Source of the DNA: Deltaproteobacteria bacterium
GTDB lineage: Bacteria > UBA10199 > 2-02-FULL-44-16 > JAAZCA01
Length of the DNA: 43,020 nt
Reading direction: 5' to 3'
Assembly: GCA_018645265.1 (NCBI GenBank)
Contig: JABGOS010000060.1
Coordinates: 1 to 43,020 of the forward strand
Both the position numbers and the translations under genes were made by a program. Positions within the stretch are counted from its first letter, which is position 1; each line of letters opens with the position of its first letter. Shown here piece by piece: positions 1 through 43,020 of the stretch. The notes under the pieces were generated by a model that was not told the origin of the DNA, did not search any database, and was given only the letters and a program-made list of their open reading frames with translations.

Positions 1-9
1 CTCATTTTC

Positions 10-1488
10 ATGTGTAAATCTTTATTAGAAATGATTTTAACGGTTTCATTTTTTTCAACCGTCAGTGCTAATCCTAATTCACTTGGTACGGGTAGCGTCA
101 GCAAAATAGCTCCTGAAAATTTTTTTGGAACCTCAAGTGGTCCAAGATACGATATATCATTTAGGCAAGCCTCTTTAAGAGAGGTTATGCAGTTTTTATC
201 CTGGATTGCAGATATAAATATCATTATCCCTGAAGGGATCGAAGGTGTCGTGAATGTGAATTTTAGGGAGATTCGCGTCAGTGATGCCATGAATGCTATT
301 ATTCGTGCCAACTCTCTCGAATATACGATAGAGGGTCGTGTAGTTAGAATTGGGAAGGATGAGCAGTTTAAGGAAACGGGTGAGGATCTGAAGACGGAAA
401 CTTTCAGATTGCGTTTTGCACCTGCTATGGAGATGCTCCCGAAGGTGCAGACCTTGCTGACGAGCAGGGGCTCGGCTGTAGGGGATGATAGAACTAATTC
501 CCTAATAATCAGAGAGCTTCTTTCGAATATAGATAATATCAGACGTTTCATTGAGGATGTTGATGTTAAGGATACTCAGGTCCTGATTGAATCTAAAATA
601 CTTGAGGCGACGAGGGCTTTCAGCCGTTCGCTCGGTATACAGTGGGGGCTTAATCGAGGACAGGATGGCTGGGACTTTCGATTTGGTGGAGTTCAATCTG
701 TAGGTCAGGCTGATTCACAACGTAATCTAAATGTGAACATGGCTCCGACAGCCCCAACTAGCGGCCTCTTACTCGGTTCCTTCTTCAAGAATACGAATTT
801 GGATATTCAGTTGCTGGCTGCTGAACAGAGGGGTGACATATACGTTATTTCAGATCCATCCGTAGTAACTTCCAATGGCAAAGCAGCAAATATACGCAGC
901 GGTGCTACGCTTTTAATCCAGGGTACTGGATCGGTGAATATAGGAACCTCAGGCGGAACTACTGCGTCGACGGGTTCATCCAGTTTAGAGGAAGTTGAGA
1001 CAGGTGTTGAGTTGACCGTAACACCTCAGATTACGATCGATGACTATGTTAAGCTCAACATTGAAGCGGTTACATCGACACCTGATTTTTCCAGGGCTAT
1101 TCAGGGTATACCGGTCATTGTGGATAATACGGCAACGACCACGGTGCTCGTCAAGGATGGCGAGACAACGGTAATAGGTGGTCTTTCGAGATATCAGGAT
1201 AACTTGACAAAGAGAAGTGTTCCGTATCTTCATAAAATTCCACTTTTGGGAAATGCTTTTAAATCGAAGGATAAGCGCATTGAAAATACTGAGCTGATGG
1301 TTTTTATTAAACCAACCATCATCAGGGTGCAGGGTACGGAACCTGCTCAGATGAGAGTTCGAGAGGTTGAGAGAAGAAGGGAAGCGATGTATATCGAGCC
1401 TATTCTAAATCCTAAAAAGGATGACGAAAAAGAGATCAAGAAGGAAGAAATGATAAGGAGCCAGCGAGGAAATAAGTACTCGAGGTAA
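10..1488 (+). CDS. pilQ: Type IV pilus secretin (PilQ-like outer-membrane channel)
   Basis: Predicted outer-membrane secretin through which a type IV pilus (or related secretion/competence filament) passes. Order of parts: a possible short signal sequence ending near VSA (residue 20), an STN-like domain (about residues 45-115, starting YDISFRQASLREVM), a secretin N1-like domain (about 125-190), then the C-terminal secretin beta-domain with the typical VPYLHKIPLLGNAF and ELMVFIKPTII motifs. At 492 aa it is short for PilQ, which usually carries extra N-terminal AMIN domains. The frame is open to the window edge (codons L-I-F precede the first Met), so the true start may lie upstream. No other pilus gene is visible because the gene begins at the edge. 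PilQ is preferred over GspD because of the compact STN-N1-secretin layout, but this is not decisive. Confidence 0.85.
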   Translation: MCKSLLEMILTVSFFSTVSANPNSLGTGSVSKIAPENFFGTSSGPRYDISFRQASLREVMQFLSWIADINIIIPEGIEGVVNVNFREIRVSDAMNAIIRANSLEYTIEGRVVRIGKDEQFKETGEDLKTETFRLRFAPAMEMLPKVQTLLTSRGSAVGDDRTNSLIIRELLSNIDNIRRFIEDVDVKDTQVLIESKILEATRAFSRSLGIQWGLNRGQDGWDFRFGGVQSVGQADSQRNLNVNMAPTAPTSGLLLGSFFKNTNLDIQLLAAEQRGDIYVISDPSVVTSNGKAANIRSGATLLIQGTGSVNIGTSGGTTASTGSSSLEEVETGVELTVTPQITIDDYVKLNIEAVTSTPDFSRAIQGIPVIVDNTATTTVLVKDGETTVIGGLSRYQDNLTKRSVPYLHKIPLLGNAFKSKDKRIENTELMVFIKPTIIRVQGTEPAQMRVREVERRREAMYIEPILNPKKDDEKEIKKEEMIRSQRGNKYSR

Positions 1489-1504
1489 TCCAGGAGTAAC
1501 AATA

Positions 1505-1822
1505 ATGACCATAGATAAAGTTGATGTTGAGGTAAGGGCCGTTAATTGGCTACCGCTTCCATGCGATATCGTAATGGAAGATTCTCCTTCAGTTGAGGAG
1601 GATGATCTCTTTCCCAAGGGTGAAGTGATGAGTTTTCATCCAAAACAGGGGTATGGTGAGATAAAGAATGTACGCGGTGAATTGATAGGCTTTCGTATGG
1701 AAGAGCTGGAGATGATTGGACCAAAAGGGGACGCAAAATATCTATCAGAAGGCAAACGCGTCGGATATGATGTAGGTTGGACCTCACACGGTATGCACAT
1801 CACAAAGATCAAAGTTTACTGA
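1505..1822 (+). CDS. Cold-shock-domain-like small protein
   Basis: Protein of 105 aa starting at an ATG preceded by AGGAGT. Residues about 39-105 resemble a cold-shock/OB-fold nucleic-acid-binding domain: GEVMSFHPKQGYGEI matches the G-x-V-x-x-F-x-x-x-x-G-Y-G-x-I pattern of CspA proteins, and LSEGKRVGYDV matches the later L-x-x-G-x-x-V-x-x-x-V strand. The RNP motifs are degenerate: aromatic residues expected in the G-F-I and F-V-H positions are not all present, so nucleic-acid binding is inferred, not shown. The first 38 residues are acidic and unrecognised. It follows the secretin by 16 nt and probably shares its transcript. A palindromic terminator-like repeat lies directly downstream. Confidence 0.65.
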   Translation: MTIDKVDVEVRAVNWLPLPCDIVMEDSPSVEEDDLFPKGEVMSFHPKQGYGEIKNVRGELIGFRMEELEMIGPKGDAKYLSEGKRVGYDVGWTSHGMHITKIKVY

Positions 1823-1833
1823 TCATCCAGAAT

Positions 1834-1852
1834 AAGTGTCGGACACTTTTTT
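1834..1852. terminator. GTGTCGGACAC palindrome with T run (terminator-like dispersed repeat, copy 1)
   Basis: AAGTGTC and GACACTT form a perfect inverted repeat around one G, followed by an uninterrupted T run and then GTTATTTT. It lies between convergent genes (the cold-shock-like gene and glnS), 11 nt after the first stop codon. It can fold as a short hairpin with a U tail on the plus strand, so it may terminate transcription. The same core recurs twice after nagZ (39120-39172). Confidence 0.6.
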
Positions 1853-1853
1853 G

Positions 1854-3563
1854 TTATTTTCCAGATTTCTGTATTCTCTGCCAGGCATCCCTTAGCGTAA
1901 CAATTCTGTTGAACACAGGTTTTCCATCCTCTGAGTCCTTAGGATCTACAAAGAAGTATCCCAATCGTTCGAATTGATAGCGCGACTCAGCTTTTGCAGA
2001 CTTAAGAGAGGGCTCGAGCTTAGCGTCTGCTATGATCTGCAGCGAGTCCGAGTTTAAGTTATTATGATAGTCTGCCCCATCAAGAGGATTCTCCTTATTG
2101 AACAGTCTATCGTAAAGCCTGACTGTAGCATTGAGAGCATGTTCAGCTGAGACCCAATGAATCGTAGCCTTGACCTTTCTACCATCAGGAGCATTTCCAC
2201 CCTTTGTGGCCGGATCATAGGTGCACCGGATCTCTTCAATTTCATCTGTATTCGGGTTCTTAACTACATCGGTGCATTTGATGAAATATGCATACCGCAG
2301 TCGCACCTCGCGTCCTGGAGCCAGCCTGAAGAACTTCTTAGGGGGATCCTCCATAAAGTCGTCCCGTTCGATGTAGAGAACTTTGGCAAAGGGGAGCTTC
2401 CTGGTTCCGGCGCTTTCATCTTCAGGGTTATTTATCGCATCCAACTCCTCAGTCTGATCATCCGGGTAATTTTCTATCACTACCTTCAGAGGTTTTAAGA
2501 CACCCATAGTGCGTGGGGCAGTTTTATTCAGCTCATCACGAATATAAAATTCAAGAAGGGCAACATCTACAGTGCTATCGCGTTTTGCGATACCTATTCG
2601 ATCGCAGAAATTTCTGATAGATGAAGGGGTGTATCCACGCCTTCTCAGGCCTGCTATTGTAGGCATGCGTGGATCATCCCAGTCATCGACTCTCTTCTCT
2701 TCAACAAGTTCCAGAAGCTTCCGTTTGCTCATCACCGTATATGTTAAGTTCAGGCGAGCGAATTCTATCTGTCTGGGGTGACATGGGGTTTTAAGCTCAT
2801 CGAGGTACCAGTCGTACAGAGGTCTATGATCTTCGAACTCCAATGTGCATAGGGAGTGGGTTATCTCCTCTATCGCATCCTCCAGGCAATGGGCATAGTC
2901 ATACATGGGGTATATGCACCAACTGTTACCTGTTCTTGGATGACTGGCTTTCTTTATCCTGTAGATCGCTGGATCCCTCATGTTGAAATTGCCAGATGCC
3001 ATATCAATCTTCGCGCGAAGCGTATATTTGCCTTCGTCGAACTCGCCGGCCTTCATTCTCCTGAAAAGATCCAAACTCTCCTCAGGTGGGCGATTACGAT
3101 CCGGACTTGCGATGCCAGGTTCAGTTAATGTGCCACGAGTATTTCTTACCTCATCAGGGCTCAAGCTGCAGACATATGCCTTCCCATTTTGAATGAGTTC
3201 CTCAGCATAGCTGTACATTTTTTCAAAATAATCTGATGCGTAGTAGAGATGATCCCCCCAGTCGAAGCCTAGCCACTTAACATCCTCTTTAATAGCTCTG
3301 ATATATTTATCCTCTTCCTTGTCAGGATTGGTATCATCAAAACGGAGATGGCAGCGACTCTTTGTGTTTTCTAGAGAGATGCCAAAATTCAGACAGATAG
3401 CCTTGGCATGACCAATGTGAAGGTGTCCATTAGGCTCGGGTGGAAAACGTGTGATTACCCAACTGTCATGCTTATTGTTCTTCACGTCGTTGGCAATTAT
3501 AGTGCGGATGAAATCAAGAGACTCTGGTCTACTATCGTTCTGTTCATCGTTTTTCTTTAACAT
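1854..3563 (-). CDS. glnS: Glutaminyl-tRNA synthetase
   Basis: Cytoplasmic class I enzyme that charges tRNA-Gln with glutamine using ATP. The HIGH-type signature is [17 protein letters not shown] (around residues 40-56) and the KMSKS-type signature is VMSKRK (around 276). The C-terminal half has the two anticodon-binding beta-barrels of GlnRS. Length (569 aa) is close to the usual 550-560. The ATG start is preceded by GAGGAA. It lies 28 nt downstream of gltX on the same strand, so two related aminoacyl-tRNA synthetases form a small operon. Having a direct GlnRS suggests tRNA-Gln does not need the GatCAB transamidation route here, as in gamma- and some deltaproteobacteria. Confidence 0.97.
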
Positions 3564-3591
3564 CGTCTATTCCTCGGTTATACAAGTTTAG

Positions 3592-4983
3592 TTATGAATT
3601 GCCCTTAATCGCCGCATCAAATCTTTTTAGCACACGTTCCTTGCCAAGTATTGTGAGCACTTCGAATATTCCAGGGCTAGCTGTAGATCCGGTCATAGCT
3701 ACTCTTACCGGCTGTGCGATCTTCAGCATCTTAAGGCCATTTCTTTCAGCCATTTCATTGAATATTTTAGAGAGAGACGCAACGCTGAATTGCTGATCCT
3801 CTTGAATGGCTTCTCGAAGTTCCTGCAACCTTCCAATCTGCTCTGGTTTTAACCATTTGGAGGCGGCTTTTGGATCGATGCTGATCTCATCATTGAAGAA
3901 GAATGTAGAAATGTTGGCCAACTCTTTGAGTGTTCTTGCACGTTCGCGTTCCACTTCCATGACCTGTATAGCATAATTATCATCGGTAAGACTGATATCG
4001 ATTTTAGTGAAGAAGGGCCTTGTGAGTTCTACTAGCTCGGCATTGGTTTTTTTAACTATGTGCTGGCTATTTACCCATTCCAATTTTTCAGTATCGAAGA
4101 TCGAAGGTGAGTTGCTAACCGCGTCTAAGTCGAATATTTTAATGAGTTCGCTGAAATCGAAGATCTCCTGGTCACCATGAGCCCATCCAAGTCTAGCTAG
4201 GTAATTTACTAAACCTTCCGGGAGGTATCCCAGTTCCTTGTATTCCATGACAGACGCTGCACCATGGCGCTTTGAGAGTTTCTTCTTGTCCGATCCGTGA
4301 ATCATTGGCAGATGTGCAAATTCGGGAAGCTTATAACCGAGGGCATTGTACAGCATAACTTGTTTGGGGGTGTTGTTGATATGATCGTCACCGCGTATGA
4401 TATGTGTCATATCCATCGTCACATCATCGATTACTACCGTAAAATTATATGTCGGTGTGCCATCGCTTCTCGCAATGATCAGGTCATCTAGTTCAGCGTT
4501 GTTGAAACTAATCGTTCCCCTGCAGATGTCATGAAATTTCGTAGTGCCATCCTGGGGAGCTTTGAATCTTATAACGGCAGGTCTATCCGGGTGGGTAACA
4601 CCATTTCTACAGGTACCATCGTATTTTGGTTTTCTGCCCTCCGCCATAGCCTTCTTTCGGCTCTCATCGAGTTCTTCGGGTGAGCACGTACATGGATAAG
4701 CCTTTCCCTCCTCCATCAGTTTTTTGACGTGTCCTTTGTAAATCTCCATTCGTTGTGTCTGGTAGAAGGGTCCTTCATCCCAGTCCATTCCCAGCCAACG
4801 CATTCCCTCGAGAATTGATTTTTCGAATTCCTTCGTCGATCTTTCGCGGTCGGTGTCTTCGATTCTCAGAACGAACACACCATCGTGGTGTTTGGCGAAG
4901 AGCCAATTGAAGAGGGCGGTTCTCGCTCCTCCTATGTGAAGTGCTCCTGTAGGCGATGGCGCAAATCTTACTCTTGGTTTCAT
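3592..4983 (-). CDS. gltX: Glutamyl-tRNA synthetase
   Basis: Cytoplasmic class I synthetase that charges tRNA-Glu. The N-terminus has the bacterial signature RFAPSPTGALHIGGARTA with the HIGH-type motif, the KMSKS-type loop reads KLSKRHGA (about residue 240), and an alpha-helical anticodon-binding domain follows. 463 aa is normal for the bacterial family. The ATG at 4983 is preceded by an AGGA-like site. The CTCSPEEL segment holds cysteines in the region where many GltX enzymes carry a zinc-binding insertion. It is first of the gltX-glnS pair. Besides translation, glutamyl-tRNA feeds haem synthesis in organisms that use the C5 route, but nothing here tests that. Confidence 0.97.
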   Translation of the reverse strand: MKPRVRFAPSPTGALHIGGARTALFNWLFAKHHDGVFVLRIEDTDRERSTKEFEKSILEGMRWLGMDWDEGPFYQTQRMEIYKGHVKKLMEEGKAYPCTCSPEELDESRKKAMAEGRKPKYDGTCRNGVTHPDRPAVIRFKAPQDGTTKFHDICRGTISFNNAELDDLIIARSDGTPTYNFTVVIDDVTMDMTHIIRGDDHINNTPKQVMLYNALGYKLPEFAHLPMIHGSDKKKLSKRHGAASVMEYKELGYLPEGLVNYLARLGWAHGDQEIFDFSELIKIFDLDAVSNSPSIFDTEKLEWVNSQHIVKKTNAELVELTRPFFTKIDISLTDDNYAIQVMEVERERARTLKELANISTFFFNDEISIDPKAASKWLKPEQIGRLQELREAIQEDQQFSVASLSKIFNEMAERNGLKMLKIAQPVRVAMTGSTASPGIFEVLTILGKERVLKRFDAAIKGNS

Positions 4984-5101
4984 AATCAGTCCTGGTTAAT
5001 AGCTGTTATAGATAGTCGATGTTGCTTAAAAACGTCTATGCATAAGGATATATCGAACAGCGGTTATTATTAGTCATTATTAATTCAATCAAGATAAAAA
5101 A

Positions 5102-5905
5102 TTATTCAATAATAAATCCTGCATACCCTACTACGGCGTTATAGTCACCGCTGATATCGCCGGATGTCTTGTGGTCGATCAATGTTACACTGCTGGCTCC
5201 CAGTTTCTTAGATGCAGAAATGGCTATAGCCGTGGGTACGACACCGCACATGGAGATTTGTTTTTCGGCACATGTCGATAAGAGTCCATTTGGATCTAAG
5301 GAGACCACACGTTCTATAGCCAGACGATCCTTTTCGAGAGTATGTGTCTGGTCCTCATAATGGTTCATATCGGTGCTTGCAACGATCAAGATGTTCTCAT
5401 CTCTGCTATCTATCAACTCTGCAATCGCTTCAGCAATTTTTGAACACGCTGAAAAATTTATGTGGGAGATTGTAATCGGTACAATTGTGAGTCCCGGTTG
5501 TCTCGCCAGAAGAAATGGGAGTTGTACCTCCAAAGAGTGTTCCTCCAAGTGTGCAGAGGAGTCATCCTTGAGATCATTGCAGAGCGATAAAAGTTTAGTT
5601 GAAATCTCCTCGTTAACAGGGATTCTCCCGGTCGGTATCGTCCAAGAACCTTTCGTCATGAGGGCTGCTTTTGCGCCGATGCCGGTGTGGTTCGGTGATA
5701 GGATTATGCAGCAGCTAGGGACCTCTACGCTTGAGAATACCTCACCAGCAATTCCTCCGGAATAGATATAACCAGCATGAGGTGCAATGGCACAAATTGC
5801 TTTCCGCGGGGTTTTATCGGTGCTGAGCAAACGTTTGAGCTCTTTACGAAGGGACTTTTCCGTTCCTGGATAGAATCGTCCAGCTACTGCGGGCTTGCGG
5901 TCCAT
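5102..5905 (-). CDS. amrB: MEMO/AmrB family protein
   Basis: Protein of 267 aa matching the MEMO1-like family (AmmeMemoRadiSam system protein B). Diagnostic stretches are KPAVAGRFYPG at the N-terminus, APHAGYIYSGG, ILSPNHTG, EEHSLEVQLPFL and STDMNHYED; the histidines and aspartate in these motifs are the conserved metal/active-site set of the family, which is related to class III extradiol dioxygenases. The bacterial reaction is not settled. It is commonly encoded with an AMMECR1 protein and a radical SAM enzyme, but neither is visible here, so this copy stands alone or its partners are elsewhere. The ATG is preceded by AGGAG. It lies downstream of the KARI-like gene on the same strand with a 72-nt gap. 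Confidence 0.9.
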   Translation of the reverse strand: MDRKPAVAGRFYPGTEKSLRKELKRLLSTDKTPRKAICAIAPHAGYIYSGGIAGEVFSSVEVPSCCIILSPNHTGIGAKAALMTKGSWTIPTGRIPVNEEISTKLLSLCNDLKDDSSAHLEEHSLEVQLPFLLARQPGLTIVPITISHINFSACSKIAEAIAELIDSRDENILIVASTDMNHYEDQTHTLEKDRLAIERVVSLDPNGLLSTCAEKQISMCGVVPTAIAISASKKLGASSVTLIDHKTSGDISGDYNAVVGYAGFIIE

Positions 5906-5977
5906 TTGGATCTCCTGTTCAAGCGGGCTATCCTAACCGCAATGAGTTGTGGAGTAAAGGGGGTAGAGGCCAATTAA

Positions 5978-6940
5978 TTAGCTGGTGGTGGGGTTGTAGC
6001 GTCGGTGGATTTTTTCGAGCTGATGTTCGGAGTCATTCTCGGTCTGCAGTTGTGAGACTCGATATCCATTTCGACCCTCATTTACAAACTCCGTCATGAA
6101 GTCTCCTGAACGGATTTCAGAGAGGATGCTTCCAAGTTCCTTTTTCGCATGGTCACCTATCACCCTAGGTCCTCTTGTAACAGCGCCATAACGAGCAGTG
6201 TCACTCACCTTATTTCTGAGGCCTGAGATGGCGTGTTGGTCAAGGAGGTCAACGATCGGTCTGAGTTCCTTGAGACAGCTAAAATATGCTGCTTCAGGAT
6301 TGTAGCCAGCCCCTATTAGTGTATCAAATGTTGCACGGACAAGCTCGGGGAGGCCACCACAAAGCAAGGCTTGCTCAGCGAAGAGATCAGTTTCGACCTC
6401 CTCTGAAAAGGTTGTATCAAGAAAAGGGCCGGTCTTGCTTATGGCCTTAGCATATGTGTGAGCAAGCTGTGGAGCTTCACCTGAGGCATTTTGTGCCGCA
6501 GCGATCATGCAGGGGACTCCTGCGCCTTTAAGAAACTCACTACGGACTGCGTTTGCATGGGCAAGGGGTGCAACTAAGACGACATCAAGATCATTTCTAG
6601 GAACAATCTGCTTGTAATGGACGGCGAGACCGTGTGCGAAGACCATAGTGGATCCTTCAGGAAGGTTCGCTTCCAAATACTCTTTGTAGAATGCTCCTTG
6701 CTGACTATCCGGCAGGAGTATCACTGCTAAATGCGCTTTCTTAGCAGCAGTAATCGGATCGCTAATCAAGAGGAGGCCAGCTTCCTTCACCTGGCTTATT
6801 CTTGAACTCGTTGGTCGAAGATAGACCGATACCTTCCACCCGTTATCTCGTAGGTTGAGTGCTTGGGCCATGCCCTGTCCGCCAAAGCCAAAGATCACTA
6901 CTTCATTATTATTGATACCGTTCACTGATATATTTTCCAT
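5978..6940 (-). CDS. Ketol-acid reductoisomerase-like protein with altered active site
   Basis: Protein of 320 aa (ATG at 6940; an in-frame TTG lies 6 nt earlier). The N-terminal Rossmann domain is clear (GFGGQGMAQALNL, residues 18-30, then VYLRPTSSR), as is the KARI C-terminal knotted helical domain (ETDLFAEQALLCGG, residues 183-196; AYFSCLKELRPIVDL; SDTARYG). The metal ligands in ETDLFAEQ (D185, E189) and the serine of the SDTARYG region are kept. However, the family motif around the catalytic lysine (PKGPGHTVR-like) reads PLAHANAVR, with Leu126 replacing Lys. The first Glu of the ECLHEL-like motif is Ser221, while the second (E225) remains. True IlvC function in branched-chain amino-acid synthesis is therefore doubtful, and no ilvB/H/D/E lies nearby. 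It is probably a paralogue acting on another substrate, or non-catalytic. Confidence 0.8.
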   Translation of the reverse strand: MENISVNGINNNEVVIFGFGGQGMAQALNLRDNGWKVSVYLRPTSSRISQVKEAGLLLISDPITAAKKAHLAVILLPDSQQGAFYKEYLEANLPEGSTMVFAHGLAVHYKQIVPRNDLDVVLVAPLAHANAVRSEFLKGAGVPCMIAAAQNASGEAPQLAHTYAKAISKTGPFLDTTFSEEVETDLFAEQALLCGGLPELVRATFDTLIGAGYNPEAAYFSCLKELRPIVDLLDQHAISGLRNKVSDTARYGAVTRGPRVIGDHAKKELGSILSEIRSGDFMTEFVNEGRNGYRVSQLQTENDSEHQLEKIHRRYNPTTS

Positions 6941-7106
6941 GATCAAAGAGGAGTACCAAGTTATGTATAGAATTTCAAGTATGTTAATTACTTGTCTATA
7001 TCTATATATCAGTATGTTAGCTGCTATATATGATTTTATACTTTAACTAGTGGTCGTTAATCTTCCGGTTGACATGAGGGTTCCCTTCGGTATAGGGTCC
7101 CGCGCC

Positions 7107-7460
7107 ATGCGAAGGAGACTTCTCAAATCCAAGATTCACGGGGCAACTGTTACGGATGCATCCGTTGAATATGAGGGATCGATCACGATAGATCGTGATC
7201 TGATGGAAGCTGCTGACTTTGTTGAATATGAGAAGGTTCATGTGTGGGATATTACGAATGGTCAGCGACTTATGACATATGTAATCGAGGGCGAGGGAGG
7301 CTCGGGTGTCATAGCAATGAATGGAGCTGCTGCTCGGTTGATCGGAAAGGGTGATAAGCTGATAATTGGTACCTATGCAGATTATGATGAGAAGGAAGTT
7401 TCTTCTTTTACGGTAAGAAAAATCTTTTTGGATGCAAACAATCAAATCAAGAAGGTCTAG
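7107..7460 (+). CDS. panD: Aspartate 1-decarboxylase (pantothenate/CoA pathway)
   Basis: Makes beta-alanine from L-aspartate for pantothenate and coenzyme A. The proenzyme cleaves itself at Gly-Ser to form a pyruvoyl group. I chose the ATG at 7107 because it gives the family N-terminus MRRRLLKSKIHGATVT and puts the cleavage site YEGS at Gly24-Ser25, the canonical position. An in-frame ATG lies 33 nt upstream and a further start 24 nt before that, but both add residues outside the family pattern. The rest (EGEGGSGVIAMNGAAARL, then DKLIIGTYADY) is typical, and 117 aa is close to normal. It is separated from the divergent KARI-like gene by an AT-rich gap that should hold both promoters. panB and panC are not nearby. 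Confidence 0.95.
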   Translation: MRRRLLKSKIHGATVTDASVEYEGSITIDRDLMEAADFVEYEKVHVWDITNGQRLMTYVIEGEGGSGVIAMNGAAARLIGKGDKLIIGTYADYDEKEVSSFTVRKIFLDANNQIKKV

Positions 7461-7532
7461 ATTGTATTATGCTGCTAGATTTTGAGCTACGATCTTCGTA
7501 CCTGTTGAACATAGTTAAAAGGGGTGGAATAC

Positions 7533-8087
7533 ATGGATATCCTGATTTATGATATCCCTGATGAAGGGCTTAAAATCGATGCTGGTAGTGGTGACGATTG
7601 GTTGAGCGGCGTGCTTATCGATGTTCTGGGTGGTTTAGTCGATAAAAACAGTGTTAGCGCTCAGCTGAACATCATGAGATACGATGATAACATCGATCTC
7701 CAAGGTTTGGTGCAATATAATACCAAGAGTACATGTGATAGGTGCCTTGCGAAATTTGATAGTCACTCCAATGTTGATATTCATACGGTGCTGATCCCTG
7801 TGAGTGATGGACGTGAGAGGTTGTCGGCAGGCGAGATCGAGGAGATTGAACTCTCCAGTGAGGACCTGGAATTTGGCTATTATGAGGGTGATAGATTTGA
7901 TCTTGCTGATGTGGTAAGGGAGCAGGTGCTTTTGGCTAGGCCCATGAAACATCTATGTAAACATGACTGTAAGGGGCTTTGCCAGAAATGCGGTAAAAAC
8001 CTAAATGAGGAGATCTGTGGATGCGAGGAGGAGAGTACCGATCCTAGATGGGCATCCCTAAAGGGTATTAAGGTCACTAAGAATTGA
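7533..8087 (+). CDS. yceD: YceD/DUF177 family protein
   Basis: Family protein linked to ribosomal large-subunit or 23S rRNA metabolism; it is almost always encoded next to rpmF, as here (82 nt upstream). The ATG at 7533 is preferred over an in-frame GTG at 7524 because AGGGG sits 8 nt before it. The central pair CDRCLAKF and a C-terminal cysteine cluster (CKHDCKGLCQKCGKNL, then CGCEE) could bind zinc; the DPRWASLKGIK ending is the standard DUF177 signature. 184 aa is a normal length. It opens the yceD-rpmF-acpP cluster. Confidence 0.93.
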   Translation: MDILIYDIPDEGLKIDAGSGDDWLSGVLIDVLGGLVDKNSVSAQLNIMRYDDNIDLQGLVQYNTKSTCDRCLAKFDSHSNVDIHTVLIPVSDGRERLSAGEIEEIELSSEDLEFGYYEGDRFDLADVVREQVLLARPMKHLCKHDCKGLCQKCGKNLNEEICGCEEESTDPRWASLKGIKVTKN

Positions 8088-8169
8088 TTTAAAATAGTAA
8101 ATAAGATACTGGACATAAAGGCCTTTTTTATGTAAAGGGCCATCTCTATTTTCGCGAAAGGAGTTTGCA

Positions 8170-8352
8170 GTGGCAGTTCCAAAAAGAAAAAAATCACAGG
8201 CTCGTCGTGATATGCGTCGCGCTCACAACGAAAAGATCAAAGAACGAAGCCTTTCAGAATGTCCGCAGTGCAAACAGCCGAAGCTACCACATCGCGTTTG
8301 CATCAGCTGTGGGTTCTATAAGGGACGTGAGATCATCAAGCAGGCAGTATAA
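8170..8352 (+). CDS. rpmF: 50S ribosomal protein L32
   Basis: Small basic ribosomal protein of 60 aa: [19 protein letters not shown] is the typical bacterial L32 N-terminus, and [18 protein letters not shown] supplies a four-cysteine zinc-ribbon. It starts at GTG (8170) with an AAAGGAG ribosome-binding site. In related genomes plsX and fabH/D/G normally follow rpmF; here the next gene is an ACP only 17 nt downstream, with no plsX. Confidence 0.97.
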
Positions 8353-8369
8353 ACGGGGCTCCTTAAATC

Positions 8370-8612
8370 GTGTCGCATAATGCTATCGAGAATAAGGTTG
8401 TTGAGATCGTTTCAGATCAGCTCGGTCTGTCATTCGATGACGTGCATCCTGCTTTGTCCTTCAGTGATGATCTTGGTGCCGATGATCTAGATTTCGTAGA
8501 ACTCCTCATGGCGTTTGAGGAGGAGTTCGAAGTTGAAATCAGTGACGATATTGCAGAGCGTCTTGAGAAAGTTCAGGATATAATAGATTTTGTTTCTCTG
8601 AAAACGAATTGA
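8370..8612 (+). CDS. acpP: Acyl-carrier-protein-like protein lacking the phosphopantetheine serine
   Basis: An 80-aa four-helix ACP by overall sequence: the helix II region DLGADDLDFVELLMAFEEEF aligns with the canonical [20 protein letters not shown], and the acidic C-terminal half is typical. The serine of the D-S-L motif, which carries 4'-phosphopantetheine, is Asp39 here; the DNA reads GCC GAT GAT CTA GAT, so the substitution is in the sequence and not a frame error. Such a protein cannot be modified at the usual site, and there is no Ser or Thr at the neighbouring positions. It sits where acpP belongs (before rpiB-glyA in this gene order), but fabF, fabG, fabD, fabH and plsX are all missing. 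It may be a relic, or an ACP fold retained for protein-protein interactions. GTG start, poor ribosome-binding site. Confidence 0.85.
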   Translation: MSHNAIENKVVEIVSDQLGLSFDDVHPALSFSDDLGADDLDFVELLMAFEEEFEVEISDDIAERLEKVQDIIDFVSLKTN

Positions 8613-8618
8613 GGGAAG

Positions 8619-9047
8619 ATGAGAATCTCCATAGCTTCCGATCACGCTGGTTTTGATTTAAAAGAGGATCTCAGACAGCACCTATCAGAAAAGGGCCACG
8701 AAGTTCTAGACCTAGGTCCTACAAATAGTAACAGAACCGATTATCCGGATTACGCAAAGAAGGTCGCACTCTCCGTTCAGCATAGCGAAGTGGAGCGTGG
8801 TGTTTTGGTCTGCGGTTCGGGTATAGGTATGTGTATAACGGCCAATCGCTTCAAGGGTGTTAGAGCGGTGGTTCTGCATGACCAATATGACGCCCAGATG
8901 AGTCGTTGCCATAACGACGCCAATCTCGCCTGTTTTGGTTCAAGGGTTTCGGACAGATCGGCTGTAAAGGAGCTGCTCGATATTTTCCTCACCACCTCCT
9001 TTGAAGGCGGGCGTCACACCCCAAGGGTCGCTAAGATCGAAATATAG
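8619..9047 (+). CDS. rpiB: Ribose-5-phosphate isomerase B
   Basis: Interconverts ribose-5-phosphate and ribulose-5-phosphate in the pentose phosphate pathway. The RpiB/LacAB signature is clear: MRISIASDHAGFDLK with active-site His9, the catalytic cysteine in VLVCGSGIGM (Cys65), and HNDANLACFGSR. 142 aa is the usual length. It follows the ACP-like gene by 6 nt and is probably co-transcribed with it and with glyA. Its ribulose-5-phosphate product is a substrate of RibB encoded 4 kb downstream. Confidence 0.96.
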   Translation: MRISIASDHAGFDLKEDLRQHLSEKGHEVLDLGPTNSNRTDYPDYAKKVALSVQHSEVERGVLVCGSGIGMCITANRFKGVRAVVLHDQYDAQMSRCHNDANLACFGSRVSDRSAVKELLDIFLTTSFEGGRHTPRVAKIEI

Positions 9048-9144
9048 GTCTTTCAAGCCTTTCTTGCCCTTTTAAACCTCCTGTGATAGCCAATTCCGGC
9101 TCTATTAAATGGATAATTTCGATCAGTGAACCAAGGAGGGAGTT

Positions 9145-10386
9145 ATGATTTCAGAGGAACTCAGGAAATTCGATCCGGAGATTTCACAAGCTATTCAGGA
9201 TGAAATCGATCGTCAGGAGTATAAACTCGAGTTGATAGCGTCTGAAAATTTTGTTTCGAAGCGCGTATTGAATGCTATGGGCTCGGTGATGACGAATAAA
9301 TATGCCGAAGGATATCCAGGCAAAAGATACTACGGTGGGTGTGAATTTGTAGATATCGCTGAGGACCTGGCTAGGGAGAGGGCAAAGAAACTCTTTGGAT
9401 GTGATCACGTGAACGTGCAGCCTCATTCCGGCAGTCAGGCAAATCTCGGTGTATATTATTCAATCTTAAAACCAGGCGATACCTTCTTGGGAATGAATCT
9501 TTCTCATGGTGGGCATCTGACGCATGGCTCTCCGGTCAGTATATCGGGTACGTATTTCAATGTGGTTCCGTACGGCGTTAATCCTGACACGGAGTTGATT
9601 GATTACGATGAGGTAAGTCGTCTTGCAGGAGAACATAAACCTAAGTTGATCGTTTGCGGAGCATCGGCATATTCGAGGGATATAGATTTTGTGAAGTTTC
9701 GTGAGATTGCTGATGAGGTTGGCGCTTATTTGATGGCTGACATAGCTCATCCAGCGGGATTGGTTGCTACGGGATTGCACAGTAGTCCAGTACCGCATTG
9801 TCACTTTGTAACGACTACAACACATAAGACTCTTCGCGGACCGCGAGGTGGCATGATCATGTGTACCGAGGAGTTTGCTAAGAAGATAAATAAGGCGATC
9901 TTCCCAGGCTTGCAGGGCGGGCCTCTCATGCATGTGATTGCTGCAAAGGCAGTGGCGTTTCAAGAGGACCTTCAACCCGATTATAAGGATTATTGTAAAC
10001 AGGTAATAGCGAATAGCAAAGCTTTAGCCGCCACTCTCGTGGAGCGAGGGCTTAGAATAGTTTCTGGTGGAACGGACACACATCTGTTCCTACTCGATCT
10101 AACTAAACAGGATTTGACTGGCAAGCAGGTTGAAGCGGCTCTTGGTCAGGCTGGGATTACTGTGAATAAGAATACAATTCCTAGGGAGACGCGTTCTCCA
10201 TTTGTTACTACAGGAATTAGGATTGGTACGCCAGCCCTTACCACTAAGGGGATGAAAGAAAATGAGATGCAAACAATTGGCAACTGGATTGCAGATGTCA
10301 TTGGTGATGTTGAAAATGAAAGTTTGCACACCTCTATTAAAGCTGAAGTTCGTAAGCTTTGTGAAGGATTTCCACTTTATCGATGA
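9145..10386 (+). CDS. glyA: Serine hydroxymethyltransferase
   Basis: PLP enzyme converting serine and tetrahydrofolate to glycine and 5,10-methylene-THF, the main one-carbon source. The PLP lysine is Lys228 in [15 protein letters not shown]. Other family hallmarks are [27 protein letters not shown] and [11 protein letters not shown]. 413 aa is standard. The ATG is preceded by AAGGAGGG. The rpiB-glyA-nrdR order is conserved in deltaproteobacterial-type genomes. Confidence 0.98.
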
Positions 10387-10459
10387 TAGTAAATGGTGAA
10401 CCGTGATAGGTGCATCGTGAAATAAACGAGACACTGATCACCAGTCGCTAATAATTCCT

Positions 10460-10924
10460 ATGAAATGTCCATTTTGTCCAACGGTTGAAAGTAAGGTTAT
10501 CGACTCGCGAGTTACAAAGGATAGCGCTATTATAAGGCGTCGTCGGGAGTGTGAGAGCTGCGGTAAGCGCTTTACAACCTATGAGCGTGTCGAGGAACCA
10601 ATCCCCGCGGTCGTTAAGAAGGATGGGCGTCGGGAAACGTTCGATAGAATGAAAATAGCAGGTGGAATCAAGAAAGCCTGTGAGAAGAGACCTATATCAA
10701 CTGAGACGATCACTTCGGTTGTGGATGGTGTCGAAAGATGGGCTCAGGAGTTGGGCGATCCAGAAGTGCCAAGTGCAAAGATTGGTGAGAGGGTGATGGA
10801 ACAGCTTCATCTTCTGGATGAGGTTGCCTATGTTCGTTTTGCATCAGTGTATCGTTCTTTTAAGGATATCAATGAATTTATGTCTGAGCTGAATGATCTT
10901 TTGGTGAAGGAGAAGAACACTTAA
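10460..10924 (+). CDS. nrdR: Ribonucleotide reductase transcriptional repressor NrdR
   Basis: Cytoplasmic repressor that senses ATP/dATP and controls ribonucleotide reductase genes. The N-terminal zinc ribbon (MKCPFC, then [15 protein letters not shown]) is followed by an ATP-cone ([19 protein letters not shown] through [14 protein letters not shown]). 154 aa is normal. No convincing Shine-Dalgarno sequence precedes the ATG. No nrd gene or obvious NrdR-box pair is visible here, so its targets lie elsewhere. In many bacteria nrdR precedes ribD, as here. Confidence 0.97.
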
Positions 10925-10980
10925 ATAGTTCTGAGAAAAAATATTTTTGTACTCCTAACTTGCGACGTCAAACTGATTGT

Positions 10981-12078
10981 ATGACAAAAAAACATGAATC
11001 ACATATGCGTTGGGCAATCGCCCTTGCACTCGAAGGTGCAGGAAGGACTTCGCCCAATCCAATGGTTGGGGCGGTAGTTGTGAAGGGTGATAAGGTCGTT
11101 GGTGAGGGTTACCATTATATGGCAGGCACACCTCACGCCGAAGTCCATGCGCTGGAGCAGGCAGCTCATAGATCAAAGGGTGCCGATCTATATGTGACGA
11201 TGGAACCCTGTTGTCATCAGGGTAGGACGCCACCCTGTGTCGTAGAAATAGTGAAAGCCGGCATTAAAACTGTCATTGTCGGCACGAAGGATCCAAATCC
11301 AATCGTTAATGGCAAGGGGATTAGATTCTTAAAGAAAGCTGGAATTAAGGTTGTCACAGGTGTTCTTCAGAAGAACTGTGTTTCTATCAATGAACCTTAT
11401 AACAAACATGTGGTGAGTGGTATTCCGTATGTTACAGCAAAAGTTGCAATGACGCTGGATGGTAAAATTGCAGCGAGATCGGGTGATTCCAAGTGGATTA
11501 CCAACGGGGAATGCCGCAAATTTGTTCATAGGGTAAGAGGAAATGTTGATGCTGTTGTCGTGGGAGGTGGTACCGTAAGAAAAGATGATCCTAGGCTGAA
11601 TGTCAGAATTAAGGGATGGAGAGGAAGGCAGCCCCTGGCAGTAGTTGTCGATGAATCTTTAAACCTGCCCAGAAAATCCAGAATATTTAAGAGGGCGAAG
11701 GGGAAGACTGTCTTTGCTACGACAGTCCATGCCCCGAAGAGTAGAAGTAACTGGATTTCAAGAAATGGTTTTGAGGTGATTCGATGTAGAGCGACTGGTG
11801 AGGATCATGTTTTCCTACCTCATCTTTTGAACCAATTGGGTGATATGGGAATCACCTCCATCCTCTTGGAAGGCGGGGGGGAGCTCTTTTCTGATTTTAT
11901 GAAGAGAAAGCTGATTGACAGACTGATAGTCTGTTTCGCACCTAAACTCATTGGTGGTGATGGGATCGATTTTCTTCCCGGAATTTCCATAGATAAGATG
12001 AAGAATGCATTTGAATTGAAGGATGTTCACTTTCAAACGATGGGTGATAATTTTATCCTTGAGGGTAATCTGAGGTAG
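10981..12078 (+). CDS. ribD: Bifunctional riboflavin deaminase/reductase RibD
   Basis: Catalyses two steps of riboflavin synthesis. The N-terminal cytidine-deaminase-like domain (about residues 1-145) has the zinc/catalytic motif TPHAEVHAL and PCCHQGRTPPC. The C-terminal reductase domain (about 150-365) has VTAKVAMTLDGKIAARSGDSKWIT and the nucleotide-binding LLEGGGELF. The ATG at 10981 begins the natural N-terminus; an in-frame TTG at 10960 is possible, and neither has a good ribosome-binding site. Genes ribD-ribE-ribBA-ribH follow each other closely and form a complete riboflavin operon apart from the phosphatase step. No FMN riboswitch is seen: only 56 nt separate it from nrdR. Confidence 0.97.
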   Translation: MTKKHESHMRWAIALALEGAGRTSPNPMVGAVVVKGDKVVGEGYHYMAGTPHAEVHALEQAAHRSKGADLYVTMEPCCHQGRTPPCVVEIVKAGIKTVIVGTKDPNPIVNGKGIRFLKKAGIKVVTGVLQKNCVSINEPYNKHVVSGIPYVTAKVAMTLDGKIAARSGDSKWITNGECRKFVHRVRGNVDAVVVGGGTVRKDDPRLNVRIKGWRGRQPLAVVVDESLNLPRKSRIFKRAKGKTVFATTVHAPKSRSNWISRNGFEVIRCRATGEDHVFLPHLLNQLGDMGITSILLEGGGELFSDFMKRKLIDRLIVCFAPKLIGGDGIDFLPGISIDKMKNAFELKDVHFQTMGDNFILEGNLR

Positions 12079-12087
12079 GAGGTTAGT

Positions 12088-12738
12088 TTGTTTACAGGGA
12101 TAATTGAGGGGGTCGGAGAGGTCAGGTCTGTCGAACGGCGGAGCGATCATGCGATTGTTGAGATTAAATGTGATTTCGACCTTGAGACGACTAACGTTGG
12201 TGAGTCAATTGCGGTCAATGGGTGTTGTCTGACCGTAACATCGAGGCTTGGAAAGTGTTTCTGGGCAGATATTTCCCTTGAGACATTTGACAGGACGACT
12301 CTCAAAAACTGCAAGCAGGGTACCCCAGTAAACCTGGAACGCGCCCTCAAGGTTGGTGGTAGGCTCGGTGGACATATGGTGCAGGGGCATGTCGATTGTG
12401 TTGGTAATGTTATTGATATTATTGGTAAAACAGGCCCGAGGGAGTTTACTGTAAGAATACCGCACAACCTTTCAAGGTATATTGTCGAAAAGGGTTCGGT
12501 TTCGATAGATGGTGTTAGTCTCACTGTTAATCGCTGTACTGAGGATCACTTTACAGTTATGGTGATTCCACATACTCAGCTCAAGTCGACCTTTCAGTCG
12601 ATGAAGGTTGGGGATGAGGTTAACTTAGAAGTTGACATCATAGGAAAGTATGTAGAAAAGCTACGTTTTTTAGATAGTGAAGAGTATTCTAAGGAATCTC
12701 GTGTGACCGAGGAGTTTTTAAGGAAGCATGGGTTTTAA
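12088..12738 (+). CDS. ribE: Riboflavin synthase, alpha subunit
   Basis: Dismutates two 6,7-dimethyl-8-ribityllumazine molecules to riboflavin. Two tandem lumazine-binding repeats are visible, the first opening with [11 protein letters not shown] and the second with [15 protein letters not shown]. 216 aa is normal. The start is TTG at 12088, supported by a strong AGGAGG ribosome-binding site 5 nt upstream and by the universal MFTGIIE N-terminus. It lies 9 nt after ribD. Confidence 0.96.
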
Positions 12739-12766
12739 AAACTCAAAGTTGGGAGTTGAAAATATT

Positions 12767-14002
12767 ATGACGTTTATTGATCTGAAGGAACATAAGAAGA
12801 GCATCGAGATAGTTGAGCGGGCGATTGCCGACTATAAAGCTGGAAAGATGGTCGTATTGGTCGATGATGAAGACCGTGAGAATGAAGGCGACCTTGCGAT
12901 GGCAGCTGAGCACGTCACACCTGAAGCGATAAACTTTATGGCAACGCACGGACGTGGGCTCGTATGCCTGGCGATTACTGAGAAGAGGGCTGATGAATTA
13001 GATCTTCCATTGATGGTCTCAGATAATACTTCAGCGTTTCATACTGGTTTTACAATTTCTGTAGATGCTAAGGAGGATACGACAACGGGCATCTCAGCTG
13101 CGGACCGCGCAAAAACGATCCAAGTGTCGATCGATGAGAAAACGATACCTAGCGATCTGGCTAGGCCAGGTCATATCTTTCCCTTGAGGGCGAAGAATGG
13201 TGGTACCTTAGTAAGAACAGGTCAGACTGAAGGTTCAGTGGATCTAGCAAGGCTGGCTGGTCTTAAACCTGCTGGTGTCATATGTGAGATTATGAATGAT
13301 GACGGCACCATGTCCAGGATGCCAGCGCTTGAGGAGTTTTCTAAAAAACATGATCTAACTATCGTCAGTATCGAGGATATAGTTCGCTATAGAATGAGGA
13401 ATGAGTCTCTTGTTCATCTTGATTCAGAGGCAAAGATGCCACTCCATTACGGTGATGATTTTAGAATCTATACATATAGAAACGATATTGATTCTCATAC
13501 ACATATAGCTCTGATCAAGGGTGATGTGTCAGATGGAAAGCCGATTCTAGTCAGGGTTCACTCGGAATGTCTTACGGGTGATGTCTTTGGTTCAACCCGC
13601 TGCGATTGTGGTTTGCAGCTATCCAGTGCTCTAGAAAAGATTGAGGATGAAGGGTGTGGTGTCCTCTTATATGTTCGCCAGGAGGGTCGTGGAATTGGCT
13701 TGCATAATAAGATCCGCGCATATGCATTGCAGGATGAAGGGTTGGATACGGTAGAGGCTAATGAGAAATTGGGTTTTCATGCCGATCTGCGTGATTATGG
13801 AATTGGAGCACAGATACTCGTCGATTTAGGTATAAAGAATATTCGTTTGATGACGAATAACCCAAAGAAAATAGTGGGGCTCTCCGGTTATGGACTTGAG
13901 GTGAGTGAGAGAGTACCCATCGAGGTGGAACCAACCAAGCACAACGAATTCTACCTGCGTACTAAGAGGTGCAAGATGGGACATCTGCTTGAGAAAGTTT
14001 AG
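12767..14002 (+). CDS. ribBA: Bifunctional DHBP synthase / GTP cyclohydrolase II
   Basis: Fusion supplying both riboflavin precursors. The N-terminal RibB domain (about residues 1-205) makes 3,4-dihydroxy-2-butanone 4-phosphate from ribulose-5-phosphate; its acidic motif is [12 protein letters not shown]. The C-terminal RibA domain opens the GTP ring; its zinc cysteines are in [20 protein letters not shown] and its catalytic motif is [10 protein letters not shown] prefer the ATG at 12767 (GGGAG upstream) to an in-frame ATG at 12728 that would overlap ribE and add 13 atypical residues. 411 aa is typical for RibBA. Confidence 0.96.
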
Positions 14003-14040
14003 ATGAAGTTTGAATTAAATATAAAATAGAGAGGTGCTAT

Positions 14041-14508
14041 ATGCCAAAGATACTTGAAGGCAATTTGTCGTCAGAGGGGTTGAATCTCGCAATAGTGGTT
14101 AGCCGTTTTAATGATTTTATTACGAACAGGCTTGTAGATGGTGCTGTGGATGTGATCTCGCGAAGTGGTGGGGATGTTGATGGTACGGTCGTGGTGAAGG
14201 TCCCAGGTTCTCTTGAGATATCGCTAGCTGCAAAAAAACTTGCCGCAAGCGGTAAATATGATGCGGTGATCTGTCTAGGCGCTGTCATTCGAGGTGCAAC
14301 ATCTCATTACGAGCATGTATCAAACCAGACCTCCAGAGCGCTGAGTCAGGCTATGCTTGATACTGGAATTCCCGTTTCATTCGGAGTAATCACCGCAGAA
14401 AGTTTGGAACAAGCTATTGAGCGCGCGGGTACGAAACAGGGCAATAAGGGTTCAGAGGCGACGTTGGCGGCTATAGAGATGGCGAACGTTTTAAAACAGG
14501 TCGGTTAA
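14041..14508 (+). CDS. ribH: 6,7-dimethyl-8-ribityllumazine synthase
   Basis: Condenses the RibA/D and RibB products to lumazine and usually forms 60-mers or pentamers. Family motifs are present: LNLAIVVSRFNDFIT at the N-terminus, VPGSLEISLAAKKLA and GAVIRGATSHYEHV, with the catalytic histidine in the last. 155 aa is standard. A GAGAGG-type ribosome-binding site precedes the ATG. It is followed 21 nt later by nusB, a widely conserved linkage. Confidence 0.97.
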   Translation: MPKILEGNLSSEGLNLAIVVSRFNDFITNRLVDGAVDVISRSGGDVDGTVVVKVPGSLEISLAAKKLAASGKYDAVICLGAVIRGATSHYEHVSNQTSRALSQAMLDTGIPVSFGVITAESLEQAIERAGTKQGNKGSEATLAAIEMANVLKQVG

Positions 14509-14529
14509 TATTTATTTAGGAATTGATTT

Positions 14530-14973
14530 ATGGGATCTCGACGCAAAGCTAGGGAATGTATTCTTCAGATGCTCTATCAGTATGATCTCGTTGGTAGTTC
14601 CGCTAATGATGTGATTCGGAACTACTGGAGCTCTAATAATGCTGATGATGATATCCGTATTTTCTCAAATGAGATGTTGAGTGGAATAGTGAAGGATATC
14701 GAATCTATCGATAAACGCATCGCTGATAACTCCACCAATTGGAAGATAACGCGAATGGCTGCAGTCGATAAAAATATCCTACGTCTGGCCGTTTATGAGT
14801 TATTTTTTAGAGATGATATCCCTGTAAAGGTTACAATTAATGAAGCTGTTGAGGTGGCCAAAAAATATGGTACTAAGGATAGTGGATCATTTGTGAATGG
14901 TGTTTTGGATAACATCGCCAAAGGTATAAAAAAAGAAGTGTCCGGTGGCGAGGAGGTATTGGAAAGTGCCTAA
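14530..14973 (+). CDS. nusB: Transcription antitermination factor NusB
   Basis: All-helical RNA-binding protein that joins NusE (S10) on boxA RNA in rRNA antitermination. The N-terminus RKARECILQMLYQYD and the C-terminal TINEAVEVAKKYGTKDSG and FVNGVLDNI stretches are diagnostic. 147 aa is normal. It ends inside the start of ispH (8-nt overlap), so the two are probably translationally coupled. Confidence 0.96.
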   Translation: MGSRRKARECILQMLYQYDLVGSSANDVIRNYWSSNNADDDIRIFSNEMLSGIVKDIESIDKRIADNSTNWKITRMAAVDKNILRLAVYELFFRDDIPVKVTINEAVEVAKKYGTKDSGSFVNGVLDNIAKGIKKEVSGGEEVLESA

Positions 14974-15829
14974 AGCAAAGGAGAGAAGGATAATTGTTGC
15001 GAAATCATCTGGCTTTTGCTGGGGGGTGAGAAGGGCTTTCGATAAGGTTTTAGAATTCGCAAACAACCATCCTGAACATGGACCTGTCTATACATATGGC
15101 CCGCTGATTCACAATCCTCAGGCTGTGGAGATGCTCAAGGAAAAGGGTATATCTGTTTTGGAGGAAATTCCACCTGAGTTGAAGGGGACGATTGTCATTA
15201 GGACGCACGGACTTCCACCGAATGAGAGAAAGAGAATCGAATCCTCAGGGGCAACTATATGTGATGCGACATGTCCCGATGTAGGAGTTATTCAGGGTAC
15301 GGTTCGTGGTCATTTGAGAAAAGGGTACTTCATTATCATCATAGGTCATAGGGAACACCCTGAGGTGATGGCCCTTTTGGGTTTTGCGGAAAAGCGTGGA
15401 GCCTGTGTTAACTCAGCTGATGAGGTGAAAGCACTTTCTTCCAATCTGGGCAAGGTGTGTGTTGTTTCACAGAGCACGCAGCAGCGAGACAAATTTGATA
15501 ATTTGGTAAGATTGATTAGGGAGCGTTATCCGGAATGTCTTGTCTTCGATACGATATGTCCATCCACCGGTACCCGTCAGCATGAGGTGAGTGAACTTGC
15601 CGGAAAAGTCGATGCTATGGTAGTAGTAGGTGGCAGAAACAGTTCGAACACAAATAGGTTGGCTGAGATTTCAAAGGAAAGTGGTACGCCTACCTTCTTT
15701 ATAGAGACCGATGAGGAGTTGAACATTGAAGATTTTGCCGATGCGGAGACTATAGGTATTACGGCAGGTGCTTCGACTCCAAGCTGGGTTATCGATCGTG
15801 TAGTAGCTCGTCTCAGAGCTCAGGATTAA
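14966..15829 (+). CDS. ispH: 4-hydroxy-3-methylbut-2-enyl diphosphate reductase
   Basis: Last enzyme of the MEP isoprenoid pathway, an iron-sulfur protein giving IPP and DMAPP. The three cluster cysteines are visible: SSGFCWGVRRA (Cys18), CDATCPDV and DTICPSTGTRQ. The catalytic TxExTRQ-like region is represented by STQQRDKFDNL and the C-terminal ITAGASTPSWVI is typical. I chose GTG at 14966 because AGGAGG lies 9 nt upstream; an in-frame GTG at 14945 adds seven atypical residues. 287 aa is normal. The start overlaps the nusB stop. Confidence 0.96.
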   Translation: MPKAKERRIIVAKSSGFCWGVRRAFDKVLEFANNHPEHGPVYTYGPLIHNPQAVEMLKEKGISVLEEIPPELKGTIVIRTHGLPPNERKRIESSGATICDATCPDVGVIQGTVRGHLRKGYFIIIIGHREHPEVMALLGFAEKRGACVNSADEVKALSSNLGKVCVVSQSTQQRDKFDNLVRLIRERYPECLVFDTICPSTGTRQHEVSELAGKVDAMVVVGGRNSSNTNRLAEISKESGTPTFFIETDEELNIEDFADAETIGITAGASTPSWVIDRVVARLRAQD

Positions 15830-15847
15830 TCTTCAGGGGAATTAATT

Positions 15848-17239
15848 ATGAATCAACGAGTACGGAAGCTCTTCGGTACCGATGGTGTCAGGGGTATTGC
15901 TAACAAATATCCTATGGATTCTGGGGTGGCGATGAAACTCGGCCAAGCCATTGCAATTTCATTTAAAGATGCCCCCGGTTTGCAAAGGATCGTCATCGGG
16001 AAGGATACGCGTCTTTCGGGTTACGTTTTGGAGTCCGCGTTAGTATCCGGTGTATGTTCTATGGGCATGGACGCAATGTTGGTTGGTCCTCTGCCTACCC
16101 CAGGCATTGCCTTTATCGCTCACAGTATGAGGGCCAGGGCAGGTATAATGGTATCGGCTTCTCATAACCCAGTTGAGTACAACGGAATCAAGTTTTTTGA
16201 TAATAAGGGCTTTAAGCTTCCAGATGATGTCGAACTCCGAATAGAGGATATGATTTTTGGTGATAAGCTTGATAAGTTAAGGGCTGATCCAGAGGAAATG
16301 GGTAGGGCTTATAGAATCGACGATGCAGGTGGACGATATATTCAATATCTCAAGGGCACACTGCCACAGCATTTGACGCTTGATGGAATGAAGATCGTTT
16401 TGGATTGTGCGAATGGTGCCGGATATAAGATTGCACCGACTGTATTTAGAGAACTCGGGGCCGATGTTATCACGACAGCCATCAATCCAAACGGAATGAA
16501 CATAAATGTGGACTGCGGTGCTCTTCATCCTGAAAGAATGGCGAAGTTGGTGTGTGAGCACAAAGCTGATCTTGGAGTTGCCCTAGATGGTGATGCTGAC
16601 AGGCTGATAATGTGTGATGAGAACGGAAGGATTATAGATGGTGATGGGGCCCTTGCGATATGTGCGAATCATCTGCATTCAAAAGGGAATCTTGCCAAGG
16701 CAACCGTTGTAGGTACCCTGATGAGCAACATGGGCTTGGAAGTTTCATTGAAGGAGAAGGGTATAAAACTCATTCGCACGGATGTGGGGGATCGATACAT
16801 AATGGATGTGATGCGCAAGGATGGATATAATCTCGGAGGTGAGAACAGCGGTCATATTATCTTCCTGCATCATACGACATCTGGTGATGGAACCCTGGGG
16901 GCCCTTCGCGTATTATCCATCATGCAACAGAGGGGAAAACCTCTCTCTGAAATCTGCGATTCATGTTTTAGATCATTTCCTCAGATAACAAAGAATGTGA
17001 GGGTAACTGAGAAAAGACCGATGGAGAGTCTACCCAACGTCCAGAACGCAGTAAACGAGGTTACAAAAGCTTTGGGGAATAAGGGGAGACTTCTGGTGCG
17101 TTATTCAGGAACTGAAAACATAGCGAGAGTTATGGTTGAAGGTGAAAATGATGACGTGATAGAAAGACTAGCTGATTCGATAGTAGGAGAGATTGAAAAG
17201 GAGATTGGTGAGGGGGCGACTAGTGTTTCAAACTCTTAA
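15848..17239 (+). CDS. glmM: Phosphoglucosamine mutase
   Basis: Converts glucosamine-6-phosphate to glucosamine-1-phosphate for UDP-GlcNAc, the precursor of peptidoglycan and lipid A. The N-terminus RKLFGTDGVRGIAN is characteristic. The phosphoserine loop is MVSASHNPVEYNGIKFF (Ser105), the metal-binding loop is GVALDGDADRLIM and the substrate loop is GGENSGHII. The C-terminal RYSGTENIARVMVEG binds phosphate. 463 aa is slightly above the usual 445. AGGGGA precedes the ATG. The end overlaps the ffh start by 17 nt. Confidence 0.96.
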   Translation: MNQRVRKLFGTDGVRGIANKYPMDSGVAMKLGQAIAISFKDAPGLQRIVIGKDTRLSGYVLESALVSGVCSMGMDAMLVGPLPTPGIAFIAHSMRARAGIMVSASHNPVEYNGIKFFDNKGFKLPDDVELRIEDMIFGDKLDKLRADPEEMGRAYRIDDAGGRYIQYLKGTLPQHLTLDGMKIVLDCANGAGYKIAPTVFRELGADVITTAINPNGMNINVDCGALHPERMAKLVCEHKADLGVALDGDADRLIMCDENGRIIDGDGALAICANHLHSKGNLAKATVVGTLMSNMGLEVSLKEKGIKLIRTDVGDRYIMDVMRKDGYNLGGENSGHIIFLHHTTSGDGTLGALRVLSIMQQRGKPLSEICDSCFRSFPQITKNVRVTEKRPMESLPNVQNAVNEVTKALGNKGRLLVRYSGTENIARVMVEGENDDVIERLADSIVGEIEKEIGEGATSVSNS

Positions 17240-18563
17240 AGATGCGTTCGACAGAACTTTCGACAAACTATCCGGACGTGGAAAACTTAATGAATCTGAT
17301 GTGCAAGTGGCTGCAAGGGAAATTCGTTTGGCGCTTCTGGCAGCTGATGTTCATTTTAAGGTTGTTAAGGACTTCGTTGATGGAGTTGCTGCGCGAGCAG
17401 TTGGCAAAGAGGTTCTTGAGTCTATCACTCCCGCCCAACAGTTTACTAAGATTGTCCATGATGAACTGGTTAGGGTGTTGGGGGAAGAACATGCCCCCTT
17501 CGATTTTGCGAGTAAGCCTCCTTTAATAATTCTAATTGTAGGTCTGCAGGGAAGCGGCAAAACTACTACCGCTGCAAGATTTGCCAAATATTGCAAGGAT
17601 GAGGGACGAAGGCCATATCTAGTACCGGCAGATACGCAAAGACCGGCCGCTATTGAGCAGCTTCGTGTTCTTGCTGGTCAAGTCGAGGTTGATTGCTATG
17701 AGACTCATCCGAAGGATAAGGCTGTAAAGGTCGCAAAACATGCGGTTAAATACGCTACTAAACAGGGCTATGATACTATCATCATCGATACGGCAGGTCG
17801 TCTTCATATCGATGAAGAGATGATGGATGAGGTAAAGAGTATTTCGAAGAAGGTCGAGCCTGAACGCATTTTGTATGTGGCTGACGCCATGACTGGCCAG
17901 GACGCGGTAAAATCAGCCAAAGCCTTTAATGAAGCGTTGGAGATCACCGGCGTAGTCCTGACGAAGCTTGATGGCGATGCGCGTGGTGGAGCGGCGCTAT
18001 CTGTAAAAGCAGTTACCGATAAACCGATCATCTTTGTCGGAACAGGTGAGAAGTTGGATGACCTTGAGCTATTTCATCCGGATAGGATGGCGGGACGAAT
18101 TCTTGGAAGAGGCGATGTTGTAAGCCTCGTCGAGCAGGTTGCGAATAATGTTCAGGAGGCTGAGGCTGAGGAGATGGGTAAGGCTCTCCTGAGTGGACGG
18201 ATGACCTTTGATGATTTTCTCTCACAGCTTAAAATGGTCAAAAAAATGGGACCGCTTGAGAAAATGATAGGTATGCTGCCAGGTATGGGGGGGATGACTA
18301 AGAACCTAGACCCTGAGCAGATGAAGAGGGATCTGAGCCACAAGGAGGCTATGATCCAATCGATGACCAAGCAGGAAAGGGCTAACCCGCGGATATTAAA
18401 CGGTTCTAGGCGAAAAAGAATCGCTAATGGGGCTGGGATGGCCGTCTCTGATTTGAATAGATTCATTAAGGAATTTGAAGCCTTTGCCAAAATGATGAAG
18501 AAGATACGTAAGGGCGGGATGAAAAATCTCTTTAAAGGCTTGACTCCACAGGCCTTTTCCTGA
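17223..18563 (+). CDS. ffh: Signal recognition particle protein Ffh
   Basis: GTPase that binds 4.5S RNA and nascent signal sequences and delivers ribosomes to FtsY at the membrane. The N domain is followed by the G domain (GLQGSGKTTTAARFAKY, DTQRPAAIEQL, DTAGRLHID, TKLDGDARGG) and a methionine-rich M domain (about residues 320-446) with the RNA-binding segment SRRKRIANGAGM. GTG at 17223 gives the canonical MFQTLKDAFD start and has GAGGGGG upstream; an in-frame ATG 30 nt earlier would add basic residues foreign to the family. 446 aa is normal. Confidence 0.97.
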   Translation: MFQTLKDAFDRTFDKLSGRGKLNESDVQVAAREIRLALLAADVHFKVVKDFVDGVAARAVGKEVLESITPAQQFTKIVHDELVRVLGEEHAPFDFASKPPLIILIVGLQGSGKTTTAARFAKYCKDEGRRPYLVPADTQRPAAIEQLRVLAGQVEVDCYETHPKDKAVKVAKHAVKYATKQGYDTIIIDTAGRLHIDEEMMDEVKSISKKVEPERILYVADAMTGQDAVKSAKAFNEALEITGVVLTKLDGDARGGAALSVKAVTDKPIIFVGTGEKLDDLELFHPDRMAGRILGRGDVVSLVEQVANNVQEAEAEEMGKALLSGRMTFDDFLSQLKMVKKMGPLEKMIGMLPGMGGMTKNLDPEQMKRDLSHKEAMIQSMTKQERANPRILNGSRRKRIANGAGMAVSDLNRFIKEFEAFAKMMKKIRKGGMKNLFKGLTPQAFS

Positions 18564-18614
18564 TATCCAACGCCGCTCTGAAAGATAAGCACTTAATATA
18601 CGAATGGAGGAAGT

Positions 18615-18848
18615 ATGGCTGTAAAATTGAGACTCGCAAGATGTGGTAAAACTCACACTCCTTTTTATCATGTAGTGGCTGCGGATGAAAGAAAGCCACG
18701 CGATGGCAAATTTCTTGAGATTTTGGGAACGTATGATCCCAGAAATAAAGAGAAAAAAGTCAGCATTAAAAAGGATAGGGTTGAATACTGGATGAGCAAT
18801 GGTGCAAAGCCCACTGAGACGGTTTCAAAGTTGCTAAGGGCAGTTTAA
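18615..18848 (+). CDS. rpsP: 30S ribosomal protein S16
   Basis: 77-aa ribosomal protein: MAVKLRLARCGKTHTPFYHV, then VVAADERKPRDGKFLEILGTYDP in shorter pieces, and WMSNGAKPTETVSKLL are all family-typical. An ATGGAGGAAGT ribosome-binding region precedes the ATG. It opens the conserved rpsP-khpA-rimM-trmD-rplS-rnhB run. Confidence 0.97.
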   Translation: MAVKLRLARCGKTHTPFYHVVAADERKPRDGKFLEILGTYDPRNKEKKVSIKKDRVEYWMSNGAKPTETVSKLLRAV

Positions 18849-18876
18849 TAGAATCATTGTGTGAGGAGGAAGCGAT

Positions 18877-19122
18877 ATGTCAGAGGAGTCCATCCAGAAG
18901 TTAGTGGAGATGATCGCTAGAGCATTGGTTGATAAACCGGACGAGGTAGAGGTTACCGAAGTTGAGGGTGAGCAGACAACCGTTGTAGAGCTTAAGGTTG
19001 CCAAGGATGATCTTGGTAAGGTTATCGGTAAGCAGGGCAGGACAGCACGTGCACTGCGTACGATTTTATCTGCAGCATCCACAAAGATTCGTAGACGCTC
19101 CGTCCTTGAAATTTTGGAATAG
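18877..19122 (+). CDS. khpA: KH-domain RNA-binding protein KhpA
   Basis: 81-aa single KH-domain protein (YlqC/KhpA). The GxxG RNA-binding loop is [16 protein letters not shown] near residues 50-65. In other bacteria KhpA works with KhpB in post-transcriptional control and cell-size control. Its place between rpsP and rimM is the standard one. GAGGAGGAAG gives a strong ribosome-binding site. Confidence 0.94.
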
Positions 19123-19127
19123 ATAGT

Positions 19128-19673
19128 GTGATAAAAGAGCGATCGAATAAAGAGGTAGAGTGGGTTGAATGCGGTAAGGTAGGTCGCGCAATTGGTTTGA
19201 AGGGTGAATGTGCTGTATATTGGAATAACGCTGAATGCCCGGTTGATGTGGATGAAGAAATTTTTTTAGCTGCTGGGAATAAAGAGAAATACATACCATA
19301 TAAAATTGCGGCCTTGCGTAAGCAAGGCCGTTCTTCTGTTGTAAGGTTTAAGGATATCACGGATCGAGAGGCGGCGGCCAGCCTTACTGGTTCTTATCTT
19401 TATATCACCTCCGATCAGTTGGCTGAACTATCATCAGGACATTATTATAGCTACCAGATTCTAGGTATGGATGTAGAGACAGAGGATGGCAGGGAACTTG
19501 GAAAAATTGTGAGGATTTTTACCGCCGGAGACAATGATGTCTATGAGGTTATGCCATCGGGCGGAAAGAGTGGGGATGAGATCCTAATCCCTGCTATTTC
19601 GCAGGTCGTTAAAAAAGTGGATGTAGATAAGAAGATAATGATTATTGATCCCCTGGAGGGGATGTTGGAATAG
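19128..19673 (+). CDS. rimM: 16S rRNA-processing protein RimM
   Basis: Assembly factor for the 30S subunit head that binds S19. The N-terminal RimM beta-barrel (CGKVGRAIGLKGECAVY) is followed by a PRC-barrel (YYSYQILGMDVETEDGRELG through EILIPAISQVVKKVDVDKK). 181 aa is typical. It starts at GTG 5 nt after the khpA stop with only a GGAA upstream, so coupling to khpA translation is likely. Confidence 0.94.
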   Translation: MIKERSNKEVEWVECGKVGRAIGLKGECAVYWNNAECPVDVDEEIFLAAGNKEKYIPYKIAALRKQGRSSVVRFKDITDREAAASLTGSYLYITSDQLAELSSGHYYSYQILGMDVETEDGRELGKIVRIFTAGDNDVYEVMPSGGKSGDEILIPAISQVVKKVDVDKKIMIIDPLEGMLE

Positions 19674-19693
19674 GTTTTTCTGATAAAAATCTT

Positions 19694-19706
19694 CCCCCGT
19701 AGGGGG
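19694..19706. other. GC-rich hairpin between rimM and trmD
   Basis: CCCCC and GGGGG separated by GTA can form a tight five-pair stem with a three-base loop in the 94-nt gap between rimM and trmD. No T run follows, so it is not a normal terminator. It could pause transcription or protect processed mRNA ends. Significance is uncertain. Confidence 0.35.
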
Positions 19707-19767
19707 GGTGAATAGGGTGTAAACCAGATTCTACCTAGCTCTCGTAACTAGCTGTAACATAAGATAT

Positions 19768-20469
19768 ATGAAGATAAATATAGTAAGTTTATTCACAGGT
19801 ATGTTTGAGACTCCATTTTCGGACTCCATCATCAAAAGAGCTCGAGAAAAGGGACTGGTCGAAATGTCGATGCATGATATTCGCGATTGTACGACAGACC
19901 GTCATAGAACTGTGGATGATACCCCATATGGCGGTGGCGCAGGCATGGTGATGATGCCTGAGCCCTTAGTTCAGACGGTTGAATCGATAGAAAGGGAGAA
20001 GAAATCTATCAGTATTCTTATGACGCCACAGGGGGAGCCCTTTTCGCAGAAGATAGCCCATGAACTGGTTGATTTTGATCAATTGCTACTCATTTGCGGT
20101 CGTTATGAGGGGATTGATGAACGTGCGAGAGAGATTATTGCGGATCGTGAGATCTCCATAGGAGATTACGTTTTGAGCGGGGGTGAGATACCTGCGATGG
20201 TCCTTGTCGATGCAGTTGTTCGTCTAATACCCGGTGTGCTCGGCAATGATCAGTCGATAGAGCATGAATCGTTTGAGGAGGGCTTGCTTGAATGCCCTCA
20301 ATACACTCGTCCTGAAGTATTTAGAGGGAAAAGGGTACCACCCGTTCTTCTATCAGGAAATCATGCTGAGATTGAGGCTTGGCGTCGTAGAGAGGCCTTA
20401 AAGAGGACTAGGGTCAGGAGGCCTGATCTATTGAAGGATTTACCACTGACAGAGAGAGATGAAGGATAG
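19768..20469 (+). CDS. trmD: tRNA (guanine-N1)-methyltransferase TrmD
   Basis: Methylates G37 of tRNAs with SAM, preventing +1 frameshifting. The SPOUT trefoil-knot motifs are evident: [30 protein letters not shown] and [20 protein letters not shown]. The [20 protein letters not shown]-terminal region is typical. 233 aa is normal. The ribosome-binding site before the ATG is weak. Confidence 0.97.
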
Positions 20470-20521
20470 CTGCTCAATTTCAGCCCCAGGGGTTAGAATC
20501 TGAGCGTTAAATCCTAAATAG

Positions 20522-20563
20522 TTGACAAATAGGGGATAAGCCGGTAGAAGCGCCGGGCTTTTT
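20522..20563 (+). promoter_or_regulatory. Possible promoter and terminator/attenuator hairpin ahead of rplS
   Basis: In the 128-nt gap between trmD and rplS, TTGACA at 20522-20527 matches a -35 box (a poor TAGAAG -10 candidate lies 17 nt on). AAGCCGG (20538-20544) can pair with CCGGGCTT (20553-20560, one bulged G), followed by a run of five T ending at 20563. This has the form of an intrinsic terminator. It may end part of the upstream transcript, or act as an attenuator in an L19 leader. The role is inference. Confidence 0.5.
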
Positions 20564-20597
20564 AGGCAGTTAGGTCACGTTTATATTGGAGTCGTTA

Positions 20598-21032
20598 ATG
20601 AATATCGTAGATAAAATTGGAAGTGAGTGTCTTCGCAAGGGGATGCCTGAATTCAGACCTGGTGACACTCTTCGCGTTCATTGCAAGATTAAAGAGGGTG
20701 AGAAAGAGCGCGTTCAGGTATTCGAAGGTGTTTGCATACGCCGCCGTCGTGGTGGTGTGAGTTCCTCCTTCACAGTTCGCAAGATCTCATACGGAGTCGG
20801 TGTTGAGCGCATATTTCCGTTCAACTCTCCTCAGATAGATCGCGTCGATGTGGTAAGCCAAGGTAAGGTGCGTCGTTCGAGACTCTACTATCTCCGTGAT
20901 CTTACTGGTAAGGCTGCACGCATCCAAAGGCGTGAGCGGGATACACAAAGACCTTCAGGAGTTAAAAAGGTGGTATCCGATGACGCGACGGCCGAGAGTG
21001 CAGAAGGGTCAGAGAATACAGTCGAAGCGTAG
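20598..21032 (+). CDS. rplS: 50S ribosomal protein L19
   Basis: Ribosomal protein at the subunit interface. The core [40 protein letters not shown] and [12 protein letters not shown] is diagnostic. ATG at 20598 has GGAG 6 nt upstream; an in-frame TTG at 20586 is less likely. 144 aa is longer than the usual 115-125 because of an acidic, Ser/Ala/Glu-rich C-terminal tail (about residues 120-144). That tail overlaps the start of rnhB in another frame. Confidence 0.96.
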
Positions 21033-21639
21033 TTGTACTTCTGACCTCCTATCATTCGAAAGAGAACTCTATTCAAAGGGTATTCGCTCTGTAGCGGGCG
21101 TGGATGAAGTCGGAAGGGGTCCACTTGCGGGTCCAGTTGTAGCTGCGGCTGTCATACTTCCAGAAGGTTTGTATCTTGAAGGTCTTAGGGACTCCAAAAA
21201 ACTCACAGCAAAAAAACGGGATAGATTCTACGATGACATATTGAATGTCGCTATTTCCTATGCTGTAGCTTTGGTTGAACCGGAGGAGATAGATAGAATA
21301 AATATTCTTAAAGCGTCACTGCTGGCGATGAAAAATGCAGTGTGTAAATTAAAAACCAATCCTGAATATATCCTGATCGATGGCATTAACGAGATCGAAC
21401 ATCACCTTCCTCAAAAAACGATAACCGGTGGAGATGATCTTTCGCAATCTATTGCAGCGGCTTCCGTCGTAGCCAAGGTTACCCGTGATCGTATGATGTG
21501 TGAGTTTGAAAATATATATCCACAATTTACATTTTCAGCACATAAGGGGTACGGCACAAGAGCCCATTATAGCGAGATATCCCGTTATGGCCTGACGCCA
21601 TTGCACCGCCGTAGTTTCTTAAAAAAGCTTAACATATGA
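20980..21639 (+). CDS. rnhB: Ribonuclease HII
   Basis: Removes RNA from RNA-DNA hybrids and misincorporated ribonucleotides. Active-site carboxylates lie in [28 protein letters not shown] and YILIDGIN. The C-terminal [18 protein letters not shown] is typical. ATG at 20980 has AAGGTGG about 7 nt upstream; this makes a 53-nt overlap with the rplS 3' end. 219 aa is normal. YraN, which often follows, is absent. Confidence 0.95.
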
Positions 21640-21700
21640 TCCGTTGACTACCTTCCTTTAACCCGCTATTTAATTTAAATCATTGAATATGGAGGTGCAT

Positions 21701-22546
21701 ATGGGGGGAAAGAATTCTTTTAAGTCGGCAGAGGTTGTTTCCACTGCGGAGGGCAGGCAGTACCATATCGGTTTAGCGCCGGGGGAGGTCGCTTCGTATA
21801 TATTGATGTGTGGAGATCCTGCCAGAGCACATAAAGTTGCCGAATATTTTGATGAAGCAACCCCGCCAATTTCGCATAGGGAATACGTTACCATCACTGG
21901 AAAGTATAAAGGAATTCCTATCAGTGTAATGGCAACCGGCATGGGTCCTGACAATACGGAGATCGCAGTTATTGAGTTAGCGCAGATTGTAAAAAAACCA
22001 ACCTTCATAAGAATCGGAACATCCGGATCACTTCAAAAAGATATTAAGATAATGGACCTCGTAATTTCCACGGGGGCGGTTCGTCTTGAGAATACTTCCA
22101 CCGCATTTGTGGTAGAGGGGTACCCCGCTGTAGCGAATTATGAAATTGTATTAGCTCTTCAAGAGGCTGCAAACAAATCCAAAAATAAATATCACTTAGG
22201 TATCACGGGCACTGGTAGTGGTTTTTACGGAATGCAAGGTCGTAAGGTTCCGGGCTTTCCACCTCGTGATCCTGATATTCCTGCGAAATTGGGTGCGATG
22301 AATGTCGCAAATCTTGAGATGGAATCGTCATGTTTATTTACCCTTTCAACTTTAGCGGGGCTGAGGGCTGGTACTGTTTGTGCCATCATTGCGGAAAGGG
22401 ATAAGAATATTTTTATAGACCCAGATGACCTCAAGAAAGTCGAAAAAAGTTGTATTGAAATTGGACTGTCCGCATTTGAGGTTTTGTCAAAGATGGACAG
22501 GGCTAAGGGAAAATCTAAGTATTGGATTCCATCTATGGATCTCTAA
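21701..22546 (+). CDS. udp: Uridine phosphorylase-like nucleoside phosphorylase
   Basis: Phosphorolytic cleavage of a nucleoside (probably uridine) to base and ribose-1-phosphate. The PNP/UDP family-1 fold is evident: YHIGLAPGEVASYILMCGDP (phosphate-binding G-D-P near residue 40), SHREYVTITGKYKG, ATGMGPDNTEIAVIELAQ, FIRIGTSGSLQ and the sugar-binding NLEMESSCLFTLS. ATG at 21701 follows GGAGGTGC. It lies 14 nt upstream of a nucleoside transporter, which supports a nucleoside catabolic role. Substrate preference (uridine versus a purine nucleoside) is inferred from overall likeness to Udp and is less sure than the family. Confidence 0.85.
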   Translation: MGGKNSFKSAEVVSTAEGRQYHIGLAPGEVASYILMCGDPARAHKVAEYFDEATPPISHREYVTITGKYKGIPISVMATGMGPDNTEIAVIELAQIVKKPTFIRIGTSGSLQKDIKIMDLVISTGAVRLENTSTAFVVEGYPAVANYEIVLALQEAANKSKNKYHLGITGTGSGFYGMQGRKVPGFPPRDPDIPAKLGAMNVANLEMESSCLFTLSTLAGLRAGTVCAIIAERDKNIFIDPDDLKKVEKSCIEIGLSAFEVLSKMDRAKGKSKYWIPSMDL

Positions 22547-22560
22547 GACTAGGAGGAGTA

Positions 22561-23841
22561 ATGGATCGATTTATCGGTATATTTGGGCTGATAATCCTTT
22601 TAGGAATTGCTTTCATCATTTCAAACAATAAGAGGAAGGTGAAAATTCGTACGGTTTTAGTCGGATTTGGACTTCAGTTTGGAATGGGTGTGTTGTTGCT
22701 TAGTTGGTCGAAGGGAAATGAGGCGATTCAATGGTTGGCCAGCAAGGTCACCGCTTTTTTGATGCTCACACAGACGGGAACGGAATTTCTGTTCGGCAAA
22801 ATTGCTAATCCGGAGCACATGGGACTCTTCGGTTTTCAGTTTGCCTTCAGAGTTTTGCCGATCATCATCTTCTTCGCAGCATTTATGGGTATCCTGTATT
22901 ACCTTGGGGTGATGCAGAAAGTCGTTCAGGTATTTGCATGGGTGATGAGCAGGTTGATGAATACATCAGGTGCAGAGTCGCTTTCATGTTCGGCGAACGT
23001 ATTTTTAGGACAGACGGAAGCACCTCTTCTAATTAGACCATTTTTGAATCGATGCACGATGTCAGAGTTATGTGCAATTATGGTTGGTGGCTTTGGCACG
23101 ATTGCAGGAAGTGTTATGGCTGGATATATCGCCATGGGGATTCCTGCACAACATATCATAGTTGCATCGATGATGGCAGCTCCTGCGAGCTTGATGGTAG
23201 CTAAGCTAATCTTTCCTGAGACGGAGACTTCGGAGACGGCAGGCAGTATCAAAATGCCAAAAGTGGATAGCGGTACAAATGTTCTCGATGCTGCATCGAA
23301 GGGTGTTAGTGATGGTCTTCACCTTGCTCTTAACGTAGCCGCGATGCTCATCGCATTTATTACACTGATTGCACTTGCGGATAAGATTCTAGGGTTTGCG
23401 GATAGAATGATCGATGGATATCTCTTCGGAGGTACGGCGATGGAATCAGGTGAATATGTAGGGTATTTTCCAGGCAGCCTGAGAACTATACTAGGAACGA
23501 TATTTTCACCCCTGACATTCGTGATGGGTGTTCCCAAACAGGATGCATTTGAAGTTGCAAATCTTCTTGGAACAAAGTTGACGCTTAATGAATTCGTCGC
23601 ATATGCGAGGCTAGCGCCAATGATAGAGACGGGTGCGATATCTCCGAAAGCACAGATTATGGCTACCTATATGCTCTGCGGTTTTGCCAATTTCGCATCA
23701 ATCGGAATCCAGATAGGCGGACTTTCCGCGTTGGCGCCGGAGAGGAGAGGGGATCTCTCAAAACTGGGTTTTAGAGCTATGATTGGCGGCGCAATAGTTT
23801 CCTGTCTGACAGCTACAATAGCTGGTCTATTGTTAGGGTAG
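22561..23841 (+). CDS. Concentrative nucleoside transporter (CNT/NupC family)
   Basis: 426-aa inner-membrane protein with about 8-10 hydrophobic segments. CNT motifs include FQFAFRVLPIIIFFAAFMGILY, broken here as two helices, GAESLSCSANVFLGQTEAPLL (central substrate/sodium-binding region, shown in part: SANVFLGQTEAPL) and GFANFASIGIQIGGLSALAP near the C-terminus. Members import nucleosides with H+ or Na+. ATG at 22561 follows AGGAGGAG, 14 nt after the phosphorylase. The two form a nucleoside import-and-cleavage unit. Confidence 0.9.
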   Translation: MDRFIGIFGLIILLGIAFIISNNKRKVKIRTVLVGFGLQFGMGVLLLSWSKGNEAIQWLASKVTAFLMLTQTGTEFLFGKIANPEHMGLFGFQFAFRVLPIIIFFAAFMGILYYLGVMQKVVQVFAWVMSRLMNTSGAESLSCSANVFLGQTEAPLLIRPFLNRCTMSELCAIMVGGFGTIAGSVMAGYIAMGIPAQHIIVASMMAAPASLMVAKLIFPETETSETAGSIKMPKVDSGTNVLDAASKGVSDGLHLALNVAAMLIAFITLIALADKILGFADRMIDGYLFGGTAMESGEYVGYFPGSLRTILGTIFSPLTFVMGVPKQDAFEVANLLGTKLTLNEFVAYARLAPMIETGAISPKAQIMATYMLCGFANFASIGIQIGGLSALAPERRGDLSKLGFRAMIGGAIVSCLTATIAGLLLG

Positions 23842-23850
23842 GGCATATAC

Positions 23851-23880
23851 TTTACATTGAAGAATTAATTCTGTTATAGC
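23851..23880 (+). promoter_or_regulatory. Candidate promoter with AGAATTAATTCT palindrome
   Basis: The 79-nt gap before the DMT-type gene holds TTTACA (23851-23856, five of six to -35) and a TATAGC-like -10 element around 23876. Between them lies a perfect 12-bp palindrome AGAATTAATTCT (23861-23872). This could be an operator within a promoter for the transporter gene. The evidence is only by eye, and AT-rich palindromes are common. Confidence 0.3.
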
Positions 23881-23920
23881 ATTCAAGGGCAGATCTTAAT
23901 AACACAATGAGGAGGTTGTT

Positions 23921-25075
23921 ATGGTTGAGGGCGTTGGAACAAAAAAGAAACTCGCAACTATGGGCATCTTTGCGCTCTGTTTCGGTTATTTCGCATCGTA
24001 CGTGCCGTTTTCTATGCTGACAAAGATGGCGACGCGCGGGCTCTTTGCCGGAATGGATGGAGTGGGTTTTACAGGTTTTGAAATTCAGCCGATTGCGATC
24101 TTCGCTGGTCTTGTTGCAATGTACCTGTTCATCACAATCAAGGGATGGTGGAAATATGCTACTCAGTGGAAACTGGGTGGCCTTTCACTTCCGAGGCCTA
24201 GATGGTTTACATTTATTTCAGGTCTTTGCACGGCGGGTCAGATCATAACTACGATTATGGCCTATACCTTCGGTGGAGTTTCGATTGTATTCGCGATGCT
24301 TCTGATGCGCGGTGGAGTGCTTGCCATGGCGCCGGTAGTCGATCTTATTGTTAAGAAAAGAAAAAGAAAAATCTACTGGCCATCGTGGGTAGCAGCCTTA
24401 TTGAGTTTCGGTGCTCTCATCGTTGCATTTGCGGGCAAGGCAGGGACTGCGATGACCCTTGTATGTGCTATCGATATTGCTATCTATCTCTTCGGCTATT
24501 TCTTTAGATTATTTATAATGAGTAATTTTGCAAAGAGCAGCGATGAGAGCGAACGTCTTCGTTACTTTACGGAAGAACAGACGATTGCAATGCCTTCGCT
24601 TTTGCTAGCCATGTTTTTTATAGCACTGTTTGGCATAGACGCAGGCAGGGCGACTGTACCTGGACAGCTGTGGTATGGATTTACTGCTGCTATATCGACT
24701 GGTTATTTCTGGCATCTGGCGATCATGGGTGTCTTCAGTACCGGTACCGGCCTTTTCGGGACGCTCATATATCTCGACAGGCGTGAGAATACATTTACAG
24801 TTCCTGCGAATCGTTCCTCCAGCATTATCGCCGGTGTGATTGCTACATATGCTCTGTCTTTCTTCTATGGGCAGAGGATGCCAAGCACATATCAGTTGAT
24901 AGGTGTTGCGCTGATTCTAGCGGCGATCGTATTTCTCGCATATCGTGCGATGATAGAGAAACGTCAGAAGGTTACCGCTCAGGTTGCTGAAAAATGCTCT
25001 GAAACTGAAGTTTCAACTCAAAGAAACACTTCGACTGCTGCTATAAAGATGCAGCCGGTTACCGAAGCTGAATAG
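23921..25075 (+). CDS. DMT/EamA-type integral membrane transporter
   Basis: 384-aa protein with roughly ten hydrophobic segments and a polar C-terminal tail of about 40 residues. The segment FAMLLMRGGVLAMAPVVDLI followed by a basic loop KKRKRK, and the general two-half layout, resemble the drug/metabolite transporter superfamily. I do not recognise a specific subfamily. Starts at ATG after GAGGAGG. It follows the phosphorylase and CNT genes, so it may export or import a product of nucleoside breakdown such as a base or sugar, but that is inference from position only. A strong terminator follows 24 nt after the stop. Confidence 0.7.
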   Translation: MVEGVGTKKKLATMGIFALCFGYFASYVPFSMLTKMATRGLFAGMDGVGFTGFEIQPIAIFAGLVAMYLFITIKGWWKYATQWKLGGLSLPRPRWFTFISGLCTAGQIITTIMAYTFGGVSIVFAMLLMRGGVLAMAPVVDLIVKKRKRKIYWPSWVAALLSFGALIVAFAGKAGTAMTLVCAIDIAIYLFGYFFRLFIMSNFAKSSDESERLRYFTEEQTIAMPSLLLAMFFIALFGIDAGRATVPGQLWYGFTAAISTGYFWHLAIMGVFSTGTGLFGTLIYLDRRENTFTVPANRSSSIIAGVIATYALSFFYGQRMPSTYQLIGVALILAAIVFLAYRAMIEKRQKVTAQVAEKCSETEVSTQRNTSTAAIKMQPVTEAE

Positions 25076-25098
25076 TGCCGATGGCTTAGTTTAAAGAA

Positions 25099-25135
25099 AA
25101 AACCCCCGAGATTGAATATCGATCCCGGGGGTTTT
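25099..25135. terminator. Bidirectional intrinsic terminator
   Basis: AAAACCCCCG (25099-25108) and CGGGGGTTTT (25126-25135) are perfect complements around a 17-nt loop. With A and T tracts at the ends it works as an intrinsic terminator in both directions. It lies between the convergent transporter (+) and lipoprotein (-) genes. Confidence 0.93.
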
Positions 25136-25153
25136 GTTGTATTTAATGGTTCT

Positions 25154-26611
25154 CTATTGATTTACTGCCTCTAAACCCAATAGATGTGCTTCTTCGGTGG
25201 AAAGCTCGGTGAATTCATTTTCGTTAGCCATATCGATCTGTCCAACGATTATTTCATTGGTATCCATGTTCTTTCCATCGAATATCAGTATATCGTCGAC
25301 TACTACCATATTGTATACCTTGATATTATCTTCTAGAAGCGATTCGCTGGATCCGCTATTACTTAATGCCATCTTGATGAGTACATTTACTCCATCGTCA
25401 TCCTCGCCGGCTATGTATAGAACGTCTTCAGCAAGGCGAAAGAATTTGACTGCGGATAGCGTGGTGTCGACAAATTCCGGAATCTCGTTTGAGAATACCT
25501 TTGCTATCTGACGTCCGCCATATACTTGATCCTTAACGCCGTGCATAAGTGCGTATACCGAGCCATCACTCGCTTTCTGCCACTCATGGGTTATTGCACC
25601 GCTGTATAGGTAGCCATCGTCATCCTCCAGCCAGAAGCTGCTGTCATCACCCAAGGGAAAGCGGTGGTTGAGTTCTCCAAATGAGAGTGTATCAAACGTT
25701 ACATCGTAGAGACCGAGGTTTGAGGAGTCGAAGCTGCCAGCTGCCAAGATAGTATCATCATCGGCTAGGGTAAAGCTGTAGACACTATCAAATGGTGTGT
25801 CGACCATAGATTTATTGCTCAATATTCGATAGAGTTGTGTTGTAAGTGCTTCGGTTTCTTCATCTGTGGATTCATTTACGTTGATTAATGTTGATCCATC
25901 GTTCGCAACCAGGTATTCCCTTACGTACTCGTAAGTTATATCGTCATCTATCAGTGCTTCATTTGTTCCTAGTTCGATGCTCCACCTATAAACATTGTGT
26001 CCTTCCATTCCGACGTGACCAAATATGTAATATATATTTCCATCCTGATCGAACTGGACCGGCTGGACTACGTTGTCATAGTCGACGTAACTCTGGGTTT
26101 CTTCATCAAATTCTGAATGAACCGTAGTGGAGACGAATTCACCGAGGTATGTTAGATCCGAATCGATGCATATTACGCCATCGCTATCGATGCTGCCCCT
26201 GAAGAAGTAGCAGTCGGTATTATCTATACTGACAGGGCTATCCAGCATGAAGGCCACTGCACCATTTGGTCCGGTGAACATGTGTGTCACTGAAGGTAGA
26301 GGTGATGTGGTGGAGTTCTTTACAATCTGTCCGCTCGCATCGATGTATGACATAATCTCATGTAACTCTGAACCGGTTACTTTCTTGAAGTTGCTGCTGC
26401 TTGATGTGGAACTCTCTGAGGTTACTACCAATGCATCGGCATTGCTCATGTCGAAGGCAATTGAGTTCCCATCAGCGTTTACCGGATTCTGCGGATCTGT
26501 TGGGAGATCGCTGGGATTTGATACCTCAGTTCCGGTGTTTGCGCACCCGATTAAGGACGATGCAAATATTACCAAAAACAATAATAGAACACTTCTTTTA
26601 TGAATTATCAC
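25154..26611 (-). CDS. Large acidic lipoprotein, probable beta-propeller
   Basis: 485-aa exported lipoprotein of unknown function. The signal peptide has basic residues HKR, a hydrophobic core and lipobox LIGC (Cys23). The mature part is rich in Asp, Glu and Ser and begins with a low-complexity linker. Repeated short blocks such as VQFDQDGNIYYIFG, YLVANDGSTLINV, FTLADDDTILAAG and KASDGSVYALMHG look like the strand-turn repeats of a beta-propeller; this is inference. The acidic Asp-rich loops could bind calcium. GTG at 26611 overlaps the stop of the upstream regulator gene as GTGA and has GGAGG 7 nt before it (a GTG one codon earlier is also possible). It is thus coupled to the TIGR02147-type gene. 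Confidence 0.8.
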   Translation of the reverse strand: MIIHKRSVLLLFLVIFASSLIGCANTGTEVSNPSDLPTDPQNPVNADGNSIAFDMSNADALVVTSESSTSSSSNFKKVTGSELHEIMSYIDASGQIVKNSTTSPLPSVTHMFTGPNGAVAFMLDSPVSIDNTDCYFFRGSIDSDGVICIDSDLTYLGEFVSTTVHSEFDEETQSYVDYDNVVQPVQFDQDGNIYYIFGHVGMEGHNVYRWSIELGTNEALIDDDITYEYVREYLVANDGSTLINVNESTDEETEALTTQLYRILSNKSMVDTPFDSVYSFTLADDDTILAAGSFDSSNLGLYDVTFDTLSFGELNHRFPLGDDSSFWLEDDDGYLYSGAITHEWQKASDGSVYALMHGVKDQVYGGRQIAKVFSNEIPEFVDTTLSAVKFFRLAEDVLYIAGEDDDGVNVLIKMALSNSGSSESLLEDNIKVYNMVVVDDILIFDGKNMDTNEIIVGQIDMANENEFTELSTEEAHLLGLEAVNQ

Positions 26612-27447
26612 CACTTCACCTCCGTTAGATTGAAAAGTTGAAAATTGAACTGATACACCGCATCATGCGCTTCGGCCGAGGACGCAATGGCGTGTATCTC
26701 TTGTCTAAATTTATGGATCTTCTTACGGATCTTTTCGAATGTATCCTGATCTATGGGGAAAGTGACTCCGCTTATATCACGATGTATGCTTTTTGAAACG
26801 TCTATTGATTCCTTGCTCTTTTCTATCATCTCCTTGTGGTAATTTATTACGGCTGAGGAGAATATCTTGGGATCACATACGATACTTTTATCGACTTGTT
26901 TTAATCTCTTATTCTTGTCACGCGTTAAGAAGCCAAGCTCCGTCAGTTTTTCTATAATATTCGTGATCGTATTCGGAGCGAGCCTTGTGCCTAGTGTTTT
27001 ATTGATCCATGCGGGGTCCTCTTTGAAATCATCCAGCATTACGAGTTCCCTTAGAGCTACGTAATACCATTTAGACAGATACTCGTATTGAAATGTGGAG
27101 ATATCTCGTACCTTGGTGCGGTGTTGTATTCTTGTGATTTCATCGAGTGCCTTGCTTCTGTCATTGTTCGTCTTCGCTTGTTCGAAGGATATGAGGGCGT
27201 CCAAGTAGTCCTTTTCCAGTTGTCTCTTGCAGAGCGCTTGAATTATCTTTGCCTTGGCGTTCTTTCCTAGATCTCTTTTGCCATCCATTACGAGCTTGAG
27301 AAAGTTGGGCGAGGAGAATCCACATTTTCTTACGAATACCCTATGCGAGAAGGTGCCTGAAACAGCCTTCTTGGATTTATATAGGTCTTTTAGAAACTTC
27401 CTATAATCGAGATAATCAAAGACGGATGGTTCGTTATCTTTTTTCAT
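26608..27447 (-). CDS. TIGR02147-type regulator-like protein
   Basis: 279-aa cytoplasmic protein matching the TIGR02147 family as I know it from Bdellovibrio and Fibrobacter: SVFDYLDYRKFLKDLYKSKK, then FSHRVFVRKCGFSSPNFLKL and VMDGKRDLGKNAKAKI near the N-terminus, where a helix-turn-helix-like XRE-type region is expected. A second winged-helix-like segment lies around TITNIIEKLTELGFLTRD. The C-terminal FEKIRKKIHKFRQEIHAIA is also typical. The exact biochemical role is not established for the family; a transcriptional regulator is the usual inference. ATG at 27447 follows AAGGA; two further in-frame starts lie upstream. A striking symmetric operator/promoter lies 71 nt upstream (27518-27555). 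Confidence 0.85.
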   Translation of the reverse strand: MKKDNEPSVFDYLDYRKFLKDLYKSKKAVSGTFSHRVFVRKCGFSSPNFLKLVMDGKRDLGKNAKAKIIQALCKRQLEKDYLDALISFEQAKTNNDRSKALDEITRIQHRTKVRDISTFQYEYLSKWYYVALRELVMLDDFKEDPAWINKTLGTRLAPNTITNIIEKLTELGFLTRDKNKRLKQVDKSIVCDPKIFSSAVINYHKEMIEKSKESIDVSKSIHRDISGVTFPIDQDTFEKIRKKIHKFRQEIHAIASSAEAHDAVYQFNFQLFNLTEVKW

Positions 27448-27517
27448 GCTGGATCCTTTCATCACCATAATTCTAAATTAATTATCGTCCGTATTCAACG
27501 CAAAGTTGCTTTGAAAT

Positions 27518-27555
27518 ATTATAAACTGTATTCTAATCTGAATACAGCATATAAT
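27518..27555. promoter_or_regulatory. Symmetric divergent promoter/operator (38-bp inverted repeat)
   Basis: Two 16-nt arms match at 14 of 16 positions around a 6-nt centre. The inner part is a perfect dyad CTGTATTC (27526-27533) and GAATACAG (27540-27547). The outer ends are ATTATA (27518-27523), which is TATAAT on the minus strand, and TATAAT (27550-27555) on the plus strand. Each -10 box has its -35 region (TGTATT at 17-nt spacing, a weak match) inside the dyad, so one bound protein would cover both. Minus-strand output leads to the TIGR02147-type gene and plus-strand output to a micro-ORF at 27625. Further half-sites GTATTC/GAATAC lie at 27491, 27627-27638 and 27659. Confidence 0.65.
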
Positions 27556-27624
27556 AGAATCACTATATTAAACATATATATAGGTGTGCTATGGTGGAAT
27601 TAATATAGATATAGGAGGGTAAAA

Positions 27625-27651
27625 ATGAATACGTATTCAGTAGCTCATTGA
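27625..27651 (+). CDS. Micro-ORF with strong ribosome-binding site
   Basis: ATG at 27625 with AGGAGGG (27613-27619) at ideal spacing starts an 8-residue reading frame MNTYSVAH, ending in TGA. It lies about 70 nt downstream of the plus-strand TATAAT of the symmetric promoter. A perfect 12-bp palindrome GAATACGTATTC (27627-27638) built from the same half-site as the operator lies inside it. After the stop, the frame runs 13 further codons to a second stop. It could be a leader peptide, a tiny signalling peptide or the decayed start of a gene. Translation is not proven. Confidence 0.35.
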   Translation: MNTYSVAH

Positions 27652-27683
27652 CCAGGGGGTATTCATTCTGCTGATCTTTTGCG

Positions 27684-28175
27684 TTATAGATAGATCTCTT
27701 CGTTTTTGAGTAATCTTCTCTTCAGGGTGATACCACTTGAAAATCCGCCTATAGAGCCATCAGAGGCTATAATGCGATGGCAGGGGATGATGAGAGGTAT
27801 TGGGTTCGCTCCGCAGGCATTGGCAGCGGCTCTATACGCTTTAGGGGAGCCTACAGCAGCTGCAAGCCATGTATAACTTTTAGTTTTTCCAAAAGGAATG
27901 GATTTAATTTTTTGCCAAATACTTCTTTGGAATGTAGTTCCTTCAATGAGTTCAATGGCAATCTTCTCTTTTTCCCCATCAATCAGTGAAGAGATTAGTT
28001 TTGTGTCATTCTTCAGGTGGGTGTCGCTCTCTATCCAATTTATCGATTGTGGTAGAGCCTTCAAGAATGAGGATTTAGATCCACCAAACGACAGTCTGCA
28101 AATGCCTTTAGAAGTCTTAGCAATCCAGATCGGTCCAATTCCCGCCAGATTATTTTTTCCAAAATATCCATTCAT
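27684..28175 (-). CDS. ogt: Methylated-DNA-protein cysteine S-methyltransferase (Ogt type)
   Basis: Suicide repair protein that takes the alkyl group from O6-methylguanine. The active-site motif IIPCHRII carries the acceptor Cys132. The helix-turn-helix region (TTFQRSIWQKIKSIPFGKTK, then YTWLAAAVGSPKAYRAAANA) and the C-terminal GFSSGITLKRRLLKNE are typical. 163 aa from the ATG at 28175; an in-frame ATG at 28259 would add 28 residues with a hydrophobic stretch unlike the family. Neither start has a clear ribosome-binding site. Its 3' end faces the micro-ORF transcript. Confidence 0.92.
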   Translation of the reverse strand: MNGYFGKNNLAGIGPIWIAKTSKGICRLSFGGSKSSFLKALPQSINWIESDTHLKNDTKLISSLIDGEKEKIAIELIEGTTFQRSIWQKIKSIPFGKTKSYTWLAAAVGSPKAYRAAANACGANPIPLIIPCHRIIASDGSIGGFSSGITLKRRLLKNEEIYL

Positions 28176-28453
28176 GATGGATTGTTGATATCTGCATATA
28201 ATGTGTGTGGTCAATCTCTTATATATTATAAATAATATCAACATGTCTATCGATGTCATTAATCAGAGCTTCCCTACAGCGGATAAGTGTCAGATTTCCG
28301 ATATATAAAATGATAAATTTCCCAGTATGAGAGGTGTTGGTATCCATTCCAAAATAATATCTCTATAAATATCAGCATGATACATGATTCAAAAAACTCC
28401 AATCATGGCATGAATTCTGCATTCCTAGGGGTGGGAAGCAAGGGGGTATGGTT
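28176..28453. other. AT-rich intergenic gap between divergent genes
   Basis: This gap separates ogt (-) from the next plus-strand gene. It is AT-rich and should hold promoters for both. I see no coding frame with a ribosome-binding site, no RNA gene and no strong repeat. AGGGGG at 28441-28446 is the ribosome-binding site of the downstream gene. Confidence 0.4.
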
Positions 28454-28840
28454 ATGAAAAGGAAAATGGATAAATTGAGTATAGATCAGGAAATGGCAAT
28501 GGCAGGACAGACCTCACCGCTGGATCTAATCAAGCTTATGGGCGGTAAAACACGTCCTGTCGGGCAGGGTAAGTCAAAACAGCCAGACAGTATGCTGGCG
28601 ATTTATAAGGATCGGTTCACGTATACCTTTATAATGAATGATGAAGTGGCTTCGATCCACTATGACCATAGACGGGGGGAGATTTTCTTCAAAGGCCATA
28701 ATATCAAGCACTTAGATCTGAATCATGCGCAGGTCGGTGCCCTGGAAGCTCTCAGGTGGCTCCTTGAAGAGGATGAACAAGGAAGGGATTTTTTAGCCGA
28801 GTATCTCGCAACTTTGGAGAGGGTATTTGCCGATAAGTAA
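28454..28840 (+). CDS. Hypothetical protein
   Basis: 128-aa cytoplasmic protein that I do not recognise. ATG at 28454 has AGGGGG 7 nt upstream; another ATG 6 nt earlier is too close to it. The middle looks like a small alpha/beta domain (SMLAIYKDRFTYTFIMNDEV, then ASIHYDHRRGEIFFKGHNI), and the C-terminus is a predicted amphipathic helix rich in Glu and Leu (VGALEALRWLLEEDEQGRDF). There is no signal peptide, membrane segment or metal motif. It is followed 41 nt later by a second unknown gene and then comEC. Confidence 0.65.
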   Translation: MKRKMDKLSIDQEMAMAGQTSPLDLIKLMGGKTRPVGQGKSKQPDSMLAIYKDRFTYTFIMNDEVASIHYDHRRGEIFFKGHNIKHLDLNHAQVGALEALRWLLEEDEQGRDFLAEYLATLERVFADK

Positions 28841-28881
28841 TATAGGCGGATAGTTGGCTAAAACTCCGTAATGGATCATAA

Positions 28882-29532
28882 ATGATTAACCTTATAAGCA
28901 AATATAGGCGGACAGATAAAGTTCGTGGTAGCAAGGGGACGCGAAAGTCTGCGCGTTCTTCGGATCTTCCACTCGATAAACAATTGACCTACAAACCATC
29001 GCCGGATGAGCAGTGGAGTTATGAAGAGGATGGAAGGGTGCATGTCAATGGGGTCGATATTGAAGAGATGGTTGAAGAGGAAAGGAATGATGTAAAATTT
29101 TTGTGCGGCGTCTCCCACGGTCTCGATAAATATCAACACTTCGTTTGGTCAAAGGGCGGTAAAGGTGAGTGCGACTTCAATGCAAAAGTCAGATCAATTC
29201 AGGATAAAGTGCACGGGAGATTGAACACAATCTATGATGATCTTACCGGAGGTGTTCGGTTTGAATTACAGAATGGTGAATTTTGGATTAACAATATCAA
29301 TGTAAGAAAGACGATCGTGCTTTTCTATCATCATCCAACCGAGGCGGCTAGAAGATATTTAATGACACTTCGTGACAAACTCGACTTGATTCTATCAAGC
29401 AGGCACGCTAGCAAACGTTACGATGGTGTTCATGAATATGCGAGCGCGCTTTTTAAGGATATCAACCTTGCGTTGGAATATATACCGACCGATGCTCCTC
29501 CTCGCCTTGTCGGTCGTGTGCGGCACGCTTAG
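28882..29532 (+). CDS. Hypothetical protein upstream of comEC
   Basis: 216-aa protein of unknown function. The first 45 residues are basic and probably disordered (Lys, Arg, Ser). The rest appears folded, with a helical C-terminal half (RRYLMTLRDKLDLILSSRHA). No signal peptide or membrane segment is visible. The ribosome-binding site is weak. Its end overlaps the probable comEC start by 41 nt, which suggests co-translation. A role connected with DNA uptake is possible only by position. Confidence 0.65.
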   Translation: MINLISKYRRTDKVRGSKGTRKSARSSDLPLDKQLTYKPSPDEQWSYEEDGRVHVNGVDIEEMVEEERNDVKFLCGVSHGLDKYQHFVWSKGGKGECDFNAKVRSIQDKVHGRLNTIYDDLTGGVRFELQNGEFWINNINVRKTIVLFYHHPTEAARRYLMTLRDKLDLILSSRHASKRYDGVHEYASALFKDINLALEYIPTDAPPRLVGRVRHA

Positions 29533-31030
29533 TGGTTCCCTATACCCTGATTTATTTCCTTTTTCTCATCTAAGATTTATATTGGTAATTCTTCTCTATC
29601 CAATTCTAGTCATTACTCTTAGAAGACAAACAATAGTTGTCATTGGATTGTCACTGTTATCTATTTTCTTGATAGGATATTTTCTTGCTTCCTATAAGAT
29701 GATTTCAAACAGAACGATATCCTTCTCAGTGGATAGTGAACCTGTATTTGTGTGTAACGGGATTGTTATGGGGGAACCCAGGCGAAAAATATGGGGATCA
29801 ACGGTCGATATCGATCTTAGAGGATGTAAGAATAAATGGGAGAAGAAGTATGCCGTATCATATGGTGGTGTTAGAGTTTCGACAAGGCAGAAGGATCTTT
29901 CCCTGATAGATGGCGATCATGTTCGGTTCATGGCAAAGTATAGAGATCCACCTGACATCGATAATTTCTCATATAAAAGATATCTGTTGGTGCATGGTAT
30001 TGCGGCAACTGGATGGGTTTACGGAAAGGTCTATATTGAAGAAACGAGTTCTTCATACTTCAGAAAATATTTCCATGATCTGCGAAGGCGGATATCATAT
30101 TCCATGCCTCAAGATATACCAGAGGAAAGAACGGCGATAATAGAATCGCTGGCTATAGGTAAGCGCGATGGAATAACCTCCGCAATGAGGGGGTATTTTT
30201 CGGCTTCAGGGTTATCACATATTTTAGCAATATCTGGGCTGCACGTGGGCTTGATTGCATTGATGATCTATTTAGTATCCAAAATGATTTTTGGTTTTAG
30301 TTCGCGTCTTTTACTATCCATTCCACTGCAAATAGTGGCTTCAATTATCATGCTTCCGATAGTGTGGGGTTATGTGTTTCTAACGCAATGTTCCATGTCA
30401 TCTATACGTGCTGCCATAATGATATCTATCTTCATGATGGGGGTGATTATTAAAAGGAGACAAAACCTCATTAATACGCTCTCAATTGCTGTTATCATTA
30501 TTCTAATTACCATGCCGCTTTCTGTTCTAGATGTATCGTTTCAACTTTCCGTTACTGCTGTATTGGGAATACTTCTACTAGGCTATCCCATAGTTCAAAG
30601 ATTAAATCTCCATTTTGATGGGCGTTCCATGAGCAAGAGAGTTGGTCGAAATATTGTGTCTGTTACAGCCATAACATTTTCTGCCACGGTATTTACACTT
30701 CCTCTAGTTGCATATCACTTTCATATGGTTACCATGCTTGGATTGATCAGCAATCTGATAGCGGTTCCTCTGGTCAGCATTCTGCTGGTCCCGTCGATAT
30801 TCATCGCATCGATAATCTCTCTATTTTCAGCAGCACTTTCATATCCCATGTGGATTGTATCATCGTCTTTGACAGGTCTTTTTATAGGTTTTGCAAAGAT
30901 GATATCCACGAGCGGCGGCATATTTGTTTTTCAATATGTGCCATCCATTTATGAGGTGATCCTAATTTATATAGGATTGGTGTTAGCGATATTTTGGAAG
31001 AGGGTACTGCTTAATAGGGGACGTGGATAA
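29492..31030 (+). CDS. comEC: ComEC/Rec2-family membrane channel, without metallo-beta-lactamase domain
   Basis: Inner-membrane DNA-uptake channel family. From ATG 29492 (512 aa): an N-terminal group of hydrophobic helices, a soluble OB-like DUF4131 region (about residues 75-170, VFVCNGIVMGEPRRK), then the Competence core (about 205-480) with the diagnostic FSASGLSHILAISGLHVGL and LPIVWGYVFLTQCSMSSIRA. The protein stops after the last membrane helix, and the C-terminal metallo-beta-lactamase domain found in many ComEC proteins is absent. Such shorter forms exist in other lineages and may rely on a separate nuclease. An in-frame ATG at 29423 is possible but would extend the overlap with the preceding gene. 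Confidence 0.9.
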   Translation: MLLLALSVVCGTLSGSLYPDLFPFSHLRFILVILLYPILVITLRRQTIVVIGLSLLSIFLIGYFLASYKMISNRTISFSVDSEPVFVCNGIVMGEPRRKIWGSTVDIDLRGCKNKWEKKYAVSYGGVRVSTRQKDLSLIDGDHVRFMAKYRDPPDIDNFSYKRYLLVHGIAATGWVYGKVYIEETSSSYFRKYFHDLRRRISYSMPQDIPEERTAIIESLAIGKRDGITSAMRGYFSASGLSHILAISGLHVGLIALMIYLVSKMIFGFSSRLLLSIPLQIVASIIMLPIVWGYVFLTQCSMSSIRAAIMISIFMMGVIIKRRQNLINTLSIAVIIILITMPLSVLDVSFQLSVTAVLGILLLGYPIVQRLNLHFDGRSMSKRVGRNIVSVTAITFSATVFTLPLVAYHFHMVTMLGLISNLIAVPLVSILLVPSIFIASIISLFSAALSYPMWIVSSSLTGLFIGFAKMISTSGGIFVFQYVPSIYEVILIYIGLVLAIFWKRVLLNRGRG

Positions 31031-31060
31031 CCAGATTGCAAATAAATCAAGAGTGGTGCA

Positions 31061-31387
31061 TCAGCTAGCATTTTCCCATGATAGGAAACGCCAACCTGTT
31101 GGGCCATCTTCAACTGTAACATGCACTCTTCTGACGGTTCCATCCTCCAAAGTTATGAAGGCTTGAATCGCTACCAGATCTTTGTGAATTTCCTGCTGAG
31201 AGATGACCTCTACGCTTCCAATTTTGCTGCTGCCATATACGGTTTCCTGATACTTCTTGCCGTATTTTTTGAAGTAGCGCTTTATGATTTTCTGGCTCGA
31301 TTTATATGAGGGTTGCCTCGCGCAGGAGGTTGCCATCACTGAGGTTGCCATCAATAGGATCACTAAGAGAGATAATAGTCGTTTCAT
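31061..31387 (-). CDS. Small exported protein, possible lipoprotein
   Basis: 108-aa protein from ATG 31387 (an in-frame ATG lies 18 nt earlier). The N-terminus MKRLLSLLVILLMATSVMA is a signal peptide; TSC at residue 22 could be a non-ideal lipobox (Ala-Thr-Ser-Cys). The mature part has a basic Lys/Tyr-rich helix followed by what look like beta strands (SVEVISQQEIHKDLVAIQAF, RRVHVTVEDGPTGWRFLSW). I do not recognise the family. It is downstream of the MltD-like gene on the same strand, separated by 127 nt containing a structured element, so it may belong to the same cell-envelope group. Confidence 0.65.
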   Translation of the reverse strand: MKRLLSLLVILLMATSVMATSCARQPSYKSSQKIIKRYFKKYGKKYQETVYGSSKIGSVEVISQQEIHKDLVAIQAFITLEDGTVRRVHVTVEDGPTGWRFLSWENAS

Positions 31388-31458
31388 GGTGTGATTTGCT
31401 AACATGCTGATAATAAAGAAGCAATAGAAGATTTTGGGTGATGATGTAAGCCCCTCAA

Positions 31459-31511
31459 ATAAGCCTGTTACTTGGAAATATCCAATCGAGAGATAATCTC
31501 TCAGGGCTTAT
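31459..31511 (-). other. Compact three-helix structured element after the MltD-like gene
   Basis: Just 3 nt after the transglycosylase stop codon, ATAAGCC (31459-31465) can pair with GGCTTAT (31505-31511). Inside this outer stem lie two hairpins: TTGGA/TCCAA (31472-31476 with 31481-31485, four-base loop AATA) and GAGAGAT/ATCTCTC (31488-31494 with 31496-31502). Together they form a three-way-junction shape. In the minus-strand transcript the structure ends with a weak U-rich stretch. It may be a 3'-end or processing element. The pairing is seen by eye; the function is inferred. Confidence 0.45.
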
Positions 31512-31514
31512 CTG

Positions 31515-33287
31515 CTATCGATTAAAGGGAATGCGTATTATTTGGCCGCGACTAGGTTTTCTCCTGATGCCTTTGTTGATTTTCTGCAGTTTATCAGGAT
31601 CGACGCCATACATTGAAGCGATGGTATTTAGGGATTCTCCCTTCTTAACCACGTGCTTGATGTCACCAGTTCGGCTCTTTGGAGCTCTTGCAGCGGCGGC
31701 AAGAAAGAAATCCCCCTTGCCTTCAGGTACCCTGATCGGGAACCCAATCGGTACGAGCTGTTTGCCGCTTGCGACTTTTGCGGTGAATCCCGCGTTGTAT
31801 TCCAGAAGCTCATCCATGGGAATGCCGGATAGCTTCGCTACGTTTGGCAATGAAAGGTGATAGGAGCTTTTGACGACCTCATACCGAAGTGGTTTATCGT
31901 ATTGAATCTGTCCAAAATAATTATCGACATTCTCGACAATTTCAAGAGCCGCTAAAAATTCCATGAAGAAGTTCCTAGAAGCGAAGCCGTATGCGCTATG
32001 CTTGAAGTTCTTGACGATTTTTGCAATATCCCTTGTGCCGAGTCTCTTGACCGCCTGACTGAGCCTGCCTCTACCCGCATTATAGGCATTTATCGCTAGA
32101 GGCCAGGTTTTTAAATCATTGAAATTATGTCTGAGGAGTTTTGCGGAGGCTCGAGTTGCGGTTAGTGGGTCATTCCTTTCATCTACTATGTCATTGATTC
32201 TCAGATAAAGCTTGCCGGTATTGGGCATGAACTGCCAGAGGCCGCTCGCGCCGACGAAACTTCGGGCTTTCGGATTGAACATGGATTCGACAAATATAAG
32301 CCGCGTCAATTCACGTGGCAGACCGTATTCCTCGTATATATCCTCTATCTCACCCAGATATCGTCCAGAATATTTAAGACCGCTGATAAACTTATCCTTC
32401 TGGCCATATTGTGCGCGTACTCCATATTCGTCAGCAGCTTTCAGGTATTTGTTTTGTTCTGTGACACCTTGAAAGAGCTTTTTAATTTCCCATCCATGAT
32501 CACTCAAAGAAGATGATTTTGGATTTTTAGCCAATTTTCGCAATATGCTCGTAACTTGATCGCGTCTATCCTCCACTAACTTTTCCTTCTTGTACTCCTT
32601 TTCAAGGTCGGTGAGACGCCTATCTCTGTCGATCGGACTCAGATCAACAACATCGTACACTATATCCAGGTATACCGGGTGATGGAGTACGACATTATTG
32701 TTATCATACTTAGCATACACATCTCTCCAGAATGCGACATCTGCCTCTAGTTCCTTTGGAGGGTAAATCCAGCCATAGCCCTTTTTGGATTTATTTGTAG
32801 CAAGTGCGGAGGGTTCATTTTTTGCGAGGCTGGACTTGCTATGGCTGACTGAAGATAGTGAATAGTTTCCAGGAAAATTGTTCGGTGGAAGCACTCCGTC
32901 TTTAATTTCATCGGAGGATAAATCATCACGTCGTGCCTGCAACGATTCATAAGTATGGCCGTCGATAGCCTCACCTGGCCCCCCAGCTACATTCTCCATC
33001 CCCTCAGCGGATAAACTGTCCGAATATCTATTGCCAGGCATGGTCGGAAGTGGTTCAGGCACAAAGCGCGCTATGCTACCTGAGAGTTCAATCTCTCGAT
33101 CCCTTTGATCATTCCCAAAGGAGACGATTGAGGAGAGCTTCTTTGTGGTAAACTTTGGTTGATTGTAGGTTTTTCCAGTTCGCTTAATTTGGTCGGGCAG
33201 GAGAATAAGAGCGAAAAAAGCAAAAGCTATAGCCAAACTGAATGCGATAAACCAATTCACTATTTTATTGGAACGCTCACCGCTCAT
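31515..33287 (-). CDS. mltD: Membrane-anchored lytic murein transglycosylase, MltD-like, with LysM
   Basis: 590-aa enzyme that cleaves peptidoglycan glycan strands with 1,6-anhydro product. A single N-terminal membrane anchor (about residues 11-30) replaces the lipobox of E. coli MltD. A long Ser/Lys-rich linker follows. The SLT domain (about 310-430) has the catalytic glutamate in LIFVESMFNPKA (Glu334), GASGLWQFMP and INAYNAGRGR. A degenerate LysM-like segment precedes a clear C-terminal LysM (HVVKKGESLNTIASMYGV, about 540-588). ATG at 33287 has GGAGG 9 nt before it and lies 11 nt inside the dacB 3' end, so the two are coupled. Confidence 0.93.
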   Translation of the reverse strand: MSGERSNKIVNWFIAFSLAIAFAFFALILLPDQIKRTGKTYNQPKFTTKKLSSIVSFGNDQRDREIELSGSIARFVPEPLPTMPGNRYSDSLSAEGMENVAGGPGEAIDGHTYESLQARRDDLSSDEIKDGVLPPNNFPGNYSLSSVSHSKSSLAKNEPSALATNKSKKGYGWIYPPKELEADVAFWRDVYAKYDNNNVVLHHPVYLDIVYDVVDLSPIDRDRRLTDLEKEYKKEKLVEDRRDQVTSILRKLAKNPKSSSLSDHGWEIKKLFQGVTEQNKYLKAADEYGVRAQYGQKDKFISGLKYSGRYLGEIEDIYEEYGLPRELTRLIFVESMFNPKARSFVGASGLWQFMPNTGKLYLRINDIVDERNDPLTATRASAKLLRHNFNDLKTWPLAINAYNAGRGRLSQAVKRLGTRDIAKIVKNFKHSAYGFASRNFFMEFLAALEIVENVDNYFGQIQYDKPLRYEVVKSSYHLSLPNVAKLSGIPMDELLEYNAGFTAKVASGKQLVPIGFPIRVPEGKGDFFLAAAARAPKSRTGDIKHVVKKGESLNTIASMYGVDPDKLQKINKGIRRKPSRGQIIRIPFNR

Positions 33288-34698
33288 AGGGACCTGCCTC
33301 CGCAACTGTTTTTACTATTCCGATTTGAGCCTTGTGTGCAGCATCGACGCCTCTTTTAAGGCCATTAGCGAGAATTGCAAAGGCAGCAATACTACCATTT
33401 TTCATCGGTACATAGCCAGCTAAAGTGCTAACTCCACCTAGGGTGCCGGTTTTGACTCTGGCGATACCATGTACAGAGTTAGCAAATTTCCATCGCCGTG
33501 TTGTGCCATCGACACCCACTATGGCTAGCGAAGCCATGAAGTCGGGGCGTATTGTGAAATCCCTGTATGCTGCGGACAAAACATTCGCAAGCTGTGTCGC
33601 TGAGAGTCTTGTGTTGCTCGAAAGTCCGGATCCATTCTCAATGACATATGAGTTCGGTGGAATACCTATGGAGGTCAAGTAGCCTTCTATGACTTTTATT
33701 CCCTTTTCAGTTGAACCGGGTAGACCATGACGTACCGCGCCGAGATGTTTTACAATCTGCTCCGACATGAAGTTGTTGGAATATTTGTTCATCGAACGGA
33801 TGATCTCTCCGAGAGGTTTTGATTCTGCGCTGTATAATTTATAAGCGCGGGCAGGCGTCCGACCTGAGATAGTCTGTTCCCCGACCTCAATTCCATTTTG
33901 TCTGAGAACATATCTTACTACAGAAGCGGCATATTGTGTTGGGTCCTTTATACTTCTACGAAAAGCTCCGGGGCCGGATCGTTTCGTAATATTTCCAGTT
34001 ACCGTTATGGTTTCACGTCCATTTGCATAATTGGATGTGGCGGTAATATGATGTTTCCCTCCAGTGTTGAGATTGTTTATCAATCGAAAATAATCGGTGG
34101 GAGGCTCGATGGTAACTAGCGCATTGGATCCTTCATTATGTCCTGGAGCTACATGAATTGACACAGCGTTAAAATTGACAGCGAGGGCAGAGGTCTGTGC
34201 CGCGTAGGATTTGTGGCTGTTGCCTTTCTTTTTTGGGTAATCATAGGAATCGAAATAATGGTCATCGATTACAATTGCACCAGTTACTTTTCTGAGACCT
34301 AAATCATAGAGCTCCCTGGCAATTGTCCATAGTTGTTCAGTGACAAGGGTAGGGTCGCCAGTACCCGAGACATAGAGGTTCTTGACGGTTCCATTGGAAC
34401 TCATCTGGTCTACTAGAAAGTCTGTTTTAAAACGATAGTCTGGTCCAAGTGAAGAGAGGGCGGTTACCGTCGTTAAGATTTTCATACACGACGCTGGATT
34501 TAGCATCATATCCGGGTTGTGTGATGCCAATTGAAAGCCATTTTCAGCTTCGAGGATCATAACGGATGTCCTCTTTTTGCTAAATCCGGGATTTCTTAGT
34601 GCCTTTTTTAAATCTATGGAGTCCGCACTAGCAACGCTAGTTGCTAGCAGGGTTATGGCTATTATGGCTAATTTTAAGATTTTATGCATGTTTGACAT
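33277..34698 (-). CDS. dacB: D-alanyl-D-alanine carboxypeptidase/endopeptidase (PBP4, peptidase S13)
   Basis: Periplasmic penicillin-binding protein that trims or cuts peptidoglycan peptides. Signal peptide to about residue 25 (VASA). The three active-site motifs are Ser70-x-x-Lys73 (NPASCMKILTT), Ser307-Asn-Asn (KYSNNFMSEQ) and Lys416-Thr-Gly (RVKTGTLGG). The large insertion between the first and second motifs is the usual S13 domain. 473 aa from ATG 34698; another ATG lies three codons later. It is divergent from the binding-protein gene at 34788 and coupled to the MltD-like gene downstream. Confidence 0.95.
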   Translation of the reverse strand: MSNMHKILKLAIIAITLLATSVASADSIDLKKALRNPGFSKKRTSVMILEAENGFQLASHNPDMMLNPASCMKILTTVTALSSLGPDYRFKTDFLVDQMSSNGTVKNLYVSGTGDPTLVTEQLWTIARELYDLGLRKVTGAIVIDDHYFDSYDYPKKKGNSHKSYAAQTSALAVNFNAVSIHVAPGHNEGSNALVTIEPPTDYFRLINNLNTGGKHHITATSNYANGRETITVTGNITKRSGPGAFRRSIKDPTQYAASVVRYVLRQNGIEVGEQTISGRTPARAYKLYSAESKPLGEIIRSMNKYSNNFMSEQIVKHLGAVRHGLPGSTEKGIKVIEGYLTSIGIPPNSYVIENGSGLSSNTRLSATQLANVLSAAYRDFTIRPDFMASLAIVGVDGTTRRWKFANSVHGIARVKTGTLGGVSTLAGYVPMKNGSIAAFAILANGLKRGVDAAHKAQIGIVKTVAEAGPYER

Positions 34699-34755
34699 AG
34701 CTTCTAAATCCGCGTAATTAATAAAAGTTATTGAAGTTAACCAACTGTAGGACCC

Positions 34756-34770
34756 AATTCTAATAGAATT
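34756..34770. promoter_or_regulatory. AATTCTA/TAGAATT palindrome in divergent promoter region
   Basis: A perfect 7-bp inverted repeat (AATTCTA, then one A, then TAGAATT) lies 17 nt before the start of the peptide-binding protein gene, in the 89-nt gap shared with dacB. It might be an operator for one or both genes or a 5'-UTR hairpin. The evidence is sequence symmetry only. Confidence 0.35.
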
Positions 34771-34787
34771 ACTGGAAGGGGGCAAGG

Positions 34788-36335
34788 ATGAAGAGGTCTG
34801 TCATTGTAATAAGAGGGGTTGCAGCATTCTGTGCCATAATTATCGCGGTTGTGACCTTTTCATGTAGCAAGGCGAAGGGGGAGAAGGCCCTTCGTGTAGC
34901 TATTGAGTCTTCCCCTGTAACGCTAGATACTAGGCTTGCTACCGACGCATATGGCATCAAGATAAGCCGCCTGATAAGTGATGGGCTATTCAGGACGAAC
35001 GATAGGTTGGAGGTTGAGCCAGCTCTAGTTGAAAAATATGAGCAGCCCGATGACAAAACCTATATTTTTCATTTAAAGAAGGGCGTTAAGTTTCATAACG
35101 GAATGCCTTTAACGGCGAATGATGTTGAATACAGCTATCGATCGATAAAAGACGGTTTGATTAAATCTGCATTCAAGGCTTCGTTCAACCGCGTTGAGAA
35201 GATTGAGGTCCTTTCCCCCGATACGGTTAAAATTGCTCTTAAGGAACCCTATGCTCCATTCCTTACGCTACTTACCATAGGTATTGTGCCACAAAAAGTG
35301 GCTGAGGAAATGGGGGATAATTTTGCTAGTTCTCCTGTGGGGACCGGTCCATATAAGTTCGTTCGCTTCGTTCCGGATTCTATTGTAGAGCTCATAGCTA
35401 ATGAGAATTATTATGGTACGGTTCCAAAGACCTCCAAGCTACTCTTCGATATAATCAAAGATGATAATGTCCGCATGCTGAAGCTCATGAAGGGTGATGT
35501 CGACTTGGTTCAAAATGCTATCCCCCCGATGTTGCTCTCGAAAGTTTTGGAAACGCCGGATCTGAAGAAGAAGGAGGACACGGGCGTTACCGTTGCCTAT
35601 CTTGGTTTCAATCTGATGGACCCGATACTGTCAAAGCAGGATGTCAGAAAGGCTATAGCATATGCTATTGACCGAGATTCGATCATATCGCATCGATTCA
35701 AGGGGTTGGCAGTTAAGGCAAATTCAATTTTAGCACCGGGTAATTGGGCGTATGATAAGAATCTAAAGGAATACGAATACGATCCTGTAAAGGCTAAATC
35801 CTTACTCGATAAGGCGGGCTTTAAAGATCCTGACGGTGATGGGCCAAAAAATCGTCTCGAGTTTGTTTACAAGACATCGAATAACAAGGAGAGAATCGAT
35901 ATAGCGCAGATGATCGCCCACCAGCTGAGAAAGGTCGGTATTGGTGTTAGAGTTGAGCCTTACGAATGGGGTAAATTTTACAGTGATGTAAAGAAGGGCA
36001 ACTTTCAGATGTATTCGCTCTCTTGGTCACTTCTTACCGAGCCGGATATGTTCTATGATGTTTGTCACTCTTCTATGTGGGCACCCCAAGGTGTGAATAG
36101 AAATCGTTATAAGAATGCCGAGGTGGACAAACTCGTTGAAGAGGGTAGGGTGACGATGGATCGGAATAAGAGAAAGGATATCTATGCGAAGGTTCAGGAG
36201 ATCGTTCTTGATGAGCTTCCATATGTTCCCCTCTGGTATGAGAAGAATGTTGTCGTCTATCGTGATGACTTGAAGGATGTAAAACTTCGTCCAGATGCAT
36301 CATTTTATACATTGACTGAAATAAAGAAAAAATAA
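34788..36335 (+). CDS. Peptide ABC transporter substrate-binding lipoprotein (SBP_bac_5)
   Basis: 515-aa exported binding protein of the Dpp/Opp/nickel family. The signal peptide ends at lipobox FSC (Cys26). Family motifs: LRVAIESSPVTLDTRLATDA, the segment KTYIFHLKKGVKFHNGMPLT, ANDVEYSYRSIKD, GTGPYKFVRF and, in lobe II, AYAIDRDSIISHRFKG. It is followed by two permeases, so it feeds an inner-membrane ABC importer. Substrate cannot be read from sequence. The neighbours dacB, MltD-like and nagZ make murein peptides an attractive candidate, comparable in logic to MppA; that is inference. Confidence 0.92.
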   Translation: MKRSVIVIRGVAAFCAIIIAVVTFSCSKAKGEKALRVAIESSPVTLDTRLATDAYGIKISRLISDGLFRTNDRLEVEPALVEKYEQPDDKTYIFHLKKGVKFHNGMPLTANDVEYSYRSIKDGLIKSAFKASFNRVEKIEVLSPDTVKIALKEPYAPFLTLLTIGIVPQKVAEEMGDNFASSPVGTGPYKFVRFVPDSIVELIANENYYGTVPKTSKLLFDIIKDDNVRMLKLMKGDVDLVQNAIPPMLLSKVLETPDLKKKEDTGVTVAYLGFNLMDPILSKQDVRKAIAYAIDRDSIISHRFKGLAVKANSILAPGNWAYDKNLKEYEYDPVKAKSLLDKAGFKDPDGDGPKNRLEFVYKTSNNKERIDIAQMIAHQLRKVGIGVRVEPYEWGKFYSDVKKGNFQMYSLSWSLLTEPDMFYDVCHSSMWAPQGVNRNRYKNAEVDKLVEEGRVTMDRNKRKDIYAKVQEIVLDELPYVPLWYEKNVVVYRDDLKDVKLRPDASFYTLTEIKKK

Positions 36336-36348
36336 CCCCAACAAAAAA

Positions 36349-37269
36349 ATGATTTTGAGTTATATCATAAAACGCCTGTTGTCAGCATTGCCGGTACTCC
36401 TGGCTGTTTCCACGATTGTCTTTTTTCTTATTCATGCAATTCCTGGTGACCCTGTTGATCTGATTGTCGGTGAGCATGCGCTTGCTGTCGACAGGGCAGA
36501 ATTGGCGCATGAACTTCATCTCGATGAGCCTGTTATCACACAATATGGAAAGTTTTTGGGAGGTCTTGCAACTGGCGATTGGGGTAAGTCGATCTATGAT
36601 AGACAACCTGTTCTCAAACATATCGCGCAGCGATTTGGCGCCACTTTTATACTTGCAGTATGTGCTATGTTTATCGCTGTTGCCATTTCAATACCGATTG
36701 GCATAGTTGCGGCCGTGAAGAAGGGGAGCTTTTGGGATCAGGCTGCTATGTTCTTTGCACTGCTGGGTATTTCTATTCCAAATTTTTGGTTGGGGCCCGT
36801 CCTTATTCTGGTATTCTCCGTCGAGTTAGGCATCTTGCCGATATCGGGGCGTGATTCGCTGGTTTCACTGATTCTTCCGTCAATTACTTTAGGTGCTGCC
36901 TTAGCTGCTATGCTATCCAGACTTACAAGATCCTCTATGATTGAGGAGATTAAGCGTGATTATGTGATCACAGCACGCGCAAAGGGTTTATCCGAGAAGA
37001 GTGTAATTTTTAAACACGCTCTGAGAAATGCCTTAAATCCAGTTATCACTATAGTTGGTTTGCAGGTTGGTGCTCTCCTTGCGGGTACTGTGATTACAGA
37101 AAAGATATTCAACTGGCCAGGGGTAGGTATGCTGCTTTTGGATTCCATCAGCAGGAGAGATTACCCATTGGTGCAGGGATGTATCTTGGTGATCTCATTT
37201 GCATATGTGCTCGTAAACACGGTTACCGACTGTATGTATAGGGTTGCAGATCCCAGGGTGAAGTTGTGA
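36349..37269 (+). CDS. dppB: Peptide ABC transporter permease (DppB/OppB type)
   Basis: 306-aa inner-membrane permease with about six helices. The N-terminal ILSYIIKRLLSALPVLLAVS and the FLIHAIPGDPVDLIVG motif mark the DppB branch. The EAA loop for ATPase contact is DYVITARAKGLSEKSVIFKH. The C-terminal FAYVLVNTVTDCMYRVADPR is typical. It starts 13 nt after the binding protein with no clear ribosome-binding site. Confidence 0.94.
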   Translation: MILSYIIKRLLSALPVLLAVSTIVFFLIHAIPGDPVDLIVGEHALAVDRAELAHELHLDEPVITQYGKFLGGLATGDWGKSIYDRQPVLKHIAQRFGATFILAVCAMFIAVAISIPIGIVAAVKKGSFWDQAAMFFALLGISIPNFWLGPVLILVFSVELGILPISGRDSLVSLILPSITLGAALAAMLSRLTRSSMIEEIKRDYVITARAKGLSEKSVIFKHALRNALNPVITIVGLQVGALLAGTVITEKIFNWPGVGMLLLDSISRRDYPLVQGCILVISFAYVLVNTVTDCMYRVADPRVKL

Positions 37270-37288
37270 TTTATCATTGGTAACACTT

Positions 37289-38092
37289 ATGAAGAGTTTG
37301 ACCTCAAAAATAGGCATCGTTATTATTGCGGTTCTCATAATTGCAGCCCTATTTGCGCCGTGGATTGCACCACATAGTCCAGGGGAGTACCACCTTGATA
37401 AATCATTCGCAGGTTCAAGCCTGGAATATCCATTGGGGAATGATGCAGATGGACGGGATATCCTATCGCGAATAATTTACGGTACGAGAGTTTCTTTGGG
37501 TATTGGCCTCGTCGTGGTTAGTATCTCCCTTGTCATTGGTTGTATAGTTGGGATGGCAGCTGGTTATTCTGGGGGATATTTAGATAAAATCTTCTCATTT
37601 ATATCCGATGTGTTTTTGGCATTTCCGGGATTTTTGTTCGCAGTAGCAGTAGCGGCTTTTCTGGAACCGTCGGTGATCAACGTGATGATCATTCTAAGTA
37701 TCAAAGGATGGGTTTCATTTGCGAGATTGGTCAGGGGACAGACTCTTGCTATTAAGGAGAGGGAGTTCATTGTCGCGGGTCGTGCAACGGGGCTCAAACT
37801 TCCAAGACTCTTCTTTAAGCATCTATTTCCGAATATGGTGGGTCCTATCGTAGTTAATGCCAGCTTTGGAATGGCTGGTGTTATCATGATAGAATCATCC
37901 CTCTCCTTTTTAGGGCTTGGGGTGCCAGTGACAACGCCATCATGGGGTGTCATGTTGGATCAGGGAACGAAGTATCTGTTAATCGCACCACATCTTTCGA
38001 TCTACCCAGGTATAGCTATAGCCTTGGTTGTCCTCGGCTTTAATTTTTTAGGTGATGGCTTGAGGGATATGTTGGCTCCGAAGAATCGGTAA
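37289..38092 (+). CDS. dppC: Peptide ABC transporter permease (DppC/OppC type)
   Basis: 267-aa inner-membrane permease, partner of the preceding gene. HPLGNDADGRDILSRIIYGTR-like text is present (read here as YPLGNDADGRDILSRIIYG), which is diagnostic of the DppC branch. The EAA loop reads EFIVAGRATGLKLPRLFFKH, followed by HLFPNMVGPIVV and GVPVTTPSWGVMLDQG. ATG at 37289 is preferred to an in-frame TTG 12 nt before. No DppD/DppF ATPase gene follows: the next gene is nagZ. The ATPases must be elsewhere or shared. Confidence 0.94.
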   Translation: MKSLTSKIGIVIIAVLIIAALFAPWIAPHSPGEYHLDKSFAGSSLEYPLGNDADGRDILSRIIYGTRVSLGIGLVVVSISLVIGCIVGMAAGYSGGYLDKIFSFISDVFLAFPGFLFAVAVAAFLEPSVINVMIILSIKGWVSFARLVRGQTLAIKEREFIVAGRATGLKLPRLFFKHLFPNMVGPIVVNASFGMAGVIMIESSLSFLGLGVPVTTPSWGVMLDQGTKYLLIAPHLSIYPGIAIALVVLGFNFLGDGLRDMLAPKNR

Positions 38093-38107
38093 TGTATAGG
38101 AATGATT

Positions 38108-39121
38108 ATGAATGATATCGGACAGCTTCTGATGATTGGGATTGAAGGGACTAAGGTCTCTGATGATCTTAAATCGTTTATCAAGGAGTCAAATGTTGGT
38201 GGGGTGATTCTTTTTAAAAGGAACTGTGCAAAGCTCAGGCAGATATTTGATTTGATAAATGAACTACAGGATATATCAGATACACCTTTGATCGTCGGTC
38301 TTGACGAAGAGGGCGGGCGGGTGTCGCGCTTACCAGAACAGTTTACTAAATATCCTGCGATGCGTGATGTCGGCAGGGTCGATACGGATGGTTCTATAGC
38401 GCATAAGATTGGAGAAACTTTAGGGAGGGAGCTGAGAACTGTCGGATTTAATATCAACTTTGCGCCGGTTTTGGATGTTTCAACAGATGCATTTAACCCT
38501 GTCATCGGTGATCGTGCATTTGCTTCAGATCCTGCTGTGGTATCGAAGCTAGCATTGGAGTTTATACGTGGAATGGAATCGATGGGAGTGGGTGGATGTG
38601 GAAAACATTTTCCAGGGCATGGAGATACGGACGTAGATTCTCATAAAGGTCTTCCCGTATTAAATCATACTCGCAGGCGTTTCGATACCTGTGAATTCAT
38701 TCCATTTAGGGAGGTTGCGAAGGCCGGTGTCTCATCCATGATGATAGCACATCTCATGGCTCCTAACTTGGACCCTAACGAGCCTTCCTCCATTTCAAGA
38801 AAGATCGTCGATGGAATTCTCAGAAAAGAGATGGGGTATGACGGGCTGATCTTTTCTGATGATCTTACGATGAAGGGCCTTGCAGATTTGCATGCACCTT
38901 CTGAATCGGCATGGATGACTATTAATGCAGGATGTGACATTGCTATGGTGTGCTCCGAAAATCTCGAGCTTCATAGATCCGTTATGGAATCCCTCAAACG
39001 AGCTAGTGATGATGGCAACCTCCTACAGGATAGAATTGCAGAAACGTTGAAAAGGATCGACAGTTTTAAGAAGATGTTTTGTTCCCATCGGAACCCCCTC
39101 CCGCTCGACATTGCAAAATAA
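38108..39121 (+). CDS. nagZ: Beta-N-acetylhexosaminidase NagZ (GH3)
   Basis: 337-aa cytoplasmic glycosidase that removes GlcNAc from 1,6-anhydro-muropeptides during cell-wall recycling. GH3/NagZ motifs: DEEGGRVSRLP, NFAPVLDVS, the catalytic His-Asp loop KHFPGHGDTDVDSH, and the nucleophile Asp in LIFSDDLTMKGL. No signal peptide, as expected. ATG at 38108 has AGGA 6 nt upstream; an ATG two codons earlier is too close. It follows the permease gene by 15 nt and is likely co-transcribed. The stop codon TAA overlaps the first of two palindromic repeats. Confidence 0.95.
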   Translation: MNDIGQLLMIGIEGTKVSDDLKSFIKESNVGGVILFKRNCAKLRQIFDLINELQDISDTPLIVGLDEEGGRVSRLPEQFTKYPAMRDVGRVDTDGSIAHKIGETLGRELRTVGFNINFAPVLDVSTDAFNPVIGDRAFASDPAVVSKLALEFIRGMESMGVGGCGKHFPGHGDTDVDSHKGLPVLNHTRRRFDTCEFIPFREVAKAGVSSMMIAHLMAPNLDPNEPSSISRKIVDGILRKEMGYDGLIFSDDLTMKGLADLHAPSESAWMTINAGCDIAMVCSENLELHRSVMESLKRASDDGNLLQDRIAETLKRIDSFKKMFCSHRNPLPLDIAK

Positions 39122-39137
39122 GTGTCCGACACCTTTT
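39120..39137. repeat. GTGTCCGACAC palindrome (copy 2), terminator-like
   Basis: AAGTGTCCGACACCTTTT begins within the nagZ stop codon. GTGTC and GACAC are inverted around one C. It ends with four T. It shares its core with copy 1 (1834-1852, central base G in place of C) and copy 3 (39150-39172). Confidence 0.7.
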
Positions 39138-39149
39138 CGCCATTTCTCC

Positions 39150-39172
39150 AAAAAAGTGTCCGACACCTTTTT
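39150..39172. repeat. GTGTCCGACAC palindrome (copy 3), terminator-like
   Basis: The same 18-nt sequence as copy 2 (at 39154-39171), 34 nt further on, extended on both sides to an A6 lead and a T5 tail. As A and T tracts flank the palindrome it can form a hairpin on either strand. Copies 2 and 3 are a tandem pair. Confidence 0.7.
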
Positions 39173-39455
39173 GGGGTGGGGAGTATATTCCCACGTATGC
39201 CGTGATATGTTGGGACCTGCTCTCCCCTGACATACCATCTCAAATAATGAAAACAAATAATATGCCTGTAATATCATATAGTTAGAGTGGGTATGTGGCT
39301 TTCTTGGTCGCATATTCCAAATCTGGCCTATCGATTGCATTAATACAGAGCGAGGCATCACCCGAAGATAGGCAGATATGGGTATAAAGCCCATGATATT
39401 AGTAGGTTACGAGATGTTAAACGGTGCTTGATGGGTGGTGAGAGGAGTCCTAAGG
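39173..39455. other. Intergenic stretch between nagZ and the next gene
   Basis: With the two palindromes this gap is 334 nt. The remainder contains no coding frame with a good ribosome-binding site, no tRNA and no insertion sequence. A short hairpin TGGG/CCCA around TATAAAG lies near 39380, and AGAGGAG at 39441-39447 is the ribosome-binding site of the next gene. Promoter elements are probably here, but none stands out. Confidence 0.4.
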
Positions 39456-40634
39456 ATGAGTAAGGTTGGATCAAAAAAATTCGGTGAAGGTTGGCAGAAT
39501 AGAAGTAAGTCGACCTCCAAGAAGCTTGCCGATACGCGCCGCAGTTCCGCATCTAAGGAGGCCAGACAGGCCAATAAGATGATAGAGAAGGCGCATGTCA
39601 AAGTGAGTAATAAGCCGAATCTCACAAAGGGTTCCGATCAGATCAAGCGTGAGGCTTTGATCAAGCCAGGAAAACAGGCGCCACAGAGTTTTGAAAAGAA
39701 TCGTCCTGAGACACAGGATCGCGCCTCTCGCCAGAGCAAGATGGCTTCTCAGGAATTTATCAAGAATAGACACGACGCACAAAATCTTAGGAAGCTGCAG
39801 ACGAAGACAGTTGCTACGACGAGAACGAGTGAACAGCCAGTAACTAAACAGGCAGTTGTAACTAAGGGGGTTTCGGTAAGAGCGGATCTCGGTAAAGACG
39901 AGGTTCAGCAGAATGCTCCAAAAGTTGCTAAGCAAGCTGGGGAAGTTGCTCAAAAGCAGATCGCTAAGGAAAAGGCAGCAAGTCACCTGCCCTCAGCTAA
40001 GGGTTATAAAAAACCAGAGAAGGGTAGAAAGGCTGCGAAGCCATTGGTCCAGGAACCACCTGTTGAAACTGCGAAGAAGCCACCGGCGGAACAGAAGGTT
40101 GTAATACCGCAGATGACGAAGAAGCCGGATGCATCGCAGCGCACAGAGAAGAAATCCGACAAGAAGAAATCTGAAAAGAAGGATAGAGCTACCAAGTCAT
40201 CCGCACGAGTTGCATATACAGGTGAGTCGAATGCCACTAATGATCTTAATGCAATGCTTGGTGGTCATGGTGGTGGGGCGAACAGCGATAATAATGAATC
40301 GGAAGCAGGTACTACCGCCATTACGAAGGCCGATGGCAAAGATGGCGATAATCGTCTGCCGGAGGAAGATCCGAACTTTCACGTATATAGCGAATTCGAT
40401 ACTGACAACCCAGGAATCGAGATTGTCAAATCAAAGGCTCAGCTCTTCAATAGGCACATTGCGAAGAGCAGCAGGTTAGAAGAAATAGCAAAGTTAAATA
40501 ACGATCTCGATACTCAGATCGAGGATCTTTTTGAGAATAAAGGCTTCAAGGATAGAATTGTTGGAGACCTAAAAAATGAAATTAAACTAGCTGACATGCT
40601 CGGTTCCCCATATGGGACTGGGTTTAGAGGTTAG
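39456..40634 (+). CDS. Lys/Ala/Gln-rich protein of unknown function
   Basis: 392-aa protein that I do not recognise. ATG at 39456 is supported by AGAGGAG 8 nt upstream; an in-frame start at 39435 is less likely. Residues 1-265 are strongly basic and low in hydrophobic residues (Lys, Ala, Gln, Ser, with a Lys-rich peak such as KKSDKKKSEKKDR), suggesting a disordered region. A Gly/Asn/Asp linker follows, then an acidic, helical, coiled-coil-like C-terminus (RLEEIAKLNNDLDTQIEDLF). There is no signal peptide or membrane segment. It could be a nucleic-acid-binding, structural or exported protein. It is followed 15 nt later by another unknown gene, likely in the same operon. Confidence 0.7.
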   Translation: MSKVGSKKFGEGWQNRSKSTSKKLADTRRSSASKEARQANKMIEKAHVKVSNKPNLTKGSDQIKREALIKPGKQAPQSFEKNRPETQDRASRQSKMASQEFIKNRHDAQNLRKLQTKTVATTRTSEQPVTKQAVVTKGVSVRADLGKDEVQQNAPKVAKQAGEVAQKQIAKEKAASHLPSAKGYKKPEKGRKAAKPLVQEPPVETAKKPPAEQKVVIPQMTKKPDASQRTEKKSDKKKSEKKDRATKSSARVAYTGESNATNDLNAMLGGHGGGANSDNNESEAGTTAITKADGKDGDNRLPEEDPNFHVYSEFDTDNPGIEIVKSKAQLFNRHIAKSSRLEEIAKLNNDLDTQIEDLFENKGFKDRIVGDLKNEIKLADMLGSPYGTGFRG

Positions 40635-40649
40635 TCTAAGGAGGATAAG

Positions 40650-42290
40650 GTGGGTATAGAAACAGACTATTCGAAAGTTGGACAGATCGCAAATCCGGGT
40701 CCATTGGGTGCGCTTTCCAACCTCACACAGAGGGTTGAGAGCTATGAAGCTGAACGCACTAAGATGAGACAGGAGTTAAACAGCGGTGGTGGATACGGAT
40801 CATCTTCATTCGGTTTGTCTGGAACTTCATTTGCTGCGCAGATAATTAAATCTGGCTCTGGAAAGATGCTTGCAGGGATTGGTAAATTTGGTGATGCAAA
40901 GAGTATGTGGGGTGGAAAGGATAAAGAGACACCAGGTTTGTCGTATGATCCAGTAGGCGATTTCATGAAGTGGCAGGGTCCAGTTGCACCGAACTTTGGC
41001 AGCAATACAGCTCCATCTGCGCCTGCAACATCCTCTGCTCCATCTACAGGTCCTACGAGTAATGTTACAGCAGGTAAGGATGCAGGCGATGCTGATGAAA
41101 AGGTTTCAGGTGCTGATAAGAAAGAGATAATGGCTAAACTGAAGAAGAAGGGATATACAAGCAGCTCTGAAAGGGATGCTATCTATGAAGCCGTAAAGGC
41201 GAAGGCGGGTGGTAAGATTGGGGAGATGAAGGATCTCTTATCGAATATTCCAAAGAGGAGTGCTGACAAGTCATGGCCTCAGAAGTTTGCTGAATGGTAT
41301 GCTGGTAAGATAGGTGAAAAGGATGCGGGCGAGATTGAAACGCTTGTGAAAGAGCATGTATATGCACCAGAAGGAGAAGTTAAATTAAAGAAGGTCAGCA
41401 TAATTGGGCCAGGTAGTGGACCTAAAAAGGGTGCTGAAGTTGAAGAGGATTATCCTCATCTGAAATTGTCAGCTGGTGATCAAATATATTTCTCCACGGA
41501 TGATGATAAATGGCATAGAGTTTCTGATGACAGTGAAATTCCAATCAAGAATCCTGCAAAACCTACTGCAGGAAGAGGTGACCCTTTTACAATAACTTCT
41601 GAAGCTATACTCAATCCTGACGCTGATGGTAAAGACGCAGCGGAATTGATAGATTATCTGAATGACAAGTTCGATATAACCTTGCCAACTGCACCAGCAG
41701 TTTTAACGGGGAACGCTGCATTTGACGCAGAGTGGGCTGATAAAAACTATAGCAACTTATTTGATTTGAGTATGAACGGAACAACTATTGTCATTACTCC
41801 TAAGGCTGGAAAGAAGCCGGCGATTAAGGCAATGCTCACTACACCAGGGGGAAAGAGTAACTTTGAGACTCTACTGGGAAAAGCAGCCGGTACTAAGGTG
41901 AAATTTGATGGCAAGGAGATCACAGTGACGGATGGTCCCCAGGCGTATAGTGAGATTAAACCGCAGATTGATGCTTGGTCGGGTCCGGGTGGGGTGACAC
42001 CGGCAGTTTCAACTGGGAATGCTGCATTTGACGCAGAGTGGGCTGCTAAAAACTATAGCGACCTATTTGATTTGAGCATGAGCGGAACAACTATTGTCAT
42101 TACTCCTAAGGCTGGAAAGAGGTCTGCGATTAAGGCAATGCTCAGTACACCAGGGGGGAAGAGTGACTTCGAGACCCTACTGGGAACGGCAGCCGGTACT
42201 ACTGTGAAATTTGATGGTAATGACATCACAGTGACGGATGGTCCCCAGGCGATAGCTGTGATTGGACCGTATGTTGATGGTTGGACATAA
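40650..42290 (+). CDS. Unknown protein with C-terminal tandem domain repeat
   Basis: 546-aa protein that I do not recognise. GTG start at 40650 with AAGGAGGATAAG upstream. Layout: a short helix (about residues 22-46), a Gly/Ser-rich segment, a Ser/Pro/Thr/Ala linker (about 117-145), a Lys-rich helical middle (about 150-240), a beta-looking region (about 245-300), and two copies of a domain (353-454 and 455-546) that begin TGNAAFDAEWA and contain TTIVITPKAGK and FDG-ITVTDGPQA. The repeats are about 79% identical over 92 residues. There is no signal peptide. The linker and repeat design looks like a modular surface or effector-type protein, but there is no direct proof. Confidence 0.7.
   Translation: MGIETDYSKVGQIANPGPLGALSNLTQRVESYEAERTKMRQELNSGGGYGSSSFGLSGTSFAAQIIKSGSGKMLAGIGKFGDAKSMWGGKDKETPGLSYDPVGDFMKWQGPVAPNFGSNTAPSAPATSSAPSTGPTSNVTAGKDAGDADEKVSGADKKEIMAKLKKKGYTSSSERDAIYEAVKAKAGGKIGEMKDLLSNIPKRSADKSWPQKFAEWYAGKIGEKDAGEIETLVKEHVYAPEGEVKLKKVSIIGPGSGPKKGAEVEEDYPHLKLSAGDQIYFSTDDDKWHRVSDDSEIPIKNPAKPTAGRGDPFTITSEAILNPDADGKDAAELIDYLNDKFDITLPTAPAVLTGNAAFDAEWADKNYSNLFDLSMNGTTIVITPKAGKKPAIKAMLTTPGGKSNFETLLGKAAGTKVKFDGKEITVTDGPQAYSEIKPQIDAWSGPGGVTPAVSTGNAAFDAEWAAKNYSDLFDLSMSGTTIVITPKAGKRSAIKAMLSTPGGKSDFETLLGTAAGTTVKFDGNDITVTDGPQAIAVIGPYVDGWT
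41706..42011 (+). repeat. Tandem repeat unit 1 (306 nt) in the unknown protein
   Basis: First copy of a 102-residue unit. The offset between matching sites (for instance GCTGCATTTGACGCAGAGTG at 41715 and 42021) is 306 nt. Long stretches are identical at DNA level, implying recent duplication. Confidence 0.9.
42012..42287 (+). repeat. Tandem repeat unit 2 (276 nt) in the unknown protein
   Basis: Second copy, cut 10 residues short at the end of the protein because it lacks the Gly/Pro/Val linker that ends unit 1. The differences include charge changes (several Lys to Thr or Asn), so the two domains have begun to diverge. Confidence 0.9.
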
Positions 42291-42387
42291 GAAGTTGCTA
42301 TGAACCGATCAGTATGTGCCAATAATCACTTTGTAGAATATAAATACCCATTGCTTTTCCAAAGCCCATTGTCCTACATTCCAGGAC

Positions 42388-43020
42388 ATGCCTACTATTA
42401 TAATGACAATCATTTTCAGTCTCGCTGTTGGTCTTGCCTGCGGCGGTTTATTCTATCGTTCCCGCTCCAAAAACTGGGAGAGGGAAGCAACAGATCGTTC
42501 AACAGACTTAAAAGTAGCCAATGCACGTCTCATCGATCTCAAAGATGCCCTCGAGCGCGAAAAGGAGAATATTCGGAATCTTGAAAATACCTTCCGTGGC
42601 CTTTCATCAGAGATACTCAAGGAGAGCCGTGACGAGTTTCTCAAGCAAGCGGAACCAAAAATCTCAGAACATGTCAGACCCTTGAAAGAGGCCCTCGAAC
42701 GCTATGATCAGGCGATAAAGAGTATCGAAAATAAGCGCGAGGATGCCTATGGTGGTCTTAAGGGACTTCTACAAACCCTCCAGGATGGACAAGCAAGACT
42801 AACAAGTGAAACGAGCAGTTTGACGACCGCTCTCAAGAATCCTGCGGCACGAGGTAAATGGGGCGAGATAACCCTTCAGCGTGTCGTCGAGGTTGCAGGT
42901 ATGTCACAGTACTGTGACTTTGAGCAGCAAACGACTGTTGAAGGCGATAATGGTAAACTTCGTCCTGATTTAATCGTGAGATTGCCGGGTGGAAGAACGG
43001 TAGTCGTTGATGCTAAAGCC
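42388..43020 (+). CDS. rmuC: DNA recombination protein RmuC, 5' part
   Basis: Open frame running off the window edge (211 codons visible). The N-terminus is a membrane anchor (IIFSLAVGLACGGLFY), followed by a long coiled coil (about residues 25-140). Then comes the start of the RmuC nuclease-like domain: NPAARGKWGEITLQRVVEVA, GMSQYCDFEQQ, KLRPDLIVRLPGG and VVVDAKA are diagnostic. RmuC proteins limit inversions and recombination at short repeats. The start may be ATG 42388 or ATG 42403; neither has a well-spaced ribosome-binding site. No terminator separates it from the preceding gene. Confidence 0.93.
   Translation, partial: MPTIIMTIIFSLAVGLACGGLFYRSRSKNWEREATDRSTDLKVANARLIDLKDALEREKENIRNLENTFRGLSSEILKESRDEFLKQAEPKISEHVRPLKEALERYDQAIKSIENKREDAYGGLKGLLQTLQDGQARLTSETSSLTTALKNPAARGKWGEITLQRVVEVAGMSQYCDFEQQTTVEGDNGKLRPDLIVRLPGGRTVVVDAKA

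Follow-up and report, generated by a model that had tools for sequence, protein, structure and literature searches.

A family-wide loss of the phosphopantetheine serine in an acyl carrier protein encoded at the acpP locus of a bacterial lineage

Acyl carrier protein (ACP) is considered to be both universal and essential as a carrier. The ACP encoded at the acpP locus of the window (the whole stretch of 43,020 nucleotides that was analysed) has an aspartate, Asp39, in place of the serine to which 4'-phosphopantetheine (Ppant) is attached. The change is family-wide and real, it occurs in a protein still under selection, and a eukaryotic counterpart is already known. The protein is probably an ancestral AcpP that is dead as a carrier and that was retained after the loss of type II fatty acid synthesis (FAS-II) for non-covalent protein contacts, most plausibly docking.

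The gene, its product and its neighbours

The serine-less ACP gene lies in the order DUF177-rpmF-ACP-rpiB-glyA-nrdR-ribD (rib genes), which is common to most of the relatives read (Table 1). Its reading frame is intact and the product is VSHNAIENKVVEIVSDQLGLSFDDVHPALSFSDDLGADDLDFVELLMAFEEEFEVEISDDIAERLEKVQDIIDFVSLKTN. The codons around Asp39 read GCC GAT GAT CTA GAT. The protein scores 42.6 bits against Pfam PF00550 (PP-binding; cut-off 20.8) and 80.6 bits against NCBIfam TIGR00517 (acyl_carrier; cut-off 70.45), and since the latter score exceeds its cut-off, automatic annotation would label the protein a normal ACP. The GAT codon and the two profile matches bear out the initial annotation, made from this DNA alone, in its description of an ACP-like gene with Asp39 for serine at the acpP position.

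Table 1. Coordinates of the serine-less ACP gene, its altered codon and the neighbouring genes in the window
Feature	Position	Strand	Evidence
panD, aspartate decarboxylase (pantothenate/CoA supply)	7050..7460	+	PF02261
YceD/DUF177 (23S rRNA accumulation protein)	7524..8087	+	PF02620
rpmF (ribosomal protein L32), directly upstream of the ACP gene	8170..8352	+	PF01783
acpP-locus ACP with Asp39 for the phosphopantetheine serine, 80 aa, GTG start	8370..8612	+	PF00550, TIGR00517, fold prediction
Codon 39, GAT (Asp); Ser in ACPs	8484..8486	+	alignment with 29 Ser-bearing class relatives
rpiB, starting 6 bases past the ACP stop	8619..9047	+	PF02502

AlphaFold2 applied to an alignment of 18 natural sequences predicts a confident ACP fold (pLDDT 95.7) in which residue 39 opens helix II; this model was used instead of the single-sequence model, which is poor (pLDDT 60.8). 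A Foldseek search with the model finds ordinary ACPs as the nearest solved structures, among them holo-AcpP 7pdi (TM 0.92, rmsd 0.5). The acidic residues of helix II through which ACPs are recognised are kept, and DLGAD-x-LD, the next Glu and EEEF are invariant across the four family sequences. What is absent is the serine at the start of helix II (in the motif D-S-L), the site of Ppant attachment, and because this serine is missing the protein is expected to have no covalent carrier function, in line with the earlier statement that it cannot carry acyl chains in the usual way. It is also the sole PF00550 match in its own genome, in a profile search with E values of up to 10.

Distribution of the serine loss and selection on the ACP

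The comparison covers 46 genomes: the window genome (G000), three other genera of its family (G001-G003), five members of the same order (G004-G008) and 37 more of the class. At the same syntenic locus, the four genera of the family replace the serine by Asp (GAT), Glu (GAA), Thr (ACG) and His (CAT), whereas serine is kept in all 29 other class members aligned at the ACP locus, the five order relatives included. Serine in all relatives of the lineage would have refuted the initial annotation; the family has none, and Asp39 is itself not fixed. The fragmentation of the window genome (2.24 Mb in 161 contigs, 95.6% complete) might raise the suspicion that a sequencing or assembly artefact lies behind the missing serine, a suspicion that can practically be dismissed given that serine is absent from four separate genomes of four genera and that the codons differ. 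The G001 sequence, moreover, recurs in a separate public collection (L080).

The family forms one clade (support 0.998) in the tree built from the flanking proteins, and its sister is the serine-bearing G004 (0.913). Because the family is one clade with a serine-bearing sister, the simplest history would be a single loss of serine in the family ancestor followed by drift at the site. Elsewhere in the class the gene itself has gone: ACP is not matched in G019, G024, G034 or G026, there is no ACP remnant at their rpiB genes, and the first three of these genomes have no match to a phosphopantetheinyl transferase (PPTase). Given that the ACP gene is deletable in the class, its retention without serine in this family is more telling.

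Of the 80 columns of the family alignment, 29 are invariant in all four sequences. The serine column, with its four different residues, lies between a run of five invariant columns and a run of two; column shuffles reproduce such a flanked variable site 580 times in 100000 (a post hoc test). Pairwise maximum likelihood estimates of omega from codons range from 0.007 to 0.29 among the family ACP pairs, the values being rough in most of them, where dS is saturated, and each of the four family pairs tested rejects omega = 1 (2dlnL 9.1 to 50.1). Judged from these codon comparisons, the remaining ACP sequence is under purifying selection. The view that the gene is not decaying at random is thereby upheld. 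The accompanying suggestion was that the fold is selected, perhaps because of protein contacts; of this, the selection stands and the contact function is probable.

Constraint on the family ACP is nevertheless relaxed relative to serine-bearing class relatives, because the protein evolves faster than in those relatives and its omega exceeds that of rpiB. Identity among the family ACPs is 48-56% at a GlyA identity of 75-83%, compared with 71-84% at 74-80% in a serine-bearing group of the class. In the least saturated pair (G001-G002, the only one moderately unsaturated for dS) omega is 0.29 for ACP and 0.068 for rpiB. Such relaxation would be expected if ACP and AcpS, the modifying enzyme, were functionless relics of FAS-II held inside essential operons (rpmF-acpP-rpiB and pdxJ-acpS) and slowly decaying. 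The faster evolution of ACP within the order, the loss of catalytic residues from both proteins (see below for AcpS) and the loss of the whole ACP gene elsewhere in the class all agree with slow decay. Even so, it is an unlikely account of the data: neutrality is rejected in every family pair tested, none of the four genera has a stop or frameshift in copies that have diverged by about half, and DLGAD-x-LD, the motif around the replaced site, is otherwise invariant in all four.

Fatty acid metabolism and AcpS

The FAS-II partners of ACP are missing from the window genome, which would make its fatty acids with a type I enzyme. PlsX was found in none of the 46 class genomes, and neither the FabH C-terminal domain nor a free-standing FabF was found in G000-G008. 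The ketosynthase matches in these nine genomes are thiolases (identity confirmed in G000 and G003), large multidomain frames (G001) and one 3138-residue protein in G000. The latter (L183:4097-13513, G000:C45) is a type I fatty acid synthase (FAS-I) of the fungal/mycobacterial type, comprising acyltransferase, helical, dehydratase, ACP (PF18325, Fas_alpha_ACP, Ser-type), ketoreductase and ketosynthase parts, and it is followed by its own AcpS, in which the metal-binding Glu is intact, and then by a biotin carboxylase/carboxyltransferase (acyl-CoA carboxylase). FAS-I is patchy: its ACP domain occurs in 10 of the 46 genomes and, among family and order members, only in G000. A second, serine-bearing ACP in the window genome, as contemplated in the initial annotation, thus exists only as this internal FAS-I domain; there is no second free ACP, and the acpS sought along with it is present with an altered metal ligand. 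In G002 and G003, the searches found neither a serine-bearing carrier nor any further PF00550 match or FAS-I carrier domain, and no PPTase besides AcpS.

AMP-binding acyl-activating enzymes and PF01553 acyltransferases are present in all 46 genomes, and the PF01553 frames of about 890 and 300 residues probably correspond, by their length, to PlsB and PlsC. With acyl activators and acyltransferases present and PlsX, FabH and free FabF absent, gene content suggests that CoA esters or FAS-I can take the place of a free ACP in the handling of acyl chains. Lipid A acylation via LpxA was also considered, and no LpxA was found above the cut-off. Most class members retain a serine-bearing acpP although they are without PlsX and mostly without FabF or FabH (e.g., L002, L004, L015 and L037-L051). 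G001 encodes a 6068-residue frame in which ketosynthase and carrier domains recur (L185, G001:C8), probably a large modular polyketide synthase.

The canonical acpS gene adjoins pdxJ and is intact in the family. The product of the G000 copy (L173:9142-9516, G000:C63) scores 93.6 bits against TIGR00516 (cut-off 59.8) and keeps the metal ligand Asp8, with the other ligand, Glu58, replaced by Gln. G000, G002 and G003 have Gln at position 58, G001 and G004 have Glu, and G005-G008 have His or Gln. The glutamate is therefore replaced in 7 of the 9 order genomes (L173-L177, L186 and L187), some of which have a serine-bearing ACP, and each of the 12 AcpS proteins compared from elsewhere in the class keeps it (Fisher p = 0.0003 for order versus rest of class, with relatedness ignored). 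In AcpS structures, Glu58 and Asp8 contact phosphate and metal (PMC3447402), and in a group II PPTase the replacement by Ala of Glu151, the counterpart of Glu58, abolishes activity (PMC4103896). AcpS with Gln58 may consequently have lost its activity.

The altered AcpS bears on whether the ACP could still act as a carrier, either through a different prosthetic group on the replacement residue or elsewhere in the protein, or through non-covalent binding of acyl ligands. The kept ACP fold would accommodate such a role, which is nonetheless very improbable considering that the serine site holds four chemically different residues, that three of the four family members have a matching AcpS whose metal ligand is altered and that the family alignment has no alternative conserved serine nearby. 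Another proposal is that a pseudo-ACP and a pseudo-AcpS, both having lost catalytic residues, are kept as a non-catalytic pair within this one order. If true, a whole bacterial post-translational modification system would have become a complex with a structural or regulatory role. The proposal is doubtful, and the two losses do not fully coincide: G001 lacks the serine and has Glu in AcpS, and the sister family keeps the serine with His or Gln.

Known systems and the likely role of the protein

On the favoured explanation, that of a carrier-dead AcpP kept for docking, the window ACP would be the ancestral AcpP in a lineage from which FAS-II has disappeared. At the level of gene content, fatty acids would be handled either as esters of CoA or by a type I synthase, so that a free ACP would no longer be needed as a covalent carrier. 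The serine would then have been lost once in the family ancestor, and the four different residues would reflect later drift, with the ACP fold and the helix-II docking surface staying under purifying selection throughout. The serine-less ACP would most likely be a small acidic docking or scaffold protein recognised non-covalently at helix II by a putative partner, for which the retained AcpS with its altered metal ligand is the one candidate with some genomic evidence. Other candidates are SpoT-, cysteine-desulfurase- or ribosome-linked partners.

The closest parallel is the mitochondrial ACP of Plasmodium falciparum, which carries no Ppant in an organelle that has lost FAS-II and which is essential by binding Isd11-Nfs1 (PMC8547962). 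The window ACP resembles it in having no Ppant serine, in the loss of FAS-II and in the conservation of the protein. The two differ in that the Plasmodium protein sits in a eukaryotic organelle, where it stabilises a cysteine desulfurase complex that includes the LYR adaptor Isd11, whereas the window protein is encoded at a bacterial acpP locus and AcpS is retained in altered form. The Plasmodium case would thus have a bacterial counterpart, and no report of a carrier-dead bacterial ACP was found in the open-licence papers searched.

With bacterial AcpP (TIGR00517; E. coli AcpP and P. putida 7pdi) the window ACP shares the fold, the acidic helix-II motif and the family score, and it differs in lacking the modified serine and in coming from a genome in which FabF, FabH and PlsX were not found. 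Non-carrier roles of E. coli AcpP that need no prosthetic group are similar to the role proposed here, although E. coli AcpP keeps its serine and its carrier role. Apo- and holo-AcpP stimulate the E. coli MukB ATPase to the same extent (PMC8602292), and in glucan synthesis ACP acts without needing Ppant (Therisod and Kennedy 1987, cited in PMC6158461). A role in Ppant-independent osmoregulated glucan synthesis was rejected for the window ACP, as MdoG is absent from all 46 genomes. An interaction with IscS like that of E. coli AcpP is less likely for a serine-less ACP because it depends on Ser36 there (PMC13343975).

The partners of ACP outside fatty acid synthesis are hard to study, the carrier role being essential, and a lineage without the carrier role isolates the other roles. 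There is also a practical consequence for annotation. Automatic annotation, curated models included, calls the window protein a functional ACP, and inferring FAS-II from the presence of acpP and acpS can therefore mislead.

Other serine-less ACP-like proteins (an 87-residue protein of Flavobacteriia with Met, and proteins of Nostoc) share DLGAD-x-LD and likewise have no serine. The window ACP differs from them in being the only free ACP of its genome and in lying at the acpP locus; the Flavobacteriia and Nostoc proteins presumably stand beside a normal AcpP. In records of Flavobacteriia and related bacteria, the conserved 87-residue protein has Met or Ile for serine (DLGAD[MI]LDMVEL; L052, L081, L091, L131, L135, L147 and L160). 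In a wide DNA pattern scan, which is not a census, the matches listed are mostly unrelated reading frames. Near-canonical ACPs with other replacements also occur, with Ala at the serine site in a Verrucomicrobiaceae MAG (L149:5358-5630, minus strand) and Glu in a gammaproteobacterial MAG (L142:7532-7999, minus strand).

Follow-up and report, generated by a model that had tools for sequence, protein, structure and literature searches.

A short dyad, GTATTC-N6-GAATAC (27528–27545), precedes a TIGR02147-type regulator gene in a 43,020-nucleotide stretch of DNA from a Deltaproteobacteria bacterium, the whole of which we refer to here as the window. The protein encoded by the adjacent gene, a TIGR02147-family regulator, probably has its main binding site at this dyad and would activate its own operon from a class I position. 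GTATTC/GAATAC half-sites spaced one helical turn apart (10–12 bp start to start) constitute a family-wide promoter element of TIGR02147 genes, and the most likely role of the dyad is in autoregulation of the regulator's promoter, in place of the two-way promoter described in an earlier note on this DNA. Activation is the favoured sign of this control.

The dyad forms the core of a 38 bp inverted repeat at 27518–27555 that reads ATTATAAACTGTATTC-TAATCT-GAATACAGCATATAAT, in which 14 of the 16 arm positions match. The inner arms (CTGTATTC and GAATACAG) are perfect over 8 bp and are separated by a 6 bp spacer, and a TATAAT is present at each outer end, one per strand; the repeat thus matches its earlier description. 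The repeat is the joint best in the window, tied with a hairpin at 25097–25137 (see below), and such repeats occur at a mean of 0.06 per dinucleotide-shuffled whole window (one or more in 4 of 100 shuffles) and in 8 of 2000 shuffles of the 242 bp local region. Neither the repeat nor its core is assigned to a strand, and the core is the conserved, operator-like part; conservation in relatives does not include the outer TATAATs, whose presence here is plausibly due to chance. Six half-sites are located within 175 bp in the window. In addition to the two in the dyad there is a GAATAC on the minus strand at 27491–27496, which lies inside the promoter between the -35 region and the -10 box, a distal pair of abutting half-sites (GAATACGTATTC, 27627–27638) situated 87–93 bp upstream of the dyad, and a further distal GTATTC, again without an assigned strand, at 27659–27664.

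The regulator gene (26608–27468, minus strand) likely has its true start at the ATG at 27447, which follows an AAAGGA. Its product matches the TIGR02147 (Fsuc_second) HMM with 241.6 bits against a cut-off of 50, over residues 14–283 of 286, and DUF4423 (PF14394) with 141.6 bits, confirming that the gene behind the repeat codes for a TIGR02147-type regulator. Five TIGR02147 genes are present in its own genome (2.24 Mb in 161 contigs), and the genomes scanned contain up to ~15 TIGR02147/DUF4423 matches each. A structural model of the full-length protein (pLDDT 84, pTM 0.52) has an N-terminal helix-turn-helix at residues 22–79 and a winged-helix-like region at 127–191, with weak matches to MarR, SlyA, and MntR folds. 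When the N-terminal domain is modelled alone (pLDDT 91, pTM 0.82), its top 50 fold matches are nearly all helix-turn-helix proteins of the Xre/Cro type, including HigA, C.Esp1396I, and the lambda repressor, each with a non-significant E value of at least 0.27. A sequence search of the PDB with the regulator found no relative. The S-x-N-F-L motif of the recognition helix is almost invariant, in keeping with the nearly invariant half-site.

We collected 110 upstream regions of TIGR02147 homologs from the window's class, and among the 106 used in a 6-mer count GAATAC/GTATTC was the most enriched 6-mer with no motif supplied, being found in 51 regions versus 12.8 expected. Among loci taken from GTDB genomes GAATAC again ranks first, in 11 of 13 from the Bdellovibrionota and 7 of 12 from the Myxococcota, and the TIGR02147 loci of the Desulfobacterota contain pairs of GTATTC and GAATAC. 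In the Fibrobacterota the top 6-mer is GTATAC (5 of 17), and the half-sites there are GTATAC at most. Proteins of the locus set spanning other phyla had been preselected by an S[PS]NFL or YQxNFQ motif. Strict GTATTC-N4-6-GAATAC dyads are located upstream of 30 of the 154 non-redundant TIGR02147 genes from outside the Fibrobacterota versus 0.02 expected, and half-site pairs upstream of 52 of them versus 0.08 expected, counts that include related paralogs, which are not independent, and that thus overstate the significance. The strict dyads come from the window's class, the Bdellovibrionota, the Myxococcota, and the Desulfobacterota; the other 102 of the 154 genes, about two thirds, have no exact half-site pair. 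This recurrence upstream of relatives across phyla bears out the idea of an operator-like element linked to TIGR02147 genes.

The half-sites are paired 10–11 bp start to start and are mostly inverted (GTATTC..GAATAC), and some pairs are direct or include GTATAC, such that the half-site is best written as approximately GWATWC. At 62 loci outside the Fibrobacterota the half-site density is 8.5 per kb between -200 and 0 versus mostly 0.1–0.8 per kb at distances greater than 1 kb, and 19 dyads of these loci fall in the single -200 to 0 bin. The earlier note had also proposed looking for the same dyad in front of other TIGR02147 genes of this genome; both of the dyads with a 3–7 bp spacer (2 of 2) are upstream of such genes, one in the window (contig C35) and the other in contig C119. 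A search of the genome for GWATWC-N5-GWATWC returned only chance matches of the GAATTC type. Distal half-sites are found 72–77 bp (~7 turns) upstream of the dyad in 15 of 42 cases and form a clear cluster, with no strong overall periodicity in their helical phasing; these, like the pair at 87–93 bp in the window, might add cooperative or looped binding. Six loci (L018, L021, L022, L024, L027, and L065) have just two direct TGTATTCTA-like sites, 73–76 bp apart with an AT-rich spacer, and contain no close pair.

The regulator promoter is predicted from a -10-like box, GATAAT (27481–27486, minus strand), which is exactly 41 nt downstream of the dyad, with transcription expected to start near 27474. 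The leader would thus be ~27 nt with translation from the ATG at 27447. Among 49 genes a (T/G)ATAAT starts 41 nt after the dyad in 15, with nearby offsets occupied 0–3 times, corresponding to a Poisson P of ~7e-14 before relatedness is allowed for, and the members with this spacing are drawn from several phyla. The window contains the composite pattern of GTATTC-N4-6-GAATAC, 40–43 nt, and GATAAT upstream of the regulator gene (27545–27481, minus strand). The -35 region has GCAACTTT (27502–27509, minus strand), a poor match to TTGACA that is kept in the closest ortholog and is recurrent in relatives. In that ortholog (L006, whose protein is 50% identical) the dyad, GCAACTTTGC, and GATAAT are all kept gaplessly, and the flanking TATAATs are lost. 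At most loci the -10 and the start are free of half-sites.

If transcription starts ~7 nt after the box, then the fixed 41 nt separation places the centre of the dyad near -62, which would be a class I activator position, a placement that depends on the predicted box and start. At class I activator-dependent promoters of the CRP type the site is centred near -61.5, and activators that depend on the helix face tolerate shifts of about one turn; in some of the targets described below the -10-like box is 51 or 53 nt after the dyad, about one turn later. In the scheme that we favour, a regulator dimer would read the two half-sites via its N-terminal Xre-like helix-turn-helix and, bound at the class I position, would recruit RNA polymerase to the poor -35, such that the operon of regulator and lipoprotein genes activates itself. 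Elsewhere in the genome the same site precedes other genes for lipoproteins and secreted proteins, which may be controlled in the same way.

A sigma-28-type promoter was also considered, as the regions upstream of TIGR02147 genes are enriched in GCCGATAA, which resembles the FliA -10. This was rejected; CGATAAT is likewise frequent in front of control genes (12 of 120, versus 17 of 106 TIGR02147 genes), where in the window's class it is no rarer than TATAAT, and it therefore looks like an ordinary -10 of the class.

The two mirror-image promoters of the earlier note would use the TATAATs at 27518–27523 (minus strand) and 27550–27555 (plus strand), both to be switched off by a dimer bound to the dyad, and the two hexamers are indeed perfect and symmetric in this one sequence. 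The arrangement does not extend to relatives, as the closest ortholog lacks both, and among related promoters a TATAAT at the corresponding offset of 4 occurs in 2 of 53 on the gene side and in 4 of 56 on the divergent side, both within background, with no peak at any offset on the divergent side. The -35 regions are poor, with a TGTATT 17 bp upstream of either outer TATAAT that matches TTGACA at 2 of 6 positions, and the plus side has no gene before the convergent ogt (27684–28259), only an 8-codon frame. Because offset 4 is rarely occupied, no peak is seen on the divergent side, and the plus side lacks a gene, the symmetric divergent promoter is unsupported, and we regard it as very improbable. 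The start sites near 27511 or 27562 that it implied give way to the predicted start near 27474, taken from the conserved -10-like box, although the outer TATAAT promoters could conceivably have weak activity. The 8-codon frame itself (MNTYSVAH, 27626–27652, plus strand) follows a good ribosome-binding site, AGGAGG, and its first codons coincide with the distal half-sites; nothing links the frame to this system, and the overlap is probably a coincidence.

With the dyad taken as a site for regulator binding upstream of a single promoter, the sign of control and the identity of the protein have to be considered. Xre-type proteins are commonly autorepressors, and a TIGR02147 protein bound to the dyad and the distal half-sites could repress its own operon, either through DNA looping or by keeping upstream activators away. 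The distal half-sites 72–77 bp upstream in 15 of 42 cases, the general suitability of a site upstream of the promoter for looping, and the half-site within the promoter at 27491–27496, one of six in 175 bp, are all consistent with this. Set against it, the dyad stays outside the promoter, separated from the -10 by a constant 41 nt or by about one turn more, and precedes a poor -35, which is the geometry of an activator. Half-sites also seldom overlap the -10 or the start across loci, and we consider repression unlikely and activation the preferred reading. Chance alone would be least surprising for the outer TATAATs in this AT-rich spacer, and is hardly credible for the palindrome as a whole, given 30 strict dyads versus 0.02 expected, the fixed 41 nt spacing, and the conservation of the core, which rules out chance for the core itself.

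It is also quite improbable that the dyad is the site of another regulator, for example one of the CRP type, that controls the TIGR02147 and lipoprotein genes. The suggestion arises from TTHB099, a CRP-family protein of Thermus thermophilus that binds TGTATTCTAGAATACA (PMC7662524), and this site, which has the TGTATTC/GAATACA half-site letters of the window dyad, is the only one we found to share them. It differs in having a 2 bp spacer, compared with 6 bp in the window and 4–6 bp in relatives, where the halves may be inverted or direct, and TTHB099 belongs to an unrelated protein family with no link to TIGR02147 genes. The element described here tracks TIGR02147 genes through several phyla and precedes the regulator's own gene. 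The parallel with class I CRP promoters is one of layout, with a symmetric site ~62 bp upstream of the inferred start, a poor -35, and alternatives shifted by about one turn; the TIGR02147 protein is predicted to have an Xre-like helix-turn-helix and a winged helix without the CRP fold, and the half-sites are GWATWC-like with a 4–6 bp spacer in inverted or direct orientation. Xre/Cro-CI autoregulators such as the HigA antitoxin, C.Esp1396I, and the lambda repressor share the predicted N-terminal fold and a palindromic operator before their own gene, whereas the TIGR02147 protein is predicted to have an extra C-terminal winged-helix-like domain, its operator is at a putative class I position, and its partner gene encodes a lipoprotein rather than a toxin or a restriction enzyme.

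This partner gene in the window (25154–26614, minus strand) overlaps the regulator stop codon by 7 bp and is predicted to be in the regulator's operon; in its product the lipid-attachment cysteine is followed by ANTGTEVSNP (CANTGTEVSNP). Most TIGR02147 genes are directly followed by a lipoprotein gene, which typically overlaps the stop codon and whose product has a G-T-[ED]-[TV]-G-N-P-like sequence at its mature N-terminus. An adjacent downstream frame is present at 103 of 105 loci, and of the 103, 67 scored as lipoprotein-like and 38 match a stricter motif, with many near variants; a separate, crude count of signal peptides was too lenient for statistical use. The motif is present in all five phyla sampled (including L005–L034 and L145–L224), and GTETGNP or TETGNP was not found in the literature searched. 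The Cys-x-GT[ED][TV]GNP-like motif could be a sorting or interaction signal. We tentatively raise the possibility that TIGR02147 regulators and their overlapping GTETGNP-motif lipoproteins form a widespread and undescribed envelope-regulation module, in which the lipoprotein or its export state would feed back on the regulator, which through GTATTC-N-GAATAC would control a conserved surface-lipoprotein regulon (PF09826 beta-propeller proteins and others) in at least three phyla.

In 46 genomes of the window's class the composite GTATTCN4-6GAATACN40-43GATAAT is matched 11 times, compared with none for a reversed-pattern control, and these matches are upstream of TIGR02147 genes (7 of 11) or of lipoprotein or secreted-protein genes (4 of 11); nine class genomes lack TIGR02147, too few on their own to demonstrate dependence of the composite on the regulator. 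When 385 genomes were scanned, the 339 that do not belong to the class added only two matches, and one of these falls within a long open frame. With a degenerate -10, six sites were found in 48 genomes mostly from other phyla, including two repeats that belong to the class genome behind L150, and the small number outside the class implies that the spacing or the -10 letters vary there. More intergenic dyads in the class are upstream of genes with lipoprotein or secretion signals, several with a -10-like box at 41–42 or 51–53 nt; sixteen other class dyads are inside genes and are probably there by chance. Genes for PF09826 beta-propeller lipoproteins have an upstream dyad in the window's class (L229, L253, and L254), the Bdellovibrionota (L175 and L192), and the Desulfobacterota (L176), and further targets encode an M4-peptidase lipoprotein (L242) and a Big_5 lipoprotein (L225).

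One genome (G015, contigs C4 and C18; L247 and L248) contains five identical GTATTCAAAGAATAC sites with a 3 bp spacer, and the two that were measured, both before secreted-protein genes, have a GATAAT 53 nt downstream; these sites possibly represent a variant regulon. In the window's own genome, a GTATACCATGGTATAC with a CGATAAT downstream at approximately the conserved spacing (G000:C152:44516-44577, L289) is located before an unrelated frame of at least 337 codons, and this is a candidate further target.

The dyad element appears to be previously undescribed, and the operator, regulon, and partner gene likewise appear to be new for TIGR02147 in the literature searched; the type of mechanism, a one-component regulator and its operator, is already known. 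TIGR02147 is not named in that literature, which was mostly without subscription papers, and the single mention of DUF4423 comes from a table of Bdellovibrio proteins. The earlier statement that DNA sites of this family are undescribed thus holds for what was searched, where we found no site, regulon, or solved structure. TIGR02147/DUF4423 proteins are numerous yet scarcely named in this literature, and the element supplies the family with a predicted DNA site, a promoter geometry, a putative lipoprotein regulon, and a conserved partner gene. Among the groups with this element are several that contain predatory or little-studied bacteria, in which the control of surface lipoproteins is poorly understood.

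Two other repeats in the window may be noted. The hairpin at 25097–25137 is strong and symmetric (CCCCCGAGATTGAATATCGATCCCGGGGG), is flanked by A and T tracts, and lies between convergent genes, where it is likely a two-way terminator. The inverted repeats at 39124–39177 have GTGTCCGACACC as their building block and are flanked by A/T runs; they are possibly a REP-like mobile repeat.
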